From assembly GCF_002835995.1 (NCBI RefSeq), contig NZ_PJBZ01000040.1, positions 1 to 64,000 of the forward strand: 64,000 bases of DNA, in the 5' to 3' direction. Position 1 is the first letter of the stretch. Each line of letters opens with the position of its first letter. The DNA is from Psychromonas sp. Urea-02u-13. Its GTDB lineage: Bacteria > Pseudomonadota > Gammaproteobacteria > Enterobacterales > Psychromonadaceae. A model generated the notes under the pieces. It worked only from the letters and a program-made list of their open reading frames with translations, had not been told where the DNA came from and ran no database searches. Made by a program: the position numbers and the translations under genes. Below, one piece after another: positions 1 to 64,000 of this stretch.

Positions 1-272
1 ACCCATGCTACTTCAAGATGCAAAGTCAGCAAGAAAAATTGTGCCGAGATACTAGGCATAAAATTGAAGCCTAGTCATTCTAAGTCGATATTTTGTTACG
101 ACGTAGATGGGTGCAAGTTACCTTGCCCTACGGGGCGCAAGCTCGCTTATTATTCAACCATGGCAGCCCAGCGTTACAACAATCGAAAAGTGAATAACAA
201 TTACCTCATGTTGTGCCTTGCTCTGGTTATCGAGCTTGTTCCTGACAAAGCATATTGAGGTAGCATGGGTAT
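1..272. repeat. MITE-like repeat, family A (cut by window edge)
   Basis: This stretch matches, in inverted orientation, the segment at 40345-40607. The right end reads TTGAGGTAGCATGGGTAT (255-272), and base 1 begins inside the inverted left end, so a few bases lie outside the window. The 64-codon frame inside is repeat sequence with no recognisable protein features. Size and ends fit a non-autonomous miniature element; no matching transposase is in the window. Confidence 0.75.
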
Positions 273-280
273 GAAGAGGA

Positions 281-1048
281 TTATTGTTGTCGCTGATGAT
301 ACTTATCTTCAATCGCTTGAAAGATGCCTGATTGACGTCCTTTTTCCATTGAACGGTTCAGTTTTTCCATAAATCCTTGATGCTCATATTTCTTTGAAAA
401 ACCTAAAAAATTGGGATCTTTACGAAAAACAGTGGGCACTATGTACAGCTGATCTTTTATTTCAAGTAACTCAGGGTGTTTAATAAATGCATTATCAAAT
501 GCGTATTTACCGGGACTGACAATCGCGACATCAACGCGGCCTTTTGCAACACGTTCAAGGCGTTTTGACATATCCCCATTATCAACCATAAAAGTGAAGA
601 GTTTACTCTCTACTGCATGCTCAAATTCATCACCAATATTAGCGCCTCGTGACGATGCGACGGTTTTTCCTGCTAAATCATTAATCTCGGAATATTGGAA
701 GGCGTTATTGATGTGGGTTACCAGTAAGATATCTTCAATATACATGGCATCAGAATAATCGATCAGTTTTTCACGGCTGGTTGTTTTAGATAAGCCGATC
801 ACCGCACCTTCACCATTTAGCATGCTTTTGTAAGCGCGTGCCCAGGTAGAAAACTTGAAGTTAAACTTACAGCCAATATCTTTTTCTACAAATAACAGCA
901 TTTCTATTAAAATACCCGCTGGCTTACCTGCTTCAAGATAGACTTTAGGTTTCATATCACCGTTAGCATAAATGTCGATATTACAGGCTTGTGATGACAG
1001 GCTAACAAGTAACGAAAGAAGTGGAAGTAGATATATTTTATGCAACAT
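281..1048 (-). CDS. Periplasmic solute-binding protein (PF00497-like)
   Basis: A 255-residue secreted protein. Residues 1-21 form a signal peptide ending SLSSQA before Cys22. The rest has the two-lobed layout of extracellular solute-binding proteins family 3: an early GILIEML segment, the DLAGKTVASSRG segment typical of these proteins near residue 130, and RVDVAIVSPG in the second half. No permease or ATPase gene is adjacent, so it may be an orphan receptor or partner of a distant transporter. It follows the nhaC-like gene on the same strand with a terminator between them, so it probably has its own promoter or depends on read-through. The ligand cannot be inferred; polar amino acids are common in the family. 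Confidence 0.75.
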   Translation of the reverse strand: MLHKIYLLPLLSLLVSLSSQACNIDIYANGDMKPKVYLEAGKPAGILIEMLLFVEKDIGCKFNFKFSTWARAYKSMLNGEGAVIGLSKTTSREKLIDYSDAMYIEDILLVTHINNAFQYSEINDLAGKTVASSRGANIGDEFEHAVESKLFTFMVDNGDMSKRLERVAKGRVDVAIVSPGKYAFDNAFIKHPELLEIKDQLYIVPTVFRKDPNFLGFSKKYEHQGFMEKLNRSMEKGRQSGIFQAIEDKYHQRQQ

Positions 1049-1059
1049 AATTAACTCCT

Positions 1060-1088
1060 AAAAAGGCTCACCCTAATAATAGGGTGAG
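1060..1088 (-). terminator. Terminator between the nhaC-like gene and the binding-protein gene
   Basis: On the minus strand CTCACCCT pairs with AGGGTGAG around a six-base loop, and CC plus five T follow. It lies just after the nhaC-like stop and just before the ribosome-binding region of the next gene. Confidence 0.7.
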
Positions 1089-1101
1089 TTTTAATAGATC
1101 G

Positions 1102-2454
1102 CTACTGCTTACGGAAACTAATAATCACAATAGAAACGGCCGCTAATACAAAGCAATACCAAGCATTAGTGACCGCTGCTAATGGAGATATTGAAAAGAT
1201 TGATGCCGCTAATAACGCTTGAGCGCCGTAAGGTAATACGCCCTGTACAACACAAGAGAATATGTCTAATAGACTTGCTGAACGTTTTGCTGAGATACCT
1301 TCTTTTTGTGCTAATTCTTTGGCAATATTACCGGTCACGATAATGGAAACCGTATTGTTGGCGACGCAGGCGTTGGTTAATGAGGCTAAACCTGCAATGC
1401 CAAATTCAGTCACTCGTTTACTTTGCTCTTTAGAGAAACGCTTAATAATCACTTCAATTTTTTGACTGATAAAAGCAAGACCACCACGCTGTTGCATCAA
1501 GGCTGCTAAGCCACCCACTAACATGGAAAGTATAAAAATTTCCTGCATGTTTTTAAAACCATCAAAAATATCACTCGCAAAACGTGTTATTGAATAATCA
1601 ATACTAATAAATCCTGTGAAACCCGCCAAGACAATACCAACACTCAGAACAACAAAGACGTTTAAGCCAGAAACGGCTAACGCTAAAATAGTTAAATAAG
1701 GCAGCACTTTAAAGAAATCAATTTCTTGCGGTGCCAGTTCAACACTACCTTGACCAACAAACATTAAAATAGCGATAGTGATGGCTGCTGCGGGTAATGA
1801 AAAGATGATGTTCTCTTTGAATTTATCTTTCATTTCACAACCTTGGGTACGCGTTGCTGCTATGGTGGTATCTGAAATAATAGAAAGGTTATCACCAAAC
1901 AATGCGCCCGATATGACTGTACCGGCCATTAAGGCTAAATCGATATTGGCCTCTTGGGAAACGCCAAGCGCAATCGGCGCAACAGCTGCAATTGTGCCCA
2001 TTGAAGTCCCCATTGCAGTCGCAATAAAAGCAGCAATTAAAAAGAATCCAGGTAACAGTAAGTCTGAAGGAATGAGCGAAAGACCTAATGCAACCGTTGC
2101 ATCAACGCCGCCAGTGGCTTTTGCTACCGCTGCAAATGCGCCCGCTAATAGGTAGATTAAACACATCGCGATGATGTTGGAATGGCCGATACCTTCAATA
2201 AAGGTTTCAATGGCGTTATTTAATTTTTCTTTTGAAATCAGTAGCGCAAAGATAATCGCGGGTAAAATAGCGACCACACTTGGCAGTTGATAAAAGGCAA
2301 AGTCTACGCCTAAATGCTGGTAGTAAAGGCCTGCACCAATGAACAGAGATAGAAACAAAAAGAGGGGTAACAGTGCAATAAATGAGGGCGTTACTGCCAG
2401 TGGTGATTTAGCGTTGGTCACGATAATACCTTTAATAATAGTGATAGCATCCAT
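1102..2454 (-). CDS. NhaC family Na+/H+ antiporter (PF03553-like)
   Basis: A 450-residue inner-membrane protein with about ten to twelve hydrophobic helices and no signal peptide. The central segment with ATAMGTSMGTIAAVAPIAL, followed by SGALFGDNLSIISDTTIAA, is the conserved core of NhaC-type antiporters: the acidic residue in FGDN and the following SDTT lie in the transport region. Related proteins exchange Na+ for H+, and some family members exchange malate/lactate or amino acids, so the substrate is not certain. An Na+ role suits a marine cell that also carries Rnf. The gene stands alone; a TACAAT-like -10 about ten bases before the ATG would give a very short leader. Confidence 0.85.
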   Translation of the reverse strand: MDAITIIKGIIVTNAKSPLAVTPSFIALLPLFLFLSLFIGAGLYYQHLGVDFAFYQLPSVVAILPAIIFALLISKEKLNNAIETFIEGIGHSNIIAMCLIYLLAGAFAAVAKATGGVDATVALGLSLIPSDLLLPGFFLIAAFIATAMGTSMGTIAAVAPIALGVSQEANIDLALMAGTVISGALFGDNLSIISDTTIAATRTQGCEMKDKFKENIIFSLPAAAITIAILMFVGQGSVELAPQEIDFFKVLPYLTILALAVSGLNVFVVLSVGIVLAGFTGFISIDYSITRFASDIFDGFKNMQEIFILSMLVGGLAALMQQRGGLAFISQKIEVIIKRFSKEQSKRVTEFGIAGLASLTNACVANNTVSIIVTGNIAKELAQKEGISAKRSASLLDIFSCVVQGVLPYGAQALLAASIFSISPLAAVTNAWYCFVLAAVSIVIISFRKQ

Positions 2455-2582
2455 GCAAAAAGTGGGACATTGTACGCGATTTTTTGTTTCGCCTGTAGTG
2501 CTAGCGGGGATTGTTTTACACTTAATTTAGCGTGCAGAGGATGATATTTAGGAGTGTAAAGACGTCGTTTAGATGAAAGAGA

Positions 2583-2614
2583 GGAAGCTGAGAAGGTTAT
2601 TTAACCCAGCTTCC
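2583..2614 (-). terminator. Stem-loop after the ABC exporter gene
   Basis: GGAAGCTG and CAGCTTCC form an 8-bp stem with an inner GGTT/AACC pairing. On the minus strand it follows the ABC gene stop and is trailed by a pyrimidine-rich tract, a modest intrinsic terminator. Confidence 0.5.
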
Positions 2615-2632
2615 TAAAATGTTTAACGAATA

Positions 2633-4471
2633 TTAATCAATGCCTAAGAAACCACCGGTTTGATGTGCCCAAAGTTGTGCATAAATGCCTTTGCCTTGGA
2701 TTAACTCTTGGTGTGTGCCTTGTTCTAAAATCTTACCTTGATCAAGCACTATTAATCGGTCCATAGCGGCAATGGTTGATAAACGATGCGCAATGGCAAT
2801 CACTGTTTTACCTTGCATTAGCTCATACAAACTTTCTTGAATAGCTGCTTCAACTTCACTGTCGAGTGCTGATGTTGCTTCATCTAATACCAAAATCGGC
2901 GCGTCTTTAAGTAATACACGCGAAATAGCGATACGTTGACGCTGACCCCCAGAGAGCTTAACGCCACGCTCGCCAACTTGTGCATCGTAACCTGTGTTAC
3001 CTTCACTATCGGTTAAGCTAATAATGAAGTCGTGTGCTTCTGCTTGTTTACAAGCTTCAATCATTTGCGCTTCAGTGGCATCGGGGCGTCCATAAAGAAT
3101 ATTTTCACGGATTGAGCGATGCAATAAAGAGGTGTCCTGCGTTACCATGCCGATTTGTAAACGTAAGCTTTCTTGCTGAACATCGTTAATCGGTTGGTCA
3201 TCAATGGAGATTTTGCCTTGCTCAACATCGTAAAAACGCAGTAATAGGTTTACCAAGGTTGATTTACCAGAGCCAGAACGGCCGACTAAACCGACTTTTT
3301 CCCCGGCTTTAATCTTCAAATCAAGGTTATCAATCACACCTTTGTTTTGACCGTAGTGAAAGCTGATGTTGTCGAAGTGAATCGCACCGTGAGCCACATT
3401 TAATGGTTTTGCGTCTTGTTTATCTTCAATAATATTGGGTTTAGCAAGGGTGCGCATGCCATCCGTTACCGTACCGATATTTTCAAATAAGGCACTCATT
3501 TCCCACATTATCCAATGTGACATACCGTTTAAACGTAGCGCTAAGCTGACTGCGATAGCAATGGCGCCCACTGTGATTGCGCTTTGCATCCACAGGGAAA
3601 TGGCCAATGCGGTAATAGCAAAAGCAAGAATGTAATTTGAAATTTGCACTGTGACATTAATACCTGTCGCTAAGCGCATCTGTCTGTATACCGTATCTAA
3701 AAATCCTGCCATGCCTTGTTTAGCATAAGCGGACTCTGAATCTGTATGTGCAAAGAGTTTTACCGTTGAGATATTGGTGTAGCTATCTACAATACGGCCG
3801 GTCATTGTTGAGCGTGCATCCGCTTGCTCTGTGGCTACTTTTTTAAGGCGTGGAATAAAGTAATATTGCAAACCGATATACACGGCTAACCACACTAACA
3901 TTGGAATCGCTAAACGGTAATCTGCCTGTGCGACCATCACGATCATAGAGATAAAATAAACCAACACATAAACCATCACGTTGAGCAATTTCATCACAGT
4001 TTCACGTACGGCAAGGGCGGTTTGCATTACTTTAGTGGCGATTCGTCCAGCAAAGTCATCCTGATAAAATGACACGCTTTGTTTAAGTAAATAGCGATGC
4101 GCAAACCAACGAATAGACATTGGGTAATTACCCAATAAAACTTGGTGCACAATTAAGGAATGAAAAAGCGTTAAAACAGGGATTAACACTAATATAATTA
4201 AAGACATAATGAGCAGCCTCATGCCTTCATCTTGTAAGAGTGTTTCTGGATTTTTAGTGATTAACCAATCAACTAATTGGCCCATAAAACCAAACAGTGA
4301 AACCTCTAACATCGCTAATAATGACGTTAAAATAGTCATTAAAATTAAAGCTTTACCATAACCTTTTGTATAATGAAGACAAAACGCAACAAGCGTATTA
4401 GGGGGCTGGGTAGGCTCTGCATCATTTAGTGCGGGCACTAAATTTTCAAAGTATTTAAAAAGCTTTAACAT
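2633..4471 (-). CDS. ABC exporter, fused membrane and ATPase domains
   Basis: About 612 residues from the chosen ATG. An upstream TTG would add 19 residues, but this ATG follows an AGG-type ribosome site (TCCAGGTTACCAC) and starts the conserved MLKLFKYFE. Residues ~40-320 are a six-helix exporter domain; the C-terminal ~240 residues are the ATPase, with Walker A GRSGSGKST, signature LSGGQRQR, Walker B ILVLDEATSAL and the switch His in AIAHRLST. Half-size exporters of this type dimerise and move lipids, drugs or peptides outward. The N-terminal extension ending in PTQPPN is typical of a marine and enteric YwjA/MsbA-like group. The substrate is unknown. Confidence 0.85.
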   Translation of the reverse strand: MLKLFKYFENLVPALNDAEPTQPPNTLVAFCLHYTKGYGKALILMTILTSLLAMLEVSLFGFMGQLVDWLITKNPETLLQDEGMRLLIMSLIILVLIPVLTLFHSLIVHQVLLGNYPMSIRWFAHRYLLKQSVSFYQDDFAGRIATKVMQTALAVRETVMKLLNVMVYVLVYFISMIVMVAQADYRLAIPMLVWLAVYIGLQYYFIPRLKKVATEQADARSTMTGRIVDSYTNISTVKLFAHTDSESAYAKQGMAGFLDTVYRQMRLATGINVTVQISNYILAFAITALAISLWMQSAITVGAIAIAVSLALRLNGMSHWIMWEMSALFENIGTVTDGMRTLAKPNIIEDKQDAKPLNVAHGAIHFDNISFHYGQNKGVIDNLDLKIKAGEKVGLVGRSGSGKSTLVNLLLRFYDVEQGKISIDDQPINDVQQESLRLQIGMVTQDTSLLHRSIRENILYGRPDATEAQMIEACKQAEAHDFIISLTDSEGNTGYDAQVGERGVKLSGGQRQRIAISRVLLKDAPILVLDEATSALDSEVEAAIQESLYELMQGKTVIAIAHRLSTIAAMDRLIVLDQGKILEQGTHQELIQGKGIYAQLWAHQTGGFLGID

Positions 4472-4551
4472 GTGGTAACCTGGAGTGTAAGAAATAGTCA
4501 TCTCTAATATAAAGAGATGCTCAAACAAAACAAGTATTTATAGAGGTCTCA

Positions 4552-4737
4552 ATGTATAAATTTTCAGCGCTATTATTGCTCTTTTCTGTCTCTGCTTGCA
4601 CAGAAGATAAAAAAGTTGAGCAGGTCATTATTCCCGCCATTCAACTAGAGGCTTTACAAAAAACCAAAACACTTGAAGTGGAGTTGTTAAAAGCACAACA
4701 AAAAAGAGATCTGCAATATAAAGAACAAGGTTTGTAG
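4552..4737 (+). CDS. Small predicted lipoprotein
   Basis: A 61-residue protein that starts with a type II signal peptide: hydrophobic FSALLLLFSVSAC, with Cys at residue 16. The remaining 45 residues are charged and probably helical (repeated Lys/Glu and Gln). An AGAGG ribosome site lies seven bases before the ATG. The gene diverges from the ABC exporter and stops 24 bases before the convergent propeller/barrel gene. I do not recognise a family. The lipobox and ribosome site support a real gene, probably an outer-membrane-anchored small lipoprotein. Confidence 0.6.
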   Translation: MYKFSALLLLFSVSACTEDKKVEQVIIPAIQLEALQKTKTLEVELLKAQQKRDLQYKEQGL

Positions 4738-4761
4738 TTGGCTGACGTGATGATTTAACTT

Positions 4762-7594
4762 TTAATACGTACTACCAAAGTTTAAATACAGGTAATCTTT
4801 ACCTAAGGTATCATCGGTGCCATAAGCGTAACCGAGAGTGATCGGTAAGGTAGTTATAACCTAATTTAAACTCTATCTGAACCTGAGCCCCGACACCTGT
4901 TATTGGCTTGTAGTTACCGCCAACATCCCAAGCTGATCCTGAGTCAACAAAGAAGGTACCGGCAATATCACCCATGCCTAATGGGAAAAGTCCCCAGTTA
5001 CGTTCAAAGCGGCCTAACCAAGTATTCACTTCAAATCGCTGTGTTGCATATATTTGCCCTAGTTGGGCTATATCGTCATAACCTCGGATAGCTTGACTAT
5101 TACGGTCAAAAAGACTCATTTCATTTTTCAGGTTATTACCCCCTAAAGTATATTTTTTAGCATCTTCACTGGCATAACCGGCAGCAAGACGTGTCAGTAT
5201 GGTGACTCGCCCTGGAAGGTCCCAAGTCGCACGCCATTGGGTTTGGTATTTTTGACCACTAAAGTCACTGTCTAAAATATTCTCTTCAAAGGTAAAATCA
5301 TAATAATGGCCCCAACCCACGGCGGGTACATTTAGGTAAAACTCTTGATTATCAAAGGTTAATGCGAGTCCCATCGTTACCTCTGTTGCCTCACTTGTGG
5401 CATCAACATTAACAGGAATCAATTCCACTTCAGGCTGGTAATAGAGGCTTTCAAAGCTCATCGATGCACCGGCATGTAAACTTAAATTATCTTCCCACGC
5501 TGAAAACAGATGATTACGTTGCAATACATAGGTTTGATTGGTACTGATTTGATATTCATGATCTGTTTGTTCTAAGCCAACATTTATAAACTTGTAATCT
5601 TGCAAGAATGCCAGTGACCAGCGGTTATCATAACGATACTCGAACATATAAGAGGCTAATTGGTTTTGCGCATCCCAAAGTGCATAAGCTTCATAGTTAT
5701 GGCGACCTAATGCATCGCCACCGTAAGTATTTAAACCGACTAATGAACGTATTTCATCGACATAAAGTACCGGTAACCATGAATGTGGCTGGATGGTTTC
5801 CCAGGTGCTATAAGGGCTCGGTTCAGAAAGCGTTATATTATTGTCGATATCGACCAAGGGTTTTTCATGGCGTTGTAAATTAGAGAGTGGCAGCCTAGCA
5901 ATAACCTCAGGCGCTTCAATATGACGGATCATATAACTCTCTTGATCATAACTTTGGAATACAAGACCTAGACCTTCTTGCCATAGAGGCTGAAAAGCAC
6001 CTCCTATTACATTGGTCCATTGCTCGAGTGTGGATTGTGCTAAATCAAGGTGATAGATATTTGAGATACCCGTGTAATTTGCACTAAAAACCAGCGAACC
6101 ATCGGCTAAAAATTTTGGTGAATTTTCGTGACCGTTTTGCTCGATCATCGTTTCCCAGTGGCGCTCTGTTAAATCAAACTTAGCTAATTTCCATTCACTA
6201 AGTGGATGTTTGAGGGAAGCTACAACAAACTGACCTGAGGGATCAATATCAAACTCGCCTAAAATCATGTTGCGCTTACCTTGCCAAAGTCTCTGTGCAT
6301 TCTCTGGCTTGTAGACTGCATTATCGTGATTAATATCAAGTAACCATAACTCGCTTAACCCTGCCACAATACGCGATGCTAATATTTTTTTACCATCGGG
6401 CATGAAACGAATGTTTTTAAAACGTTTTCGTTCGCTTAAACGTGTCCATTCTCCTTGTTTATAAAGGAATATATCGTTGTATTGATGACCATCTACATAG
6501 TCGATATAGCGTGTTGTCATTAAACCTGTTTCAGGGTGACTATCCATATCGCGAAGTTGATTGGTAGCGGTGATCACTTGCCATTTGCCCTGTTGATATT
6601 GCTGAATCTGGTGTCTATCTTCACCGGTCACTTTATTAACTAATAAACCATGCTCATTATTGGTTATTGCTTGAATAAAGGGCGATGTTAATAATAATTC
6701 ACCCTCTACTTTGTTGGCTGTTAATGTTTGTATTTCTTCATTAAATTCGTTGTTTAAATAACCTCTAAACTCTTCCCATAGGGTGAGGAACGTTTTGTCA
6801 TAAACTCGGATTGTTTCATTGTTTAAACGTAAATAGGAAAACAAGCTTTGGCTATAATTTTCCAAAAACTGTAATAGTTTTTCTTCTCCGTAGGTTTTAG
6901 CAAGATAATTAATAAAGTAAGCACCGTAGATATAAGTGGAAGCAAGTGGCCATTCGCGATTTTTAATAATCACTTTTTCTAAGTCGAGTAGTTGGCCGCT
7001 GAATACTTGCATACGCATCTGCATATTCAAATTGCTTGAAGATAAACGATCTGTTTTGAGGTGATTATTTTTTTCTAGATAGATAGCCATTCCTTCAAGC
7101 AGTAATTCAGGGGTAAACTCTGCAGAGATAAAGAGGCCTCGCCATGTACCTTGGCCTAATTGCATCTGTAAAAGATAGCTATATTCATGAGCTAAAAAGA
7201 GGCGTATCCAATCATCTTCAATCTCAACATTATTAATGTTAGAAGGGGGGCTCATAAGCAGGCGTATCTCACCATACTCTAAGGTGGATGCATTACCTCT
7301 TAAATTATCAGTGCTATCTAAGAGAATAATTTCAGTGCGTTGAGGTAGTGTTACTTTAAAAAAAGGCTGTAGTTGCTGGTGGACTTGCTCGGCTATTTTT
7401 AATACTTGAGTTGCGTCTTTTTGATGTACTTTAAGGTAGTTAACAGAGAAATGCTCAGATGTTTGTTGCAACCATTGGTCACCTTCTTTATCCCAAGCAA
7501 CAAAATTAACGTCTGCAAAAAGTGATGAAGCATAAAAAGTTAAGAGTAAAAATAGGCAACTAAAACGTGCCGTTAAGTTAAGTTTTTTTGCCAT
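4762..7594 (-). CDS. Secreted peptidase-like / beta-propeller / outer-membrane barrel protein, frameshifted near its end
   Basis: About 940 residues: signal peptide ending SSLFA; a gluzincin-like domain (~30-290); a TolB-type propeller (~300-600); and a C-terminal barrel resembling bacterial surface antigen (BamA/D15) domains. Two defects are visible. The metalloprotease signature, normally HExxH, reads HEYSY (near residue 130), so the second zinc His is Tyr. The frame as written stops early at 4811, but shifting by one base near 4850 restores LPITLGYAYGTDD and runs to a stop at 4762, ending NFGSTY with the terminal aromatic residue expected of an outer-membrane barrel. Coordinates given here are for the restored gene. 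It is either a sequencing error or an early pseudogene. Probable outer-membrane location; function unknown. Confidence 0.65.
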
Positions 7595-7747
7595 TAAGAG
7601 TTATTGTCCATTTTGATATTGTTGCTCAGTTAAAGGGTAACAGGACCGTTTTCAGATCCATTTTTAAGTTCTGCGATAACAAAATTGCTTTTCATAAATG
7701 AACTGTTAATCTCAGATAATATTCACAATAATTTAACAAGTAAACCT

Positions 7748-8773
7748 ATGGCTACCCAAAGACCTTCTATTTTTTATATCGACTTTTTACGTTTTATTGC
7801 CGCTATTGCAGTGATTGCAATTCATGTATTAGGGCCTTTTCGTTTTCTTTACGGCGAAATACCGGAGTCCGATTGGTTAGCTGCCATGGGCATTAACAGT
7901 ATAACCCGCTGGGCCGTGCCTGTATTTATGATGATCAGTGGCGCACTTTTATTATCAACTGAAAGGCCTTTTAATTGTGAGCACTATTTAACAAAACGTC
8001 TCTCTAAAGTTGCCATTCCTTTTATCGGCTGGACACTCATTTATGCGATTGTCGCTGGGTTTGTGGCAGGCGGGTGGTCTGCTGCGCAAACACTCTCTGT
8101 TATCCAAAACTCTCCGAACGATCCTGCTTGGTATCATTTGTGGTTCTTTTATGACTTTATTCCTCTGTATTTTGTCATCCCCTTTTTAATTCCATTACTT
8201 AAAAAATTAACACCAGAGCTGATAAAACTGCTTATTGTTACCTGTTTGGTGATGTTTTCAATGAAATGGTTAAAAGTAGAAAGCTTTTTATTACAGAACC
8301 TTATTTTATATACAGGTTACCTGATTCTAGGTTGGTACTTGTTTAATCGAGATAATAAAGTGCAGTTAAAGCATTGGGTGATTGCGGGCTGTACTATGCT
8401 GTTATTGAATTTCTTTGGCTCGTGGGAATTAGCCGTTAAATCCGGTCAATATAGCTCATTTTTTATGGGTTATAAAACTCTTAATACTATGCTGATTGGG
8501 GGCATGTTATTTGTTGTGGCACAAACTTATGCGGATAATATAAAGGGGCCGTTTCGAGCGTTTATTTCGCAGATATCAAAATACAGTTTAGGTATTTATC
8601 TATTACACCCACTGTTATTGATTCCGGTACGTGCGTTGGACAACGGGTTTTATAGTTTCTTTGGCTCAAACTGGCTAGCGATTCCAGTGATTACGATTGT
8701 GGTGTTATTGCTCTCACTCGCTTGCACTATGCTTTTGGTTAAAATACCGCTGATAAAACGCCTAGTACCTTAA
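7748..8773 (+). CDS. Membrane acyltransferase, acyltransferase-3 / WecH-like family
   Basis: A 341-residue protein with about ten membrane helices. The start (MATQRPSIFYIDFLRF) is typical of acyltransferase-3 proteins, with the conserved IDFLRFIAAIAVIAIH and its active-site His in the first helix; a TTG start 63 bases upstream adds a non-homologous leader and is not favoured. The family transfers acetyl or other acyl groups from acyl-CoA to sugars of lipopolysaccharide, enterobacterial common antigen, exopolysaccharide or Nod factors. No glycan genes are adjacent, so the acceptor is unknown. It diverges from the propeller/barrel gene and converges on the diguanylate cyclase gene. Confidence 0.8.
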   Translation: MATQRPSIFYIDFLRFIAAIAVIAIHVLGPFRFLYGEIPESDWLAAMGINSITRWAVPVFMMISGALLLSTERPFNCEHYLTKRLSKVAIPFIGWTLIYAIVAGFVAGGWSAAQTLSVIQNSPNDPAWYHLWFFYDFIPLYFVIPFLIPLLKKLTPELIKLLIVTCLVMFSMKWLKVESFLLQNLILYTGYLILGWYLFNRDNKVQLKHWVIAGCTMLLLNFFGSWELAVKSGQYSSFFMGYKTLNTMLIGGMLFVVAQTYADNIKGPFRAFISQISKYSLGIYLLHPLLLIPVRALDNGFYSFFGSNWLAIPVITIVVLLLSLACTMLLVKIPLIKRLVP

Positions 8774-8783
8774 CCTGTTGCGC

Positions 8784-9668
8784 TCAGATAAGCTCTGGGC
8801 GCGTGATCTTTCTTAATGATTTTCGATGTAATTTGTTTTTATACATCAGTTCATCCACTTTTAAAATTTGTGTATCGGCATCTTGCTGGTCGTTTATTTC
8901 GAGACAACCATAACTAATCGAAACTTTTGTTGCTTCAAAAAGATCATACATATCGTGTTTAATGGTGCTAATTAAAGACTCTCCTTCTTGGGCATCGTAA
9001 AGTATAACAAACTCGTCTCCACCAAAACGGTAAGCCTCACCCTTGCCAACACAGTGCTTGCTTAAACAGGTTGCAAATTTCTTTAGCAATTCATCTCCCT
9101 GCTGGTGACCTTGGGTATCGTTAAGTTGTTTGAAATTATCAAGGTCAATAAAGATAAGCAGTGGGCGTTTATATTCAGTGATCAGTTTTGTATAACATTG
9201 GAAGAATGCACGGCGATTACCAATCTGAGTTAACTCGTCAAGTCGAGTGACTTCATGTAATTTAGCTTCCAGATCACGACGATATTCGATCTCTAGTTGC
9301 AAGTTGTTAATTAACACTTTTTTTTCTTTGAGCGCGTTATAAAAAGAAAAACCGATAAAAACAACACCAATTTTTAAAAGGTCATCGGCGAGGTCAAGGA
9401 CGTCAGAGACGTTTTTAGGGACGTAATATTCATCGAGAACATCTGCGATTAAAGAGCAACCGTAAAGAAACCAGCCGATCGTCATTAACCAACCCAGCTT
9501 TAAGCGGTGCGTTTCAAGTAATAAGCTGCAACAGGCGGCTAACATGAAGATTTCGCCAAAAAATTCAGCGGGCTCACCAATGTACTCGAAATATATTTGC
9601 GTCTTAGCAAATAAGAGAAGCGAGAGCCACAACAGCGTATGCTGTGCAATCTGTTTGATAGAGGGCAT
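8784..9668 (-). CDS. Membrane diguanylate cyclase (GGDEF)
   Basis: A 294-residue protein with about four hydrophobic segments (residues ~10-115), a short coiled linker with EYRRDLEAKL, and a GGDEF domain from ~135. The catalytic motif is intact (YRFGGDEFVIL), and the DELTQIGNRRAF and DLDNFKQLND elements that bind GTP and metal are present, so it should make cyclic di-GMP. The product-inhibition RxxD site normally just before GGDEF is absent (GKGEAY there). The membrane part is short and unrecognised. It faces the MltC-like gene head to head across ~100 bases. Confidence 0.85.
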   Translation of the reverse strand: MPSIKQIAQHTLLWLSLLLFAKTQIYFEYIGEPAEFFGEIFMLAACCSLLLETHRLKLGWLMTIGWFLYGCSLIADVLDEYYVPKNVSDVLDLADDLLKIGVVFIGFSFYNALKEKKVLINNLQLEIEYRRDLEAKLHEVTRLDELTQIGNRRAFFQCYTKLITEYKRPLLIFIDLDNFKQLNDTQGHQQGDELLKKFATCLSKHCVGKGEAYRFGGDEFVILYDAQEGESLISTIKHDMYDLFEATKVSISYGCLEINDQQDADTQILKVDELMYKNKLHRKSLRKITRPELI

Positions 9669-9767
9669 GATTTTATCCGATGGAAATAGTATATTATAAT
9701 TTACAGGTATAGAGTGTACTGCACTTTAAGTTTTTTTGTTTAGTCTATTTGCTTATAAGGAGTAATC

Positions 9768-11081
9768 ATGTCACGTCTTTATGTTTTGCTTATTTTATTT
9801 ACTAGTTGCAGTGTGGCTGTCGCAAATGATCATTTTGATGAATTAGATAATGAAATGGCGCGTTTTGAATCTGAAAAACCAGACTCATCAGAGATGCGCG
9901 ATGAATTTCAATACTATGTGCAATCACAACAAAGCGATTATCAAGTATGGCAACAGCAGTATTTGCAAGCATTTGATCAATTCCAACAGTCAGTGATTGA
10001 GAAATGGGGCAAGTCGGAGCTAAGCGAAGCTGAATATGATATTGAGTTTAGTGAAGATAAAAACAGTAAAACGGTGATCGATTATCAAAATGAACAGGTA
10101 AAAGTTGAATTAATTGTAGATAAAAACTTATCGCAACAAGATGCTCAAAAGGCAATACAGCTGCAATTAGAGAAGCTACTGGCAGATAAAGAATCAAACA
10201 TTGCTCAGATTTTTAACGACAATAAAATCAGTAATAAAGGAGATTTTAGCATTTCTGATATTGAATTTTCTGAGGCGAATAAGCAACAAAGCAAAGAAAT
10301 TATTGTTAAGCAAACCCAGGCCCTAGCGCAAGAAATAGATAAAAAAACAGACAGTGTTTTACTTGCGGACAGTTCGCTGACTGAAAAAGAAGCAAGTGTA
10401 TTAGCCACTCAAGAAAAAATGGAACTATTAAAAAGCAGTCAAGCCCGCTTAGAACAGAGTGACAAGAACTATTCGATTGCACAAAGTAATGCCAAAAAAG
10501 AAACTAAAATTGTCTCATATACTGTCAAACTGCCCAAAAACAGCTTACATAAGCGCGCGAGTAAATATGCAGGTTTTGCTGAGAAAGAGAGTGCGAAAAA
10601 TCATATTCCTGCACCGTTAATTATGGCTATCATGCATTCTGAGTCGGCGTTTAACCCAAGAGCAAAATCCCCGGTACCGGCTTATGGATTAATGCAAATA
10701 GTGCCACGAACAGCGGGTCATGACGTAAATAAACTAGTGCGTAACATTGACAAACCAATGGACCCTGAAGATCTTTATGTACCAGAAATCAATGTAGAGA
10801 CAGGCAGTGCCTACCTCAATATATTAGGTAAACGTTACTTAAAGTCGATTAAAGATGATCAGAGTCGTTTGTATTGTACGATTGCAGCTTACAACACGGG
10901 GGCGGGTAATGTGGCGCGCGTTTTTAATAAAGACGGTTCTCGTAATATTAATAAAGCAGCAAAAGTGATCAATCAACTCACTGCGGATCAAGTTTACCAA
11001 CAACTGCTAGCAAGATTACCTTATGATGAAACTAAGCATTATCTTGAACGTGTCAATACACGTATCGCGTTATATCAATAA
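9768..11081 (+). CDS. MltC-like lytic transglycosylase
   Basis: A 437-residue secreted protein: signal peptide (cleavage near AVA-N; the FTSC there is a poor lipobox, unlike lipoprotein MltC), a DUF3393-like N-terminal part, a charged coiled stretch (~150-250), and a C-terminal SLT domain. The catalytic Glu lies in IMHSESAFNP, followed by AYGLMQIVPRTAG and the IAAYNTGAGNV motif. Such enzymes cleave the MurNAc-GlcNAc bond of peptidoglycan with 1,6-anhydro formation in the periplasm. The acidic, Gln-rich middle is longer than in E. coli MltC. Single-gene unit, convergent with nudL. Confidence 0.8.
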   Translation: MSRLYVLLILFTSCSVAVANDHFDELDNEMARFESEKPDSSEMRDEFQYYVQSQQSDYQVWQQQYLQAFDQFQQSVIEKWGKSELSEAEYDIEFSEDKNSKTVIDYQNEQVKVELIVDKNLSQQDAQKAIQLQLEKLLADKESNIAQIFNDNKISNKGDFSISDIEFSEANKQQSKEIIVKQTQALAQEIDKKTDSVLLADSSLTEKEASVLATQEKMELLKSSQARLEQSDKNYSIAQSNAKKETKIVSYTVKLPKNSLHKRASKYAGFAEKESAKNHIPAPLIMAIMHSESAFNPRAKSPVPAYGLMQIVPRTAGHDVNKLVRNIDKPMDPEDLYVPEINVETGSAYLNILGKRYLKSIKDDQSRLYCTIAAYNTGAGNVARVFNKDGSRNINKAAKVINQLTADQVYQQLLARLPYDETKHYLERVNTRIALYQ

Positions 11082-11090
11082 GTTTTACGC

Positions 11091-11690
11091 TTAAATACTT
11101 GTCGTTGGGTCGTTATGATTCAAGCCCAACTGTAAGTTTTTTAGTATCTGCGCTGTGGCCCCCCAAATAAGATGATTTTGATAACAGATACAATAGGTGA
11201 AGTGACGTTTTTTATTGGCGACTAAGTGCTGTTTGTAAAAGTTTTGAGGATCTAACAAAAAACGTAAGGGTACTTCAAAAACAGATTTAACCTCCTGCGC
11301 ATCAACCGTTAATATAAAACGATTATCTACAAAGGCGATAAAGGGGAATACATTAAATCCACTTACCGTACTCAGTGGGGCGAGTTGACCAATTACCTCA
11401 ACCCATTTTGTGTTAATACCTATCTCTTCCTGTGTTTCTCGTAATGCCGTTTGCTGCAAACTGTTATCAACCTTTTCATATTTTCCGCCGGAGAAACTGA
11501 CTTGGCCTGGATGATGGCGTAAATGTAATGCGCGTTCGGTTAAAATAACATGCAGGCCATTTTCTCTTTCAACTAAGGCGATTAATACTGCCGCGTTTTT
11601 AAGGTTTTTTGATGCATGGGGTTGGGTTAACGCGCTTGCTTGAGGAGATAACAAAAACTGATTTAAAAAAGACGCTCTATTCATGGGCAT
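11091..11690 (-). CDS. nudL: CoA pyrophosphohydrolase-type Nudix hydrolase
   Basis: A 199-residue cytosolic protein with a Nudix box from GGKYEKVDN through ALRETQEEIG; the REtqEE core that binds Mg2+ is complete. The sequence before it (HLRHHPGQVSFSGG) is typical of the NudL/YeaB group, which cleaves coenzyme A and related dinucleotides; this assignment rests on family resemblance. The gene ends ten bases from the convergent MltC-like gene and diverges from the ybgC-tol operon across a ~180-base A+T-rich gap. Confidence 0.8.
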   Translation of the reverse strand: MPMNRASFLNQFLLSPQASALTQPHASKNLKNAAVLIALVERENGLHVILTERALHLRHHPGQVSFSGGKYEKVDNSLQQTALRETQEEIGINTKWVEVIGQLAPLSTVSGFNVFPFIAFVDNRFILTVDAQEVKSVFEVPLRFLLDPQNFYKQHLVANKKRHFTYCICYQNHLIWGATAQILKNLQLGLNHNDPTTSI

Positions 11691-11873
11691 TATCTCGCTA
11701 ATATTTTAATTTTTAGTGATCTTCACTTTAACGTAGAAGCGCCTGATAACGTTATTGTTTAACGTGAAGCATTATACTTTGCTCTATTTTTTTATATAAA
11801 AGAACGACATAATTCGACAAAAACGACACTTTATAGTAAAAGTAGTCCTATTAATTTTTGATGGAAAACCAGA

Positions 11874-12278
11874 GTGCTGATTTCTACTTTACCTGTACGA
11901 GTTTATTACGAAGATACCGATGCTGGTGGCGTCGTTTATTATGCTAACTATATGAAGTTTTTTGAGCGTGGACGCACAGAGTGTTTACGTGAAATTAATG
12001 TCGAGCAAGACGCGCTGTTAGAAAAACACATTGCTTTTATGGTAAAAAAAGTAGAAATGGACTGTATTAAGTCCGCACGTTTTAACCAGTTGTTATCGGT
12101 TAAAACAGAGGTTGAGAGCTACCGTAAAGCGAGCTTAGTCTTTAAACAACAGATATTTAATGAAAGTGGGGAACTTCTTTGCCAAGCCTCTACTCTAATC
12201 GCCTGTGTTAATCTACAGAAAATGAAACCAACAGCAATTCCTGCTGAAATTATTGAGGTAATGACAAGTGCACGCTGA
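11874..12278 (+). CDS. ybgC: Tol-Pal-associated acyl-CoA thioesterase
   Basis: A 134-residue hotdog-fold thioesterase. VRVYYEDTDAGGVVYYANY contains the catalytic Asp of the 4-hydroxybenzoyl-CoA thioesterase family. The start is GTG with GGA about ten bases upstream; the nearby ATG at 11861 is out of frame. First gene of the Tol-Pal operon, overlapping tolQ by 11 bases. In E. coli the protein acts on acyl-CoA or acyl carrier protein at the inner membrane, but the link to Tol function is unsettled. Confidence 0.9.
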   Translation: MLISTLPVRVYYEDTDAGGVVYYANYMKFFERGRTECLREINVEQDALLEKHIAFMVKKVEMDCIKSARFNQLLSVKTEVESYRKASLVFKQQIFNESGELLCQASTLIACVNLQKMKPTAIPAEIIEVMTSAR

Positions 12279-12951
12279 TATGTCTTTTATAGGTCTGTTT
12301 TTACAGGCAAGTATTCTAGTGAAATGTGTAATGCTGTTGCTACTTAGCATGTCAGTTTATTCATGGACGCTGATTTTTTCACGCGCAAGAATGCTCAAGT
12401 CAGCCAAACAAGCATTAATACAGTTTGAAGAGCGTTTCTGGTCGGGTCATGACCTTAGTCGTTTATACAAAGAAACCGCTGCGCGCAGTGATCGTATTGT
12501 GGGTGGTGAAAAAATATTCCACAGCGGGTTTAAAGAATTTTCTCGACTGCACCGTATGCCGGGACGTAATGCGGATAGTGTTACAGAAGGCGCACACCGT
12601 AGCATGCGAGTCACCTTATCTCGTGAAGTTGAAGAATTAGAAGATGGTTTATCTGCATTAGCAACGATCGGTTCGATTAGCCCCTATATTGGTCTTTTTG
12701 GTACTGTTTGGGGCATCATGAATTCATTTATCGCACTCGGTGAAGTACAACAAGCGACGTTAACCATGGTTGCACCTGGTATCGCAGAAGCCCTTATTGC
12801 AACAGCAATGGGTTTATTTGCAGCTATTCCAGCGGTTATCGCTTATAACCGATTCTCTACAAACATGGCAAAAATTGAAACGGCTTACATTAATTTAATG
12901 GAAGAGTTTACTTCAATTTTACATCGCCAAGCGATGACAGAAAGCGAGTAA
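12268..12951 (+). CDS. tolQ: Tol-Pal system inner-membrane motor protein TolQ
   Basis: A 227-residue three-helix membrane protein of the ExbB/TolQ/MotA family. Conserved landmarks are FWSGHDLSRLY, SGFKEF, and the pore segment GSISPYIGLFGTVWGIM followed by APGIAEALIATAMGLFAAIPA. The GTG start with an upstream GAGG gives the same N-terminal length as E. coli TolQ; an ATG four codons later is the alternative. With TolR it forms the proton channel that energises TolA during division-site outer-membrane constriction. Confidence 0.95.
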   Translation: MHADMSFIGLFLQASILVKCVMLLLLSMSVYSWTLIFSRARMLKSAKQALIQFEERFWSGHDLSRLYKETAARSDRIVGGEKIFHSGFKEFSRLHRMPGRNADSVTEGAHRSMRVTLSREVEELEDGLSALATIGSISPYIGLFGTVWGIMNSFIALGEVQQATLTMVAPGIAEALIATAMGLFAAIPAVIAYNRFSTNMAKIETAYINLMEEFTSILHRQAMTESE

Positions 12952-12959
12952 GGGTAGCT

Positions 12960-13397
12960 ATGCAATATTCATATCGTAGGCCTCGACGTAAAATCGTCGC
13001 TGAAATTAATGTCGTGCCTTATATCGATGTTATGTTGGTTTTATTGATTATCTTTATGGCAACGGCGGCTACGGTTACGCTAGGTGTGAAGGTCGATCTT
13101 CCTCAATCTACGGCAGAAGCGCTTTCTGTTGATAGTAAGCCACCACTGATCGCCTCTATTGATAAACAAGGTTTGTATTATTTAGATGTTGGTGAAAGCG
13201 GTGATACACCACTGAGTGCTGATGAAATGAGTGCGTTAGTTAAAGCGCAGTTAAGTGCGGATAAAACAGCTCAGTTTGTTGTTAAAGGCGATGGCGATGT
13301 CCCTTACAAAAGTGTTATTGCCTTAATGGTATTGCTACAAGATGCGGGGGTGCCGTCTTTAGGCCTCATGACTGAGCCGGTGGATAATGAAAAATAG
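12960..13397 (+). CDS. tolR: Tol-Pal system inner-membrane protein TolR
   Basis: A 145-residue protein with one N-terminal membrane helix (VVPYIDVMLVLLIIFMATA) that carries the essential Asp of the ExbD/TolR family, followed by a periplasmic domain. It starts eight bases after tolQ and overlaps tolA by 11 bases, so translation is probably coupled. It partners TolQ in proton-motive-force conversion. Confidence 0.95.
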   Translation: MQYSYRRPRRKIVAEINVVPYIDVMLVLLIIFMATAATVTLGVKVDLPQSTAEALSVDSKPPLIASIDKQGLYYLDVGESGDTPLSADEMSALVKAQLSADKTAQFVVKGDGDVPYKSVIALMVLLQDAGVPSLGLMTEPVDNEK

Positions 13398-14379
13398 CAC
13401 TACTTTTATTGCTTTTATTACAGCGTTATCACTACACCTGATTGTTGGTGCGTTGTTGTTATTAGGCATGGACTTCTCGTTGCCTAAAGACAAACCTAAA
13501 GAGGAAGTTGTTATTATCAACGCCTCGATGGTCAGCCAAAAGTTATTTGATGATTTAGCCCAAAAGAGGGTACAGAACGCTGCCGATAAAGTGGCGGCTG
13601 CCAAAAGAGAAATAGACAAAAAACGTGCAGAAAAAGCGCGTGTTAAACGAGAGAAACAGGTTGCGGACAAAAAACGCAAACAAGCAGAAGCAAAACGCGT
13701 TAAAGCTGAAAAGGCCGAAGTTGCACGTAAGCAAAAAGTAGAAGACCAGATTCTTTTTGAAAAAATAGTAGCTGCAAAAGAATTAAGAGCTAAAAAAGCA
13801 AAAAAAGTGGCTGATGCAAAACGTGTTGAAAAAGAAAAAGTACGTAAGAAACAAGAAGCCGATCGTATTAAAAAACAGAAAGCTGAAACAAAACGTGTTG
13901 AAGCAGAGAAACTCGCGACAGCAAAAGCGTTAAAAGAGAAAAAAGCACGAGACGCAAAATTAAAAGCGGATAAAGCAGCTAAAGAAAAAGCAGCGCAACG
14001 TAAAGCAAAAGAAAAAGCAGAGCGTTTACGTCAAGCTGAACTTGATAAACAGATGGAAGCTGAGTTTGCTGATTCTTTTTCAAGTGCACAAAGCTCAAAA
14101 CAGTTATCTGAAATTGCCCGATACAAAGCGCTGATTCAAGATAAAATTAGTCGTAATTGGCAGGTTGAATCAAGCATGAAAGGTAAAAGCTGTACCTTAG
14201 CGATTCGTTTAGCGCCAGATGGTTTAGTATTGAGTGCGAGCCGTAGTAAAGGTGATCAGAAACTCTGTGATTCTGCTCGACGCGCAACGTTAAAAGCCAA
14301 AACATTACCGATTCCCAAAGATCCTGAAATAGCGCCACAATTTCGCGATTTTGATATCACTTTAGAGCCTGACTTGTAA
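13387..14379 (+). CDS. tolA: Tol-Pal system protein TolA
   Basis: A 330-residue protein with one membrane helix (residues ~5-28), a very long Lys/Ala/Glu-rich helix (~50-235) and a C-terminal domain III (~240-330) with YKALIQDKISRNW and the two Cys (KGKSCTLAI and DQKLCDS) that form its disulfide. TolA spans the periplasm to touch TolB and Pal and is a usual receptor for group A colicins and filamentous phage coat protein. Length and layout are normal for the family. Confidence 0.93.
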   Translation: MKNSTTFIAFITALSLHLIVGALLLLGMDFSLPKDKPKEEVVIINASMVSQKLFDDLAQKRVQNAADKVAAAKREIDKKRAEKARVKREKQVADKKRKQAEAKRVKAEKAEVARKQKVEDQILFEKIVAAKELRAKKAKKVADAKRVEKEKVRKKQEADRIKKQKAETKRVEAEKLATAKALKEKKARDAKLKADKAAKEKAAQRKAKEKAERLRQAELDKQMEAEFADSFSSAQSSKQLSEIARYKALIQDKISRNWQVESSMKGKSCTLAIRLAPDGLVLSASRSKGDQKLCDSARRATLKAKTLPIPKDPEIAPQFRDFDITLEPDL

Positions 14380-14392
14380 GGAAAAATAGAAA

Positions 14393-15718
14393 ATGTTCGT
14401 ACGTTTAATGTTACCACTGTCACTCGCCATTTCATTATTAATGGTCTCTGTGCAGGCTCAGGCTCGCTTAGAAATATTGATCACTGAAGGCGTGAATACA
14501 GCGCGCCCAATCGCGGTGATCCCTTTTAAATGGTTAGGCTCAGGTAAAAAACCTGAAAACTTTTCTGAAGTTATTGCTAATGACCTGAGAAGTAGTGGCC
14601 AGTTTAGTCCGATTAGTATTGATAAAATGCCTAAAACGCCTTCTAACAGTCAAAACTTAGATTATGCGTTATGGCATAAAATTGGTGTTGAAGCGATTGT
14701 CATGGGTGAAGTAAAACCATCAACAAAAGCAGGTAAGTACACTATTACCTATGAATTACTTGATGTCGTGACAGGTAACATGGGCATGCAGGAATATTCA
14801 CCGGTGATGGAAAAGCGTCGCAGCACGGTTAAAACGAAACAATTACGTCAGTTTTCGCACCGTATTAGTGATGTTGTTTATGAGAAGCTAACCGGAGATC
14901 GTGGCGCATTCTTAACGCGACTTGCTTATGTTGCTGTTGATCATAAAAGTACACACCCATATCAACTACGTATTTCTGATTATGATGGTTACGGCGAAAA
15001 GTTAGTTTTACGCTCAAAACAACCGATTATGTCACCTTCTTGGTCTCCCGATGGACGAAAACTCGCTTATGTTAGTTTTGAGAAAAAGCGTTCACAAATT
15101 TACGTTCAAGATTTATATACGCAAAAACGTGAGCTAATCACCTCATTTCCGAAAATAAATGGCGCACCTAACTGGTCACCTGACGGGAAACAGCTAGCAT
15201 TAGTTTTATCAAAAGATGGTCAACCAGAAATTTATGTTTTAAATGTAACTACCAAGGCATTAAAACGTATTACTCGTAATCGTGTTATTGATACTGAGCC
15301 AAGTTGGTCACCTGATGGTAAAAGCTTAATTTTCTCTTCGGAACGTGGAGGAAGACCACAAATTTATCAAGTCGAGCTCACATCCGGCAAAATAAAACGC
15401 CTAACTTGGGAAGGCGAAATGAATTTAGGTGGCACAATAACCCCTGATGGTGATAGTCTTGTGTTAGTGAGTCGTCATAACGGAAATTATAAAATTTCGG
15501 TGCAAGATCTTGATTCTGGAGAGTTAAGAACACTGACTAAAACTCAGCTAGACGAATCGCCAAGCATCGCGCCTAATGGCAGTATGATTATTTACAGTAC
15601 TGTTTATAAAGGCAAGAAAGGCTTAGCGTTAGTCTCGATGGATGGGCGTTTTAAAGCGAATATTCCAGCAAAAAACGGTGACGTTAAATCACCAGCATGG
15701 TCCCCATTTTTAAACTAA
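14393..15718 (+). CDS. tolB: Tol-Pal system periplasmic protein TolB
   Basis: A 441-residue periplasmic protein: signal peptide ending SVQAQA; an N-terminal TolB domain ([13 protein letters not shown]); and a six-bladed propeller with recurring SWSPDGR/K motifs (four clear copies). A strong AAGGA ribosome site lies before the ATG. TolB binds Pal and the TolA C-terminus. The stop codon abuts a small repeat element that separates tolB from pal, an unusual break in an otherwise tight operon. Confidence 0.95.
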
Positions 15719-15876
15719 TATCATTCTGTTTAATAAAGGGTCAAATATTGCGAAGGAAAAATAGTCAAGAACAAGGCGCATGATTGAGCTAATAGCTAGC
15801 TATTACGATTGAATGCAACGCCGATGTTGGCTGTTTTAACGAGTAAAAATGACCCAATATTTAGACGGATTGGTAT
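15718..15876. repeat. MITE-like repeat, family B, between tolB and pal
   Basis: About 159 bases with degenerate inverted ends (ATATCATTCTGTTTA on the left and the complement of ATACCAATCCGTCTA on the right). It resembles the segments at 18456-18612 and 30072-30294. The centre holds the near-palindrome AATAGCTAGCTATT (15791-15804). It fills almost the whole 190-base tolB-pal gap. No protein-coding content is visible. Confidence 0.7.
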
Positions 15877-15908
15877 CAATATTTTTTAAAGTAAAATAAG
15901 GAAATAAA

Positions 15909-16463
15909 ATGAACTTATCAACGATTTCAAAAAGCTTGTTAATTGCACTACCAATGTTAGCACTAGGTGCTTGTAGCTCTACAAGTGATAGCGATGCTGA
16001 ATCATCAGAAGTAAACAAGAAAGCAGCGACTGAAGAAGTAGCAGAAAATGCAGCAGATAACACTGTTGAAACTGATGTGATTGAAGCAGTTGAATTGTCA
16101 GAAGAAGAGCAACTAGTACAAAAGTACACTTGGGCTATTCTTGAAACTACAATCAACTTTGAATTTGATAAATCAACTATTGCACCTCGTTTTACAAAAA
16201 TTCTTGATGCACATGCAAAATTCTTAGTAGAAAACTCTGATAAGTCTTTAACAATTGAAGGCCACGCAGATGAAAAAGGGACTCCTGAGTACAATATCGC
16301 TCTAGGTGAACGTCGTGCTAACTCTGTTTCTACTTACCTAGAAAACATGGGTGTTTCTGCTAGCCAAATTAGTGTTGTAAGTTACGGTGAAGAGAAGCCT
16401 GTTAATTTAGACCATGACGCAGCCGCTCACGCTGAAAACCGTCGTGCTGAACTTACTTACTAA
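15909..16463 (+). CDS. pal: Peptidoglycan-associated lipoprotein Pal
   Basis: A 184-residue outer-membrane lipoprotein: lipobox LALGAC with Cys21, an acidic low-complexity linker (~22-75), then an OmpA-like peptidoglycan-binding domain with INFEFDKSTI, EGHADEKGTPEYN and LGERRANSV. The Asp and Arg that bind diaminopimelate are in the expected places. An AAGGA ribosome site lies before the ATG. It binds TolB or peptidoglycan to draw in the outer membrane during constriction. It may depend on read-through across the repeat or on a promoter inside it. Confidence 0.95.
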   Translation: MNLSTISKSLLIALPMLALGACSSTSDSDAESSEVNKKAATEEVAENAADNTVETDVIEAVELSEEEQLVQKYTWAILETTINFEFDKSTIAPRFTKILDAHAKFLVENSDKSLTIEGHADEKGTPEYNIALGERRANSVSTYLENMGVSASQISVVSYGEEKPVNLDHDAAAHAENRRAELTY

Positions 16464-16475
16464 TTTAGTATTAGT

Positions 16476-17213
16476 ATGAAAAAAGTTAATCTCAACGTGG
16501 CCATTTTTATGGCCACGTTTTTATCTGCTTCTAGTTTTGCCGACGCTCCCGTGAGTGATGTAACAAGCGTTAAAAGCAATAAACAGATAGAAAAACAACT
16601 TGATGATCTAACGCGTCTTCTTGAAAGTCGTAATAGAATGCAAATACGTTTTCAAAATCAGCTTGATGAGCTTTCGCAAGAAGTGAGTCAGATAAGTGGC
16701 AATATTGAGTTGTTTAATCACAAGATTGAGCAAATCGAAAATCGTCAACGTAATTTATATCAGCTTATTGACGAGCAAAAAAATGCAGTCGCTAAAGCGC
16801 CCATCAAAAATTCCCCTGAAAGTAATGAATCTGTCGCTGTAGATGAAAAAGCAGCTTATCAGTCAGCCGTTGATCTTGTATTAGTTGAAAAAGACTATGA
16901 ACAAGCCATTACTGCTTTTGAAGCCTTTGTTATTGATCACCCTGAGTCATCGCTTATTGCAAACTCTCAGTATTGGTTAGGACAACTGCTCTATAAAGGA
17001 AAAAAACGCGATGAAGCACGTATTGCTTTCTTAATCGTGACAGAAAAATATCCAGATTCTAGTAAACGTGCTGATGCATTGTTTAAAGTGGGTATTATTG
17101 ACGAATATCTTGGAAAAAAAGACTCGGCTAGAGCTTTTTATGAAAAAGTATTAAAAGAGTATGCTGATTCATCGGCAGCCAGCCTTGCGAGTAAACGCTT
17201 AAAAGCGTTGTAA
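16476..17213 (+). CDS. cpoB: Cell division coordinator CpoB (YbgF)
   Basis: A 245-residue periplasmic protein: signal peptide ending SSFA, an N-terminal coiled coil (~30-105, trimerisation), a linker, and three C-terminal TPR motifs (AYQSAVDLVLVEKDYEQAI, then two repeats containing YWLG and ALFKVG). In E. coli CpoB binds TolA and coordinates PBP1B activity with outer-membrane constriction. Last gene of the operon, 13 bases after pal. Confidence 0.92.
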   Translation: MKKVNLNVAIFMATFLSASSFADAPVSDVTSVKSNKQIEKQLDDLTRLLESRNRMQIRFQNQLDELSQEVSQISGNIELFNHKIEQIENRQRNLYQLIDEQKNAVAKAPIKNSPESNESVAVDEKAAYQSAVDLVLVEKDYEQAITAFEAFVIDHPESSLIANSQYWLGQLLYKGKKRDEARIAFLIVTEKYPDSSKRADALFKVGIIDEYLGKKDSARAFYEKVLKEYADSSAASLASKRLKAL

Positions 17214-17298
17214 GACGAAGAAATAAAGGGAATTTATAGGCAAAATATGCGAATTTGTTTATTTCCTCAGCAAACAGAAAAAAAGCGTAATGTTTTTG

Positions 17299-17326
17299 TT
17301 GCGCTCTTTAAATTATTGTATATTAT
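17299..17326 (+). promoter_or_regulatory. Promoter of the tRNA-Lys array
   Basis: TTGCGC (17299-17304) and TATTAT (17321-17326) are separated by 16 bases and followed by the G+C-rich discriminator ACGCCGC, as expected for a stringently controlled stable-RNA promoter. Confidence 0.6.
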
Positions 17327-17400
17327 ACGCCGCAGTTGTTAGGGAATGTGACTTGGTTCATGTTAATTAATAACTAGATATTAAAGCGACGTATGTCAAT

Positions 17401-17453
17401 TTAATTGCTCAGTTAGTAGAGCTGTTGATACACTTTTAATTTAAAGCGTATTA
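17401..17453 (+). pseudogene. Decayed tRNA-Lys fragment
   Basis: TTGCTCAGTTAGTAGAGCTG resembles the D arm of the intact genes and is followed by CACTTTTAATTTAAAGCG, resembling the anticodon arm with its UUU loop. The acceptor and T arms are missing. A nearly identical fragment lies at 17822-17874. Confidence 0.6.
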
Positions 17454-17483
17454 AAGAAAAAAACTAAAACCATATTTATATAT

Positions 17484-17559
17484 GGGCCGTTAGCTCAGTT
17501 GGTAGAGCAGTGGACTTTTAATCCATTTGTCGAAGGTTCAAATCCTTCACGGCCCACCA
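17484..17559 (+). tRNA. tRNA-Lys (UUU), copy 1
   Basis: A 76-base cloverleaf with encoded CCA. The anticodon loop CTTTTAA gives UUU; GGGCCGT pairs with ACGGCCC; the T loop is TTCAAAT. Identical to the other four copies. Confidence 0.97.
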
Positions 17560-17647
17560 CTTATTTTAAGCCTTCAGCTTCTAGCTGTCAGCTGTAAGTA
17601 AGAGCCAAAGCTGTCAGCTGATAGCCGAAAGCTAAATATCTATATAT
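17560..17647 (+). repeat. 88-base tRNA spacer, copy 1
   Basis: Identical to 18125-18212, so tRNA-spacer-tRNA units were duplicated as blocks. It contains AGCTGTCAGCT and related near-palindromes. Confidence 0.8.
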
Positions 17648-17723
17648 GGGCCGTTAGCTCAGTTGGTAGAGCAGTGGACTTTTAATCCATTTGTCGAAGG
17701 TTCAAATCCTTCACGGCCCACCA
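17648..17723 (+). tRNA. tRNA-Lys (UUU), copy 2
   Basis: Identical 76-base sequence to copy 1, including encoded CCA. Confidence 0.97.
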
Positions 17724-17778
17724 CTTCTTTAAGCCGTCAGTTTTTAGCTGTCAGCTATAAGTAAAGTCAAAAGATAGA

Positions 17779-17805
17779 TATTAACTCAGTTGGTAGAGTT
17801 TAAAA
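17779..17805 (+). pseudogene. tRNA D-arm remnant
   Basis: TTAACTCAGTTGGTAGAGTT resembles the D arm of the intact tRNA-Lys genes; nothing else of the tRNA remains. Confidence 0.4.
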
Positions 17806-17821
17806 CCAAAACCATATTTAT

Positions 17822-17874
17822 ATGGAACTTAGCCCAGTTAGTAGAGCTATTGATACACTTTTAATTTAAAGCGT
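17822..17874 (+). pseudogene. Decayed tRNA-Lys fragment, second copy
   Basis: Nearly the same as 17401-17453: a D-arm-like AGCCCAGTTAGTAGAGCT and an anticodon-arm-like CACTTTTAATTTAAAGCG. Confidence 0.55.
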
Positions 17875-17908
17875 ATTAAAGAATAAAACTAAAACCATAT
17901 TTATATAT

Positions 17909-17984
17909 GGGCCGTTAGCTCAGTTGGTAGAGCAGTGGACTTTTAATCCATTTGTCGAAGGTTCAAATCCTTCACGGCCCACCA
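17909..17984 (+). tRNA. tRNA-Lys (UUU), copy 3
   Basis: Identical 76-base sequence to copy 1, including encoded CCA. Confidence 0.97.
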
Positions 17985-18000
17985 CTTTTCTTAAAGTGAA

Positions 18001-18030
18001 TATAAAGCTCAGTTGGTAGAGTTAAAAACC
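18001..18030 (+). pseudogene. tRNA D-arm remnant
   Basis: AAAGCTCAGTTGGTAGAGTT resembles the D arm of the neighbouring tRNA-Lys genes and is followed directly by the leader of copy 4. Confidence 0.4.
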
Positions 18031-18048
18031 AAGACCATATTTATATAT

Positions 18049-18124
18049 GGGCCGTTAGCTCAGTTGGTAGAGCAGTGGACTTTTAATCCATTTGTCGAAG
18101 GTTCAAATCCTTCACGGCCCACCA
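18049..18124 (+). tRNA. tRNA-Lys (UUU), copy 4
   Basis: Identical 76-base sequence to copy 1, including encoded CCA. Confidence 0.97.
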
Positions 18125-18212
18125 CTTATTTTAAGCCTTCAGCTTCTAGCTGTCAGCTGTAAGTAAGAGCCAAAGCTGTCAGCTGATAGCCGAAAGCTAA
18201 ATATCTATATAT
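18125..18212 (+). repeat. 88-base tRNA spacer, copy 2
   Basis: Identical to 17560-17647. Confidence 0.8.
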
Positions 18213-18288
18213 GGGCCGTTAGCTCAGTTGGTAGAGCAGTGGACTTTTAATCCATTTGTCGAAGGTTCAAATCCTTCACGGCCCACCA
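18213..18288 (+). tRNA. tRNA-Lys (UUU), copy 5
   Basis: Identical 76-base sequence to copy 1, including encoded CCA. Last gene of the array, which in E. coli also sits between cpoB and nadA. Confidence 0.97.
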
Positions 18289-18455
18289 CTTCTAGATTTA
18301 TCCTGAAATACTCCCCTGTAATAAGTTTCTATTTAAACACCAATAATTTTTAATGATTTTTAATAATTTCGACATAATTTATTAGCTCACTTGATCTGAA
18401 AATTTACATAATCGGTTTTGTTATAACGAATACTTCAGTGCTGTTTTCTGCCTTA

Positions 18456-18612
18456 TACCATTCTGCTTAATTAAATGGCCTAAAATTACGTAGGAAAAAT
18501 TGATGAGAAAAAGGCGTTTGATTGAGCAATAGCTGGCTATTGGAATTGAAAACAACGACGTTATCATCGATTTTAACCAGCAAGATAGAGCAGATAGTTA
18601 AGCTGATTGGTA
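18456..18612. repeat. MITE-like repeat, family B, second copy
   Basis: The ends TACCATTCTGCTTAA and the complement of TACCAATCAGCTTAA match at 13 of 15 positions. The centre has AATAGCTGGCTATT (18528-18541). Similar in layout to 15718-15876. No coding content. Confidence 0.7.
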
Positions 18613-18689
18613 ATTACCATTACGCTCACCTCATGCTTGTCGGCATTAAATCAATGCAATCTAGGTTGTTTTAAATTGCAATCAGCGCT

Positions 18690-18721
18690 ATCACTTGGCA
18701 TTTTGAAGCTGCATGGGTATA
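18690..18721. repeat. Solo end of a family A repeat
   Basis: TTTTGAAGCTGCATGGGTAT resembles the terminal inverted repeat of the family A elements at 1-272 and 40345-40607. I find no convincing opposite end, so it may be a degraded copy. It lies in the nadA leader. Confidence 0.4.
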
Positions 18722-18751
18722 ATTTGCTCCCATTTAAAAATCATAGAGTCG

Positions 18752-19813
18752 ATGATGAGCCAATTTTCTCCCCTTGTAGGATCTGATTATCCATTTCCCC
18801 CAAAACCTGTTGTGTTATCTGTACAGGAAGAATCAGACTACAAAGAAAAAATAAAAAAACTGTTGATTGAAAAAGATGCTGTCTTAGTTGCTCATTACTA
18901 CACCGACCCTGAAATCCAAGCATTAGCTGAAGAAACTGGCGGTTATGTTGCCGACTCTTTAGAGATGGCCCGTTTTGGACGAGATCATAAAGCAAAGACA
19001 TTGATCATCGCTGGTGTTCGCTTCATGGGCGAAACCGCTAAAATATTAACGCCTCATAAAACCGTGTTAATGCCTGAACTTGAAGCAACTTGTTCATTAG
19101 ATGTTGGTTGCCCTGTTGAAGCGTTCAGTGATTTTTGTGATAAACACCCAGATCGTACGGTTGTTGTTTATGCCAATACCTCTGCTGCTGTAAAAGCACG
19201 TGCTGACTGGGTGGTTACATCGAGTATTGCATTAGAGATCGTTGAGCACTTAGACAGTGAAGATAAGAAAATAATTTGGGGACCTGATCGCCATTTAGGT
19301 GCTTATATTGAAAAGCAAACTAAAGCCGACATGATCATGTGGCAGGGCGATTGTATCGTTCACGATGAATTTAAAGCATCGGGTTTACGTGATATGAAAG
19401 CGATTTACCCTGACGCTGCTATTTTAGTGCATCCTGAATCACCGCAAAGTGTGGTTGATATGGCTGATGTCGTTGGTTCAACGAGTCAGCTAATCAATGC
19501 GACTAGAACACTGCCTAATAAACAGCTGATCGTAGCAACGGATACCGGTATCTTTTATAAGATGCAGCAAGCTTGTCCAGATAAAGAGTTATTTGCAGCA
19601 CCAACAGCCGGTGAAGGCGCAACTTGTCGCAGTTGTGCTCACTGTCCTTGGATGGCAATGAATGGCCTTAAAGCGATTCACGATGCGTTAGTTGATGCAA
19701 CCGGCCATGAAGTTGATGTTGATGAAAATGTTGCTCAGGGTGCGCTGAAGTCACTAGATCGCATGCTTAACTTTGCCGCAGAGCAACAGCTTAAAGTTAA
19801 AGGTAACGCTTAA
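18752..19813 (+). CDS. nadA: Quinolinate synthase NadA
   Basis: About 353 residues from the tandem ATGATG, which follows AGAG; a longer frame from 18713 has no homology and is not used. The enzyme condenses iminoaspartate and dihydroxyacetone phosphate to quinolinate in NAD synthesis, using a 4Fe-4S cluster bound by three Cys. Candidate ligands are in SLDVGCP, in the WQGDC segment or LEATC, and in the C-terminal [12 protein letters not shown]. Other conserved elements are [18 protein letters not shown] and HPESP. It lies after the tRNA-Lys array, as in E. coli. Confidence 0.95.
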
Positions 19814-19868
19814 TTAGCATCAAATGAATGCAATCGAGTCTCTGATTTACTCGGTGCATTTTAATTAG

Positions 19869-19899
19869 CTCATTGGATAGGGCTTCACTACCGAATGAG
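19869..19899 (+). other. Inverted repeat / tRNA-like fragment before the restriction gene
   Basis: CTCATTGG and CCGAATGAG form a bulged stem. The sequence TAGCTCATTGGATAGGGC also resembles a tRNA D arm, but no acceptor or T arm follows. It may be an operator-like hairpin for the restriction gene or a tRNA relic marking the insertion point. Confidence 0.35.
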
Positions 19900-19904
19900 T
19901 TTAT

Positions 19905-21050
19905 ATGTACTTCAATAATCTATCTGCACCTGAGCGCCAACAATACCAATCACGATTACAACTCATTGGTCAGCTTTCAAACCTATTCTCCTCATCCAAA
20001 ACACCTTATTTGTATTACCGTGTCGCAGAGAAAATTTATTGCGACTGCTTTAATGCAGATGATTTATCAAGAGGTGATGTTGCCAGTGACGCTGTTTTAA
20101 TCATGGATAACCTAAAAATAGGTGTCGGTTTAAAAACGTTTCTTATTACTAATGGAAAATCCTTTCAAAAAATAGCTGAATTTAATCGCCAGCGATCAAC
20201 TTATAGTGATTTACCCGCGCTGGAAATGGTAAAGAAGGTTTCAGAGCTGAGAAATAACCGTATTAGCTTTACGCAAAATGCTTATGAACTTGATTCTGCT
20301 ATTTACCACTGTGTATTGCGAGATGAAGGGATCTTTAGAATTTTTGAAGAAACAATGGATTTAATTCAAATCGATAAGATTAAATTGCTCCCCTCTAAAA
20401 CTTCAAATGTTATATTTTCTGATGGTTTACATGAGTATAATTTCAATGTGAGTAAATCAACGCTTTTAAAAAGGTTTATTACAGATAAGATACTGCATTC
20501 ATTCCCCGTGGGTATTTTAGATGACCCATTTTATTATCTTGAAAATAATAAAATTAATGATGATTATAAAATGCAGTCTGTCGCCGAAATAAAAGATACA
20601 GACCTTGTTGATACACTTTATTTGCCTCTTTATGGAAGAAATAAAGTTGTTGGTGAGCGTAGTGCATTAAATCAATGGAATGCCTCTGGTAGAGCAAGAG
20701 ACCCTAATGAGGCTTATATACCGATACCTGCTCAGGTGCATAAATGTAAGCCAGGGTTCTTTCCCTCGAGAGATGAATCATTTGATTTATTATTACCAAA
20801 CAATAAAATTCTACTCTCTAAATTATGCCAAGATGGGAGTAAAGCATTAATGTCTTATTCTAACAAAGAGCTTGGCAAGTGGATTTTACGTGATGTATTA
20901 AAGCTTGCAGAAGGAGAGTTACTTTCCTATGCAAGGCTTCACAGTATCGGTATAGATTCTGTCAGAATAGATAAATTTCAAGACAATACATATGCAATTA
21001 ACTTCGCTGAGATTGACTCCTATGAGTTTTTCATTAAAGAGTTTGAGTAG
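19905..21050 (+). CDS. Probable type II restriction endonuclease
   Basis: A 381-residue soluble protein next to a cytosine-5 methyltransferase. The N-terminal half has a nuclease-like segment (ASDAVLIMDNLKIGVGLKTF, ~60-80, then KIAEFN), compatible with a PD-(D/E)xK core, though the catalytic set is not clean. The C-terminal ~130 residues (EAYIPIPAQVHK, PGFFPSRDESFDLLLP, GKWILRDVLKL, DSVRIDKF) resemble the B3-like DNA-binding domain of NgoFVII/EcoRII-type enzymes. Function is inferred mostly from the methyltransferase neighbour 50 bases downstream. The ribosome site is weak. Recognition sequence unknown. Confidence 0.65.
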   Translation: MYFNNLSAPERQQYQSRLQLIGQLSNLFSSSKTPYLYYRVAEKIYCDCFNADDLSRGDVASDAVLIMDNLKIGVGLKTFLITNGKSFQKIAEFNRQRSTYSDLPALEMVKKVSELRNNRISFTQNAYELDSAIYHCVLRDEGIFRIFEETMDLIQIDKIKLLPSKTSNVIFSDGLHEYNFNVSKSTLLKRFITDKILHSFPVGILDDPFYYLENNKINDDYKMQSVAEIKDTDLVDTLYLPLYGRNKVVGERSALNQWNASGRARDPNEAYIPIPAQVHKCKPGFFPSRDESFDLLLPNNKILLSKLCQDGSKALMSYSNKELGKWILRDVLKLAEGELLSYARLHSIGIDSVRIDKFQDNTYAINFAEIDSYEFFIKEFE

Positions 21051-21100
21051 TGTTTGCCTGCAAAAATTAATAAGTTTAAAACTATATTTTAGGAACAATA

Positions 21101-22246
21101 ATGAATTATAAAGTAGGCAGTTTATTTGCCGGTGTTGGTGGTGTTTGTTTAGGATTTAAAAATGCAGCCAATGAACAGGGCGGTTACCAATTAGTTTGGG
21201 CAAATGAACTTGATGAAAATGCAGGTAAAACTTATCAGCATAATTTTGATCATGCTTTAATTGCTGGTGATATTGAAAAAATAGTGAAACCAGAGCGTGC
21301 TGAAAGTGAAGAAACACGGATTGAGTTTGAAAAGAAAAAAGCGGCTATTTTAGCTGAGCCGATTGATATATTAACCGGTGGTTTCCCTTGCCAAGCTTTT
21401 AGTATTGCTGGCGGTCGTAAAGGTTTTGATGATCATCGCGGTAATCTTTTTTACAGTATTATCGATTTAGTGAATGATTTACACCAAGCGTCTCATAAAC
21501 CACGCATTCTGTTTTTAGAAAATGTGAAAAACTTACGTGGTCACGATGAAGGGCGTACTTATCAAACGATCAAATCTGAAATAGAAGCGACGGGTTATAT
21601 CGTCAAAGATGCGGTTTTAAATACTAAAGAATATACGCATTTACCACAAAATCGTGAGCGTATGTTTATTGTCTGTTTTTTACATGAAGCTGATGCTGAA
21701 CGATTTACTATGTTTGAACGCTTAGAAGACTTTAAATTAAAACATTCAGACAGCGTGCGTCGAGAAAACATTAACCAGGTATTAGATCTGGATAAAAATA
21801 AGCAACAGCTACAAGCTTATTATTATACCCGTGAGAAATATCCCAATTATTTTTTAAGCGAAACACAATATAACAGCCTGCCTGCTGATAAACGCAAAAA
21901 AGAGCGTATCAATATTACTGAGCAGATAACGGATGAGTTTGAATTTTACCAAGTACGCCGTGGTATGTACGTGCGTAAAAATGCAAATGGTGTTTGCCCT
22001 ACATTAACGGCCAACATGGGGACTGGTGGCCACAATGTTGCGCTAATTAAGGTTAAAGATGGCGTACGTAAGCTAACACCTGCTGAAACCTTTAAGTTAC
22101 AGGGCTTTCCGATTGGTAATGGTTATTCTCTGCCAGAAAAAATGGCTAACGGGCAACTCTATAAACAAGCGGGTAATGCGGTATCAGTGGACTTAATTAC
22201 ACTCATTGCTAATGAGTTGCTTGTGGTTTTACAAGCTTGTGATTAG
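21101..22246 (+). CDS. DNA cytosine-5 methyltransferase
   Basis: A 381-residue enzyme with the C5-methyltransferase motifs in order: I (SLFAGVGGVCLGF), IV with catalytic Cys (TGGFPCQAFSIAG, ~95), VI (FLENVKNL), VIII (QNRERMF), then a target-recognition region (~200-300) and motifs IX/X (RKLTPAETFKLQGFP, YKQAGNAVSV). It methylates cytosine C5 in a specific sequence and protects DNA from the adjacent nuclease. Target site not predictable by eye. An AGGAAC ribosome site lies before the ATG. The pair sits between nadA and yehS as an acquired module. Confidence 0.92.
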   Translation: MNYKVGSLFAGVGGVCLGFKNAANEQGGYQLVWANELDENAGKTYQHNFDHALIAGDIEKIVKPERAESEETRIEFEKKKAAILAEPIDILTGGFPCQAFSIAGGRKGFDDHRGNLFYSIIDLVNDLHQASHKPRILFLENVKNLRGHDEGRTYQTIKSEIEATGYIVKDAVLNTKEYTHLPQNRERMFIVCFLHEADAERFTMFERLEDFKLKHSDSVRRENINQVLDLDKNKQQLQAYYYTREKYPNYFLSETQYNSLPADKRKKERINITEQITDEFEFYQVRRGMYVRKNANGVCPTLTANMGTGGHNVALIKVKDGVRKLTPAETFKLQGFPIGNGYSLPEKMANGQLYKQAGNAVSVDLITLIANELLVVLQACD

Positions 22247-22308
22247 CAGAGTAGGGAAATACCCTGTATGATATGTTTTTTTATTTTAACTGATTAATAA
22301 GAGACGCT

Positions 22309-22809
22309 ATGATCACTAATGATGTTTTACGACGTGTACGTTACGCACTACAACTAAACGATAAAAAAATGTTAGATATTTTTGCTTCGGTTGATAATGC
22401 AATTGATGAAAACTACCTACACAGCATCATGGAAAAAGAAGGCGAAGAAAATTTTGTATTCTGTCGCGACAGTCTTCTTTCTCTTTTCTTAGATGGTTTA
22501 ATTAACGCAAAACGTGGTAAAAAAGAGGGTTCAAGCCCAGTTATTTTACCTGCTAAAGCTATCTTAAGTAATAATGATATCTTACGTAAACTACGTATTG
22601 CTTTGAACTTTAAAGAAGAAGATATGCTTGATGCATTGGCTTCTGCTGAATTCCCAGTTTCTAAATCTGAGCTTTCTGCGCTATTCCGCAAGCGAGATCA
22701 CCGCAACTATAAAGAGTGTGGCGATCAATTATTACGTAACTTCTTAAACGGCATTACAGAGCGTTTTCGTGGTACGAGTGCTGAAAAAGAAAATGAAACT
22801 AAAGTGTAA
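22309..22809 (+). CDS. yehS: DUF1456 family protein YehS
   Basis: A 166-residue cytosolic protein of two tandem ~75-residue DUF1456 repeats: NDVLRRVRYALQLNDKKMLDIF and NNDILRKLRIALNFKEEDML begin the halves, each followed by an LF-DGLI or LR-FLNGI segment. Molecular function is unknown. The good AAGAGACG-type ribosome site and the following terminator mark a single-gene transcript. Confidence 0.88.
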   Translation: MITNDVLRRVRYALQLNDKKMLDIFASVDNAIDENYLHSIMEKEGEENFVFCRDSLLSLFLDGLINAKRGKKEGSSPVILPAKAILSNNDILRKLRIALNFKEEDMLDALASAEFPVSKSELSALFRKRDHRNYKECGDQLLRNFLNGITERFRGTSAEKENETKV

Positions 22810-22835
22810 TTTCACTTAACATTTTTAATAAGCAT

Positions 22836-22865
22836 AAAAAAACCGAGCCTTGCTCGGTTTTTTGT
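22836..22865 (+). terminator. Intrinsic terminator of yehS
   Basis: AAAAAACCGAGC pairs with GCTCGGTTTTTT around CTT, followed by more T. Symmetric A/T flanks allow function on either strand. Confidence 0.9.
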
Positions 22866-22876
22866 TTTTATAAGTG

Positions 22877-23046
22877 TAACTACTCAGGACGTCGCTATTT
22901 AAGCCTATTTCATCGTTAAAAATGCTCATTTAAACGACTAAACTGCGCTTTTTCGCCTTGAACTAAGCATAAATAGCTTAGTTCTGATCAGTTACTGTCT
23001 ATTTTCGTATGAAACGCATACGTTTTAGCAGGGTGCTGAGTAGTTA
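22877..23046. repeat. MITE-like repeat, family C
   Basis: A 170-base segment with inverted ends TAACTACTCAG (22877) and CTGAGTAGTTA (ending 23046), also flanked by TATAAG-type sequence. The interior holds a GAACTAAGC/GCTTAGTTC hairpin. It fills the yehS-nth gap and has no coding content. Confidence 0.7.
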
Positions 23047-23069
23047 CTTATAAGTTTTATGTTAATAGA

Positions 23070-23705
23070 TTAGCTTTCTGTTTTTTCTTTGTACTCACAC
23101 AAATCTTCTATCAAACATGAGCCACAGCGAGGCTTGCGCGCAATACAGGTATAACGTCCGTGTAAAATAAGCCAGTGATGTACGTCCACTTTAAATTCCG
23201 CGGGAATCACTTTTAATAACTTCGCTTCCACTAAATCTACATTTTTACCCATCGCCAATTTAGTTCTGTTTGAGACACGAAAAATATGTGTATCAACCGC
23301 AATCGTAGGCCAGCCAAAGGCGGTATTTAAGACGACATTTGCAGTCTTTCTGCCAACACCGGGTAGGGCAACTAATGCATTGCGATTTTCAGGTACTTCA
23401 CTGTTGTGTAAATCGATCAACATTTTACAGGCTTTAATCACGTTGGACGCTTTACTGTTAAATAGACCAATGGTTTTAATATAGGTTTTTAACCCATCTT
23501 CACCTAATGCATAGATAGCTTCGGGCGTATTGGCGATAGGAAACAGTTTATCGGTGGCTTTATTCACACCCACATCGGTCGATTGAGCGGATAAGGTCAC
23601 CGCAACCAATAACTCGAAAGGCGAGCTAAAGTTGAGCTCTGTTTCTGGTTTAGGGTTGTTATCGCGTAAGCGTGTTAACATTTCTAGGCGTTTTTCTTTA
23701 TTCAC
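23070..23705 (-). CDS. nth: Endonuclease III (DNA glycosylase/AP lyase)
   Basis: A 211-residue base-excision repair enzyme for oxidised pyrimidines. The helix-hairpin-helix LPGVGRKTANVVLN carries the catalytic Lys, VDTHIFRVSNR the catalytic Asp, and the C-terminal CIARKPRCGSCLIEDLC the four Cys of the 4Fe-4S cluster. It follows rnfE by two bases on the same strand, the conserved rnf-nth arrangement, so it is probably co-transcribed. Confidence 0.96.
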   Translation of the reverse strand: MNKEKRLEMLTRLRDNNPKPETELNFSSPFELLVAVTLSAQSTDVGVNKATDKLFPIANTPEAIYALGEDGLKTYIKTIGLFNSKASNVIKACKMLIDLHNSEVPENRNALVALPGVGRKTANVVLNTAFGWPTIAVDTHIFRVSNRTKLAMGKNVDLVEAKLLKVIPAEFKVDVHHWLILHGRYTCIARKPRCGSCLIEDLCEYKEKTES

Positions 23706-23707
23706 GT

Positions 23708-24475
23708 TTAACCCTTATTCTCAATGCTTTGTTCGGCTTGGCTTACGAGCTTCTTTTTAGCGCGATTCTCTAGGTGATAGTCGATTGCATTTTTTGAGGC
23801 AATAATGATGCCCATAATAATGAAGGCGCCAGGGGGCAAGGCCGCTAATAAAAAGCTGGTATCAGTATGGTAAAGCGTGATGGTTAAAACAGAAGACCAT
23901 TCGCCAAGCATGGTTTCAATGCCATCAAGCAGTGTCCCCTGCGCTAATACTTCACGTATCGCACCTAATAGTAATAATACGCCACCAAATCCTAGGCCCA
24001 TCATTAAACCATCATAAGCCGCATGCTTAACACTGTTCTTTGAGGCAAAGGCTTCTGCGCGTCCAATAATAATACAGTTAGTAACAATAAGAGGAATAAA
24101 GATACCCAGTGATAAATATAATTCGTAGGTATAGGCATTCATCAGCAGTTGCACACAGGTTACGAGTGAAGCGATGATCATGACAAAAATAGGGATGCGA
24201 ATTGCTTTTTGCACATGGTGGCGAATAAGAGAAATTAACGTATTAGAGGCCACTAAAACAAACAATGTTGCGATAGCTAACCCTAAGGCATTAGTCACGG
24301 TATTCGTGACGGCAAGTAACGGACACAAGCCGAGTAGCTGTACAATACCTGGGTTGTTTTTCCATAACCCTTGCCATCTAAGCTCTTTATAAATGGCTTT
24401 GTTCTCGTCAGCTGTTAGCGGAACAACATCAGCCGCTTCGCTATTGTCTGTCGCCTGTATTGTTTCTGATTTCAT
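23708..24475 (-). CDS. rnfE: Rnf electron transport complex subunit E
   Basis: A 255-residue six-helix membrane protein. The ATG shares one base with the rnfG stop (TAATG) and follows GGAGA; an upstream in-frame start would overlap rnfG more and is not used. [21 protein letters not shown] and the helices up to LPPGAFI are typical of RnfE/NqrD. With RnfA it forms the membrane core that holds an iron-sulfur centre and couples electron flow from ferredoxin or NADH to ion movement. The N-terminal ~25 residues form a polar extension. Confidence 0.95.
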
Positions 24476-25110
24476 TATAAGTCTCCACAATTGGCTACTT
24501 GATTGAATAGCTGCTGTTTATGTTTAGCAAAGTAGATAAGTGCATCTTTAACGGCATGTGTAACAGCACGTGGTGTGATGGTTGCACCCGTAAATGCATC
24601 AATATCACCGCCATTCTTTTTAACTTCCCAGCGTGCATCCTGTGCAACTTGGTAGTCTTTGTCATTAAAGCTGTAGATCCACTCTGACTTGTTGGTTTGA
24701 ATTTTATCTCCTAAGCCGGGCGTTTCTGTATGACGAATAACACGAACACCTGCTACTTTCCCATCTTCAAAAATACCAATTGCGAGTTTTATTTCACCGG
24801 CATAACCTTTAAAGGTACTGGTTTCTAACATCAGTGCGACAGGTTTATTGCCTTTTTTAGCGACAAATACCTGTTGGGTTTGCCCTTTACCTAATAATTG
24901 GTCATCACTTATCTCAAAGCAACTAGCAAAAATTTCATTATCGTAGGCATCTTCAGGAATTAGCTGATTGATGGTTTTTATTAAGGCCATTTGCTCTTGC
25001 TGAGCAATAACAGGTTTAGTTAATTGGTTAACCGTTGCAACGGCCGCGGTGCAAATAATAGCAAAAGCCGCTAATAGGAAACCGTTACGAGAGATTGCTG
25101 ATAAGATCAT
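24475..25110 (-). CDS. rnfG: Rnf complex subunit G (FMN-bearing)
   Basis: A 211-residue protein with one N-terminal helix and a periplasmic FMN-binding domain. [13 protein letters not shown] contains the Thr in the T/SGATxT motif to which FMN is covalently attached. The start overlaps the rnfD stop by four bases (ATGA). It carries electrons in the periplasmic branch of the complex. Confidence 0.95.
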
Positions 25111-26159
25111 GTTCTTCCTCCATAAACCTTAGGCTGAGTATAATAATCAATTAATGGTACACACATATTACCGAGTAATACGGCGAAGGCGACAGCATCA
25201 GGATAACCCCCAATATTACGAATTAAGACCACAATAAAGGCGATTAAAAATCCATAAAAGAGTCTTCCTTTTACCGTTGTTGATGCACTCACAGGGTCGG
25301 TTAGGATAAAAAACGCGCCTAACATAGTGGCACCGGAGAGCAGATGAAAGAGTGGTGAGCCGTTAAGGTCTGGCTGATAAGCGAAGGCGATAAACGAAAA
25401 CAACATCATGCCGGCTAAAAAGCTGATTGGGATCATCCACAGAATAATGCGTTTAGCGAGTAAAATGGCACCGCCAAATAAAAACCCTAAGTTTACCCAC
25501 ATAATCGCCTGTGATGATGACGCTTTATAGGTGGCACTATCGAAAATTTCTGTTGTCGTGAAGCCTGATTTCAAGCTGTTCTTTAGGGTATCAAGCGGTG
25601 TGGCCATGGTGAGCCCATCGATGCTAATACTCATTTGTGCCACGCTGTAACCATCAAGGGTGTGGCCGGTTAACACAGTATTGAGCTGATCCAGTATCGA
25701 CAGTTCAAAAGGCTGCAAGCTTAGCATTGGTAACCAAGAGGTCATCTGTACTGGGAATGAAATAAGCAAAACAACATAAGCCGCCATCGCGGGGTTAAAT
25801 ATGTTTTGCCCTAAACCACCATAAAGCTGTTTTACAAAGATAATGGCAAATAAAGTACCAATAACAACCACCCACCAAGGGGCGAGTGGAGGAATAGAAA
25901 TGGCGATGAGTATGCCGGTTAGCAGCGCGCTTCCATCTTTTAATGTATTGATAATAGGACGTTTACGTAATTTTAAAATAGCGGCTTCTGCACTGAGTGC
26001 AACGATGCCGGCTAATAAAATTTGCACTATATTAGTGAGTCCAAAAAAATAACTTTGCAATGCAACGCCGGGTATTAAACATAACATGACCCAAACCATA
26101 ATCTGCGAACTACTACGGCGAGTACGTTGATGTGGCGAGCTTGCGCTGATAAATGCCAT
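25107..26159 (-). CDS. rnfD: Rnf complex subunit D
   Basis: A 350-residue membrane protein with about nine helices. The flavinylation segment DGLTMATPLDTLK has the Thr that binds FMN covalently (S/DGxTxATPL in RnfD/NqrB). SSPHQRTRRSSSQIM near the start and GHTLDGYS are also characteristic. It shares one base with the rnfC stop. Confidence 0.95.
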   Translation of the reverse strand: MAFISASSPHQRTRRSSSQIMVWVMLCLIPGVALQSYFFGLTNIVQILLAGIVALSAEAAILKLRKRPIINTLKDGSALLTGILIAISIPPLAPWWVVVIGTLFAIIFVKQLYGGLGQNIFNPAMAAYVVLLISFPVQMTSWLPMLSLQPFELSILDQLNTVLTGHTLDGYSVAQMSISIDGLTMATPLDTLKNSLKSGFTTTEIFDSATYKASSSQAIMWVNLGFLFGGAILLAKRIILWMIPISFLAGMMLFSFIAFAYQPDLNGSPLFHLLSGATMLGAFFILTDPVSASTTVKGRLFYGFLIAFIVVLIRNIGGYPDAVAFAVLLGNMCVPLIDYYTQPKVYGGRT

Positions 26160-28705
26160 TATTGTTGTTCCTTGTTGTCTATATCGTTTTCACTTTCTTT
26201 CGCTAGCTGTGCTTTTTTAGCTTTCGCCCGCGCTACGACGGCTGCAATTTTAGCTTTTTTGATGTCGGCAGCAGAAAGCTCTGGGCTACTTGAAGGTGTT
26301 ATATCGCTTTGCGCTTCTACTGTAATCGTTTGTTGCCTTGCTATAACAGCCTCTTCTTTTTCTTGTTTATGAAGACGTGCTTGCTCTTTACGTAACTTAC
26401 GCTCTGCGATGACTTTACTATTATCGGGTAGTTCAGCAGAGGTAGGCGCTGTCGTTTCTAAGTTCTGAGCATCAAGCGCTTGTGCCGTTTTTGCTGCTTT
26501 CTTCGCTTTCGCTCGTGCAATGGCGGCTGCCACTGCTGCTTTTTTTGGATCTATTGCTGTTGCTTCATGTTCACTTGTACTGCTTTCACTGTTTTCTTCT
26601 GGGTTTTCAGATTGCGCTGCCTTTGCTGCTTTCTTCGCTTTTGCACGCGCAATAGCAGCTGCCACGGCCGCCTTTTGGGGGTCTACAGCGATAGGTTCAT
26701 CAGTACCAATGTTTTTACTTTTTTCTTTGTTTTCTTGGATGTTTTCTAATCCGGCTTTAGCTGCTTTTTTAGCTTTGGCGCGCGCAATGGCGGCTGCCAC
26801 GGCTGCTTTTTTAGGATCTATGGCTGCAGGCTCATCGGTACTCGCATCCGTATTTTTTGCTGTTGTTGGTTCGCTATTTGTCTCTAATCCGGCTTTTGCT
26901 GCTTTTTTAGCTTTAGCGCGGGCAATGGCGGCTGCTACGGCTACTTTTTTAGGATCTACTGCTATTGAAACGTTATCTTGTGAATTCTCTTCAGCATTCT
27001 CTGATGATTCTGTATTTTCTAATGATTGGGCTTTCGCCGCTTTTTTAGCTTTTGCGCGGGCAATCGCAGCTGCTACTGCGCTATTTTTGTTTTCAGGTTT
27101 CTTTTCTGTTGAGGAATCTGAAGCATCGCTTGATGCGCCGTCTAACACCTTCTTGGCTTTCGCGCGAGCAAGTGCGGCAGCGATTAAATCTTCACCACCA
27201 TTTTTCTCTTGTAATTGTGCTTTGCGTTTTTCAGCCGCGGCTTTATGTTTTGCTTGTCTATCAAGTTTTGCCTGCTCTAAGCGTGCTTCTCGTTTTTCAT
27301 GACGAATGCGAGCAACTTCTGCTTTTTGAGCTTCATTTTTAGCGACGTTAATTTCTGCTTTGGCAACGCGGTAATATTCAACCAGGGGAATATGGCTAGG
27401 GCATACAAAAGCACAGGCACCACATTCGATACACGCACTTAAATTATATTCAGCAAGTTTGTCGTGATCTTGGCTTTTTGAATACCACAAAAGTTGCTGG
27501 GGTAACAAATGAGCAGGGCAAGCTTCCGCACATTCAGAGCAACGAATACAAGGCATCTCAGGTGGAGAAGCGGGCATTTCCTGCACAGTAGGCGCTAAAA
27601 TACAGTTACAGGTTTTGGTCACCGGTGCGGAGGTATCTTCGATGGTAAAACCCATCATCGGGCCACCAATAATCAATTGATTGACTGACGTAGAGTTCAC
27701 CCAATATCTATCGAGTAGATATTGAATTGGTGTGCCAATACGCACACTCACATTGCCTCTTTGTTGCAGTGAGTCACCGGTAAGGGTCACAATGCGCGAG
27801 GTCAATGGTTTCGCATCAATAATGGCTTGTTTAATCGCAAATACAGTCCCGATGTTTTGCATGACAATGCCAAGCTCACTTGGGTGTTTACCTAAGGGCG
27901 TTTGCTGGCCGGTAATAATTTCAATTAACTGTTTTTCACTGCCTGATGGGTAAATCGTTGGAATAATACGCAGGCGGATTTTATCTTTATTAGGATTTTT
28001 GCTCAGGGCTTCTTGTAAGCTTTTAATCGCATCAACTTTGTTATCTTCAATCGCAATCACTGTTAGCTGAGGTTGCAAAATATGATTAAGCACCTCAATA
28101 CCTTCAAGTATTTCAAAGGATTGTTCTTGCATTAATCGGTCATCGGCGGTGATATAAGGCTCACATTCTGCCGCATTGATTAAGAGCAGTTTAATGTCGC
28201 TATGGTGGACTAACTTCAGATGACTCGGAAAACCAGCGCCACCTAAACCGACAATACCAGATTGCTGAATTTTCTCGACTAATACGGCGGGGGCAAGGGT
28301 TTGGTAATCTTGTGGTTTCACATATTCGGCCGTTCTGTCTAGACCGTCTGTTTGGATAACAACCGCTAATACACCCAAACCTGAAGGGTGTAAATCACAG
28401 CGTTTTTCAATAGCGATAACAACACCTGAACTACTTGCATGCTGCACCACTAAAGCCCCATAGACTTTGGTCAGTGGTTGGCCTTTTAAAACCATGTCAC
28501 CCACGGCTACCAAAAGCTCTGGTGTATGACCTTTATGCTCAACAGGAATAACCAGTGTTGCAGGAATGCCCGCATCACGAATCGCATACTGGTTACTCTG
28601 AAGTTTGTTTTCTTCGGGGTGAATCCCGCCGTGAAAATTCCATAACTTACCCGATGAAATTGCGTCTAATTGTTCATCGGAAAGCAGGTTAAATTTATCA
28701 GTCAT
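26159..28705 (-). CDS. rnfC: Rnf complex subunit C with expanded Ala/Lys repeat tail
   Basis: An 848-residue protein. Residues ~1-440 are the conserved core: GGIHP near the start, the Gly-rich NADH/FMN site with GLGGAGFPSHLK, and two 4Fe-4S motifs (CIRCSECAEACP and CIECGACAFVCP). The C-terminal half is a long charged helix with seven copies of an (A)xARAKAKKAAKA unit, five nearly identical and spaced ~40 residues apart, with flanking diverged copies. RnfC is the cytosolic subunit that accepts electrons. The tail length varies greatly among gammaproteobacteria; its role is unknown. The DNA repeats should expand or contract by recombination. Confidence 0.95.
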   Translation of the reverse strand: MTDKFNLLSDEQLDAISSGKLWNFHGGIHPEENKLQSNQYAIRDAGIPATLVIPVEHKGHTPELLVAVGDMVLKGQPLTKVYGALVVQHASSSGVVIAIEKRCDLHPSGLGVLAVVIQTDGLDRTAEYVKPQDYQTLAPAVLVEKIQQSGIVGLGGAGFPSHLKLVHHSDIKLLLINAAECEPYITADDRLMQEQSFEILEGIEVLNHILQPQLTVIAIEDNKVDAIKSLQEALSKNPNKDKIRLRIIPTIYPSGSEKQLIEIITGQQTPLGKHPSELGIVMQNIGTVFAIKQAIIDAKPLTSRIVTLTGDSLQQRGNVSVRIGTPIQYLLDRYWVNSTSVNQLIIGGPMMGFTIEDTSAPVTKTCNCILAPTVQEMPASPPEMPCIRCSECAEACPAHLLPQQLLWYSKSQDHDKLAEYNLSACIECGACAFVCPSHIPLVEYYRVAKAEINVAKNEAQKAEVARIRHEKREARLEQAKLDRQAKHKAAAEKRKAQLQEKNGGEDLIAAALARAKAKKVLDGASSDASDSSTEKKPENKNSAVAAAIARAKAKKAAKAQSLENTESSENAEENSQDNVSIAVDPKKVAVAAAIARAKAKKAAKAGLETNSEPTTAKNTDASTDEPAAIDPKKAAVAAAIARAKAKKAAKAGLENIQENKEKSKNIGTDEPIAVDPQKAAVAAAIARAKAKKAAKAAQSENPEENSESSTSEHEATAIDPKKAAVAAAIARAKAKKAAKTAQALDAQNLETTAPTSAELPDNSKVIAERKLRKEQARLHKQEKEEAVIARQQTITVEAQSDITPSSSPELSAADIKKAKIAAVVARAKAKKAQLAKESENDIDNKEQQ

Positions 28706-28706
28706 A

Positions 28707-29264
28707 CTAAAGCTCAGTGTTAATTTTTGTTGGGATACGTTGTAGATTCCACTGCCAATTTTGCGTGGTTATCTCAATAGGTAACATATCGATGCAATCT
28801 GTTGGGCAGGGCGCGACACATAATTCACAGCCAGTACATTCATCGGTAATAACGGTATGCATCTGTCTTGTGGCACCCATGATGGCATCAACGGGGCAGG
28901 CTTGAATACACTTAGTACAACCAATGCATTCATCTTCACGTATATAGGCAATGAGCTTCGGTTTCTCTTCGCCTTCTAAATCTTTTGGCTCAATGCCCAT
29001 GCGCTCAGCAAGTTGACGCATGACAGCATCACCACCTGGCGGACACTTATTAATGTCATCACCGGCTGCGATAGCTGTCGCATAGGGTTTACAACCCGGG
29101 TAACCACATTGGCCACATTGTGTTTGTGGCAGCATTGCATCTAATTCTTCAACAATTGGGTCCGCTTTTACTTTAAAACGAATTGATGAATAACCCAATA
29201 ATGCCCCAAAAACCGCAGCTAGGACGGCTAATGCGACAATAGCAATTACAATACTTGTCATCAT
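28707..29264 (-). CDS. rnfB: Rnf complex subunit B (multi-iron-sulfur ferredoxin)
   Basis: A 185-residue protein with an N-terminal membrane helix, a Cys motif [20 protein letters not shown], and two ferredoxin-type clusters ([12 protein letters not shown] and [12 protein letters not shown]). It starts with tandem ATGATG directly after the stop of a 28-codon mini-ORF and ends one base before rnfC. It passes electrons into the complex. Confidence 0.95.
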
Positions 29265-29351
29265 TTAATTTAGTCCCGTGGAAAGCAAAGGTGCGAGAGG
29301 TTTATCTTTTGCATTTAGGGTTTCAATCATAGCAATTACAATACTTTTCAT
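29265..29351 (-). CDS. 28-codon mini-ORF between rnfA and rnfB
   Basis: The ATG overlaps the rnfA stop (TAATG), and the TAA abuts the rnfB ATG, so the frame fills the gap exactly. Its first 28 bases nearly repeat the first bases of rnfB (both encode an SIVIA segment), followed by an unrelated ~50 bases. It looks like a partial duplication of the rnfB start that has kept an open frame and translational coupling. It may be a small peptide, a coupling device or a neutral relic. Confidence 0.4.
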   Translation of the reverse strand: MKSIVIAMIETLNAKDKPLAPLLSTGLN

Positions 29352-29929
29352 TATTTAATTAATCCGGTGAATCCCGTAAATGCTAATGACATTAAACCGG
29401 CTGTGATCATCGCTATCGCAGAGCCTTTGAATGGCATTGGTATATCTGAAGCCGCTAAGCGTTCACGCATTGAAGAAAACAGCACGAGTACTAATGAGAA
29501 ACCAATACCTGCTCCGAATCCATAGATAACGGATTCAACAAAGTCATGATTTTCATTAATGTTAAGCAATGCTAAACCTAAAATGGCACAGTTGGTGGTG
29601 ATTAAAGGTAAAAATATACCTAATAAACGATACAAGGTCGGGCTGGTTTTGTGCATCACCATTTCCGTAAATTGCACCACAACCGCAATAACCAGAATAA
29701 AGCTCAACGTTTGTAGATAGATGAGATCTAAGGGAATTAATAGAAATGTATTAACAATATACGAAAGGGCCGCTGTTATGGTTAATACAAAGGTTGTCGC
29801 AAATGACATACCCACGGCTGTTTCAACTTTGTTGGAAACCCCCATAAAAGGGCATAAACCTAAAAATTTAACTAAAACAAAGTTATTGACCAGTACAGTG
29901 CCAAAAAACAGTAAAAAATAATCACTCAT
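29351..29929 (-). CDS. rnfA: Rnf complex subunit A
   Basis: A 192-residue six-helix membrane protein, the first gene of the rnf operon. [18 protein letters not shown] and [16 protein letters not shown] carry the conserved Cys residues that with RnfE hold the intramembrane iron-sulfur centre. Normal family length (~193). Confidence 0.96.
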
Positions 29930-30071
29930 AAGAATTTAATTCCACTAGCTGGATAGGGGATTTGGAAGATCGATAGTTGGGCGTGATTATAGCAAACAAC
30001 CCCCGTAAAAATAACAACATAAAGTATGTTTTTTTACAGAGCCATAGTTTGTCCTGCATTGGCAGTGAGTT

Positions 30072-30294
30072 ATACCAGTTCCACTAATTTAATGGTCTAA
30101 TATTGCGCAGGAAAAATAAGTGAGTTCAAGGCGAAATTTGCTACCTTTCGAGCGGTTAACTTCGTTAGCCCTCTATCGGTGAATTAAATTAAAGACTTTA
30201 ATTCATTAATGGTTGTTCCCTTTACAAAAGTTTCAACGCGGAAATCGCTTTTTTTAACCAGCAAGATAGATCCGTTCTTTAGTGGAATTGGTAT
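30072..30294. repeat. MITE-like repeat, family B-type long copy
   Basis: Ends ATACCAGTTCCACTA (30072-30086) and TAGTGGAATTGGTAT (30280-30294) are inverted repeats with one mismatch. Parts of the interior (TTGCGCAGGAAAAATA, TTTTTTAACCAGCAAGATAG) also occur in 15718-15876 and 18456-18612. It occupies the rnfA-nrdD gap. The rest of the gap (29930-30071, 30295-30443) shows no gene. Confidence 0.75.
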
Positions 30295-30443
30295 TGCCAC
30301 TCACACGCTGTGATTTAGTTAATCAAGGCGCTGCAGAAGTGCAAGAACAAGATGACAAAAAATAACGTGAATGATGTTTATTTGTTTTTGTTTCAGGTTG
30401 TGTCGCATCTTTTTAATCACTAAATAAGCACCCCGATTTAAAA

Positions 30444-30485
30444 TTGATACACATCAATATGTGCATATATAGTGTTATGTATAGT
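30444..30485 (+). promoter_or_regulatory. FNR class II promoter of nrdD
   Basis: TTGATACACATCAA (30444-30457) is a perfect FNR consensus (TTGAT-N4-ATCAA). A TATAGT -10 lies at 30480-30485; a start at about 30492 would put the FNR site at -41.5, the class II activator position. This implies anaerobic induction of nrdD. Confidence 0.85.
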
Positions 30486-30530
30486 TTCGCCCCACTAGAT
30501 GTTGTGTCACTTTCTTTTTGGAGTTCTATT

Positions 30531-32648
30531 ATGAAAACGGTCGTTATTAAGCGCGATGGTAGCCAAGTCCCCTTTAATGCTCAACGTATTGCGGAAGCAA
30601 TATTAAAAGCATCGGGTGCGGTGCGCTGTAAAGGTGTGGATGCCTTTGCGATTGCAAATGAAATTGAAAACGACTTAAAAGGCCAATTAGAAGTCGATAT
30701 TCATGATATTCAAGACAAAGTTGAACAGCATCTAATGACTAAGGGTTACCTTGAGTTAGCCCGTGTTTATATCGAATATCGCCATGACAGAGACATTGCA
30801 CGAGAGCGTAAAAGCCATTTAAACAATGAAATTGAAGGGCTTATTGAGCAAAGTAACGCCTCGTTATTAAATGAAAATGCCAATAAAGATGGAAAAGTCA
30901 TTCCGACACAACGCGACTTGTTAGCGGGCATTGTGGCTAAGCATTATGCAAAATCATACATATTGCCACGTGATATCGTACGCGCCCATGATAAAGGTGA
31001 AATCCATTATCATGATCTTGATTACGCACCTTTTTTCCCGATGTTTAACTGTATGTTAATCGATATTAAAGGCATGTTTACCCAAGGATTTAAAATGGGT
31101 AATGCTGAAATTGAAGAGCCAAAATCAATCTCTACGGCAACCGCGGTTTGCGCACAAATTATTGCGCAAGTAGCCAGTCATATTTATGGCGGAACAACGA
31201 TTAATGGTATCGATACAACACTTGCCCCTTATGTGACTAAAAGTTATCAGAAACACTTTGTTACCGCAGAGAAGTGGGGCATCAATGATGCACAAGCTTA
31301 TGCCAATGAGCAAACTGAAAAAGAATGTTACAACGCCTTTCAATCTTTAGAATATGAAGTGAATACGTTGCATACCGCGAACGGGCAAACGCCTTTTGTT
31401 ACCTTTGGTTTTGGCCTAGGAACATCATGGGAAGCGCGACTCATTCAGCAATCCATTTTCAAAATTCGTTTAGCTGGTTTAGGTAAAAACCGTAAAACCG
31501 CTATTTTCCCTAAATTGGTATTTGCGATTAAAGATGGCGTTAATCATAAAGCGCAAGATCAAAATTACGATATTAAACAGCTCGCTTTAGAGTGTGCGTC
31601 TAAACGCATGTATCCAGATATTCTTAATTTTGAAAAAGTAGTCGAGATAACAGGCTCATTCAAAACACCAATGGGTTGTCGTAGCTTTTTAGGTACTTAT
31701 GAAGAGAATGGCGAATTAATTCATGATGGACGTAATAACATCGGCGTAGTTAGCCTTAACTTGCCACGTATTTCACTTGAAGCGGAGGGTGATGAAAAGC
31801 GCTTCTATGAGATATTAACGTCGCGATTAAGCTTAGCGAGAAAAGCATTAGATACACGTATTGAACGCTTGTCTGATGTTAAAGCAAGCGTTGCCCCTAT
31901 TTTGTATATGGAAGGGGCCTGTGGTGTACGTCTTAAAGCCGATGATTGTGTTGCGGATATTTTCAAAAATGGTCGAGCTTCTATTTCATTAGGTTACATC
32001 GGTTTACATGAAGCGATAAACGCATTATATGGTATTGATGGTCATCTTTTTGATGATAAAACGAAGCAACAAAAAGCCATCGAAATGATCCGTTACATGA
32101 AAACAGCGACAGAGTCTTGGACTGAAGAAACAGGCTACGCGTTTAGCCTTTATTCAACCCCTTCTGAGAATCTATGTGATCGTTTTTGCCGTTTAGACGC
32201 GAAACAATTTGGTGTATTAGAAGGTGTTACCGATAAAGGTTATTACACTAATAGCTTTCATTTAGACGTTGAAAAACAGGTTAACCCTTACGACAAGTTA
32301 GATTTTGAGATGCCGTATCCAGAGATCGCCAGTGGTGGTTTTATCTGTTACGGCGAATACCCGAATATGCAACATAACCTCAAAGCATTAGAAGATGTTT
32401 GGGATTACAGTTATTCACGCGTGCCTTATTACGGCACTAACACACCCATCGATGAATGTTATGAATGTGGTTTTCACGGTGAATTTGACTGCACCAGTAA
32501 AGGTTTTGTTTGCCCAAGTTGCGGGAATTCAGACGCTGAAAAAGTCGCTGTCACTCGTCGTGTTTGTGGTTATTTAGGCAGTCCCGATTCCAGACCGTTT
32601 AATGAAGGCAAACAAGAAGAAGTGAAACGTCGCGTTAAGCATCTTTGA
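30531..32648 (+). CDS. nrdD: Anaerobic (class III) ribonucleoside-triphosphate reductase
   Basis: About 705 residues from the ATG that follows GGAG and begins MKTVVIKRDGSQVPF, an ATP-cone domain (~1-95) for allosteric control. The catalytic domain has the usual core; near the C-terminus, CYECG and CPSCG form the zinc site and RRVCGYLGS holds the glycyl radical Gly. It reduces NTPs to dNTPs with formate as reductant once NrdG has made the radical. An FNR site lies in its promoter. The longer frame from 30444 would begin inside the FNR box and is rejected. Confidence 0.96.
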   Translation: MKTVVIKRDGSQVPFNAQRIAEAILKASGAVRCKGVDAFAIANEIENDLKGQLEVDIHDIQDKVEQHLMTKGYLELARVYIEYRHDRDIARERKSHLNNEIEGLIEQSNASLLNENANKDGKVIPTQRDLLAGIVAKHYAKSYILPRDIVRAHDKGEIHYHDLDYAPFFPMFNCMLIDIKGMFTQGFKMGNAEIEEPKSISTATAVCAQIIAQVASHIYGGTTINGIDTTLAPYVTKSYQKHFVTAEKWGINDAQAYANEQTEKECYNAFQSLEYEVNTLHTANGQTPFVTFGFGLGTSWEARLIQQSIFKIRLAGLGKNRKTAIFPKLVFAIKDGVNHKAQDQNYDIKQLALECASKRMYPDILNFEKVVEITGSFKTPMGCRSFLGTYEENGELIHDGRNNIGVVSLNLPRISLEAEGDEKRFYEILTSRLSLARKALDTRIERLSDVKASVAPILYMEGACGVRLKADDCVADIFKNGRASISLGYIGLHEAINALYGIDGHLFDDKTKQQKAIEMIRYMKTATESWTEETGYAFSLYSTPSENLCDRFCRLDAKQFGVLEGVTDKGYYTNSFHLDVEKQVNPYDKLDFEMPYPEIASGGFICYGEYPNMQHNLKALEDVWDYSYSRVPYYGTNTPIDECYECGFHGEFDCTSKGFVCPSCGNSDAEKVAVTRRVCGYLGSPDSRPFNEGKQEEVKRRVKHL

Positions 32649-32737
32649 GTTAGCTTATTATATTTATAAGGCATGTGATTCGCCTTCTGGAAATAGGCAA
32701 AGGTTTAATTATGTTCAGCGTTACTTTGCGGTTGTTG

Positions 32738-32945
32738 TTTCGCCTTGTGGGCGAGTCACTTTTTCTCAACAGCAAGAAAAAGTAACCAAAAAGTGCCGTT
32801 CCAAACATTTTTTAATCTGCTAGAAAGTATTACTTTTTAACGCACCGTAGTTGAATGCACATCCCTGTGCATGCAACTACTAAAGAAATCATCCATGATT
32901 TCTTTTACTAAAGTAATGCTTTTTAGCAGAAAAATGTAATGGAAA
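32738..32945. repeat. Structured hairpin repeat, copy R1 (between nrdD and nrdG)
   Basis: Hairpins in order: ACTTTTTCT/AGAAAAAGT (32758-32783); an outer stem 32816-32836 with 32910-32930 (21 pairs, two of them G-T); inside it 32847-32880 with loop ATCCCT, and 32882-32905 with loop CC. The outer stem continues through CATTTTT/AAAAATG. The same layout with different stem sequences recurs near 50.1, 53.5, 60.0 and 60.5 kb. No coding content. Confidence 0.75.
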
Positions 32946-33024
32946 CTTGATGTATACGCATTGAACCATTTTTATAGCTATGCAAAGCCAGCTTATAACT
33001 TGAATACTTAATAAAGAGGTAAGC

Positions 33025-33489
33025 ATGAATTACAGTAAATATTACCCCATTGATGTATTAAATGGTGAAGGGACACGTTGTGTTTTGTTTGTATCGGGTT
33101 GTATTCATAACTGCCGCGGGTGTTATAACCAGTCGACTTTGTCGCTTGATGCTGGGAATCTATTTACTGAGCAACTCGCCGATCAAATCATTAAAGATCT
33201 TAACGATACACGCATAAAAAAACAGGGGTTAACGCTCTCGGGTGGTGATCCTCTACATCCTGCTAATGTCGGTGAAGTATTAAAGCTGGTCAAGCGTGTT
33301 AAAGCGGAGTGTCTCAATAAAGATATCTGGCTTTGGAGTGGTTATCAGTTAGCTGAGCTTAGTGCACAACAGCAAGCGATTATCGGTCTTGTTGATGTGT
33401 TTATTGATGGTAAGTTTGAACAGGATTTAGCCGATAAAAATTTAAAATGGCGGGGTAGTAGTAATCAAATAGTACACAGGTTTGAATAG
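33025..33489 (+). CDS. nrdG: Anaerobic ribonucleotide reductase activating protein
   Basis: A 154-residue radical-SAM enzyme. FVSGCIHNCRGCYN holds the CxxxCxxC 4Fe-4S site and LSGGDPLHP the SAM-binding GGDP. It installs the glycyl radical on NrdD. An AGAGG ribosome site lies before the ATG. It is normally right after nrdD; here 376 bases containing a structured repeat intervene, so it may use a separate promoter or rely on read-through of the hairpins. Confidence 0.95.
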   Translation: MNYSKYYPIDVLNGEGTRCVLFVSGCIHNCRGCYNQSTLSLDAGNLFTEQLADQIIKDLNDTRIKKQGLTLSGGDPLHPANVGEVLKLVKRVKAECLNKDIWLWSGYQLAELSAQQQAIIGLVDVFIDGKFEQDLADKNLKWRGSSNQIVHRFE

Positions 33490-33506
33490 TGCTACACCAA
33501 GTTTAT

Positions 33507-33534
33507 TTCCCTTCTTAGCATCCTAAGAAGAGAA
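33507..33534. terminator. Stem-loop between convergent genes
   Basis: CTTCTTAG (33511-33518) and CTAAGAAG (33523-33530) pair around CATC, extended by TTTC/GAAA. It separates nrdG from the convergent secreted-protein gene; there is no strong T tract on either side, so termination is only probable. Confidence 0.45.
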
Positions 33535-33548
33535 ATAAGTATCGGATA

Positions 33549-36500
33549 TTAATATTTTACTATAGTGATGATATCGCTACCTCTAACGGCTTCCCCACTA
33601 TATGTTTGTGCATTTAATATTGCAGATGCTTCCCCTTCTGGAATCTCAAGCGCAGTCGTATCAACGTGTGTTAATAGGTCTATTAGGCCATCACCATTCA
33701 CATCTTTAAAGCTTGCCATCGGTTTTTCTGCTTTTCCTTTTAATTTAACACCAGCACCCGATAAGTTAACCGTTAAAGGGTCAATAGTACGTGCATCAAA
33801 GCTAGCTGTACTTAGAATCGCGACTGGAATGTTACCCTTTGAGCCTAAGTTAATTGCATTAATCGTATCATCTGGTTTTATATCAATAATAATACTAATG
33901 CCTGATTCACCTGGTTGATAAGTAAGTTCCTGCCCTCCAATAAATGCAATGATAGGCTCTTCACCGGTATTGTTGATGCTAAAGTTGCCTGGTTCTGCTT
34001 GCTCTGTTACCTCAATGATTGCATTGGCTGGCAAGGTAACGAAAGTATCTCCAAATATTGCAACTACCTCTTCCTGATTATTAGCGTCTACTTCTAGGCT
34101 AAATGTTCCATCTTCTAACTCTTCTGCAACCACTGCAGATTGTGGAGCGACAAAAACGATTGCATTATCGTTAATAAATAGCTCAATAGGCGTGCCTTGA
34201 CTTCCAAGATGTACGGAACCACAGGTGATGGTCGCTTCTGAGCCTAATGATAGACTTAACTTACCACCGTCGTTTACTTTCCAGTCACAGATAGTGAATG
34301 ATATTTTTGCATTATTGAGCCCCTCTAGTCCTGTTACTTTAAAGCCCTCACTTCCTGGTAAGTCCTCGATAAGAAAAACTAAATTCCCAGCTGTTACGTT
34401 ACCAAAACTGCTACCGCCAAGATGTTTATCGGTAAAACTTTTATTGGTGCTATCAAAGCTACTGTCGGTAAAGTCTAGGCCATCAAATGAGCCATCAATC
34501 GCATTAACAATGCCATCATTATCGGTATCTAAATCACAGGCATCACCATTAAGGTCATTATCAAAATTAGCTTGATCTGAATTGCTCGTATCAGGGCAGT
34601 TATCAACATCATTGAGCACTAAATCGTTATCAATGTCTGGGTCACAACTATCACCAATACCATCATTATCTAAATCAAATTGACTAGGGTTATTACTCAT
34701 TAAGCAGTTATCACAATTATCACCAACATCATCGGCATCTTGGTCAAGCTGATTAAAGTTAACCACTAATGGACAGTTATCAAACTCTCCTGTGTATAGA
34801 TTTAAGTCCAAAATACCATCAGAATCACTGTCTTGGCAGAGGTCGCCTTGGGTATTATTATCACTATCTAATTGGTCTGGGTTATTTGTAGTAGGGCAGT
34901 TATCATTCACATCGGCAAAGCCGTCGGAATCACTATCTAGTTGTAGTATATCGATACTAGTATTACTCATTGAAGTTGAATATGAGTATTTGTAATAGGC
35001 AATCGCACTGTTGCCAATATCTATATTGTAGATATACCAGCTCGTGGCTGTCTGATCTTTGTTCTCAACGGGAATAACGTCGTCACCGCCTCTTATGTTA
35101 CTTATTAAGTAGCTACTATTCACGTCCAAACGGTAAGGAAAGGCAAACTGTTTACCTTCAAATTCGGATGTATAGGTATTAACAAGTTGGTCGTTTTCAT
35201 TAACAAAGGAAATAGGCGCGACGCGTTGATAGGTAAATGATTGCCCATCAAATGAATATATTTTTGGTGTTGTTACATTGAAATAGACTGTCACTGATAT
35301 TTGATCTTCGGACACATCTCCTAATTTAATATAAGTCACTCTTTCGGTATTTGCTTGCTGTGGTAGTTTTTCATCAATAGCAAGAACCTCCACGTAACTG
35401 CCATTGCTATAACGGTATAGCTTAGGTGTTAATGGATGTTGATAGTCTTTAACACCAATAAAGTAGATATCATTTTTTAATACAACCGCATCGTATATTC
35501 GGTAAAAGTCAGCTCCGTTTGCTTTGCTATAACTACTCCAGTAAGGCCAAGAATTTGAACGGCTATACCTATAACCGTAACGTAAAACCTCTTGATTTAT
35601 GCCATTGTCATTCACCATTAATGTGGATAATGTATAACCAGAATAAGAAGAGCAGTAGTACCAGCAATAACTCCTGTAATACATAAGTTGTGCGTGAAAA
35701 ACAAGTTGATCTTGATCGCTATCCAGGTATTGAGCATTAAATCGAGGGTACTGAGCGCGAAAATCTGAATTACGAACTAAGTAGGTTAGGTTACCCGTTG
35801 TTGCTTTTAAGATGCCACTATCTGATATTATATAACCGTCAGCATCTGTGGCACGACTGCTACCTTGAAATATCGCTTGTGGAGGTGTTTCGGTAAATTT
35901 GTAAATATATTGCGATGGCATTAGATGCTCATTTTGAAAGAAGTTATTAGTAATTAACGTCCCTGTGTAATTCGTTAAACCGGTGGCTAAGTTTCGAGTT
36001 TGAGTTGCTGAGGCTAATTCTACGATTGCGTCTTGAACAGTATGCTTTATGCTATAAACATAATTGCTTGCTTCATTTGTTTGCTGAGTACAGCGAGTGC
36101 TAAATGCCAATTCTTTGTTATCAAAATAATTTGTAGTATTGTTATATATGACGCAGTCATCCTCGGTTTGTGAGTCATAAACCGTCTCAAAAAGATAACT
36201 CACTGTGACTGGGGTTATACCGTCAGCATTTATAGTTAAGTTGTGCTCAGAAAAATTTGAAAGCGGGTAAATAAACTCATTTCCTACATGGTCGGATAAA
36301 ACAGTCTGGCTTACCCCTACCTCGACATACCAACCGCCACCAGAATTCGCTAACAAGAGATCAAGGCGAACAGGCTCATTAGCAACCAGCAATAACTCTT
36401 CGACAACACCAATACCAAAGCCGCCCTGCGCAGTGCCATTTAATAACGTGCCATCCACATATAAACTATGACCATCGTCTCCATTAAAAACGACTTCAAT

Positions 36501-37286
36501 TGATTGTGTAATAGAGGACATGATGTAGGTTGAAAATCGATGGCGAGTATGTTGTTTAGCACTTTGTGATTGAAAAGCGCTTGTGCCTCTATCGTTGACT
36601 AATTTTTCGACATAACCGAGTGTTTCAACACCATCAAACTCTATTAACGTCGGAGAAAATGATGAGTTGATGTTACTACCTGTAAACTCCGAGTAAGCCC
36701 ACATATTATCAGCAGATTCTGGGTCACTGATAATTTCATTAATGATCGTTTCATTAGTAACTGGGACTGATTCAATTACTGAAATATTATCAATACTAAA
36801 GCGATTCGATGCACTAATGACTAACTTAGAAATACCAACAAACCCAGGCAAAATGTGTGCGGTAAGTACATTTTGGTTTAAAAAAGTTTGTGTATGAAGA
36901 GTCAAGCCATTTTCATCTAATGCAGTTAAAGTAATATTAACGTATTCAGTATTGACTCCACTTCCCAAGTCAATGCTATGTATATCAAATGCACTACCTG
37001 CACCGTGGGTTAAATGAGCAGCTGGATCGCCTGTATTGCTTGTAAGGTAATTTTCACCGTAGTTGAACTGTCCTGGAAAGTTTTTTCTATTGACGTTTGC
37101 TGTGAACGAATTGGTTGCTGGCCCAGCTGTACTAACAAGCCTATAGCTTTGTAGTGTAAAACCATTGCTCCCATAAGGATTGAGCGGAGCTGTTGTTGCA
37201 TCATCAAAAGTAAGAATAACGGCTTGTGCCGTAAGAGAAAATAACAATGAGATGAGGAATAATCCTATTTTCATATTTTTCTTCAT
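33549..37286 (-). CDS. Large secreted protein with thrombospondin type 3 repeats
   Basis: 1245 residues from the ATG that follows AGGAG. Signal peptide ends SLTAQA. An N-terminal lectin-like domain (ILTFDD, then RFSIDNISVIES) is followed by a PA14-like segment (VVFNGDDGHSLYVDG, ~240-260), a long unassigned middle, thrombospondin type 3 calcium-binding repeats (~785-930, e.g. DSDSDGFADVNDNCP) and a C-terminal module (~1130-1245, IDIKPDD, INLGSKGNIPVAILS) seen in many marine secreted proteins. Probably a cell-surface or exported binding protein; no catalytic motif is recognised. It lies downstream of the LuxR-type gene on the same strand. Confidence 0.75.
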   Translation of the reverse strand: MKKNMKIGLFLISLLFSLTAQAVILTFDDATTAPLNPYGSNGFTLQSYRLVSTAGPATNSFTANVNRKNFPGQFNYGENYLTSNTGDPAAHLTHGAGSAFDIHSIDLGSGVNTEYVNITLTALDENGLTLHTQTFLNQNVLTAHILPGFVGISKLVISASNRFSIDNISVIESVPVTNETIINEIISDPESADNMWAYSEFTGSNINSSFSPTLIEFDGVETLGYVEKLVNDRGTSAFQSQSAKQHTRHRFSTYIMSSITQSIEVVFNGDDGHSLYVDGTLLNGTAQGGFGIGVVEELLLVANEPVRLDLLLANSGGGWYVEVGVSQTVLSDHVGNEFIYPLSNFSEHNLTINADGITPVTVSYLFETVYDSQTEDDCVIYNNTTNYFDNKELAFSTRCTQQTNEASNYVYSIKHTVQDAIVELASATQTRNLATGLTNYTGTLITNNFFQNEHLMPSQYIYKFTETPPQAIFQGSSRATDADGYIISDSGILKATTGNLTYLVRNSDFRAQYPRFNAQYLDSDQDQLVFHAQLMYYRSYCWYYCSSYSGYTLSTLMVNDNGINQEVLRYGYRYSRSNSWPYWSSYSKANGADFYRIYDAVVLKNDIYFIGVKDYQHPLTPKLYRYSNGSYVEVLAIDEKLPQQANTERVTYIKLGDVSEDQISVTVYFNVTTPKIYSFDGQSFTYQRVAPISFVNENDQLVNTYTSEFEGKQFAFPYRLDVNSSYLISNIRGGDDVIPVENKDQTATSWYIYNIDIGNSAIAYYKYSYSTSMSNTSIDILQLDSDSDGFADVNDNCPTTNNPDQLDSDNNTQGDLCQDSDSDGILDLNLYTGEFDNCPLVVNFNQLDQDADDVGDNCDNCLMSNNPSQFDLDNDGIGDSCDPDIDNDLVLNDVDNCPDTSNSDQANFDNDLNGDACDLDTDNDGIVNAIDGSFDGLDFTDSSFDSTNKSFTDKHLGGSSFGNVTAGNLVFLIEDLPGSEGFKVTGLEGLNNAKISFTICDWKVNDGGKLSLSLGSEATITCGSVHLGSQGTPIELFINDNAIVFVAPQSAVVAEELEDGTFSLEVDANNQEEVVAIFGDTFVTLPANAIIEVTEQAEPGNFSINNTGEEPIIAFIGGQELTYQPGESGISIIIDIKPDDTINAINLGSKGNIPVAILSTASFDARTIDPLTVNLSGAGVKLKGKAEKPMASFKDVNGDGLIDLLTHVDTTALEIPEGEASAILNAQTYSGEAVRGSDIITIVKY

Positions 37287-37425
37287 GTTGCTCTCCTGAC
37301 TTTTGAACGGTAGCGGGCCTGTAAGCATTTTTATGAATGAATTACTGCATGAAATATTTCATTAACTATAGAAGCCCCCCTCAAACTTAAAATCCCCCAA
37401 CTAGGTGAATTTAGTTTTTCTTTTA

Positions 37426-37441
37426 TCACCCATATGGGTGA
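37426..37441. promoter_or_regulatory. 16-base perfect palindrome upstream of the large secreted protein gene
   Basis: TCACCCATATGGGTGA lies about 145 bases before the secreted-protein ATG and just after the LuxR-type gene stop. No T tract follows on either strand, which argues against a terminator. It could be an operator for a dimeric regulator. Confidence 0.4.
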
Positions 37442-37447
37442 GGGACG

Positions 37448-38569
37448 TTATTTTTCTGAAGACCAGAGGTAGCTGGTGGTGATTAATTTAACCAGTTCAA
37501 CTTGGCTAGAAACATTCATTTTTTGGAAGATGTGTTTAAGGTGAGTGCGGGCAGTATTGGCACTGATATTTAATTCATTTTGCGTGTTTTTTAAGTTGCA
37601 GTGTCTGGTGAGCGTCGAGGCTAACTTAGCCTCTGCTACGGTAAGACCAAAGATGTTTTGCAGCAGTGTGATGGTAATATTAGGCTCTTTATCGGGATCA
37701 AGAATAAAGATGTGCACCATATTGGTTGCGTTATCTTTTCCTTGAAAGGGCGTGTGGCGAACCTGAAAAGGTTTCACCATTAATTGATAGGCATGAGTGG
37801 AATTTTTACGATTAATACTGATTAAATTCTCGGGGTCGGCATCTAAGCTAAGATCTATTTTACTTGAAAGTAGAGATGATATTTTAAGGTTGCCTTGGTA
37901 TAGGGTGTTATTAAGCAAAAACAGGCCATCTTTTTCTTCAAGAATTGCTTTCGCGTAATCATTATAGTGGAAAACTTGGCTGTTAGCGTTAGCAATAATA
38001 GAGCCTATCGGTTGAAGTTTTAAGCTATTAAGGCCTGCACGTATATAGGTTTCGTTCGTTTCATTGTTTTTTTGAATTTTAATAGCACGTTTAATATCTA
38101 TTAATAGTAATTCTAACTTTGTTATATCATTGAGTGTAAATACTGATTGTTCTTTTTTTCTGGTTAAGAGAATAAAAACATCTTCATTTTCATCAATATT
38201 GAGAGACAGCACTAAATGGTGCTCAATGTTATTGTGTCGAAGAATATCTAAATAGATAAGTGAAGATGAAAAGAGGTTATTGGGGTTACTATAAAGCATG
38301 CTGCCGCTATCAAAAATGTGCCCTCGGTCTGGTTGCTCTCTGGCAATATTGATACGTGGATCATTATTGGGAAGAAAAATAGCAAGTTGATCAAGTGTCG
38401 TTTTAGAAATACCGTAAGACGCTGCATATTTGCATTGGTTAAAAGGTTGGTTTATAGAAATGAGCGTGGCGGAGTTAGCGTTAAATAGTTGGCTTAGTTT
38501 TTCACAAAAGAGTGCCCAATTACGCGTGTTAGCGATACCCGCATAAAGTGTTTCTAATAGCTCTTCCAT
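37448..38569 (-). CDS. LuxR-type helix-turn-helix transcriptional regulator
   Basis: About 373 residues from MEELLETLYAGI; a GTG 96 bases upstream gives a longer, hydrophobic-leader version and cannot be excluded. The N-terminal ~300 residues look like a PAS/GAF-type sensor without a recognised ligand motif. The C-terminal ~65 residues are a LuxR HTH (FGLTVAEAKLASTL, SANTARTHLKHIFQKMNV). No receiver domain. It probably controls the neighbouring secreted-protein gene; that is inference from position. Confidence 0.75.
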   Translation of the reverse strand: MEELLETLYAGIANTRNWALFCEKLSQLFNANSATLISINQPFNQCKYAASYGISKTTLDQLAIFLPNNDPRINIAREQPDRGHIFDSGSMLYSNPNNLFSSSLIYLDILRHNNIEHHLVLSLNIDENEDVFILLTRKKEQSVFTLNDITKLELLLIDIKRAIKIQKNNETNETYIRAGLNSLKLQPIGSIIANANSQVFHYNDYAKAILEEKDGLFLLNNTLYQGNLKISSLLSSKIDLSLDADPENLISINRKNSTHAYQLMVKPFQVRHTPFQGKDNATNMVHIFILDPDKEPNITITLLQNIFGLTVAEAKLASTLTRHCNLKNTQNELNISANTARTHLKHIFQKMNVSSQVELVKLITTSYLWSSEK

Positions 38570-38749
38570 CAGAAGTCTGCGATCCAGCAGAGAATTTTCA
38601 GTGTTTTCATACCTATCCCCATTAAATATCACTATTAAGAATAGGCATAAGCTGGCTTTTAACACGCTGGCACCGAATATTTTTAGCTTTGTACTAATAT
38701 TAATACTAAATGGTCCTCTTTCGGTATAGTGACAAGGAGTCTAATCAGT

Positions 38750-39043
38750 ATGTTTTTTTCAGCCTCAAAATTAAAAGTAGTAAAACAAGCAACCGTTGAA
38801 TTTAGTGAATCAAATAAAACACTGCAGTGGTCCGAGACGGATGGAAATTTATTAGATTTTGCAGAAAGTGCGGGCATATCTCCTATGAGCAGTTGCCGTA
38901 GTGGGCATTGTGGCGCTTGCACTGTTGAACTTGTTGCCGGGCAGATTATTTATGAACATGATGTTTCAGCGGACTTACAGGGAAACCAAATTCTTCTCTG
39001 TAGTGCTAAACCAGCAACAAAGCACATAAAAATAAAGATATAG
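38750..39043 (+). CDS. Plant-type 2Fe-2S ferredoxin-like protein
   Basis: 97 residues from the ATG that follows AAGGAG; a GTG 21 bases earlier is possible. CRSGHCGACTV and LLCSAKP give the four Cys of a plant-type 2Fe-2S cluster. It resembles the ferredoxin end of Hcr/flavohaem-type reductases or a stand-alone ferredoxin. No reductase partner is adjacent. It diverges from the LuxR-type gene. Confidence 0.8.
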   Translation: MFFSASKLKVVKQATVEFSESNKTLQWSETDGNLLDFAESAGISPMSSCRSGHCGACTVELVAGQIIYEHDVSADLQGNQILLCSAKPATKHIKIKI

Positions 39044-39260
39044 CGCACCATTGATGCCGCATCGCTCGCATTTATGGCTAAGAGAACTAATATCTAATCT
39101 AATTGCAAAGATTATGTGCTTTTAGCAAATAGCAAAAGAAGCTCACCGAGCTTGATGGCAATAAATATTACAAATCGTCTTAAATGTACTCTCGAAGAAT
39201 AAAGTGGTGTTGATAGAAATGTTGAGCTCTTTTATCTAAATTTTAAAGTAGGAAATATCG

Positions 39261-40208
39261 ATGACAAGTCTTCTTAATAGTGTTGACCAACGTACTAATT
39301 TAGTAGGTGAAAATAGATTAGAACTCTTATTGTTTCACTTGCAAGGTCGTCAACTATTTGCAATAAATGTATTTAAAGTAAAAGAGGTCGTTAAGCTGCC
39401 TCCTCTTAATCGTTTGCCAAACGCACACCCTAAAATTTCTGGTGTGGCCAATATTCGTGGGCAGTCAATTCCAGTTATTAATTTACGTGAAGCGGTAGGT
39501 TTCAGACCTATTGACGTGGATGAAGAATGTAATTTAATCATTACTGAATATAACCGAACCATACAAGGTTTTTTAGTCGGCAAAGTTGAACGTATTGTTA
39601 ATATGACCTGGAAGGAAATAATGCATCCGCCGAGCAGTGTTGGGCGAGATCATTACCTAACGGCAATTACAAAATTGCAAAAAGGTGACCGAGAAGAAAT
39701 CGTTGAAATTATTGATGTAGAAAAAGTGCTCGCGGAAATCATTGAATACGATGTGTCTATTTCTGAGGGCGTATTAGATAACGAGATTGTTGATGAACTT
39801 GTTGGTGTTAAAATATTACATGCCGATGATTCATCTACTGCGCGTAAACAGGTTGAGTCAACATTGTCACAGCTTGGTATTGAAATTATCCCTGCTGAAA
39901 ATGGTTTGCAAGCGCTAGAGATTTTAAAATCATGGGCTGCCGAGGGTAAGCGTATTGAAGATGAAATCTTAATGCTTATCACCGATGCTGAAATGCCTAT
40001 TATGGATGGTTATAAGTTAACCTCTGAAGTGCGTGCTAATCCCGACATGTCAGAATTATATATCGTCTTAAATACCTCGCTAAGTGGTAGCTTCAATCAA
40101 GCAATGGTTGAAAAAGTAGGTTGTAATGCGTTGCTTTCAAAGTTTCAGCCAGACAGATTAGTTGAAGCGGTTCAAGAAAGGCTTAAAGCTAAATTACAAC
40201 GTAAATAA
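39261..40208 (+). CDS. cheV: Chemotaxis coupling/receiver protein CheV
   Basis: A 315-residue protein with a CheW-like domain (~20-165: LLFHLQGRQLFAINVFKV, NIRGQSIPVINLREA) fused to a CheY-like receiver (~185-310: ILHADDSSTARKQ with acidic pocket, TDAEMPIMDGY with phospho-accepting Asp, NTSLSGS, and a Lys near KFQ). CheV couples chemoreceptors to CheA and is itself phosphorylated. No other chemotaxis genes are nearby. An AGTAGGA ribosome site precedes the ATG. Confidence 0.92.
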   Translation: MTSLLNSVDQRTNLVGENRLELLLFHLQGRQLFAINVFKVKEVVKLPPLNRLPNAHPKISGVANIRGQSIPVINLREAVGFRPIDVDEECNLIITEYNRTIQGFLVGKVERIVNMTWKEIMHPPSSVGRDHYLTAITKLQKGDREEIVEIIDVEKVLAEIIEYDVSISEGVLDNEIVDELVGVKILHADDSSTARKQVESTLSQLGIEIIPAENGLQALEILKSWAAEGKRIEDEILMLITDAEMPIMDGYKLTSEVRANPDMSELYIVLNTSLSGSFNQAMVEKVGCNALLSKFQPDRLVEAVQERLKAKLQRK

Positions 40209-40221
40209 GTTAATAACTTCA

Positions 40222-40252
40222 CAGGCTTAATGTTTATTTAAGCCTGATGTTT
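40222..40252 (+). terminator. Probable terminator of cheV
   Basis: CAGGCTTAA (40222-40230) pairs with TTAAGCCTG (40238-40246); the trailing ATGTTTG is only partly T-rich. Confidence 0.5.
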
Positions 40253-40344
40253 GCACATTGCTTTAGTTATCTTTACTCTATTCCAATCTACCCCTGTTTT
40301 TCCTTTTCTTTAGTATTCTATTGAGTGCCAAAAAAAGCATGCGG

Positions 40345-40607
40345 TATATACCCATGTTACCTCAATATGCTTTGTCAGGCACAAGCTCGATAACGAGAGG
40401 TGATTTTTATTCACTTTTTGATTGTTGTAACGCGAACTGCCATGGTTGAATAACAAGTGAGATTGCGCTCCGTAGGGCAAAGAAACTTATACCAATCTAC
40501 GTCGTTATAAAATTTCGACTTAGAATGACTAGGCTTCAATTTTATGCCTAGTATCTCGGCACAATTTTCCTTGCTGACTTTGCACCTTGAAGTAGCATGG
40601 GTATATA
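40345..40607. repeat. MITE-like repeat, family A, complete copy
   Basis: 263 bases with ends TATATACCCATGTTACCTCA and the complement of TATATACCCATGCTACTTCA. The interior matches 1-272 in reverse. It fills most of the cheV-clpS gap, ending 36 bases before clpS. A 153-codon frame on the minus strand here runs from clpS antisense through the repeat and is not credible. Confidence 0.8.
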
Positions 40608-40643
40608 ATTCCCATAACTTTAATAATAAGACTAAACTGAAAG

Positions 40644-40970
40644 ATGAGTGATAAAAATCCCCCGCAAACAGGTAATGAATCGGCGACCATTGAGCGGTTA
40701 GAAACAAAATTAATGCCGCCATCGATGTATAACGTGTTATTACATAACGATGATTATACGCCGATGGATTTTGTGATTGATGTATTACAACGTTTTTTCC
40801 GTTTAGATAGCGAAAACGCCACCGAAGTGATGCTAAACGTTCATTATAAAGAGGTTGGAATCTGTGGCACATTTAGTGCTGAAATTGCTGAAACAAAAGT
40901 GATGCAAGTATTAAATTACGCAAAACAAAATGAGCACCCATTACGTTGCTCAATGGAAAAAGAGTCGTAA
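40644..40970 (+). CDS. clpS: ClpAP adaptor protein ClpS
   Basis: A 108-residue adaptor. [20 protein letters not shown] and the ADVML-like segment (here [17 protein letters not shown]) form the pocket that binds N-end-rule substrates (bulky hydrophobic N-termini) and hands them to ClpA. It starts 28 bases before clpA; the two are an operon. Confidence 0.96.
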
Positions 40971-40998
40971 ATTGTAATCAACCCATTAAGGGGTCTCT

Positions 40999-43260
40999 AT
41001 GTTAGATAAAGCCTTAGAAAATAGTTTAGATTTAGCCTTCCGTTTTGCGTTTGAAAAATCGCATGAATTCATGACCGTTGAGCATTTGTTACTTGCGTTG
41101 CTTGAAAATGGAGAAATAAAAACATTGTTAACCGCTTGCTCGGTTGACATGGTCTCTCTGCACATTGAAATATTAACCTATTTAGAAAATACCCCTGCCG
41201 TACCTGAAGTCCATACCCAAGAGATAGAAATTCAGCCAACGATTGCCTTTGAGCGTGTTTTACAACGTGCTATTTTCCATGTGCAATCATCTGGTAGTAC
41301 AGAAGTTTCTGCGGGTAGTGTGTTAGTTGCCATGTTTAGCGAGCAAGAATCACAAGCGGTATACCTACTGAAAAAAGCGAATCTATCTCGTTTAGATGTG
41401 GTTAATTATATCTCGCATGGCATCAGTAAATCGGCAGATACGGCACCGGCTATTTATCATGAACAAGAACAAATAGAGCAACCTGCGGAAGCAAAAGAAG
41501 AGATGCAATTTACCATTAACCTCAATGAGCGTGTAGAAGCGGGTGAAATAGACCCACTAATTGGCCGTGATAAAGAAGTTGAGCGTTGCGTACAAATATT
41601 GTGTCGTCGTCGTAAAAACAACCCGTTACTGGTTGGTGAAGCGGGTGTGGGTAAAACAGCCATTGCTGAAGGGCTAGCATACCGTATTGTAAACGGTGAC
41701 GTACCTGATGTTATTAATGACAATATTATCTACTCGTTAGACATGGGCGCATTACTTGCGGGAACAAAATATCGTGGTGAATTTGAGCAACGTTTCAAAA
41801 CAGTATTAACGCAGCTTGAAGAGCAAGATAACGCCATTTTATTTATTGATGAAATACACACCATTATTGGCGCGGGTGCAGCAACTGGTGGCCAGCTAGA
41901 TGCGGCTAACCTATTAAAACCTTTGTTGAGTGGTGGTAAGTTACGTTGCATGGGATCTACAACTTATAAAGAGTTTGGACAGGTTTTTGAAAAAGAACAC
42001 GCACTTGCACGTCGTTTCCAAAAAATAGATGTACTTGAGCCATCGATTAAAGAAACAGGGCAAATTTTACTGGGGCTTCGCTCTCGTTATGAAGCACATC
42101 ACGATATTCGTTATACCAATAAAGCATTGATGGCGGCAGCTGAGTTAAGCGCTAAATACATTAATGACAGACATTTACCCGATAAAGCGATTGATGTTAT
42201 TGATGAAGCGGGATCGCAAATGCGTTTATTACCGCCAAGTAAGCGTAAAAAAACAATTGGTGTTTTAGAGATAGAAAACATCATTGCTAAAATTGCACGT
42301 ATCCCTAAAAACTCAGTGAGCAGTTCAGACAAAGATCAACTTGCTAAGTTACCTGAACGTTTGAAAATGACTGTATTTGGTCAAAATGAAGCGATAGATC
42401 AATTAACCGACGCCATTCACTTAAATCGTTCTGGTTTATCTGAAGAGTTTAAACCGATTGGTTCATTCTTATTTGCGGGACCAACGGGTGTGGGTAAAAC
42501 AGAAGTAACACAACAACTTGCGAAAGCGATGGGCGTTGAGTTATTACGTTTTGATATGTCAGAGTATATGGAGAAACATACGGTTTCACGTTTACTGGGC
42601 GCGCCTCCGGGTTACGTTGGTCATGAGCAAGCAGGGTTGTTGACTGATGCGGTTATCAAACATCCTTATGCGGTATTACTCTTAGATGAGATTGAAAAAG
42701 CACACAGTGATATTTATAACATTCTGCTACAGGTAATGGATCACGGCACACTAACGGATAATAATGGTCGTAAAGCTGACTTTAGAAATATCGTCTTAGT
42801 GATGACAACCAATGCCGGTGTACGTGAAACAACAAGAAGCAGTATCGGTTTTAAAGACCAAGAAGATTCACTTAAAGTAATGGATGAGATTAATAAACTG
42901 TTTTCACCAGAGTTTAGAAATCGTCTAGATAATGTTATCTGGTTTGAGCATCTTAGCCTTGAAGTCATTTATCAAGTGGTTGATAAATTTATTGTTCAAC
43001 TACAAGCGCAATTAGATAAAAAACAGATCTCCCTTGAAGTGAGTGAAAGCGCACGTAAGTGGCTAGCTGAACATGGCTACGATAAAGCAATGGGCGCAAG
43101 ACCAATGGCAAGATTAATTCAAGATAAATTGAAAAAACCATTAGCGAATGAGATCTTGTTTGGTCAGTTACAAGACGGTGGTAGTGTAACCGTAGAGCTA
43201 AGTAAGTCAGGTGATGCGATTGACTTTACCTATGCAAAAACCATGGTAATGAGCGAATAA
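40999..43260 (+). CDS. clpA: ATP-dependent Clp protease ATPase subunit ClpA
   Basis: A 753-residue double-AAA unfoldase: N-domain (~1-145, ClpS docking), D1 with Walker [10 protein letters not shown] (~213) and Walker [13 protein letters not shown], and D2 with Walker [10 protein letters not shown] (~493), Walker [12 protein letters not shown] and sensor 2 GARPMAR. It feeds substrates to ClpP. An AAGGGG ribosome site lies before the ATG. Normal length (~758 in E. coli). Confidence 0.97.
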
Positions 43261-43296
43261 GACTGGAAAGTTGAAAGACTAGAAGGTGCTAAAACT

Positions 43297-43332
43297 AAAA
43301 AAGGTAAAGTGAATGTTCACTTTACCTTTTTT
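43297..43332. terminator. Bidirectional terminator between clpA and queC
   Basis: AAAAAAGGTAAAGTGAA pairs with TTCACTTTACCTTTTTT almost without a loop, with A on one side and T on the other, so it should stop transcripts from both convergent genes. Confidence 0.9.
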
Positions 43333-43352
43333 ATTGATACAAGATTATAAAC

Positions 43353-44024
43353 TTAGGCGTTTAGATCTTCGTATTCAACTGGGTCAGTAAGACCATTTTT
43401 CTCAAATGCTTCAAGACGTTCAACACAGCTACCGCATAAACCACAGGCTTTTTCACGGCCGTTATAACAAGTCCACGTTTTACCGTAATCAAGACCCATA
43501 CGTATGCCATCTTTTAATATACCAATCTTATTACTGGTTAAATAAGGCGAATAAATCTCAGTAGATTCATAATTGGCAACGGCGGCTACTTCATTCATTT
43601 TCTCTACAAAAATAGGGCGACAGTCTGGGTAGATTTCATGATCGCCTGAGTGAGCACCGTAATAAACTTGCTCTGCACCAATTGAAACGGCATAACCTAT
43701 CGCTAATGAAAGTAAAATCATATTACGATTGGGCACAACCGTACTTTTCATATTTTCATTTTGATAGTGGCCAATTGCAACATCAATTGAATCATCGGTC
43801 AGAGAAGAGCCACCAATAAGCTGATTAATAGCTGAGATATCAATCACTTTGTGGTTAATATCTAATTCTGAGCAGACTGAACGTGCCACATCAATCTCTT
43901 TGATATGACGCTGTCCATAATCAAATGTTAAAGCATAAGGGGTTAAACCCTCTTCAATGGCTTTATGTAAAACCGTATAAGAGTCCATTCCACCCGAGTA
44001 TATAACAACGACTTTTTTTTGCAT
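43353..44024 (-). CDS. queC: 7-cyano-7-deazaguanine synthase
   Basis: About 223 residues from [15 protein letters not shown]; a GTG 18 bases upstream is an alternative. [10 protein letters not shown]-type PP-loop near the N-terminus binds ATP, and [15 protein letters not shown] at the end binds zinc. It converts carboxy-deazaguanine to preQ0 in queuosine synthesis. Divergent from queE, the preceding pathway step. Confidence 0.95.
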
Positions 44025-44107
44025 TTTGCTTGTATTTCCCACTTTATTTCATTATAAATCAGGTCAGTCATTTTGTGACCCATATCAACCGTTGAGTATA
44101 ACCGCTA

Positions 44108-44785
44108 ATGCAGAAAAATTACAAAGTAAATGAGCTATTTCAGACCATTCAAGGCGAAGGGTTTTATACTGGCGTTCCCGCTATTTTTGTCCGCTTACAA
44201 GGGTGTGATGTTGGATGTGCCTGGTGTGATACCAAGCATACGTGGGAAATTGATCCCGCTAAAGAAACATCACTTAACCTCTTAACCGATCGTAGTAATG
44301 AGTCAGATTGTTGGTCGAGTGTAAGTGCACAGGGCATTATCGATGAAATTAAGCGCTTAGGTTATACGGCAAAATTGGTGGTTATCACCGGCGGTGAACC
44401 GTGCATGTTCGATTTACGCGAATTAACGCATTTATTACATGAATTTGGTTTTCATGCTCAAATTGAAACTAGCGGGACATACCCTGTTTTAGTTGATGCT
44501 TACAGTTGGGTAACGGTTTCACCTAAAGTGAATATGCGTGCTAAGAAAGAGGTGCTGTTATCGGCACTTGAGCGTGCTAATGAAATAAAACATCCGGTAG
44601 GTACAGAGAAAGACATCGAGCAGTTAGATGCGCTTTTACAGCCTCTAAAATCGCTTAAAGACAAGACCATCTGTTTGCAGCCTATTTCACAAAAAGCCAA
44701 AGCAACGGCGCTGTGTATGCAAACCTGTATTGAGCGTAATTGGCGTTTATCGGTGCAGGTGCATAAATATTTAGATATTGATTAA
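44108..44785 (+). CDS. queE: 7-carboxy-7-deazaguanine synthase
   Basis: A 225-residue radical-SAM enzyme. FQTIQGEGFYTGVPAIFVR is the usual start; GCDVGCAWCD holds the CxxxCxxC iron-sulfur site; VITGGEPCMFD is the SAM-binding GGEP. It contracts carboxy-tetrahydropterin to carboxy-deazaguanine, upstream of QueC. The two share an 83-base divergent promoter region; I see no preQ1 riboswitch there. Confidence 0.95.
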   Translation: MQKNYKVNELFQTIQGEGFYTGVPAIFVRLQGCDVGCAWCDTKHTWEIDPAKETSLNLLTDRSNESDCWSSVSAQGIIDEIKRLGYTAKLVVITGGEPCMFDLRELTHLLHEFGFHAQIETSGTYPVLVDAYSWVTVSPKVNMRAKKEVLLSALERANEIKHPVGTEKDIEQLDALLQPLKSLKDKTICLQPISQKAKATALCMQTCIERNWRLSVQVHKYLDID

Positions 44786-44802
44786 AACGAATTGAACACA
44801 AG

Positions 44803-44845
44803 ACTAAGGTGTTATTTTTAATAAAATGACACCTTAGTTTGTTTT
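44803..44845 (+). terminator. Terminator of queE
   Basis: ACTAAGGTGT (44803-44812) pairs with ACACCTTAGT (44829-44838), followed by TTGTTTT. It lies just before the convergent dolP gene end. Confidence 0.85.
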
Positions 44846-44855
44846 ATAGAATAGA

Positions 44856-45437
44856 TTATTTCTCTGGGATAATTTGGAAAACTCGGTTTACACGTTTAAC
44901 ACCTGATATTTTACGGCTAACATTCGTCGCGTTATCTGCAGTCTCTTTATCAACCCTACCAATCAAAAACAATTCAGCATCTTCCGTCACTACTTTTATT
45001 TGGAAAGAATTAATCTCATCATGTGCCGTTAATTGGCTTTTTGCTTTGGTGGTGATCCAACTGTCTTGGCTCTGCTGTACAAAACCAATCGGTTTGCTCA
45101 CACGTAGCTGGTTATAAACCTGCTTTACATTTTTTAGCGTACTAAGTTGATTACCGATCATGTTTTTTTGCACTTCATTATTTACTTGCCCGATAGCGAG
45201 TAAATAACCATTGTTGGTAATTAAACTAATACGTATATCACGATGGTTTAAATCGAGTTCGGTAATTTTATCGAGTGCCGCTAAGGCTAAATTATCATCA
45301 TCTATTTGCGTTGAAATTGAGCGCTCATCACTGGTCACTGCAACCGCAGTACCTGCGACAACAATCAAGCCGCCCGCACAGCCTTGCAGTAGCAAAAAGG
45401 TTAGCAACATAGGAATAAGCGTAAATTTTATTTTCAT
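44856..45437 (-). CDS. dolP: BON-domain outer-membrane lipoprotein DolP (YraP)
   Basis: A 193-residue lipoprotein: lipobox LLLQGC with Cys20, then two BON domains (~45-115, ~120-190; DIRISLITNNGYLLAIGQV and FQIKVVTEDAELFLIGRV are equivalent strands). In E. coli DolP sits at division sites, binds anionic phospholipid and supports amidase activation and outer-membrane integrity. Last gene of lpoA-yraN-diaA-dolP, nine bases after diaA. Confidence 0.92.
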   Translation of the reverse strand: MKIKFTLIPMLLTFLLLQGCAGGLIVVAGTAVAVTSDERSISTQIDDDNLALAALDKITELDLNHRDIRISLITNNGYLLAIGQVNNEVQKNMIGNQLSTLKNVKQVYNQLRVSKPIGFVQQSQDSWITTKAKSQLTAHDEINSFQIKVVTEDAELFLIGRVDKETADNATNVSRKISGVKRVNRVFQIIPEK

Positions 45438-45446
45438 ATTGATAAC

Positions 45447-46034
45447 TTAATGTTGAGGGAAAAGTTGTTGATCAATAAGATCACTTAAACAATTGATCAC
45501 CAAAAGATGTATCTCTTCAATACGTGATCCCTTATCACTAGGCGCACGAATTTCAATGTCATCTGAACCTAACAAACCCGCTAATTCACCACCATCAACA
45601 CCATTCAGCGCAATGATTTGAATCGATTTACTAAGCGCTGTTTCTACCGCTTTTATCATATTACGGCTATTACCGCCGTGACTAATAACCAGTAAAATAT
45701 CGCCTTCTTGTGCAATCGCAGAGATTTGCTTTGCGTATATCTGGTCAAAATGACTATCAGTTGCAATGGCAGAAACTAACGCAGAATCGGCGGTAATTGC
45801 GATGGCAGGAAGCGAAGGGCGATCCGTTTCATATTTATTGAGTAAGTGAGAAGAAAAAATCTGTGCAAGGGCAGCTGCGCCACCATTGCCACACACTAAT
45901 ATCTTGTTGCCACGTACCAGTGTTGCCGTTAAAGCCAATGCAGCTTTTTCGATAGACTCAGGTAATGCCTCTGCGGCCACTATTTTGGTTTGAATGCTCT
46001 CTGCAAAGTGAGCGTGTATTTTTTCATTTATCAT
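45447..46034 (-). CDS. diaA: SIS-domain protein DiaA
   Basis: A 195-residue sugar-isomerase-fold protein. [21 protein letters not shown] is the phosphosugar-binding loop and [13 protein letters not shown] the second SIS motif. The E. coli protein in this gene order is DiaA, a DnaA-binding tetramer that promotes initiation at oriC; the related GmhA is a sedoheptulose-7-phosphate isomerase. Gene order favours DiaA. Confidence 0.9.
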
Positions 46035-46049
46035 TTGCTTGTCTTCTCT

Positions 46050-46430
46050 TTATGCTTGAAACGCGTCTTTTACCCAGAGGGGTGTGTTGTCAGAGTCGTT
46101 TAAAGCGATAGCATCAAAACGGCAATAGGGCTCAGAAGTTAACTGTGTCAAATAATGGCTGGCCGTTTTGATTATTTTTCGTTGTTTGGTTTGATTGATA
46201 GAAGCTAATGCACCACCGAAATCACCGTTCTTGCGATAGCGTACCTCAATAAAAACCAAGGTATCTTCATCTAACATGATTAAATCAACTTCACCAAAAC
46301 GACAATAATAGTTTTGATGAAGCAGTGTTAAACCTTGCTTACGTAAGTAAGCTAATGCTTTTTTCTCAGCTATTACACCCGTTGAATTACTCGGCTGTAA
46401 TAGGCGAGGCAATTTCAAAAAGCGCTCCAT
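46050..46430 (-). CDS. yraN: UPF0102 (YraN) nuclease-like protein
   Basis: A 126-residue protein of the YraN family with a PD-(D/E)xK-like core: GEVDLIMLDEDTLVFIEVRYRK has the D...ExK pattern. Biochemical role unknown; the fold is that of Holliday-junction resolvases. It overlaps the end of lpoA by 44 bases, which suggests translational coupling. Confidence 0.9.
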   Translation of the reverse strand: MERFLKLPRLLQPSNSTGVIAEKKALAYLRKQGLTLLHQNYYCRFGEVDLIMLDEDTLVFIEVRYRKNGDFGGALASINQTKQRKIIKTASHYLTQLTSEPYCRFDAIALNDSDNTPLWVKDAFQA

Positions 46431-48420
46431 CTTGGTATTTTGCCCAGCTTAGTGTCGCGTCAATATTATTGCCAGCATCTAAAGTAAGATTGCCGACTAA
46501 TCCTTTATAAACAGCATCTTCACTGCTTTGTAAGTAAATTAATTGCTCAATAAGTTGGTAGCTATCAAACCCTAAAGCAAACATGCGTAAGGTAGAAAAA
46601 GACTGTCTTTTCCAAGCTTGTTGTACTTCTTTACTGAGCGCACTTTGTTGGTCTAATAAAAAAGGATTATCAGAAAACACTAAGTTTGAAAGCTCTTTAT
46701 TTTGCATGTTGTTACGGTCAAAAGTATGACTGCGTGAACTGGCGTAAAGCGGTATTTTTTGTGCAAAAGGACTAACAGAAACATCGATAAAAGGTTTTAA
46801 CAGAATAAGTTCATCACGTTTACTGACGATATAAATAGCATCAATATCACGGCGACTACGTACTTCAGTTTCTAGTGAGAGTCGCGTAATTGCTTTCATC
46901 TGGTTAATACGACGTTTACTTTTATTGGTTTGTAAAACATCGTCAATAAATCGACCTAGTTTTGCTTTTGACTCGAAATAATGTGCTTCTACTTGCACGT
47001 CACTTGTCGGTGTTAATGCCGCCCATTGGTCTCTGAATACCTTGGCTACACGTTTTCCGTAATTAGAATTTGGCACAATAATAAGCGGGTTTTTATGTTG
47101 ATCAGCATTAATCATCATTGCCGCTTGTTTGGCCTCATCTTCAGGAGACAATGGAAATGCGTAATGCCATGAAACAGGGGTTGTTTCTGCTGGTTTCTCT
47201 TCGTCACTTGCATCCGATGCTGTTGATGCGCTTTTAGCGGTTTTCATTTTTTCAGCAAAACGATTTAACGCTAACACTGGCGTATTTTTAAGCAGAGGTA
47301 AAAGCGCGTCAATTTCTTTTTTCATCAGCGGGCCAATAACAAAGTCGATATTAGCCGCTTCTAATTGCAAGGCTAACTGTTCTGCACTGGTTTTTTGAGT
47401 GTCAAAAAAGTGCAGTTTAGGCATCTTTTTGTCTTCATCGCTTAATGATTTTTGCTGGTGGTAATAAGCATTTAACAACCCAAGTTGAATCGCTTTACCT
47501 GGTTTCTCAAAACGTCCTGAAAGCGGTAATAACACCGCAATGTTATCCGGTTGATAAGGACTAAAAGCTTCAATGTCGGTTAATACCAGTGGCATAAACG
47601 CTAAAGCAGCATGCTCGGGGTGAGCGACTTTCCATTCATCTAAGCTGCGAGTCAGACGGTTCGGGCGTAATCGGTTACTTTGATAAAGACTCGCTAGTGC
47701 ATACCATCCCGCTTTAAAATCAGGGTCGATCAGTAATTTATTTTCGACCACAATAATGGGCACATCAGCGCTGATCGTTTCTGCTTCTGAAACGTTTTGT
47801 GCAGGCTCAGGTGCAGGGATCTTTTCTGCTACTTTAAAGCTGTTTAGTGTTTGTGCAGGTAAAAGTGTTAACTGCGCTAATAACAGATCATTATACGTTT
47901 GCTTATCAGCATCAACGTTTAAACGTGGTGCTAATAACAACAAGCTTTCAGAAGCTTCAAGTGGTAGCTCATTACGAATGTGTAACGCCACTTGTAGTTT
48001 TAAATAATGTACTAAATCGGTGGAACTCAACACTTGCGCATCAAGACGAGTTAATGACGTTTGTGTTTCAGGTAATTTATTCTGCGCATAAAACTTGTCT
48101 GCGATTAATAACCCTAATGTTGCCGATTGTTCAGGCGTTAAGACTTTCGCTTGCAAAGAATCAATCACCGCATCTGCCATGACAAATTGTCTTTCTTTGA
48201 TCAATGCTTGTATCGCAAGAAATTGCCACGCTAAATTTGTATCACTGCCTAATTGTTCATCTTTATTAAGATAAAACGCAGAGTCAGCCTCTAACTCACT
48301 AAAAAGAGCTGGCGGAACATCTTCAGGTGCCGTTGCCGTGGTGGTACAAGCCGTCATAACAGCTACCGTTGCAATCACGGTTAAATAGCGGCTTATGCGT
48401 TTTTTTAGTAAAACGTTCAA
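46387..48420 (-). CDS. lpoA: Penicillin-binding protein activator LpoA
   Basis: About 677 residues. The start chosen is a TTG six bases after AGGA; the frame is open upstream to another TTG at 48444. The lipobox VMTAC anchors it in the outer membrane. The N-terminal half has TPR-like helices, and the C-terminal half a periplasmic binding-protein fold (NIAVLLPLSGRFEKPGKAI). In E. coli LpoA stimulates PBP1A transpeptidase across the periplasm. A Ser/Ala/Glu-rich insert (~390-410) is local. Divergent from rsmI, as in E. coli. Confidence 0.92.
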   Translation of the reverse strand: MNVLLKKRISRYLTVIATVAVMTACTTTATAPEDVPPALFSELEADSAFYLNKDEQLGSDTNLAWQFLAIQALIKERQFVMADAVIDSLQAKVLTPEQSATLGLLIADKFYAQNKLPETQTSLTRLDAQVLSSTDLVHYLKLQVALHIRNELPLEASESLLLLAPRLNVDADKQTYNDLLLAQLTLLPAQTLNSFKVAEKIPAPEPAQNVSEAETISADVPIIVVENKLLIDPDFKAGWYALASLYQSNRLRPNRLTRSLDEWKVAHPEHAALAFMPLVLTDIEAFSPYQPDNIAVLLPLSGRFEKPGKAIQLGLLNAYYHQQKSLSDEDKKMPKLHFFDTQKTSAEQLALQLEAANIDFVIGPLMKKEIDALLPLLKNTPVLALNRFAEKMKTAKSASTASDASDEEKPAETTPVSWHYAFPLSPEDEAKQAAMMINADQHKNPLIIVPNSNYGKRVAKVFRDQWAALTPTSDVQVEAHYFESKAKLGRFIDDVLQTNKSKRRINQMKAITRLSLETEVRSRRDIDAIYIVSKRDELILLKPFIDVSVSPFAQKIPLYASSRSHTFDRNNMQNKELSNLVFSDNPFLLDQQSALSKEVQQAWKRQSFSTLRMFALGFDSYQLIEQLIYLQSSEDAVYKGLVGNLTLDAGNNIDATLSWAKYQDGALFEIASPITAE

Positions 48421-48531
48421 AGTAGAGTCCTTTATATGCAGCAAAATTTCTGTATAGGTATCAATAACTATGTAGTGTAATATTGTGGCTTGCGTTAAAC
48501 AATCTTATTCATTCTTTAATAGGCTAATAAA

Positions 48532-49392
48532 ATGTCTCAACATAGCGAATCGCCATCAACTCTCCCTGCAAAACTGTATATCGTTGCCACGCCTATTGGC
48601 AATATGAGTGACATTACTTACCGTGCGATTGAAACGCTTCAACAAGTCGACCTTATTGCGGCAGAAGATACACGCCATAGTGGAAAATTACTTAGCCATC
48701 ATCAAATCAAAAAACCAATGTTCCCACTACACGATCATAACGAACGTGAACGTGGAAAAGTGTTAATTGAAAAAATAAAGGCCGGTCAATCTGTTGCCTT
48801 AATTTCAGATGCAGGTACACCCTTGATTAGTGATCCCGGTTATCATTTAGTGAATGAGTGTCGTGAAAATGGTGTCGAAATTGTGCCTATTCCTGGCGCC
48901 TGTGCAACGATCGCTGCATTAAGTGCTGCTGGTTTACCAACCGATAGATTCTCATTTGAAGGTTTTTTACCAGCGAAAGAAAAAGGCAAACAAGACAAAC
49001 TAACCGCATTGATTGAAGAAACGCGCACTATGGTGTTTTACGAATCACCACGTCGCATCATCGATACGGTGCAACAAGTGGTTAATGTATTAGGCGAAGA
49101 CCGAAAATTAGTGATTGCACGTGAGCTAACAAAAACCTTCGAGTCTTTTTACGCATTACCTGCCATTGAGATGCTCGCGTGGTTAAAAGAAGATACGAAC
49201 CATTGTCGTGGTGAATTTGTATTAATGGTAGCAGGTGCGGTTATTGATACTGATGCAATTCCTCAAGTAGCATTAAATACCCTGAAATTGTTAAAAGAAC
49301 AGCTTCCGCTCAAAAAAGCAGCAGCTCTAACGGCACAAATACACGATCAGAAGAAAAATGACCTATATAAATGGGGATTAGAGAACTTATAA
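48532..49392 (+). CDS. rsmI: 16S rRNA 2'-O-ribose C1402 methyltransferase
   Basis: A 286-residue SAM-dependent methyltransferase of the tetrapyrrole-methylase fold. LYIVATPIGNMSDITYRA at the start, AAEDTRHSGKLL, SDAGTPLISDPGYHLV, PIPGACA and SFEGFLP are all diagnostic. It methylates C1402 in the ribosomal P site together with RsmH. Confidence 0.96.
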   Translation: MSQHSESPSTLPAKLYIVATPIGNMSDITYRAIETLQQVDLIAAEDTRHSGKLLSHHQIKKPMFPLHDHNERERGKVLIEKIKAGQSVALISDAGTPLISDPGYHLVNECRENGVEIVPIPGACATIAALSAAGLPTDRFSFEGFLPAKEKGKQDKLTALIEETRTMVFYESPRRIIDTVQQVVNVLGEDRKLVIARELTKTFESFYALPAIEMLAWLKEDTNHCRGEFVLMVAGAVIDTDAIPQVALNTLKLLKEQLPLKKAAALTAQIHDQKKNDLYKWGLENL

Positions 49393-49416
49393 CTTTATTC
49401 CTTAAAACGACTCCTA

Positions 49417-49422
49417 TATAAT
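49417..49422 (+). promoter_or_regulatory. Promoter -10 of RNase P RNA
   Basis: A perfect TATAAT lies seven bases before the predicted rnpB start, with a G+C-rich discriminator (CCGCCCC). The -35 (TTTATT, 49394-49399) is weak. The same region holds the end of rsmI. Confidence 0.7.
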
Positions 49423-49429
49423 CCGCCCC

Positions 49430-49803
<374 letters not shown>

Positions 49804-49815
49804 AACCATTTGAAG

Positions 49816-49851
49816 AACCGCTATCTCAGCAATGAGATAGCGGTTTTTTCA
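49816..49851 (+). terminator. Intrinsic terminator of rnpB
   Basis: AACCGCTATCTCA pairs with TGAGATAGCGGTT around GCAA, followed by six T. Confidence 0.92.
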
Positions 49852-50465
49852 TTTCTGGTGTTTGGTTATTTCTACTTCTATATCTATTGACTAAAAACTT
49901 TCGGGTTCCCCGATCATAATTTTAACTTACTGATTTTGTTTATATCAAGATGTGGGTGTCCTCCCTTATTACTCCCTTATTAGAATTAAAAATAAAGAAT
50001 ACAACCATCAAAACGACAAGACTTGATTTCATTTACGCATTGAATTCTGTAACGCTGACGCTTATTCTGGCAAGGTTTGATCTTACATTACCGTCGTTTC
50101 GCCAGAGGCGAGTTACTCTTTTCTGGCGAGCAGAAAAGAGCTCGCCCGATTATTCCCTTCATTTGATTTCAAGATTGTTTTAACCGCACCAGTGCTTACA
50201 GAACATCCATGTTCTGAAGCGCACTTACCCCTGACCTCCTGTCAGGCCTTGCTAAAACAAACTTTAAACCAAAGGGAATACAACGGGAGTATTGAAGTGT
50301 GCATTGTGTAATGACAGACGCTTTTAATTTCAGTTTTTGAAAAAGAGCTTGGAATTAAGAACAAAAGCTATAACCATCAAAACCATTTTAGTGGCGAAGT
50401 GCTAGTTAAAAAGGTTGGGTGTCCCATCTTTTTTCTTTTTTGGATATCCCGATTGGCTTTTTAAA
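49852..50465. repeat. Structured hairpin repeat, copy R2, and surrounding gap
   Basis: No gene is seen in this 614-base gap. GGGTGTCC-type boundary motifs occur at 49954-49961 and 50417-50424. Between them lie CTCTTTTCTG/CAGAAAAGAG, a short outer stem (50171-50182 with 50253-50264), and inside it two hairpins: 50192-50224 with core CAGAACATCCATGTTCTG, and 50230-50246 (CCTGAC, CTCCT, GTCAGG). The order matches copy R1, but all stem sequences differ. The 77-codon frame from 49950 is repeat sequence. Confidence 0.65.
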
Positions 50466-51776
50466 TCAGGTTTTTTGTAGGTGATGATGAAGCTTTTGCA
50501 ACGCTCGGAGAATACAAATAGTTACAAGGGATACTATAATAATATATTCAATTGTTTCTTTAGAAATATCATATTTCCAACATAGAAATACAGCGCCTAA
50601 TAGGCACGGAAACCATGCAATTATTCTAAATAATTGTAACCAGCTTTGTGTTATATATATATTACGGTTTGTCGTATCTTTCATATCCTTGATACGTTTT
50701 TCTAACGCTTCGGGAAAATTTAATGCCGTACCTTGGATTGCTTCAAAAACTATATATTGTGATTGCTTAACTATGCTGAATCGATTCTGTTGATTTTGTA
50801 TTGAGCCGACAATAAATACTGAGGAAATAATTAACCCAAATAGTATCAAACAATCTATTAATACTGAATTGGAGGCTGGAGCCATCGCAATAATTGCAGC
50901 CAAGGAAACAGGTATAGAGAGTATCTTTCCTGTAATATCACTCATGATATTTGCGAGTTGTTCTGAAAAAGTTATTTCTGCTTCGGCTACTTCTTTTTTA
51001 GCTTTATGAAAGGCAAATCCACTTGAATAAGTTTTTAGGTTGTTTAAATATAGATCTGCAAAATCATCCCAATTCAATACTAAATAGTAAAATGCATCTT
51101 TAGGGTTATGTGATAGTGGTAAAAATTCTTTCAGGGTTGTAGAAAAAATAGTGATTTTAGCTGAATGATGGGTATCAATTGTTGAAGCTTCATCTGCGAT
51201 TAGATCATCTAGAATAGAAACCTTACTCAGCTTACCCATCAATAAATCAGCTGAAGGAATCATTGCTATAACCAGTGGGGAGTCAGTCTTTTCTGCACTT
51301 AAAAAGATGAGATGATGTTCTTCAGTTAAGTCTTTTACATTATGGTAATGTGCTAGCTTGAGTAGGCTTGATATTAAGACGCAGAGTTGCTTAAGCTTTA
51401 ATAAGTCCCCATGAACATCATTGCCCTTTTGGTAATAAATATCTTCGTCAAAAAGATAAAATTCAACAGGTAATTCACCTTTTTTGATATCTGAGGATTC
51501 TGATATAAGTTGTTCTATATTTTGGAAGTGACGAATCTCGCTACCAAGGTCAAATACAACAGCTAACTGTGATTCTGACACCGTTAAGTTTTCAACTTCA
51601 ATCTCATTACCATCAATAAGTACTTCATCAATTTGGTAATTGTCGTTAGCCTGAACTATTTTTTTTATTAATGTGATTATATCTTCTGATGCAGGAAGAA
51701 TAGCCGTAAAACCTTCTTTTAAAAAAGGCGGTTTACCGGATTTTCTATATATGTCTACAACATCAGATAAAGGCAA
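50466..51776 (-). CDS. Unrecognised four-helix membrane protein paired with an NdpA-like gene
   Basis: A 436-residue protein I do not recognise. Residues ~1-285 are soluble, acidic and globular-looking, with no signal peptide. Hydrophobic segments follow at ~288-305, ~308-330, ~385-405 and ~410-430, with a ~50-residue charged loop between the two pairs. The start is TTG, two bases after the upstream stop, so translation is almost certainly coupled to the NdpA-like gene; the weak start may lower its yield. The layout suggests a cytosolic sensor or effector domain anchored in the inner membrane by its C-terminal half. Confidence 0.6.
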   Translation of the reverse strand: MPLSDVVDIYRKSGKPPFLKEGFTAILPASEDIITLIKKIVQANDNYQIDEVLIDGNEIEVENLTVSESQLAVVFDLGSEIRHFQNIEQLISESSDIKKGELPVEFYLFDEDIYYQKGNDVHGDLLKLKQLCVLISSLLKLAHYHNVKDLTEEHHLIFLSAEKTDSPLVIAMIPSADLLMGKLSKVSILDDLIADEASTIDTHHSAKITIFSTTLKEFLPLSHNPKDAFYYLVLNWDDFADLYLNNLKTYSSGFAFHKAKKEVAEAEITFSEQLANIMSDITGKILSIPVSLAAIIAMAPASNSVLIDCLILFGLIISSVFIVGSIQNQQNRFSIVKQSQYIVFEAIQGTALNFPEALEKRIKDMKDTTNRNIYITQSWLQLFRIIAWFPCLLGAVFLCWKYDISKETIEYIIIVSLVTICILRALQKLHHHLQKT

Positions 51777-51778
51777 TG

Positions 51779-52885
51779 TTAGTTCTCTATATCATTAATT
51801 TGAGCTAAAATTTGATCTTTTAGCTCTTGGGGTAGGTCTTTAATTATAAGCGTATCGTTGTGGAACCTGAAGCGATTACCAGTGCCTGTTCCTAAATTAT
51901 TTTTCTTAAAGTTAATGCTGAAATCATCTCCTTTATGGGAAATATGAGTTAGTTTACCCAACGCAGTTTTACTGACATTAAACTCAGAAGGGATCCCTAC
52001 TTCATCACTGTTTAACCTAGTGTGTAAATTTTCAATAATTTGGTCTGCTTGCTCAACATTATCTGCTGGTATATATTGTCTGGCCAAGGGTTCAATTTCA
52101 GATAGCTTGGCTGTTCGATGTACTTCTGAATCAGCGACTTCATGTAAGTATTGAACTATGTCACGCTTTATCTCTTTTTTGAATGGACTAAGCTCATCAT
52201 GTTCACTAAAAAACCTTGCTGTTTCACTAACTATTTTAGTCGTTGCTGCTGCTGATGGAGAACCTGATTTACAGCCAATTGCTTTTATAAAATATCCTGC
52301 ATTAGACCCTTTAGGACTGATAAAACTTAGGTAGTTTAAATCTGGAACTTCAACTTCAGGTATATTTATATACTCTAGGTATTTTGAAAAATTAATGCGT
52401 GCTGCTTGATATAGCTTACTGTCGTCTATGTATTGTAATTGTTCAATATTTAGATCTCCACTAATACTAACGCCATCTTTCTGCTTAATCATTGCAATAA
52501 GTAAAAAACGAGTACCACTTTCTGACTCATAGTCTGCAAATATAATATATCCGCCGGTTGCAAAATTAACACTAGATGCGCTTGTAAAAAGAGAAGTCAT
52601 TGCACCTACTGATAAAGCATGGAAGTCATCATCATCAATGTTATTACTTTCGTAATATTCGATAAAGTTATCTGGAAAATCACCTCTACCTTCTCCCTCA
52701 ACAAAAACGCCATATTGAGCACTATTGTTTTTTTGACCGTATAATTTACTAACATTTGTAATTAGCTTTATTACAGATAAGTCATCAGTAGGAAACAATT
52801 CTTCCCGGATAGTAGATTCTTGAATATCCTCATTTTTATCTTTATTTAATTTATGAATTGTTACGTAATTAAGCGAGATTGGCAT
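51779..52885 (-). CDS. NdpA/YejK-type nucleoid-associated protein
   Basis: A 368-residue protein of the 37-kDa nucleoid-associated protein family (PF04245): start with NYVTIHKLNKDKNEDIQ, the FATGGYIIFADYES strand pair, the GVSISGDLNIEQLQYID segment, and LNYLSFISPKGSNAGYFIKAIGC near the middle. E. coli YejK binds DNA and associates with the nucleoid and topoisomerases. This copy is not in the yejK context; it leads a two-gene unit with a membrane protein in an accessory block beside anti-phage genes, which suggests a specialised, possibly defensive, role (inference). Confidence 0.75.
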   Translation of the reverse strand: MPISLNYVTIHKLNKDKNEDIQESTIREELFPTDDLSVIKLITNVSKLYGQKNNSAQYGVFVEGEGRGDFPDNFIEYYESNNIDDDDFHALSVGAMTSLFTSASSVNFATGGYIIFADYESESGTRFLLIAMIKQKDGVSISGDLNIEQLQYIDDSKLYQAARINFSKYLEYINIPEVEVPDLNYLSFISPKGSNAGYFIKAIGCKSGSPSAAATTKIVSETARFFSEHDELSPFKKEIKRDIVQYLHEVADSEVHRTAKLSEIEPLARQYIPADNVEQADQIIENLHTRLNSDEVGIPSEFNVSKTALGKLTHISHKGDDFSINFKKNNLGTGTGNRFRFHNDTLIIKDLPQELKDQILAQINDIEN

Positions 52886-53155
52886 TTTACATTTACTCCA
52901 AATTGAATAGTTATTATATAAACATTTAACACAAGAGTAGTAACGAAATAAATATTGAAAGCGTGATATAACTTATATGGTTTTTTGAGTGAAAAAGTCA
53001 GATAACCCATTCTTTATGTTGTCTTAAATTAAAATATTAAAGGAACATAATACTCACAATATCGGGGGTAGTCTTGCATTTTTTGTCAAATAGCTTTTTA
53101 TAGGATGGAGGGGCCTGTCTTTAATATTTAACCTTTAATTGTCATCAGAAAAACT
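52886..53155. other. Intergenic, upstream of the NdpA-like gene
   Basis: A+T-rich, no gene, no strong hairpin. It must hold the promoter of the NdpA-like operon (reading left); no confident -35/-10 pair is visible to me. Confidence 0.5.
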
Positions 53156-53800
53156 GGACATCCCATCTTTGCTTCAATGGTTGTTCGTCAAGATTAATTG
53201 TCAGAGGTTTCACCTCTTGGCGAGTCGATGATTAGACAAGAGTAAAAGAGGACATACCTTTCTTGATTCGATGGTATTAATCAAAAATAAGTTTCTGAAA
53301 TAAGAACAAAACGGGATATCCCATCTTTGCTTCAATGATTATTCGTCAAGCTTAATTGGCAGAGGTTTCGCCTCTCGGCGGGTCGATGATTAGAAACCAA
53401 AACGTAGTTTCGCAGTTCTAGAGAATCATGCTTCTCAACAGCAAGAAAAAGTAACCAAAAAGTGCCGTTCCGAAACGTTTTGATACTTAGGTAACCAACA
53501 ACTTCTTAACGCACCGCCTTTGAATGCACATCCCTGTGCATGCAAAGGCTAATGAAATCTTCCATGATTTCTTTTGCTAAAGTTGTTACTCACCTAAGAA
53601 AAACGTAAACGGAATCTTTGCAGCCACATTGATTCCCTATACCCGTACTCAGTCGGGATAATCCAAATTGACAGCAAACACAAGGCGGACAATAAAGTTC
53701 ATCTCGTAACGTTGTGGAAATATCCATTACCTCTTAGTGGTTCAGAGTGGAAGCGGGCTATTTAAACGACTAAGGCTTAGCCGAAAAGGTTCGGGTGTCC
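53156..53800. repeat. Structured hairpin repeat, copy R3 (with a partial tandem 5' part)
   Basis: It begins GGACATCCCATCTTTGCTTC (53156) and begins again as GATATCCCATCTTTGCTTC near 53330. Outer stem 53486-53504 with 53580-53598; inner hairpins 53516-53549 (loop ATCCCT) and 53554-53571 (loop TTCCAT). A conserved tail follows (ATTGATTCCCTATACC, GGCTATTTAAACGACTAAGG), ending TCGGGTGTCCTACCTTTTTT. No gene inside. Confidence 0.8.
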
Positions 53801-53821
53801 TACCTTTTTTCTTATCTACAA

Positions 53822-53851
53822 CGAGCCTCTAGCATTAAAGGTTGAGGCTCG
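53822..53851. terminator. Stem-loop at the end of the sce7725-like gene
   Basis: CGAGCCTC pairs with GAGGCTCG (8 bp, 14-base loop), directly downstream of the minus-strand gene. No T run follows on that strand, so it may be a 3' stabilising hairpin rather than an intrinsic terminator. Confidence 0.5.
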
Positions 53852-53860
53852 CTTAAATCA

Positions 53861-54784
53861 TTATAAGTAATTAGTGATTGTTTCAATATGATGCATCATC
53901 GAATTTTCTTTCACTGGCCCCAAATTTGGGAAGTGCCTACGAGCGTGAAGGTCAACAAACTCTTGGAACCCTGTAGTAGATTGATCTAGCTGTGGGTTTT
54001 GATTAGCAAATAATATGAGTTGATCTAATGCCTCTAGGAATTTTTGTGCTGTATAAGTTGTGGTTCCACTATTGCTAGTAGATACACAGTGCTTAATTGT
54101 GATGGAATTACTGGGTGAATCGATAAATGTAATATGGATGGCTACAGCTCTAGCTGGGCCTCCTTTTTCTGAGTATGGTTCACCAACCATTTGATAATCA
54201 CCAAAACCAATTGTATTTGGTTGCTGTATGTGTGTATTAATAGTATCCGAAAAATGATATTGACCAGTAGGGTAGTCTGCATTTCGGCTTTGTGACTCAA
54301 AAGAATCATTGAGTCTAACTTGCCTTGGTAAATTAACGAAAAAGTTACTAGGTGTATTTGGGGTTATACGGACTATGTTAACTGCTGATTTTAAAGTTAT
54401 ATTAGGCATTAAGGTACTAGGTTGGTCTTTAAAATAAGTACTAAAGGCTTGATTGTTATTCATAAAGTAAGTGGCAAGCTGGTTGGCCGCTGTGGAGTTT
54501 TGATGACTGTAAGCAACGCAAGGGATAAATGAAAAATTCTCATTTGAGAGTTCATTAAAAAAATCAATACTATTACTGTTTTCTTTTTCACCTATGAGTG
54601 GGTTAACTATTATTAATGGTGTGATTTGATTGTTATTTAACTCTTTGATTGTAAGGTACAGAGCACTGGTGTTAGCTTTAACTGGCTCAATTATAGGTTT
54701 AATTTTATTTGAGTTTACCTTTATAGCTAACTTACGAAGTGCAGATAATTCATGGCGTTTGCCTCGTAAAAATGGAAAGTACAT
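53861..54784 (-). CDS. sce7725-family protein
   Basis: About 307 residues from MYFPFLRGKRHEL, a start supported by CAGGAGAAAG seven bases upstream; a GTG-type start ten codons earlier has no such site. The opening MYxPxLRGKxxEL with IKPIIEPVK is characteristic of the sce7725 family, which is related to phage T4-like beta proteins and is almost always next to an sce7726 gene, as here. Biochemical function unknown. It overlaps its partner by 35 bases, so the two are translated together. Confidence 0.75.
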   Translation of the reverse strand: MYFPFLRGKRHELSALRKLAIKVNSNKIKPIIEPVKANTSALYLTIKELNNNQITPLIIVNPLIGEKENSNSIDFFNELSNENFSFIPCVAYSHQNSTAANQLATYFMNNNQAFSTYFKDQPSTLMPNITLKSAVNIVRITPNTPSNFFVNLPRQVRLNDSFESQSRNADYPTGQYHFSDTINTHIQQPNTIGFGDYQMVGEPYSEKGGPARAVAIHITFIDSPSNSITIKHCVSTSNSGTTTYTAQKFLEALDQLILFANQNPQLDQSTTGFQEFVDLHARRHFPNLGPVKENSMMHHIETITNYL

Positions 54785-55637
54785 TTCTTTCTCCTGAGTG
54801 TGACTGAATGTCATTAGTCAGTGATGATAAAATATTGTTTTTTTCATTTCTATTGAGTTGGTAGCTAATACCGATGTTCTTTAATGACTTAGGTAGTTTA
54901 TTTATAAAATTGTGATCATTAGCCCTGAATTTTCTAAGTGTTTTTTTGAAAGTTTTATTGGCTACATCTGGTGAAAGTGAAAAGTAAGCTTGTTTGCAGT
55001 AATCTTGAATGCTTGTATTTGGCATATTCGGGATTTCACCTAACAGGTTCTTTGCAATAAATAAATACTCTGGCTTGCGTAAAGTTTCGAACGTGATTTC
55101 AAAGTTGAATTCATCGCATTGAGGCGCTTCTTCAATTTTCTTTAATTGATTCCTCTTAGTTAGTTCAATAATCCCGAATGATGGAGATGCTTTATGAACT
55201 TGGTCTATTTTTTTTAGGTGAGTACTGTGCGCCACTATGTAAGTTTTATCGTATGCTTGCTTGTATGAGTTTAATTGGCTATTTAGTCTAGATAATGAAT
55301 CAAATTCTGTTTTAATTTCGTAACAGGTCGAGCTACCGTTTATGAGTAGGCAATCTGCGATATTAGAGCCTGTTCTAAGCTCACTAAGCATTGATGTAGT
55401 GTTCATTGATAGGCGCCCTAAAAGGACCTTGTTGGCAATTTCATTTTTTACCACATATTCATTTCTGTAATATCTTACTAGCAAAGAATACGCTAGCTCA
55501 TAAAAGTCAGCTACACATTGACTTGATGATAGCTCTTCAAAGTGTTCGATAGTTTCATGAATCGTATCTAAGTTACCAGAGGCAAGTTTTTTAAGTTCTG
55601 AGCTATGAAAAAGCTTTGCTAATAATCGGTATTTCAT
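54750..55637 (-). CDS. sce7726-family protein with nuclease-like core
   Basis: A 295-residue protein. YRNEYVVKNEIANKVLLGR, ELRTGSNIADCLLINGSS and TCYEIKTEFDSLSRLNSQL match the sce7726 family. The D...ExK pattern in IADCLLI and YEIKTE, with a following Q-x-x-SYKQAYD segment, is compatible with a PD-(D/E)xK nuclease fold (inference). First gene of the pair; divergent from the Septu genes across 305 bases. The partnership and location suggest a defence or DNA-processing role. Confidence 0.75.
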   Translation of the reverse strand: MKYRLLAKLFHSSELKKLASGNLDTIHETIEHFEELSSSQCVADFYELAYSLLVRYYRNEYVVKNEIANKVLLGRLSMNTTSMLSELRTGSNIADCLLINGSSTCYEIKTEFDSLSRLNSQLNSYKQAYDKTYIVAHSTHLKKIDQVHKASPSFGIIELTKRNQLKKIEEAPQCDEFNFEITFETLRKPEYLFIAKNLLGEIPNMPNTSIQDYCKQAYFSLSPDVANKTFKKTLRKFRANDHNFINKLPKSLKNIGISYQLNRNEKNNILSSLTNDIQSHSGERNVLSIFTRQTP

Positions 55638-55942
55638 TAGTAATAATTTATTTGAAAATTGAATTGGAATTGTATCTCATTTATGGTGAATCCTAGAGTT
55701 TATTCTATTGTATAGCAAGGCCATATACATTTAACATTCTATCTTTTGAACACATATCTAAGCGTTTGGAATACACTCTACATAGGGTTACGCGTAGTAA
55801 CTTTAATGTTTTGGGATATAGGTATACCTTCTGAAAATTAAGATGAGCGTGAATGAAATTAGTCGCACTTAATGTTTCTTGTTATCATACAGACTTATGA
55901 TATATGAAAAATATTTAATAAATTTATAATTACGGGCTCAAA
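55638..55942. promoter_or_regulatory. Divergent promoter region between the sce7726-like gene and ptuA
   Basis: 305 A+T-rich bases with no gene. TATAAT at 55925-55930 is well placed for ptuA but would start the transcript only a few bases before the ATG; no clear ribosome site is present, so ptuA may be leaderless. No reverse-transcriptase or retron RNA is seen here, which separates this locus from retron-linked Septu. Confidence 0.45.
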
Positions 55943-57217
55943 ATGAAAATAACGAATATCAGCATTAAAAACTTTAAGAGATTTGAAGATGAATTGTTTT
56001 TATTTAACCCTAAAGTAACAGTCCTTATAGGTGATAATGGAACAGGAAAGTCAACTGTTTTAGATGCATTATCCTTTATATTGGGAACTTTCTTTTTGGG
56101 AGTTGATGGAGTGAAATCTCGCCCTTTGAGCAATTCAGAAAAAAGAAGGGTTATTGCTTCACCTGAAAGCGTTGAAGTTCAATTACCATTTTGCATCGGT
56201 GTAGAGCATTCTTTAGATAATATAAATTATCAATGGAAAAGAAGTACTAACAAAGTTCGTAGCGGTGTAACAAGCCAAAAAGAAGCTAGAGACTTAATTA
56301 ATAAAGCTAAAGATCTAACTGAAAGAGTTCGAAATGGTGAGGAGGTTAACCTCCCATTGATTGCATACTATGGAACTGAAAGATTATCTGAGCAATTTCA
56401 AAAAAGCGCATACGCTAAAAAAAGCTCTAGGCTTGATGGATATTATAGTGCTCTAGATCCAAGATCATTTGAACAAAAGTTTTTATCTTGGTTTAAAACA
56501 TTTGAAGATAGTGCTCTGAAATTCAATAAAGACAAAACTCTCTATAATGCTTTTATTTCAGCTATTAAAAATATGATTCCAGAGTGGAAAAATGTAGTAT
56601 TCAGTTGGGAAGCTGATGATATGTTGTGTCAAGTTGAGTCGGGAGATTGGGTTGCATATAAGACTTTAAGTAGCGGATACAAAAATGTTGTTCGACTTAC
56701 TGCTGATATCGCTTACAGAGCTATAAAATTAAATCCTCACCTTGCTGATATGGCTGTTTTAAGTACAAGTGGTGTAGTTCTGATTGATGAGCTAGACATG
56801 CATTTGCATCCAAAATGGCAAAAAACAATTATTGAGGATTTAAAACGAACGTTTCCCAAAATTCAATTTATTGTAACGACTCATTCGCCATTTATTATTC
56901 AATCTCTAAAAACTGATGAAGTTCTTAATTTAGATGGTGGAGAAGTTATTGATCCATTTATGAAAAGTATTGATGATATTGCGGAAGAGGTTCAGCAAAT
57001 AGAAATACCTCAAATGAGCAATAAGAAAAAAGCTATGCTTACCTGCGCAAATGAGTATTTTGATAAGCTTGATGAATTAGAAAAGTCCAATGTAACGGAA
57101 GATCAAATACTTGAAATAAAGAATAGATTGGATGAAATTTCTGCTCTTTATGAAGATAACATGGCATATGTGGCTTTTTTAGAAAGGAAACGCTTAATAA
57201 CGGAAAGCAAGCTGTGA
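55943..57217 (+). CDS. ptuA: Septu anti-phage system ATPase PtuA
   Basis: A 424-residue SMC/ABC-type ATPase. ISIKNFKRFEDE opens the domain; Walker A GDNGTGKST (~30-38); Walker B VVLIDELDMHLHP (~275-288); switch His in TTHSPFIIQS (~312); ALSSGYKN-like signature in the TLSSGYKNVVRLTADI segment. The partner gene downstream encodes an HNH nuclease. In Septu the PtuA oligomer holds PtuB in check and releases its nuclease activity on infection. It overlaps ptuB by four bases (GTGA). Confidence 0.88.
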   Translation: MKITNISIKNFKRFEDELFLFNPKVTVLIGDNGTGKSTVLDALSFILGTFFLGVDGVKSRPLSNSEKRRVIASPESVEVQLPFCIGVEHSLDNINYQWKRSTNKVRSGVTSQKEARDLINKAKDLTERVRNGEEVNLPLIAYYGTERLSEQFQKSAYAKKSSRLDGYYSALDPRSFEQKFLSWFKTFEDSALKFNKDKTLYNAFISAIKNMIPEWKNVVFSWEADDMLCQVESGDWVAYKTLSSGYKNVVRLTADIAYRAIKLNPHLADMAVLSTSGVVLIDELDMHLHPKWQKTIIEDLKRTFPKIQFIVTTHSPFIIQSLKTDEVLNLDGGEVIDPFMKSIDDIAEEVQQIEIPQMSNKKKAMLTCANEYFDKLDELEKSNVTEDQILEIKNRLDEISALYEDNMAYVAFLERKRLITESKL

Positions 57218-57894
57218 GGCCTATAAAAAGAGGGCCTGTTCCTCAAGGTTCTGATGGGGAAAATAAAGTTTACACTCAATACGGACAAGCTAAAGATGAC
57301 TTAAAGAATTCCATCGGCCATTTTTGTTCTTATTGTGAAATGAATATTTGCAACCAATCTGATATTGAACATGTACAACCAAAATCGAGCAATGAAGTTT
57401 TAATTAATAGTTGGAGTAATTTCTTACTCGCTTGTAAAAGTTGTAATATCATAAAGTCAGATAATAATGACGACCGAGATGGTTATGTATTTCCTGACGA
57501 ACATAATACTTCATTTTTATTTGAATATAATGAGTCTGGTATTTCTGTGAAAGATGATCTACCTGAAGAAGTAAAAACATTAGCGCTGGCTACATTTAAT
57601 TTGGTGAGTTTAAATAGAAAGAAAGATACAGCTGGAAGGACAGATGATAGGGCTTTTGCAAGGTTAAAGTCATGGCAAAAAGCTCAAGTTTCCTTAAATG
57701 ATTTTTTGGAATTACCTAATGAGCCAGCAATGGTAAGGCAGACTGCTAGATCTTGTGATGGTTTCTTTTCAATGTGGTTACAAGTTTTTTCGCAATACCC
57801 TGAAGTGAAAAGACTAATTTTAGAGGAAGTCAAAGGGAGTGCTATGGAGTGCTATGATGCTCAGGTAAAGCCTATTGAGAGATTGGAACGTTAA
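57214..57894 (+). CDS. ptuB: Septu anti-phage system HNH nuclease PtuB
   Basis: A 226-residue HNH endonuclease. FCSYCEMN (~38), IEHVQPKS (~52) and NFLLACKSCNIIKSD (~70-85) give the zinc Cys pairs and the catalytic His of the HNH motif; MRPIKRGPVP is a common start for this family. The start is GTG inside the ptuA stop, so expression depends on coupling. The gene ends just before a GGGTGTCC-type boundary motif at 57902. Confidence 0.88.
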   Translation: MRPIKRGPVPQGSDGENKVYTQYGQAKDDLKNSIGHFCSYCEMNICNQSDIEHVQPKSSNEVLINSWSNFLLACKSCNIIKSDNNDDRDGYVFPDEHNTSFLFEYNESGISVKDDLPEEVKTLALATFNLVSLNRKKDTAGRTDDRAFARLKSWQKAQVSLNDFLELPNEPAMVRQTARSCDGFFSMWLQVFSQYPEVKRLILEEVKGSAMECYDAQVKPIERLER

Positions 57895-57943
57895 TATAAA
57901 AGGGTGTCCTTACCGTACTACTGATAATGTTTTATGTAATTAC

Positions 57944-59766
57944 TTAAATAAACCCAATACTATTGCTTGTACTCTTTCTCTTATTTTCTGATTTTAATAC
58001 CCCAATACATTCGTGTCCAAGAAGCTTGTTAGCTGTTATTTTTTGACGCCTAGCTAAGATAGAGAAGTCGCCGGGAGTAAGGATTTTTAGGGGATTAAGC
58101 TGTGACGTTATTGCTTTCGTTAATGTCTTTGATTTAGTCGTTTGTTTGTAAAGTAGGTGCACTTGCACTTGCTCTTGCTTCAAAAAGTCAAATGACAGCT
58201 TATAATCAAACCGCCTCATCACTGCTTTATCTAATCGCTCTGCAAAGTTAGTAGCGGCAAAAAAAGGCTGATTAAAGCATTCCATATGTGTGAGCAGTTC
58301 ATTAACTTGCTGTATCTCATGGCTTTGACTCAAGCCTGGTCTATCTAATAACAAGCTGTCGACTTCATCAAAGAAGAGAATGCAGTTGTCGTGATCTGCT
58401 TGTTGAAATATCCTCGCTATATTCTTCTCACTTCCTCCAACATACTTATCTAACCTGAATTCTGGATAAGCAACGCTCCCCAATACTGCTATTTTGGCGC
58501 CTATCTTCGTTAAATTAACTCAGAATAGCCAGCTATTCACTTCTCAATTTGCCTCGATAATCACAAAAATTTCAGCACTGGCTGACAGTGCATCATTACA
58601 TTATAAATATTCAGTTAAAGCGCTCATTAACCGGAACTCAGGTTATCTAACACATCTGAGCATCGTATCGTGCGTAACTCCTTCCCTGCTTGCTCTGCTA
58701 AGTGATGAACTAAAGCCGTTTTACCAGTCCCTGATGGGCCCAGTAATAACACTCGTACATCACAATGCTTAGTGATAGCACCTTCAATCTCATCGATAGA
58801 CTGATTACCTTCTTTCAAGTTAATAAATTCAGTGGAGAAGGGGATCTGTGATTTGTACACTTGGTGGGTAGAATCATAACCACATGCTGTTAATACATTC
58901 GTGATCGATGTTTCGATTGACTGTTCGGCCACTTTTCCTTTTTGCTTGATGCTTTTGCTGATAAAGGATGCATTGGTGATATGAGAGGGGGCTATATTGT
59001 CATTCCTCAAGATCTTCTCTTTAAATGATTTTGAGATGCTTAACCCTTTAAAGCTTGTATCGAGTAGCTTGCTCATGATGCGTTTATCAGGTATTTCCAC
59101 ATTAACTATATGTGAAAATCGCCTTAAACAGCTATGAGGGATTTCATCTATATGATTAGTTACCACAAATAGTGGGAAGCACATTTGACTCAAGTAAGTG
59201 ATGTAGTAGATCTTTGCCTCCTCCATAGTTTGATAGGTTTTGAGCAAAAACATCCTCACATTCATCTAATAACAGTATGGTTTTGTCATTATGATTAACG
59301 ATATTTTGCACTAATTTGAGAAATTGTAACCGAATAGTTGAGCTTGTTACTTTGTGTTGACCTCTACCTTGAAATGATTCAATTGTTTGAATACTAACAA
59401 GCTCTGCATTAAGTGTATTCGCCACCACTTTAGAGAATTCTGTTTTACCTGTGCCAGCCCGTAGATTAAGACATTAATCCCCTTGAAGGAGTTGTTAACA
59501 GCGACATCGAGAAAGCTAAGTAACGTCTCCTTCTCAATATATTCAAAGTCATTAAGGGTAAGTGGGGATTTTGCCAGTGGTTGTAAGATGTGGCCTAATA
59601 ATTCGATATAGCATTTAGCTCTTTTACCAAATAGCTTTGCAACGATGATGCTTGGTAACCCATCAATATCCGTAAATAGTATGCTATCTGCATCGTCAGT
59701 TAAGCCTGTTTGATTAAGCAGATATATGCATTGATGCAATTCAGCCTCTTTAACAAAACGGGACAT
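57944..59766 (-). pseudogene. Broken double-AAA ATPase
   Basis: One ancestral gene now in four pieces. Piece 1 (to ~59450) ends at its first Walker A, where LIYG is followed by a frameshift; the other frame reads GTGKTEFSKVV. Piece 2 holds Walker B TILLLDECEDVF, then a +1 shift near 59170 separates it from VTNHIDEIPHSCLRRFSH. Piece 3 holds the second Walker A, LLLGPSGTGKTA, and is cut by a 193-bp insertion. Piece 4 holds ILFFDEVDSLL and RRFDYK (arginine finger region). The first codons lie in repeat sequence, so the true N-terminus is lost. Domain layout resembles COG0464 AAA proteins; original role unknown. Confidence 0.85.
58452..58644. mobile_element. 193-bp MITE-like insertion, family D
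   Basis: Inverted ends AACCTGAATTCTGG (left) and, on the complement of the right end, AACCTGAGTTCCGG (12/14). Flanked by ATCT on both sides (the shared bases extend to eight, TATCTAAC). Removing the element and one flank copy restores the AAA reading frame as DVLDKYVGGSEKN. The core AATAGCCAGCTATT (58524-58537) is the complement of the family B core at 18528-18541. No coding capacity. Confidence 0.9.
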
Positions 59767-60256
59767 CCCCTCTTTGCTTCAATGATTCATCCTGTCGATG
59801 GTTCGGCTTAATTCGTAGAGGTTTCGCCTCTCGGCGAGTCGATGATTAGAAACCGAAATGCAGTTTCGCAGTTCTAGGGAATCATGCTTCTCAACAGCAA
59901 GAAAAAGTAACCAAAAAGTGCCGTTCCGAAACGTTTTTTATTCTTAGGTAAGCAACAACTTCTTAACGCACCGCCTTTGAATGCACATCCCTGTGCATGC
60001 AAAGGCTAATGAAATCTTCCATGATTTCTTTTGCTAAAGTTGTTACTCACCTAAGAAAAACGTAAACGGAATCTTTGCAGCCACATTGATTCCCTATACC
60101 TGTATTCAGCTGGGGGTAATCCAAATTGACAGTAAACAAAAGGAGACGCAACAACTTTTACCTTATTACGTCGTGGAAATATCGAACACCTTTTGTTCAG
60201 AATGAAAGCAGGCTATTTAAACGACTAAGGCTTAGTCAAAAAGGATCGGGTGTCTT
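59761..60256. repeat. Structured hairpin repeat, copy R4
   Basis: Starts GGACATCCCCTCTTTGCTTC and ends near CGGGTGTCTTCGATTG. Outer stem 59943-59961 with 60037-60055; inner hairpins 59973-60006 and 60011-60028. Nearly identical to R3 in the core, diverged in the tail. Its first bases form the apparent start of the AAA pseudogene. The small frame across its tail is not a gene. Confidence 0.8.
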
Positions 60257-60288
60257 CGATTGTTGCTTCACTCTTGATGAACAAAACT

Positions 60289-60690
60289 GGACATCCCCTC
60301 TTTGCTTCATGGTCGTTCGTCAAGCTCATCCAGTCGGTGATTAAGCTTAATTTACAGAGGTTTCGCCTTTTGGCTAGTCGATGATTAGAAACCAAAACGC
60401 AGTTTCGCAGTTCTAGAGAATCATGCTTCTCAACAGCAAGAAAAAGTAACCCAAAAGAGCCGTTCCGAAACGTTTTCTATTCTTAGGTAACCAACAACTT
60501 CTTAACGCACCGCCTTTGAATACACATACCAGTGCATGCAAAAACTAATGAAAATCAAGGGGCACTCAGTGCTTAGCCCGTTCATAACCCTGAACTGTCG
60601 TTCAATTCACTCCATTATTTTTTTGCTAAAGTTGTTACTCACCTAAGAAAAACGTAAACGGAATCTTTGCAGCCACATTGATTCCCTATA
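60289..60690. repeat. Structured hairpin repeat, copy R5 (variant)
   Basis: Starts GGACATCCCCTCTTTGCTTC 33 bases after R4 ends, so the two are in tandem. The outer stem (CTTAGGTAACCAACAACTT with AAGTTGTTACTCACCTAAG) is kept, but the second inner hairpin is replaced by a module with GCACTCAGTGC and GTTCATAACCCTGAAC that is shared with R6. The tail after CCCTATACC is missing. Confidence 0.75.
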
Positions 60691-60813
60691 CCTGATTAGT
60701 TTTTTCTATGGCTAAATCGTTTTTAACACTACACTGCACCCTAAGGTTTTGACGCGCTAGATTAGAGTGTTCTAATGACTATTAGCGAAAAACCCGAAGT
60801 CCCTATCGCAATT

Positions 60814-60852
60814 AATTACAAATAAATCCGAGCTATCGGTTTGTTTGTAATT
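60814..60852 (+). other. Long hairpin upstream of the TauE/SafE gene
   Basis: AATTACAAA (60814-60822) pairs with TTTGTAATT (ending 60852), and CCGA/TCGG closes the inner loop. A T-rich tract follows on the plus strand, 50 bases before the GTG. It may terminate upstream read-through or shape the mRNA leader. Confidence 0.5.
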
Positions 60853-60908
60853 ATCTTTGTTTTTAGTGGTATCGTTATTTCAAACCATTTGATTAATCGA
60901 GAAACACC

Positions 60909-61643
60909 GTGCTTAGCATTATCGAACCAACCACATTATTATTAGCTTCTATCATCATATTTTTTGGCTCTTTGACTCAAGGGCTCATCGGTTTTGGTCT
61001 GGCCGTGGTCGCTGCTCCTTTTCTTTATATTGTTGATCCGCGACTTGTTCCTGTTCCCATCATATTAATGGGGCTTTCAGTTTCATTGTTAACCTTACTT
61101 AGAGAGCGTAAAGAGTTGAAATTTAATGGGATGCAATATGCATTATTAGGCCGAATTCCAGGTGGGTTTATTGGTGTCGGATTGTTATTGATAGCCCCAC
61201 AACCGATACTCGGGCTGATTATTGCAAGTATTGTTGGTTTAACTATCATGCTAAGCGTACTAAAATTCAATATTAATATTAATCGCTTAAATTTATTTAT
61301 CGCAGGCATATTATCTGGCATATTCGGTAATATTGCAGCCATAGGCGGTCCACCGATTGCGATTCTGTTAGCGGGTAAAGAAGCTAATCAATTCCGTGCG
61401 ACACTTTCTGCCTTTTTCATTTTTAGCTCTCTGATTTCTCTTGCGATTTTAGCAATCGCGGGATTTGTAAATATGAATCAATTATTACTTTCTATTATGT
61501 TGCTCCCTGCTCTGCTTCTGGGCTATCTAGTTTCCAGTAAGTTAGTGCATCGCATTGATAAACACCAGATAAAAAGCTTAACCTTGATACTCTGTACTGC
61601 GAGCGCATTAACCTTGGCGGTAAAATCTATCGTTGAACTTTAA
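60909..61643 (+). CDS. TauE/SafE family sulfite/anion exporter (DUF81)
   Basis: A 244-residue inner-membrane protein with seven to eight helices. FFGSLTQGLIGFGLAVVAAPFLY and IFGNIAAIGGPPIAILLAG are the two inverted-repeat signature segments of the TauE/SafE family. Members export sulfite, sulfoacetate or other organic anions; no sulfonate genes are nearby, so the substrate is open. Start is GTG. Confidence 0.85.
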   Translation: MLSIIEPTTLLLASIIIFFGSLTQGLIGFGLAVVAAPFLYIVDPRLVPVPIILMGLSVSLLTLLRERKELKFNGMQYALLGRIPGGFIGVGLLLIAPQPILGLIIASIVGLTIMLSVLKFNININRLNLFIAGILSGIFGNIAAIGGPPIAILLAGKEANQFRATLSAFFIFSSLISLAILAIAGFVNMNQLLLSIMLLPALLLGYLVSSKLVHRIDKHQIKSLTLILCTASALTLAVKSIVEL

Positions 61644-61659
61644 ATCGGAGAAGGAAGCA

Positions 61660-61766
61660 ATCGAGGACATTCCTTTTTTGATTCGGTGATATTAATTTGA
61701 AGCTCAGTCAAAAAGAGTCGGGTCTCCTCGATTGGATCTCTTTTTTCTTTTCTTTTCTTTTCTTTT
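61660..61766. repeat. Repeat-boundary fragment and CTTTT tract
   Basis: GAGGACATTCCTTTTTTGATT and TCGGGTCTCCTCGATTGG are fragments of the boundary sequences of the R family. They are followed by a pentanucleotide tract, four CTTTT units at 61747-61766, ~140 bases before the porin ATG. Nothing else is seen in the 259-base gap. Confidence 0.5.
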
Positions 61767-61902
61767 AAAAGCTCTGGGCTATCCGATTTTTTCACAAAAT
61801 AATAAGCTTGCGATCTAAAATCCAAAAAAATAATTTAATCCATCGTGCAATTTGTTATCGCTAAAACCGTTCTCTTTTAAATAATAATTAGGAGAGTAAC
61901 AA

Positions 61903-62637
61903 ATGAAATGTAAGCAATGGATTGGATTAATAATTAGTACGGTAGCGGTAACGTCTTTTCAAGCAACAGCACAAGAACAGTATTACGACTTTGGTTTTGT
62001 TGGTCTTGATGGAAAATATAGTCAGTCAGTCTTCACAGAAGAGCAAGGCAATTTTAGTGTCGTTCCGGATATATTCTATTACGGCGAGTATGGGTTTGTT
62101 GATGGTGGCCTTGTTAATGTATCGGTATTACCTTACTTAGGCATTTCAGGGCAATGGCGATTCGCTGAAGTATCGAATGACGTAGACTCACTTCCTAGTG
62201 GCATCGAAGACCGTGATGGTGATGGTGAGTTAGGGATAACACTAGGCACTGTTGGTGCGCGATTAACTTATTTACACGATGTAACCAATGTTCATGATGG
62301 TTACGAATTACAGCTCCATTTGGGTTATAAATTTGATACGCCATTAACAGACTTTACACTGACACCTATCGCAGAAATTGACTACAGAGATAAGCGTTTA
62401 TCACAACATCTTTATAATGTTTCAACAACCGAGGCAATCGCATCAGGGTTGAATGAATTTGAAGCAGATGGTTCTTTTGTTTATAAAGCTGGCCTAGTAG
62501 GAATTTACTCATTCACGCCCAAGTGGTTAGGTTTAATTAAATTAGATGTCGAACATCATGATAGCGATAGTTCACTTATACAACGAGACCTCGCTTGGGG
62601 CTTAAGTTTAGGTGTCACTTATAAATTCACAAATTAA
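61903..62637 (+). CDS. MipA/OmpV family outer-membrane protein
   Basis: A 244-residue secreted protein: signal peptide ending SFQATAQA-like (ATAQ-EQYYD), then alternating strands of a beta-barrel. VVPDIFYYGEYGF, DRDGDGELGITLGTVGARL and the final LSLGVTYKFTN with Phe near the C-terminus fit the MipA/OmpV family. E. coli MipA links the outer membrane to MltA and PBP1B; OmpV types are porins or adhesins. An AGGAGAG ribosome site lies before the ATG. Confidence 0.85.
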   Translation: MKCKQWIGLIISTVAVTSFQATAQEQYYDFGFVGLDGKYSQSVFTEEQGNFSVVPDIFYYGEYGFVDGGLVNVSVLPYLGISGQWRFAEVSNDVDSLPSGIEDRDGDGELGITLGTVGARLTYLHDVTNVHDGYELQLHLGYKFDTPLTDFTLTPIAEIDYRDKRLSQHLYNVSTTEAIASGLNEFEADGSFVYKAGLVGIYSFTPKWLGLIKLDVEHHDSDSSLIQRDLAWGLSLGVTYKFTN

Positions 62638-62677
62638 TCAACTGACTATTGATTAATTTAAAGGCGGTATAAATAAA

Positions 62678-62975
62678 AAGCACTCAGTGCTTAGCTTGTT
62701 CATAACCCTGAACGGTAGTTCAATTCACTCTATTGTTTTTTGCTAAAGTTGCTGTACAGCTAAGAGAAACGTAAACGGAATCTTTGTAGCCACATTGATT
62801 CCCTATACCCATACTCAGTTGGGATAATCCAAATTTACAGAAAACACAAGGCAGACAATAACGTTCATCTCGTAACGTTGTGAAAATATACATTAGCTCT
62901 AGTAGTTCAAAATGGAAGCCGGCTATTTAAACGACTAAGGCTTAGCCCAAAGGTTCGGGGGCCCTACCTTTTTTG
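62678..62975. repeat. Structured hairpin repeat, copy R6 (3' part)
   Basis: It begins with the GCACTCAGTGC module seen in R5, continues with AAACGTAAACGGAATCTTTG and ATTGATTCCCTATACCC, and ends with GGCTATTTAAACGACTAAGG and CCCTACCTTTTTT. The 5' half, including the left outer stem, is missing. Confidence 0.75.
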
Positions 62976-62988
62976 CCTTTTTTTATTT

Positions 62989-63024
62989 ATTGTGGCTAAT
63001 GCTGACTCAGGTATTAGCCACAAT
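62989..63024. terminator. Stem-loop at the end of the C4-dicarboxylate carrier gene
   Basis: ATTGTGGCTAAT (62989-63000) pairs with ATTAGCCACAAT (63013-63024), a strong 12-bp stem. On the minus strand an A-rich tract follows, so it is not a classical intrinsic terminator in that direction; a 3' stabilising role is possible. Confidence 0.5.
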
Positions 63025-63036
63025 AATGAATAATAA

Positions 63037-64000
63037 TTAAAGGATCATCCCGCCAAAAAAGAAACCGAGTATCACTGAGCTTGCAATGGTCGAGACTCCA
63101 GGGATTAAGAAGGGGTGATTAAAGACGAATTTACCAATACGAGTGGAGCCAGTATCATCCATTTCAACGGCAGCAAGTAACGTCGGATAAGTGGGTAATA
63201 CAAACAGTGCACTCACGGCTGCAAAAGAAGCAATGGCGGTTAGTGGTGCGACACCGATAGCTAATGCGGCTGGCATTAGTGCGACGGTGGTGGCGCCTTG
63301 AGAATAAAGTAACATTGAAGCCAAAAATAGAATGATGGCAAGAGTCCATGGGTAATCAATCAATACTGCACCAGCAACTTCTTTAATGCCTACAACATGA
63401 TTACTCACAAATGTACTACCTAACCAAGCCACACCAAGTACACAGATACATGCTGTCATACCTGAAATAAAGGTAGGTGCATTGGCTATTTTTGATGCGT
63501 CTATTTTTGTAAACACCACAATGGCAGCGGCTGCCGTTAACATGATCGCCATAATGGCTTCATTGCGCCCTAATGTCGGATCTTGGATCAAACCTACTGA
63601 GGATGAAATCGCAGCTGCGTAGATGATTACACAAATTATGGCCAGCATGAAAATACAGGTTGCAGGTTTTGCACTTGCAGGGAGTTCACGTTTAGTCACT
63701 CCTCTCATTTTAATTAATCCTTTTTTTAAACGTTCGTTATACACAGGATCATCTTTTAACTCACAGCCCATTTTATTCGCTACAAATGCACCAATCATGC
63801 ACGCGATAAACGTACTTGGAATACAAATAGACAGAAGCGTTAAATAACTAACACCTACAGGCTCTAATATGCCGGAGAAAAAAACAACAGCCGCAGAAAT
63901 GGGTGATGCGGTGATCGCTACTTGAGATGCAATAACGGAAATCGACAGAGGGCGAGATGGACGTATACCTTGCTCTTTGGCAACTTCAGCAATAACCGGT
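63037..64000 (-). CDS. Anaerobic C4-dicarboxylate carrier, DcuA/DcuB family (5' part outside window)
   Basis: The frame is open to the window edge; ~321 C-terminal residues are visible. PVIAEVAKEQGIRPSRPLS, VAITASPISAAVVFFSG and IPSTFIACMIGAF match the Dcu family (PF03605), as do ALIG-type helices and the closing KFVFNHPFLIPG. These carriers exchange external fumarate, malate or aspartate for internal succinate during anaerobic growth. An ATG at 63798 is internal and not the start. DcuA or DcuB cannot be separated here; no dcuS/dcuR or fumarase gene is visible. Confidence 0.9.
   Translation of the reverse strand, partial: PVIAEVAKEQGIRPSRPLSISVIASQVAITASPISAAVVFFSGILEPVGVSYLTLLSICIPSTFIACMIGAFVANKMGCELKDDPVYNERLKKGLIKMRGVTKRELPASAKPATCIFMLAIICVIIYAAAISSSVGLIQDPTLGRNEAIMAIMLTAAAAIVVFTKIDASKIANAPTFISGMTACICVLGVAWLGSTFVSNHVVGIKEVAGAVLIDYPWTLAIILFLASMLLYSQGATTVALMPAALAIGVAPLTAIASFAAVSALFVLPTYPTLLAAVEMDDTGSTRIGKFVFNHPFLIPGVSTIASSVILGFFFGGMIL

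Follow-up and report, generated by a model that had tools for sequence, protein, structure and literature searches.

Copies of the TwoAYGGAY RNA are often located at the edges of AT-rich, species-variable islands and point out of them, in Psychromonas, in Aeromonas and in a third genus, designated g6. The structure and the family are already known; the placement of copies at island borders looks new. The motif was listed by Weinberg et al. in 2010 (PMC2864571), where the accessible part of the article grades it as probably an RNA and probably not cis-regulatory. Gardner's 2015 paper, in its accessible part, proposes CsrA binding from motif matches, and the available portion of the Rfam 15 description reports two added covarying pairs. 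The accessible parts of the TwoAYGGAY literature found make no mention of outward pairs or defence islands. Literature searches on a cysS hotspot and on island borders, a scope outside which most subscription papers and preprints fall, brought up no link to TwoAYGGAY.

The window is the whole stretch of DNA analysed, 64,000 nt from Psychromonas sp. Urea-02u-13, a genus to which named NrdG relatives also point. A search with the Rfam covariance model identifies its repeats as RF01731 (TwoAYGGAY RNA), on the minus strand throughout. Four of the five copies pass the gathering score of 43, with 48.6-76.7 bits. Scores are also given for R1, a covariance model of TwoAYGGAY made in this analysis. The copies and their companion hairpins are as follows.

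32791-32952, minus strand: TwoAYGGAY copy between nrdD-like and nrdG-like genes (Rfam 76.7 bits over 32790-32954; R1 149.7 bits)
50136-50296, minus strand: TwoAYGGAY copy close to the RNase P gene, bounding an AT-rich block on its left (Rfam 48.6 bits; R1 117.1 bits)
53460-53621, minus strand: TwoAYGGAY copy (Rfam 67.8 bits over 53462-53620; R1 137.8 bits)
59916-60078, minus strand: TwoAYGGAY copy (Rfam 70.2 bits over 59918-60077; R1 156.3 bits)
60455-60670, minus strand: longer, partly decayed TwoAYGGAY variant (R1 103.2 bits; no Rfam match above the gathering score)
62680-62800, minus strand: 5' part of what is probably a truncated TwoAYGGAY variant (from repeat families D2 and D17 and from sequence reading)
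32725-32790, minus strand: companion hairpins just 3' of the 32.8-kb RNA, the leading hairpin of the original prediction (fold -21.4 kcal/mol)
50075-50140, minus strand: companion hairpins 3' of the 50.2-kb copy (fold -18.1 kcal/mol)

The five-copy repeat family of the original prediction is real, with copies confirmed at 32.8, 50.2, 53.5, 59.9 and 60.5 kb. The predicted layout stands for the outer stem and the two inner hairpins. It does not stand for the leading hairpin, in which other sequence takes the place of the outer arm at 53.5, 59.9 and 60.5 kb (folds of -9.7, -9.7 and -12.7 kcal/mol), so that this companion element is not common to all five copies. The element placed at 32738-32945 is a true copy, with its end at about 32954 rather than 32945. 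The TCC loops ascribed to the repeats arose because the complementary strand had been taken; they are the GGA loops of the RNA, whose functional strand is the opposite one, with A-N-GGA loops on the minus strand. Because the copies belong to a described RNA family, the statement that they match no named family fails. Companion hairpins resembling those of the window adjoin Aeromonas copies, as read by eye.

The variant at 60455-60670 carries about 55 extra nt within inner hairpin 1, and its second loop is GGT instead of GGA. In many of the longer copies, which measure about 216 nt, inner hairpin 1 holds an insert of about 55 nt with two hairpins of its own; L147:7596-7811 and the window copy at 60455-60670 are among them. 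A similar insert is present in L134 (11431 onward), but in another, companion hairpin. This insert looks like a tiny mobile piece that prefers hairpin loops. The putative truncated copy at 62680-62800 gave no covariance-model match.

On the GGA strand, selection maintains the TwoAYGGAY fold. This result comes from an alignment of 40 copies from the window's own genome and its relatives; the remaining 12 of 52 extracted or tried copies were near-duplicates, partial or broken copies, or contig-end cases. RNAalifold gives 49 pairs, and for 40 of them at least one copy has both partners changed and still pairs. Standard pairs make up 91.0% of paired cells, versus 67.6% in shuffles, and two-sided changes occupy 494 cells versus 166, the fold being tested on the same alignment from which it was derived. 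Kinship alone can beat shuffles without structure. A control in which partners are slid by 1-3 columns preserves kinship, and there pairing falls to 38-44%. The covariation score is 0.624, versus 0.204 for the shuffle and at most 0.129 for the slide. In helices 1 and 2, the outer stem around both hairpins, 22 of 25 pairs show two-sided changes. The compensatory change originally reported at several stems is thus strongly borne out, as is the proposal that the family is selected as a folded single strand, whether RNA or single-stranded DNA.

On the GGA strand, G-U pairs outnumber A-C pairs by 97 to 21 in the 40 copies and by 292 to 72 in 123 model matches, which identifies this strand as the one that folds; the test relies on structures computed with G-U allowed and does not distinguish an RNA from this strand folded as single-stranded DNA. 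All 40 aligned copies, a set to which the 60.5-kb copy does not belong, have GGA in both loops, and each loop is closed by C-G. Because the second letter of the loop can be any base or missing, the consensus is A-N-GGA and not a strict AYGGAY. Both GGA hairpins of the aligned copies match the CsrA/RsmA site as a motif, and the window's own genome has one CsrA gene.

A covariance-model search of the host genome and its relatives, the check originally proposed, shows the family to be widespread. The window's own genome has 25 RF01731 matches over the cut-off, 31 at E ≤ 1 and 45 with R1. Relatives also carry copies: the matches listed range from 0 (four genomes) to 35 among 24 Psychromonas genomes, counts that are low because this survey used stricter filters. 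Across the order, a match was found in 86 of 394 sampled genomes and in 21 of 118 genera, with only six candidates per genome scored. RF01731 matched none of 14 control genomes. A Psychromonas copy had no plasmid match. An Aeromonas border had no phage match, and its one "plasmid" match is a 4.94-Mb A. caviae circle. The circular 4.94-Mb A. caviae record NZ_AP026896.1 (L285) bears a plasmid label in PLSDB and 18 annotated features, and is probably a chromosome. A 295-aa ORF recurs close to several copies in one Psychromonas genome, G019 (L164, L220, L221, L224), twice followed by a 353-aa ORF; the one checked against Pfam belongs to the Phage_integrase family (L164).

Copies are not oriented at random. 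All R1 matches were taken from three Psychromonas genomes, namely the window's own (45), G006 (20) and G019 (46). Among 64 neighbouring pairs no more than 10 kb apart, 21 point outward (minus then plus), 2 inward and 41 in the same direction. With randomised strands, an outward excess like 21 versus 2 was never reached in 20,000 trials. Of 83 neighbour genes lying 3' of a copy, 57 are convergent; those lying 5' are unbiased (35 versus 37). For other genera, 26 neighbouring pairs within 10 kb could be formed among the 150 matches listed, from an incomplete and partly selected list of 15 genomes: 6 outward, 2 inward (both more than 7 kb apart) and 18 in the same direction. One genome, G128, entered this search after its pair was known, so the fair count is 5 versus 2, which proves nothing alone.

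Base composition shows the same polarity. The 1.2 kb on the 5' side of each copy was compared with the 1.2 kb on the 3' side; clustered copies are not independent in this test, and 5 of 45 own-genome copies (short flanks) and 5 of 16 cysS R1 matches fall outside it. In Psychromonas, 70 of 106 copies have the higher AT content on their 5' side (sign p 0.0006; 12/20, 32/46 and 26/40 by genome). So do 17/17 Aeromonas copies, 11/11 behind cysS and 6/6 at other sites picked by the copy alone, and 8/10 g6 copies, 4 of the 10 having been chosen as outward pairs. In the f7 genomes the rule fits 1 of 10 copies, and tandem copies occur there without an island. Three and four tandem copies, respectively, are found at L295 and L296 in genome G122, at spacings of about 440-610 nt and, unlike in Psychromonas and Aeromonas, with no AT-rich island.

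These patterns bear on the possibility that the copies are dispersed small-RNA genes that sequester CsrA like CsrB or RsmZ and gather where insertions are tolerated, with the link to islands a by-product. Both loops match the CsrA site, genomes hold many copies, and Gardner and colleagues suggest such a role from motif matches in the accessible part of their paper. However, neither the outward orientation (21 versus 2) nor the composition step is predicted by a CsrA sponge, and the copy number varies from 0 to 35 inside one genus. Consensus scanning, which is weak evidence, picked up no sigma-70-like promoter of its own at the 32.8-kb copy, where the single terminator-like site is on the opposite strand; promoter-like and terminator-like counts in such scans are about those of shuffles. 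We regard this explanation as improbable.

Different cargo occupies the same site in different genomes. The gene names nrdD, nrdG, metH, cysS, trpA, rep/uvrD, DarTG and LysE-type were read by eye from translations. Between nrdD and nrdG, an outward pair encloses a Ppl-like gene in one Psychromonas genome (G019), a DUF2971 protein in another (G020) and two genes in a third (G007), where the one gene scanned had no Pfam or PADLOC match and an Abi_2 gene lies outside the pair. In the window's own genome and in G009, this site holds just one copy. G016 has a copy on its nrdG contig, from which nrdD is absent; in G010, other genes fill about 4 kb of the site and there is no copy. Of the 24 Psychromonas genomes, 21 of which were resolved here, 14 have an nrdD-nrdG gap of at most about 305 nt that holds no copy. 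In genus g6, the site behind a metH-like gene holds a PDC-S20 KAP gene in G214 and an AriA-like ATPase in G121.

The clearest borders are found behind cysS in a high-GC genus (g36), taken as Aeromonas because a border matches an A. caviae record (96.6% over half of the query). The set comprises 21 loci (L260 and 20 more), with a CysS peptide match at all but L278 (20/21); in two loci the contig breaks off shortly after the left copy, which leaves 19. With an AT-rich island defined as 300-nt windows below 47% GC over at least 600 nt, 17 of the 19 have an island, and 16 of these 17 have a copy at an edge: 10 islands at the left, 15 at the right, 9 at both and 1 at neither. All 10 left-edge copies are on the minus strand and all 15 right-edge copies on the plus strand, so every one points outward. 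Three border sequences served as blastn queries for these copies, some of which came up as partial matches of 37-103 nt; R1 itself finds copies in 10 of the 17 island loci. Neither of the two loci that have no island has a copy. The left and right borders are different sequence types, linked by compensatory changes. Elsewhere in Aeromonas (L286, L287, L289, L291), AT-rich blocks that follow rep/uvrD-like and trp-like genes have a copy at an edge or close to it.

Cargo mostly differs between species; behind cysS, L272 and L278 have the same cargo pair. When all 38 ORFs of at least 150 aa in the cysS islands were searched, 120 PADLOC families matched at E ≤ 1e-20, including GajA (3 members), GajB (2), OLD (4), AriA (4) and LmuB in the first member. 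Over the sites as a whole, cargo matches include Lamassu, Gabija, Ppl, NsnA and KAP-type genes, and many cargo genes have no match. Conserved border types with changing cargo, as at cysS, are also what recombination in the flanks would give, and the islands could in principle enter by homologous recombination of core flanks, leaving the repeats as neutral debris at their edges. Against neutral debris, the GGA loops are near-invariant and compensatory changes connect the two border types, both of which indicate selection on the fold, and the orientation is not random. This account is very unlikely.

The main rival of a border role acts at the level of DNA. Here, each copy would form a structured terminus of a mobile but non-autonomous cassette. 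A transposase or recombinase encoded elsewhere would cut or recombine it as folded single-stranded DNA, so that cargo between two outward ends would travel together. An excess of G-T over A-C is to be expected, too, if this strand folds as single-stranded DNA, which counts against reading the wobble bias as support for an RNA border. Sites that have no island lack both cargo and borders (2/2 at cysS; 14 of 24 Psychromonas genomes at nrdD-nrdG), as expected of a cassette; they establish no target-site duplication. In A. caviae KAM479, the border pair lies about 400 nt apart with no island between, and at one site the form without an island retains one terminal hairpin, as read by eye. Several copies have GGACAYCC sites, which are shared with RAYT units, on their cargo side, and the copy number of 0 to 35 within Psychromonas also fits mobility. 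Against this, outward partners are no more alike (median identity 0.561, range 0.48-0.85, n = 20) than non-adjacent copies (0.568-0.718). Same-direction neighbours have a median identity of 0.742 (n = 31, some above 0.9), a higher likeness that would be as expected of tandem duplicates. A copy lies within 1.5 kb of only 4 of the 30 RAYT loci retrieved, and no recombinase shared by the units turned up in an unsystematic look. Border GC was measured in one case, where it follows the host and not the cargo; at one Aeromonas locus, borders of 67% and 64% GC surround a Ppl-like gene of 34% GC. On balance, we consider a mobile cassette end rather unlikely.

Many of the bordered genes resemble defence genes. 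Within outward pairs, PADLOC and Pfam searches match PDC-S49 KAP, NsnA/GmrSD with SIR2, PDC-M11A with SLATT, NsnA with HEPN, PDC-S20 KAP, Ppl-like, PtuA/PDC-M01, Shedu and DUF2971/PDC-S31, where the PDC families of PADLOC are candidates and not proven systems. Other outward intervals hold an alkaline-phosphatase-type gene, Bro-N, a betaine-binding protein or genes without a match; bordered genes at L145, L146 and L165, for example, have no PADLOC or Pfam match. Of 13 outward intervals spanning 0.7-10 kb in the three fully searched Psychromonas genomes, 5 contain a recognised defence gene (G006, 2/2; G019, 3/8; the window's own genome, 0/3), three intervals of about 7-9 kb having only been sampled. 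Such a gene is present in 9 of 16 outward intervals of further loci, a biased proportion because these were chosen from hit lists; two of these intervals lay outside the scan. Defence cargo is thus common and not the rule. At the protein level, 14 of 40 proteins from cluster interiors, a non-random sample in which 5 come from intervals other than outward pairs, have a PADLOC match at E ≤ 1e-10. Among 20 control genes, the outer neighbours, 4 match at E ≤ 1e-3 and 3 at E ≤ 1e-10; by judgement, the four are a TatD-type protein matching QatD, an NrdG matching pVip and two proteins of 459 and 255 aa that look like cargo. Given the composition of the cargo sample, the excess (14/40 versus 3/20) is modest.

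The window itself contains an AT-rich block at about 50.5-58 kb (33-36% GC versus 38.7% for the window), which the 50.2-kb copy separates from the rsmI/RNase P region (rsmI named by search). Its features are listed below.

50466-51776, minus strand: partner gene of the YejK-like gene, 436 aa (weak plasmid homologues)
51779-52885, minus strand: nucleoid-associated YejK-like protein (PDB 9be2, E 1.1e-13)
53156-53164, plus strand: GGACATCCC-type site on the opposite side of the 53.5-kb copy (more at 59761 and 60289)
53793-53800, minus strand: octamer GGACACCC (GGGTGTCC on the plus strand), as at the ends of RAYT transposase units
55943-57217, plus strand: PtuA-like ATPase of a Septu-type pair (PDB 8ee4 PtuA, E 4.7e-43)
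57214-57894, plus strand: PtuB-like HNH protein, overlapping the ptuA-like gene (weak PDB PtuB/TIGR02646 matches, best E 0.00098)

A Septu-like pair, probably a defence system as judged by homology and with a weakly matched ptuB-like half, thus sits between the 53.5- and 59.9-kb copies. The weak homologues of the 436-aa gene adjoin YejK-like genes on two plasmids; the 436-aa protein and two further genes of the block had no PDB match. One of these two further genes, at 58627-59265, has weak matches to AAA proteins. Because all five copies in the window point in the same direction, the right border of this island is unclear. RAYT units at L194, L198 and L197 have GGACACCC/GGATGTCC-type ends, and the same octamers are found on the cargo side of several copies; in the window, RAYT-type octamers lie at 53156, 53314, 53793, 59761 and 60289.

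We propose that TwoAYGGAY serves as a directional boundary of islands, a reading to which we give even chances. Given the outward direction of border copies, TwoAYGGAY would be in sense in a transcript that leaves the island, and one that enters would have only its complement. The RNA would be made by read-through transcription. As the two GGA hairpins match the CsrA/RsmA site, CsrA may bind the outbound read-through RNA and lead to its termination or degradation; taken alone, this CsrA step, predicted from the motif, is doubtful. Host genes, often convergent, would thus be shielded from foreign AT-rich islands, and islands could be swapped with little harm. More tentatively, and with somewhat less than even chances, TwoAYGGAY may be the boundary module of an unrecognised class of defence cassettes in aquatic gammaproteobacteria, in which complete single anti-phage systems change from one species to the next inside outward-facing, CsrA-type borders fixed behind nrdD, metH and cysS.

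Several known systems resemble parts of this arrangement. RF01731 is the same element, matching the same covariance model over its whole length with two GGA hairpins in a long outer stem. CsrB and RsmX/Y/Z share A-N-GGA hairpin loops in pairs; they are one or a few stand-alone small-RNA genes, whereas TwoAYGGAY has many dispersed copies, often at island edges, and its CsrA binding is predicted. REPs and REPINs with their RAYTs are likewise dispersed, intergenic, palindromic and at times in inverted pairs, and RAYT genes occur in the genus. REPs are about 20-40 nt long; TwoAYGGAY, in contrast, is a branched fold of about 160 nt that lies mostly away from RAYT loci. Integron cassettes carry exchangeable cargo, defence genes included, and attC sites are structured repeats beside it. 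Unlike attC, TwoAYGGAY points outward on both sides and not in one direction, with no attC-type core pair by eye. In core-gene defence hotspots such as the E. coli islands (PMC10121019), a fixed address holds variable defence systems, as here; the difference is that the edges of TwoAYGGAY islands carry a known structured RNA.

Several candidate mechanisms drawn from these systems were rejected or fit poorly. A RAYT mover was set aside since the one PF01797 Y1 transposase of the window's own genome has unrelated repeats of its own. A second RAYT family, with GGACAYCC ends and present in 19 of 24 genomes of the genus, has a copy near only 4 of the 30 of its loci retrieved and is retained as a lead. 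Against the REP/REPIN reading, 26 of these 30 RAYT loci have no copy within 1.5 kb. An attC reading based on the conserved TTAGCA/TGCGTTA core yielded no matching R-box pair by eye, and an integron attC array does not fit copies in both orientations within clusters, with 21 outward pairs. Against a transposon with terminal inverted repeats, the two ends of a unit are not near-identical (outward pairs, n = 20, median identity 0.561).

Since 2010, TwoAYGGAY has stood as a "probable RNA" without a known function, and a role at island borders, if true, gives it a testable job. The RF01731 model would then be a tag for finding defence systems that current catalogues overlook. It would also suggest that RNA-level insulation, besides DNA integration, helps decide where immune genes settle.

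Three further features of the window were observed. Tandem 163-nt repeats at 17407-18298 hold five tRNA genes. The stretches 1-293 and 40327-40602, about 40 kb apart, share inverted repeats (166, 42 and 73 nt) with 82-92% complementarity. A long hairpin at 62975-63044 with a sub-threshold mir-633 match is possibly a terminator.
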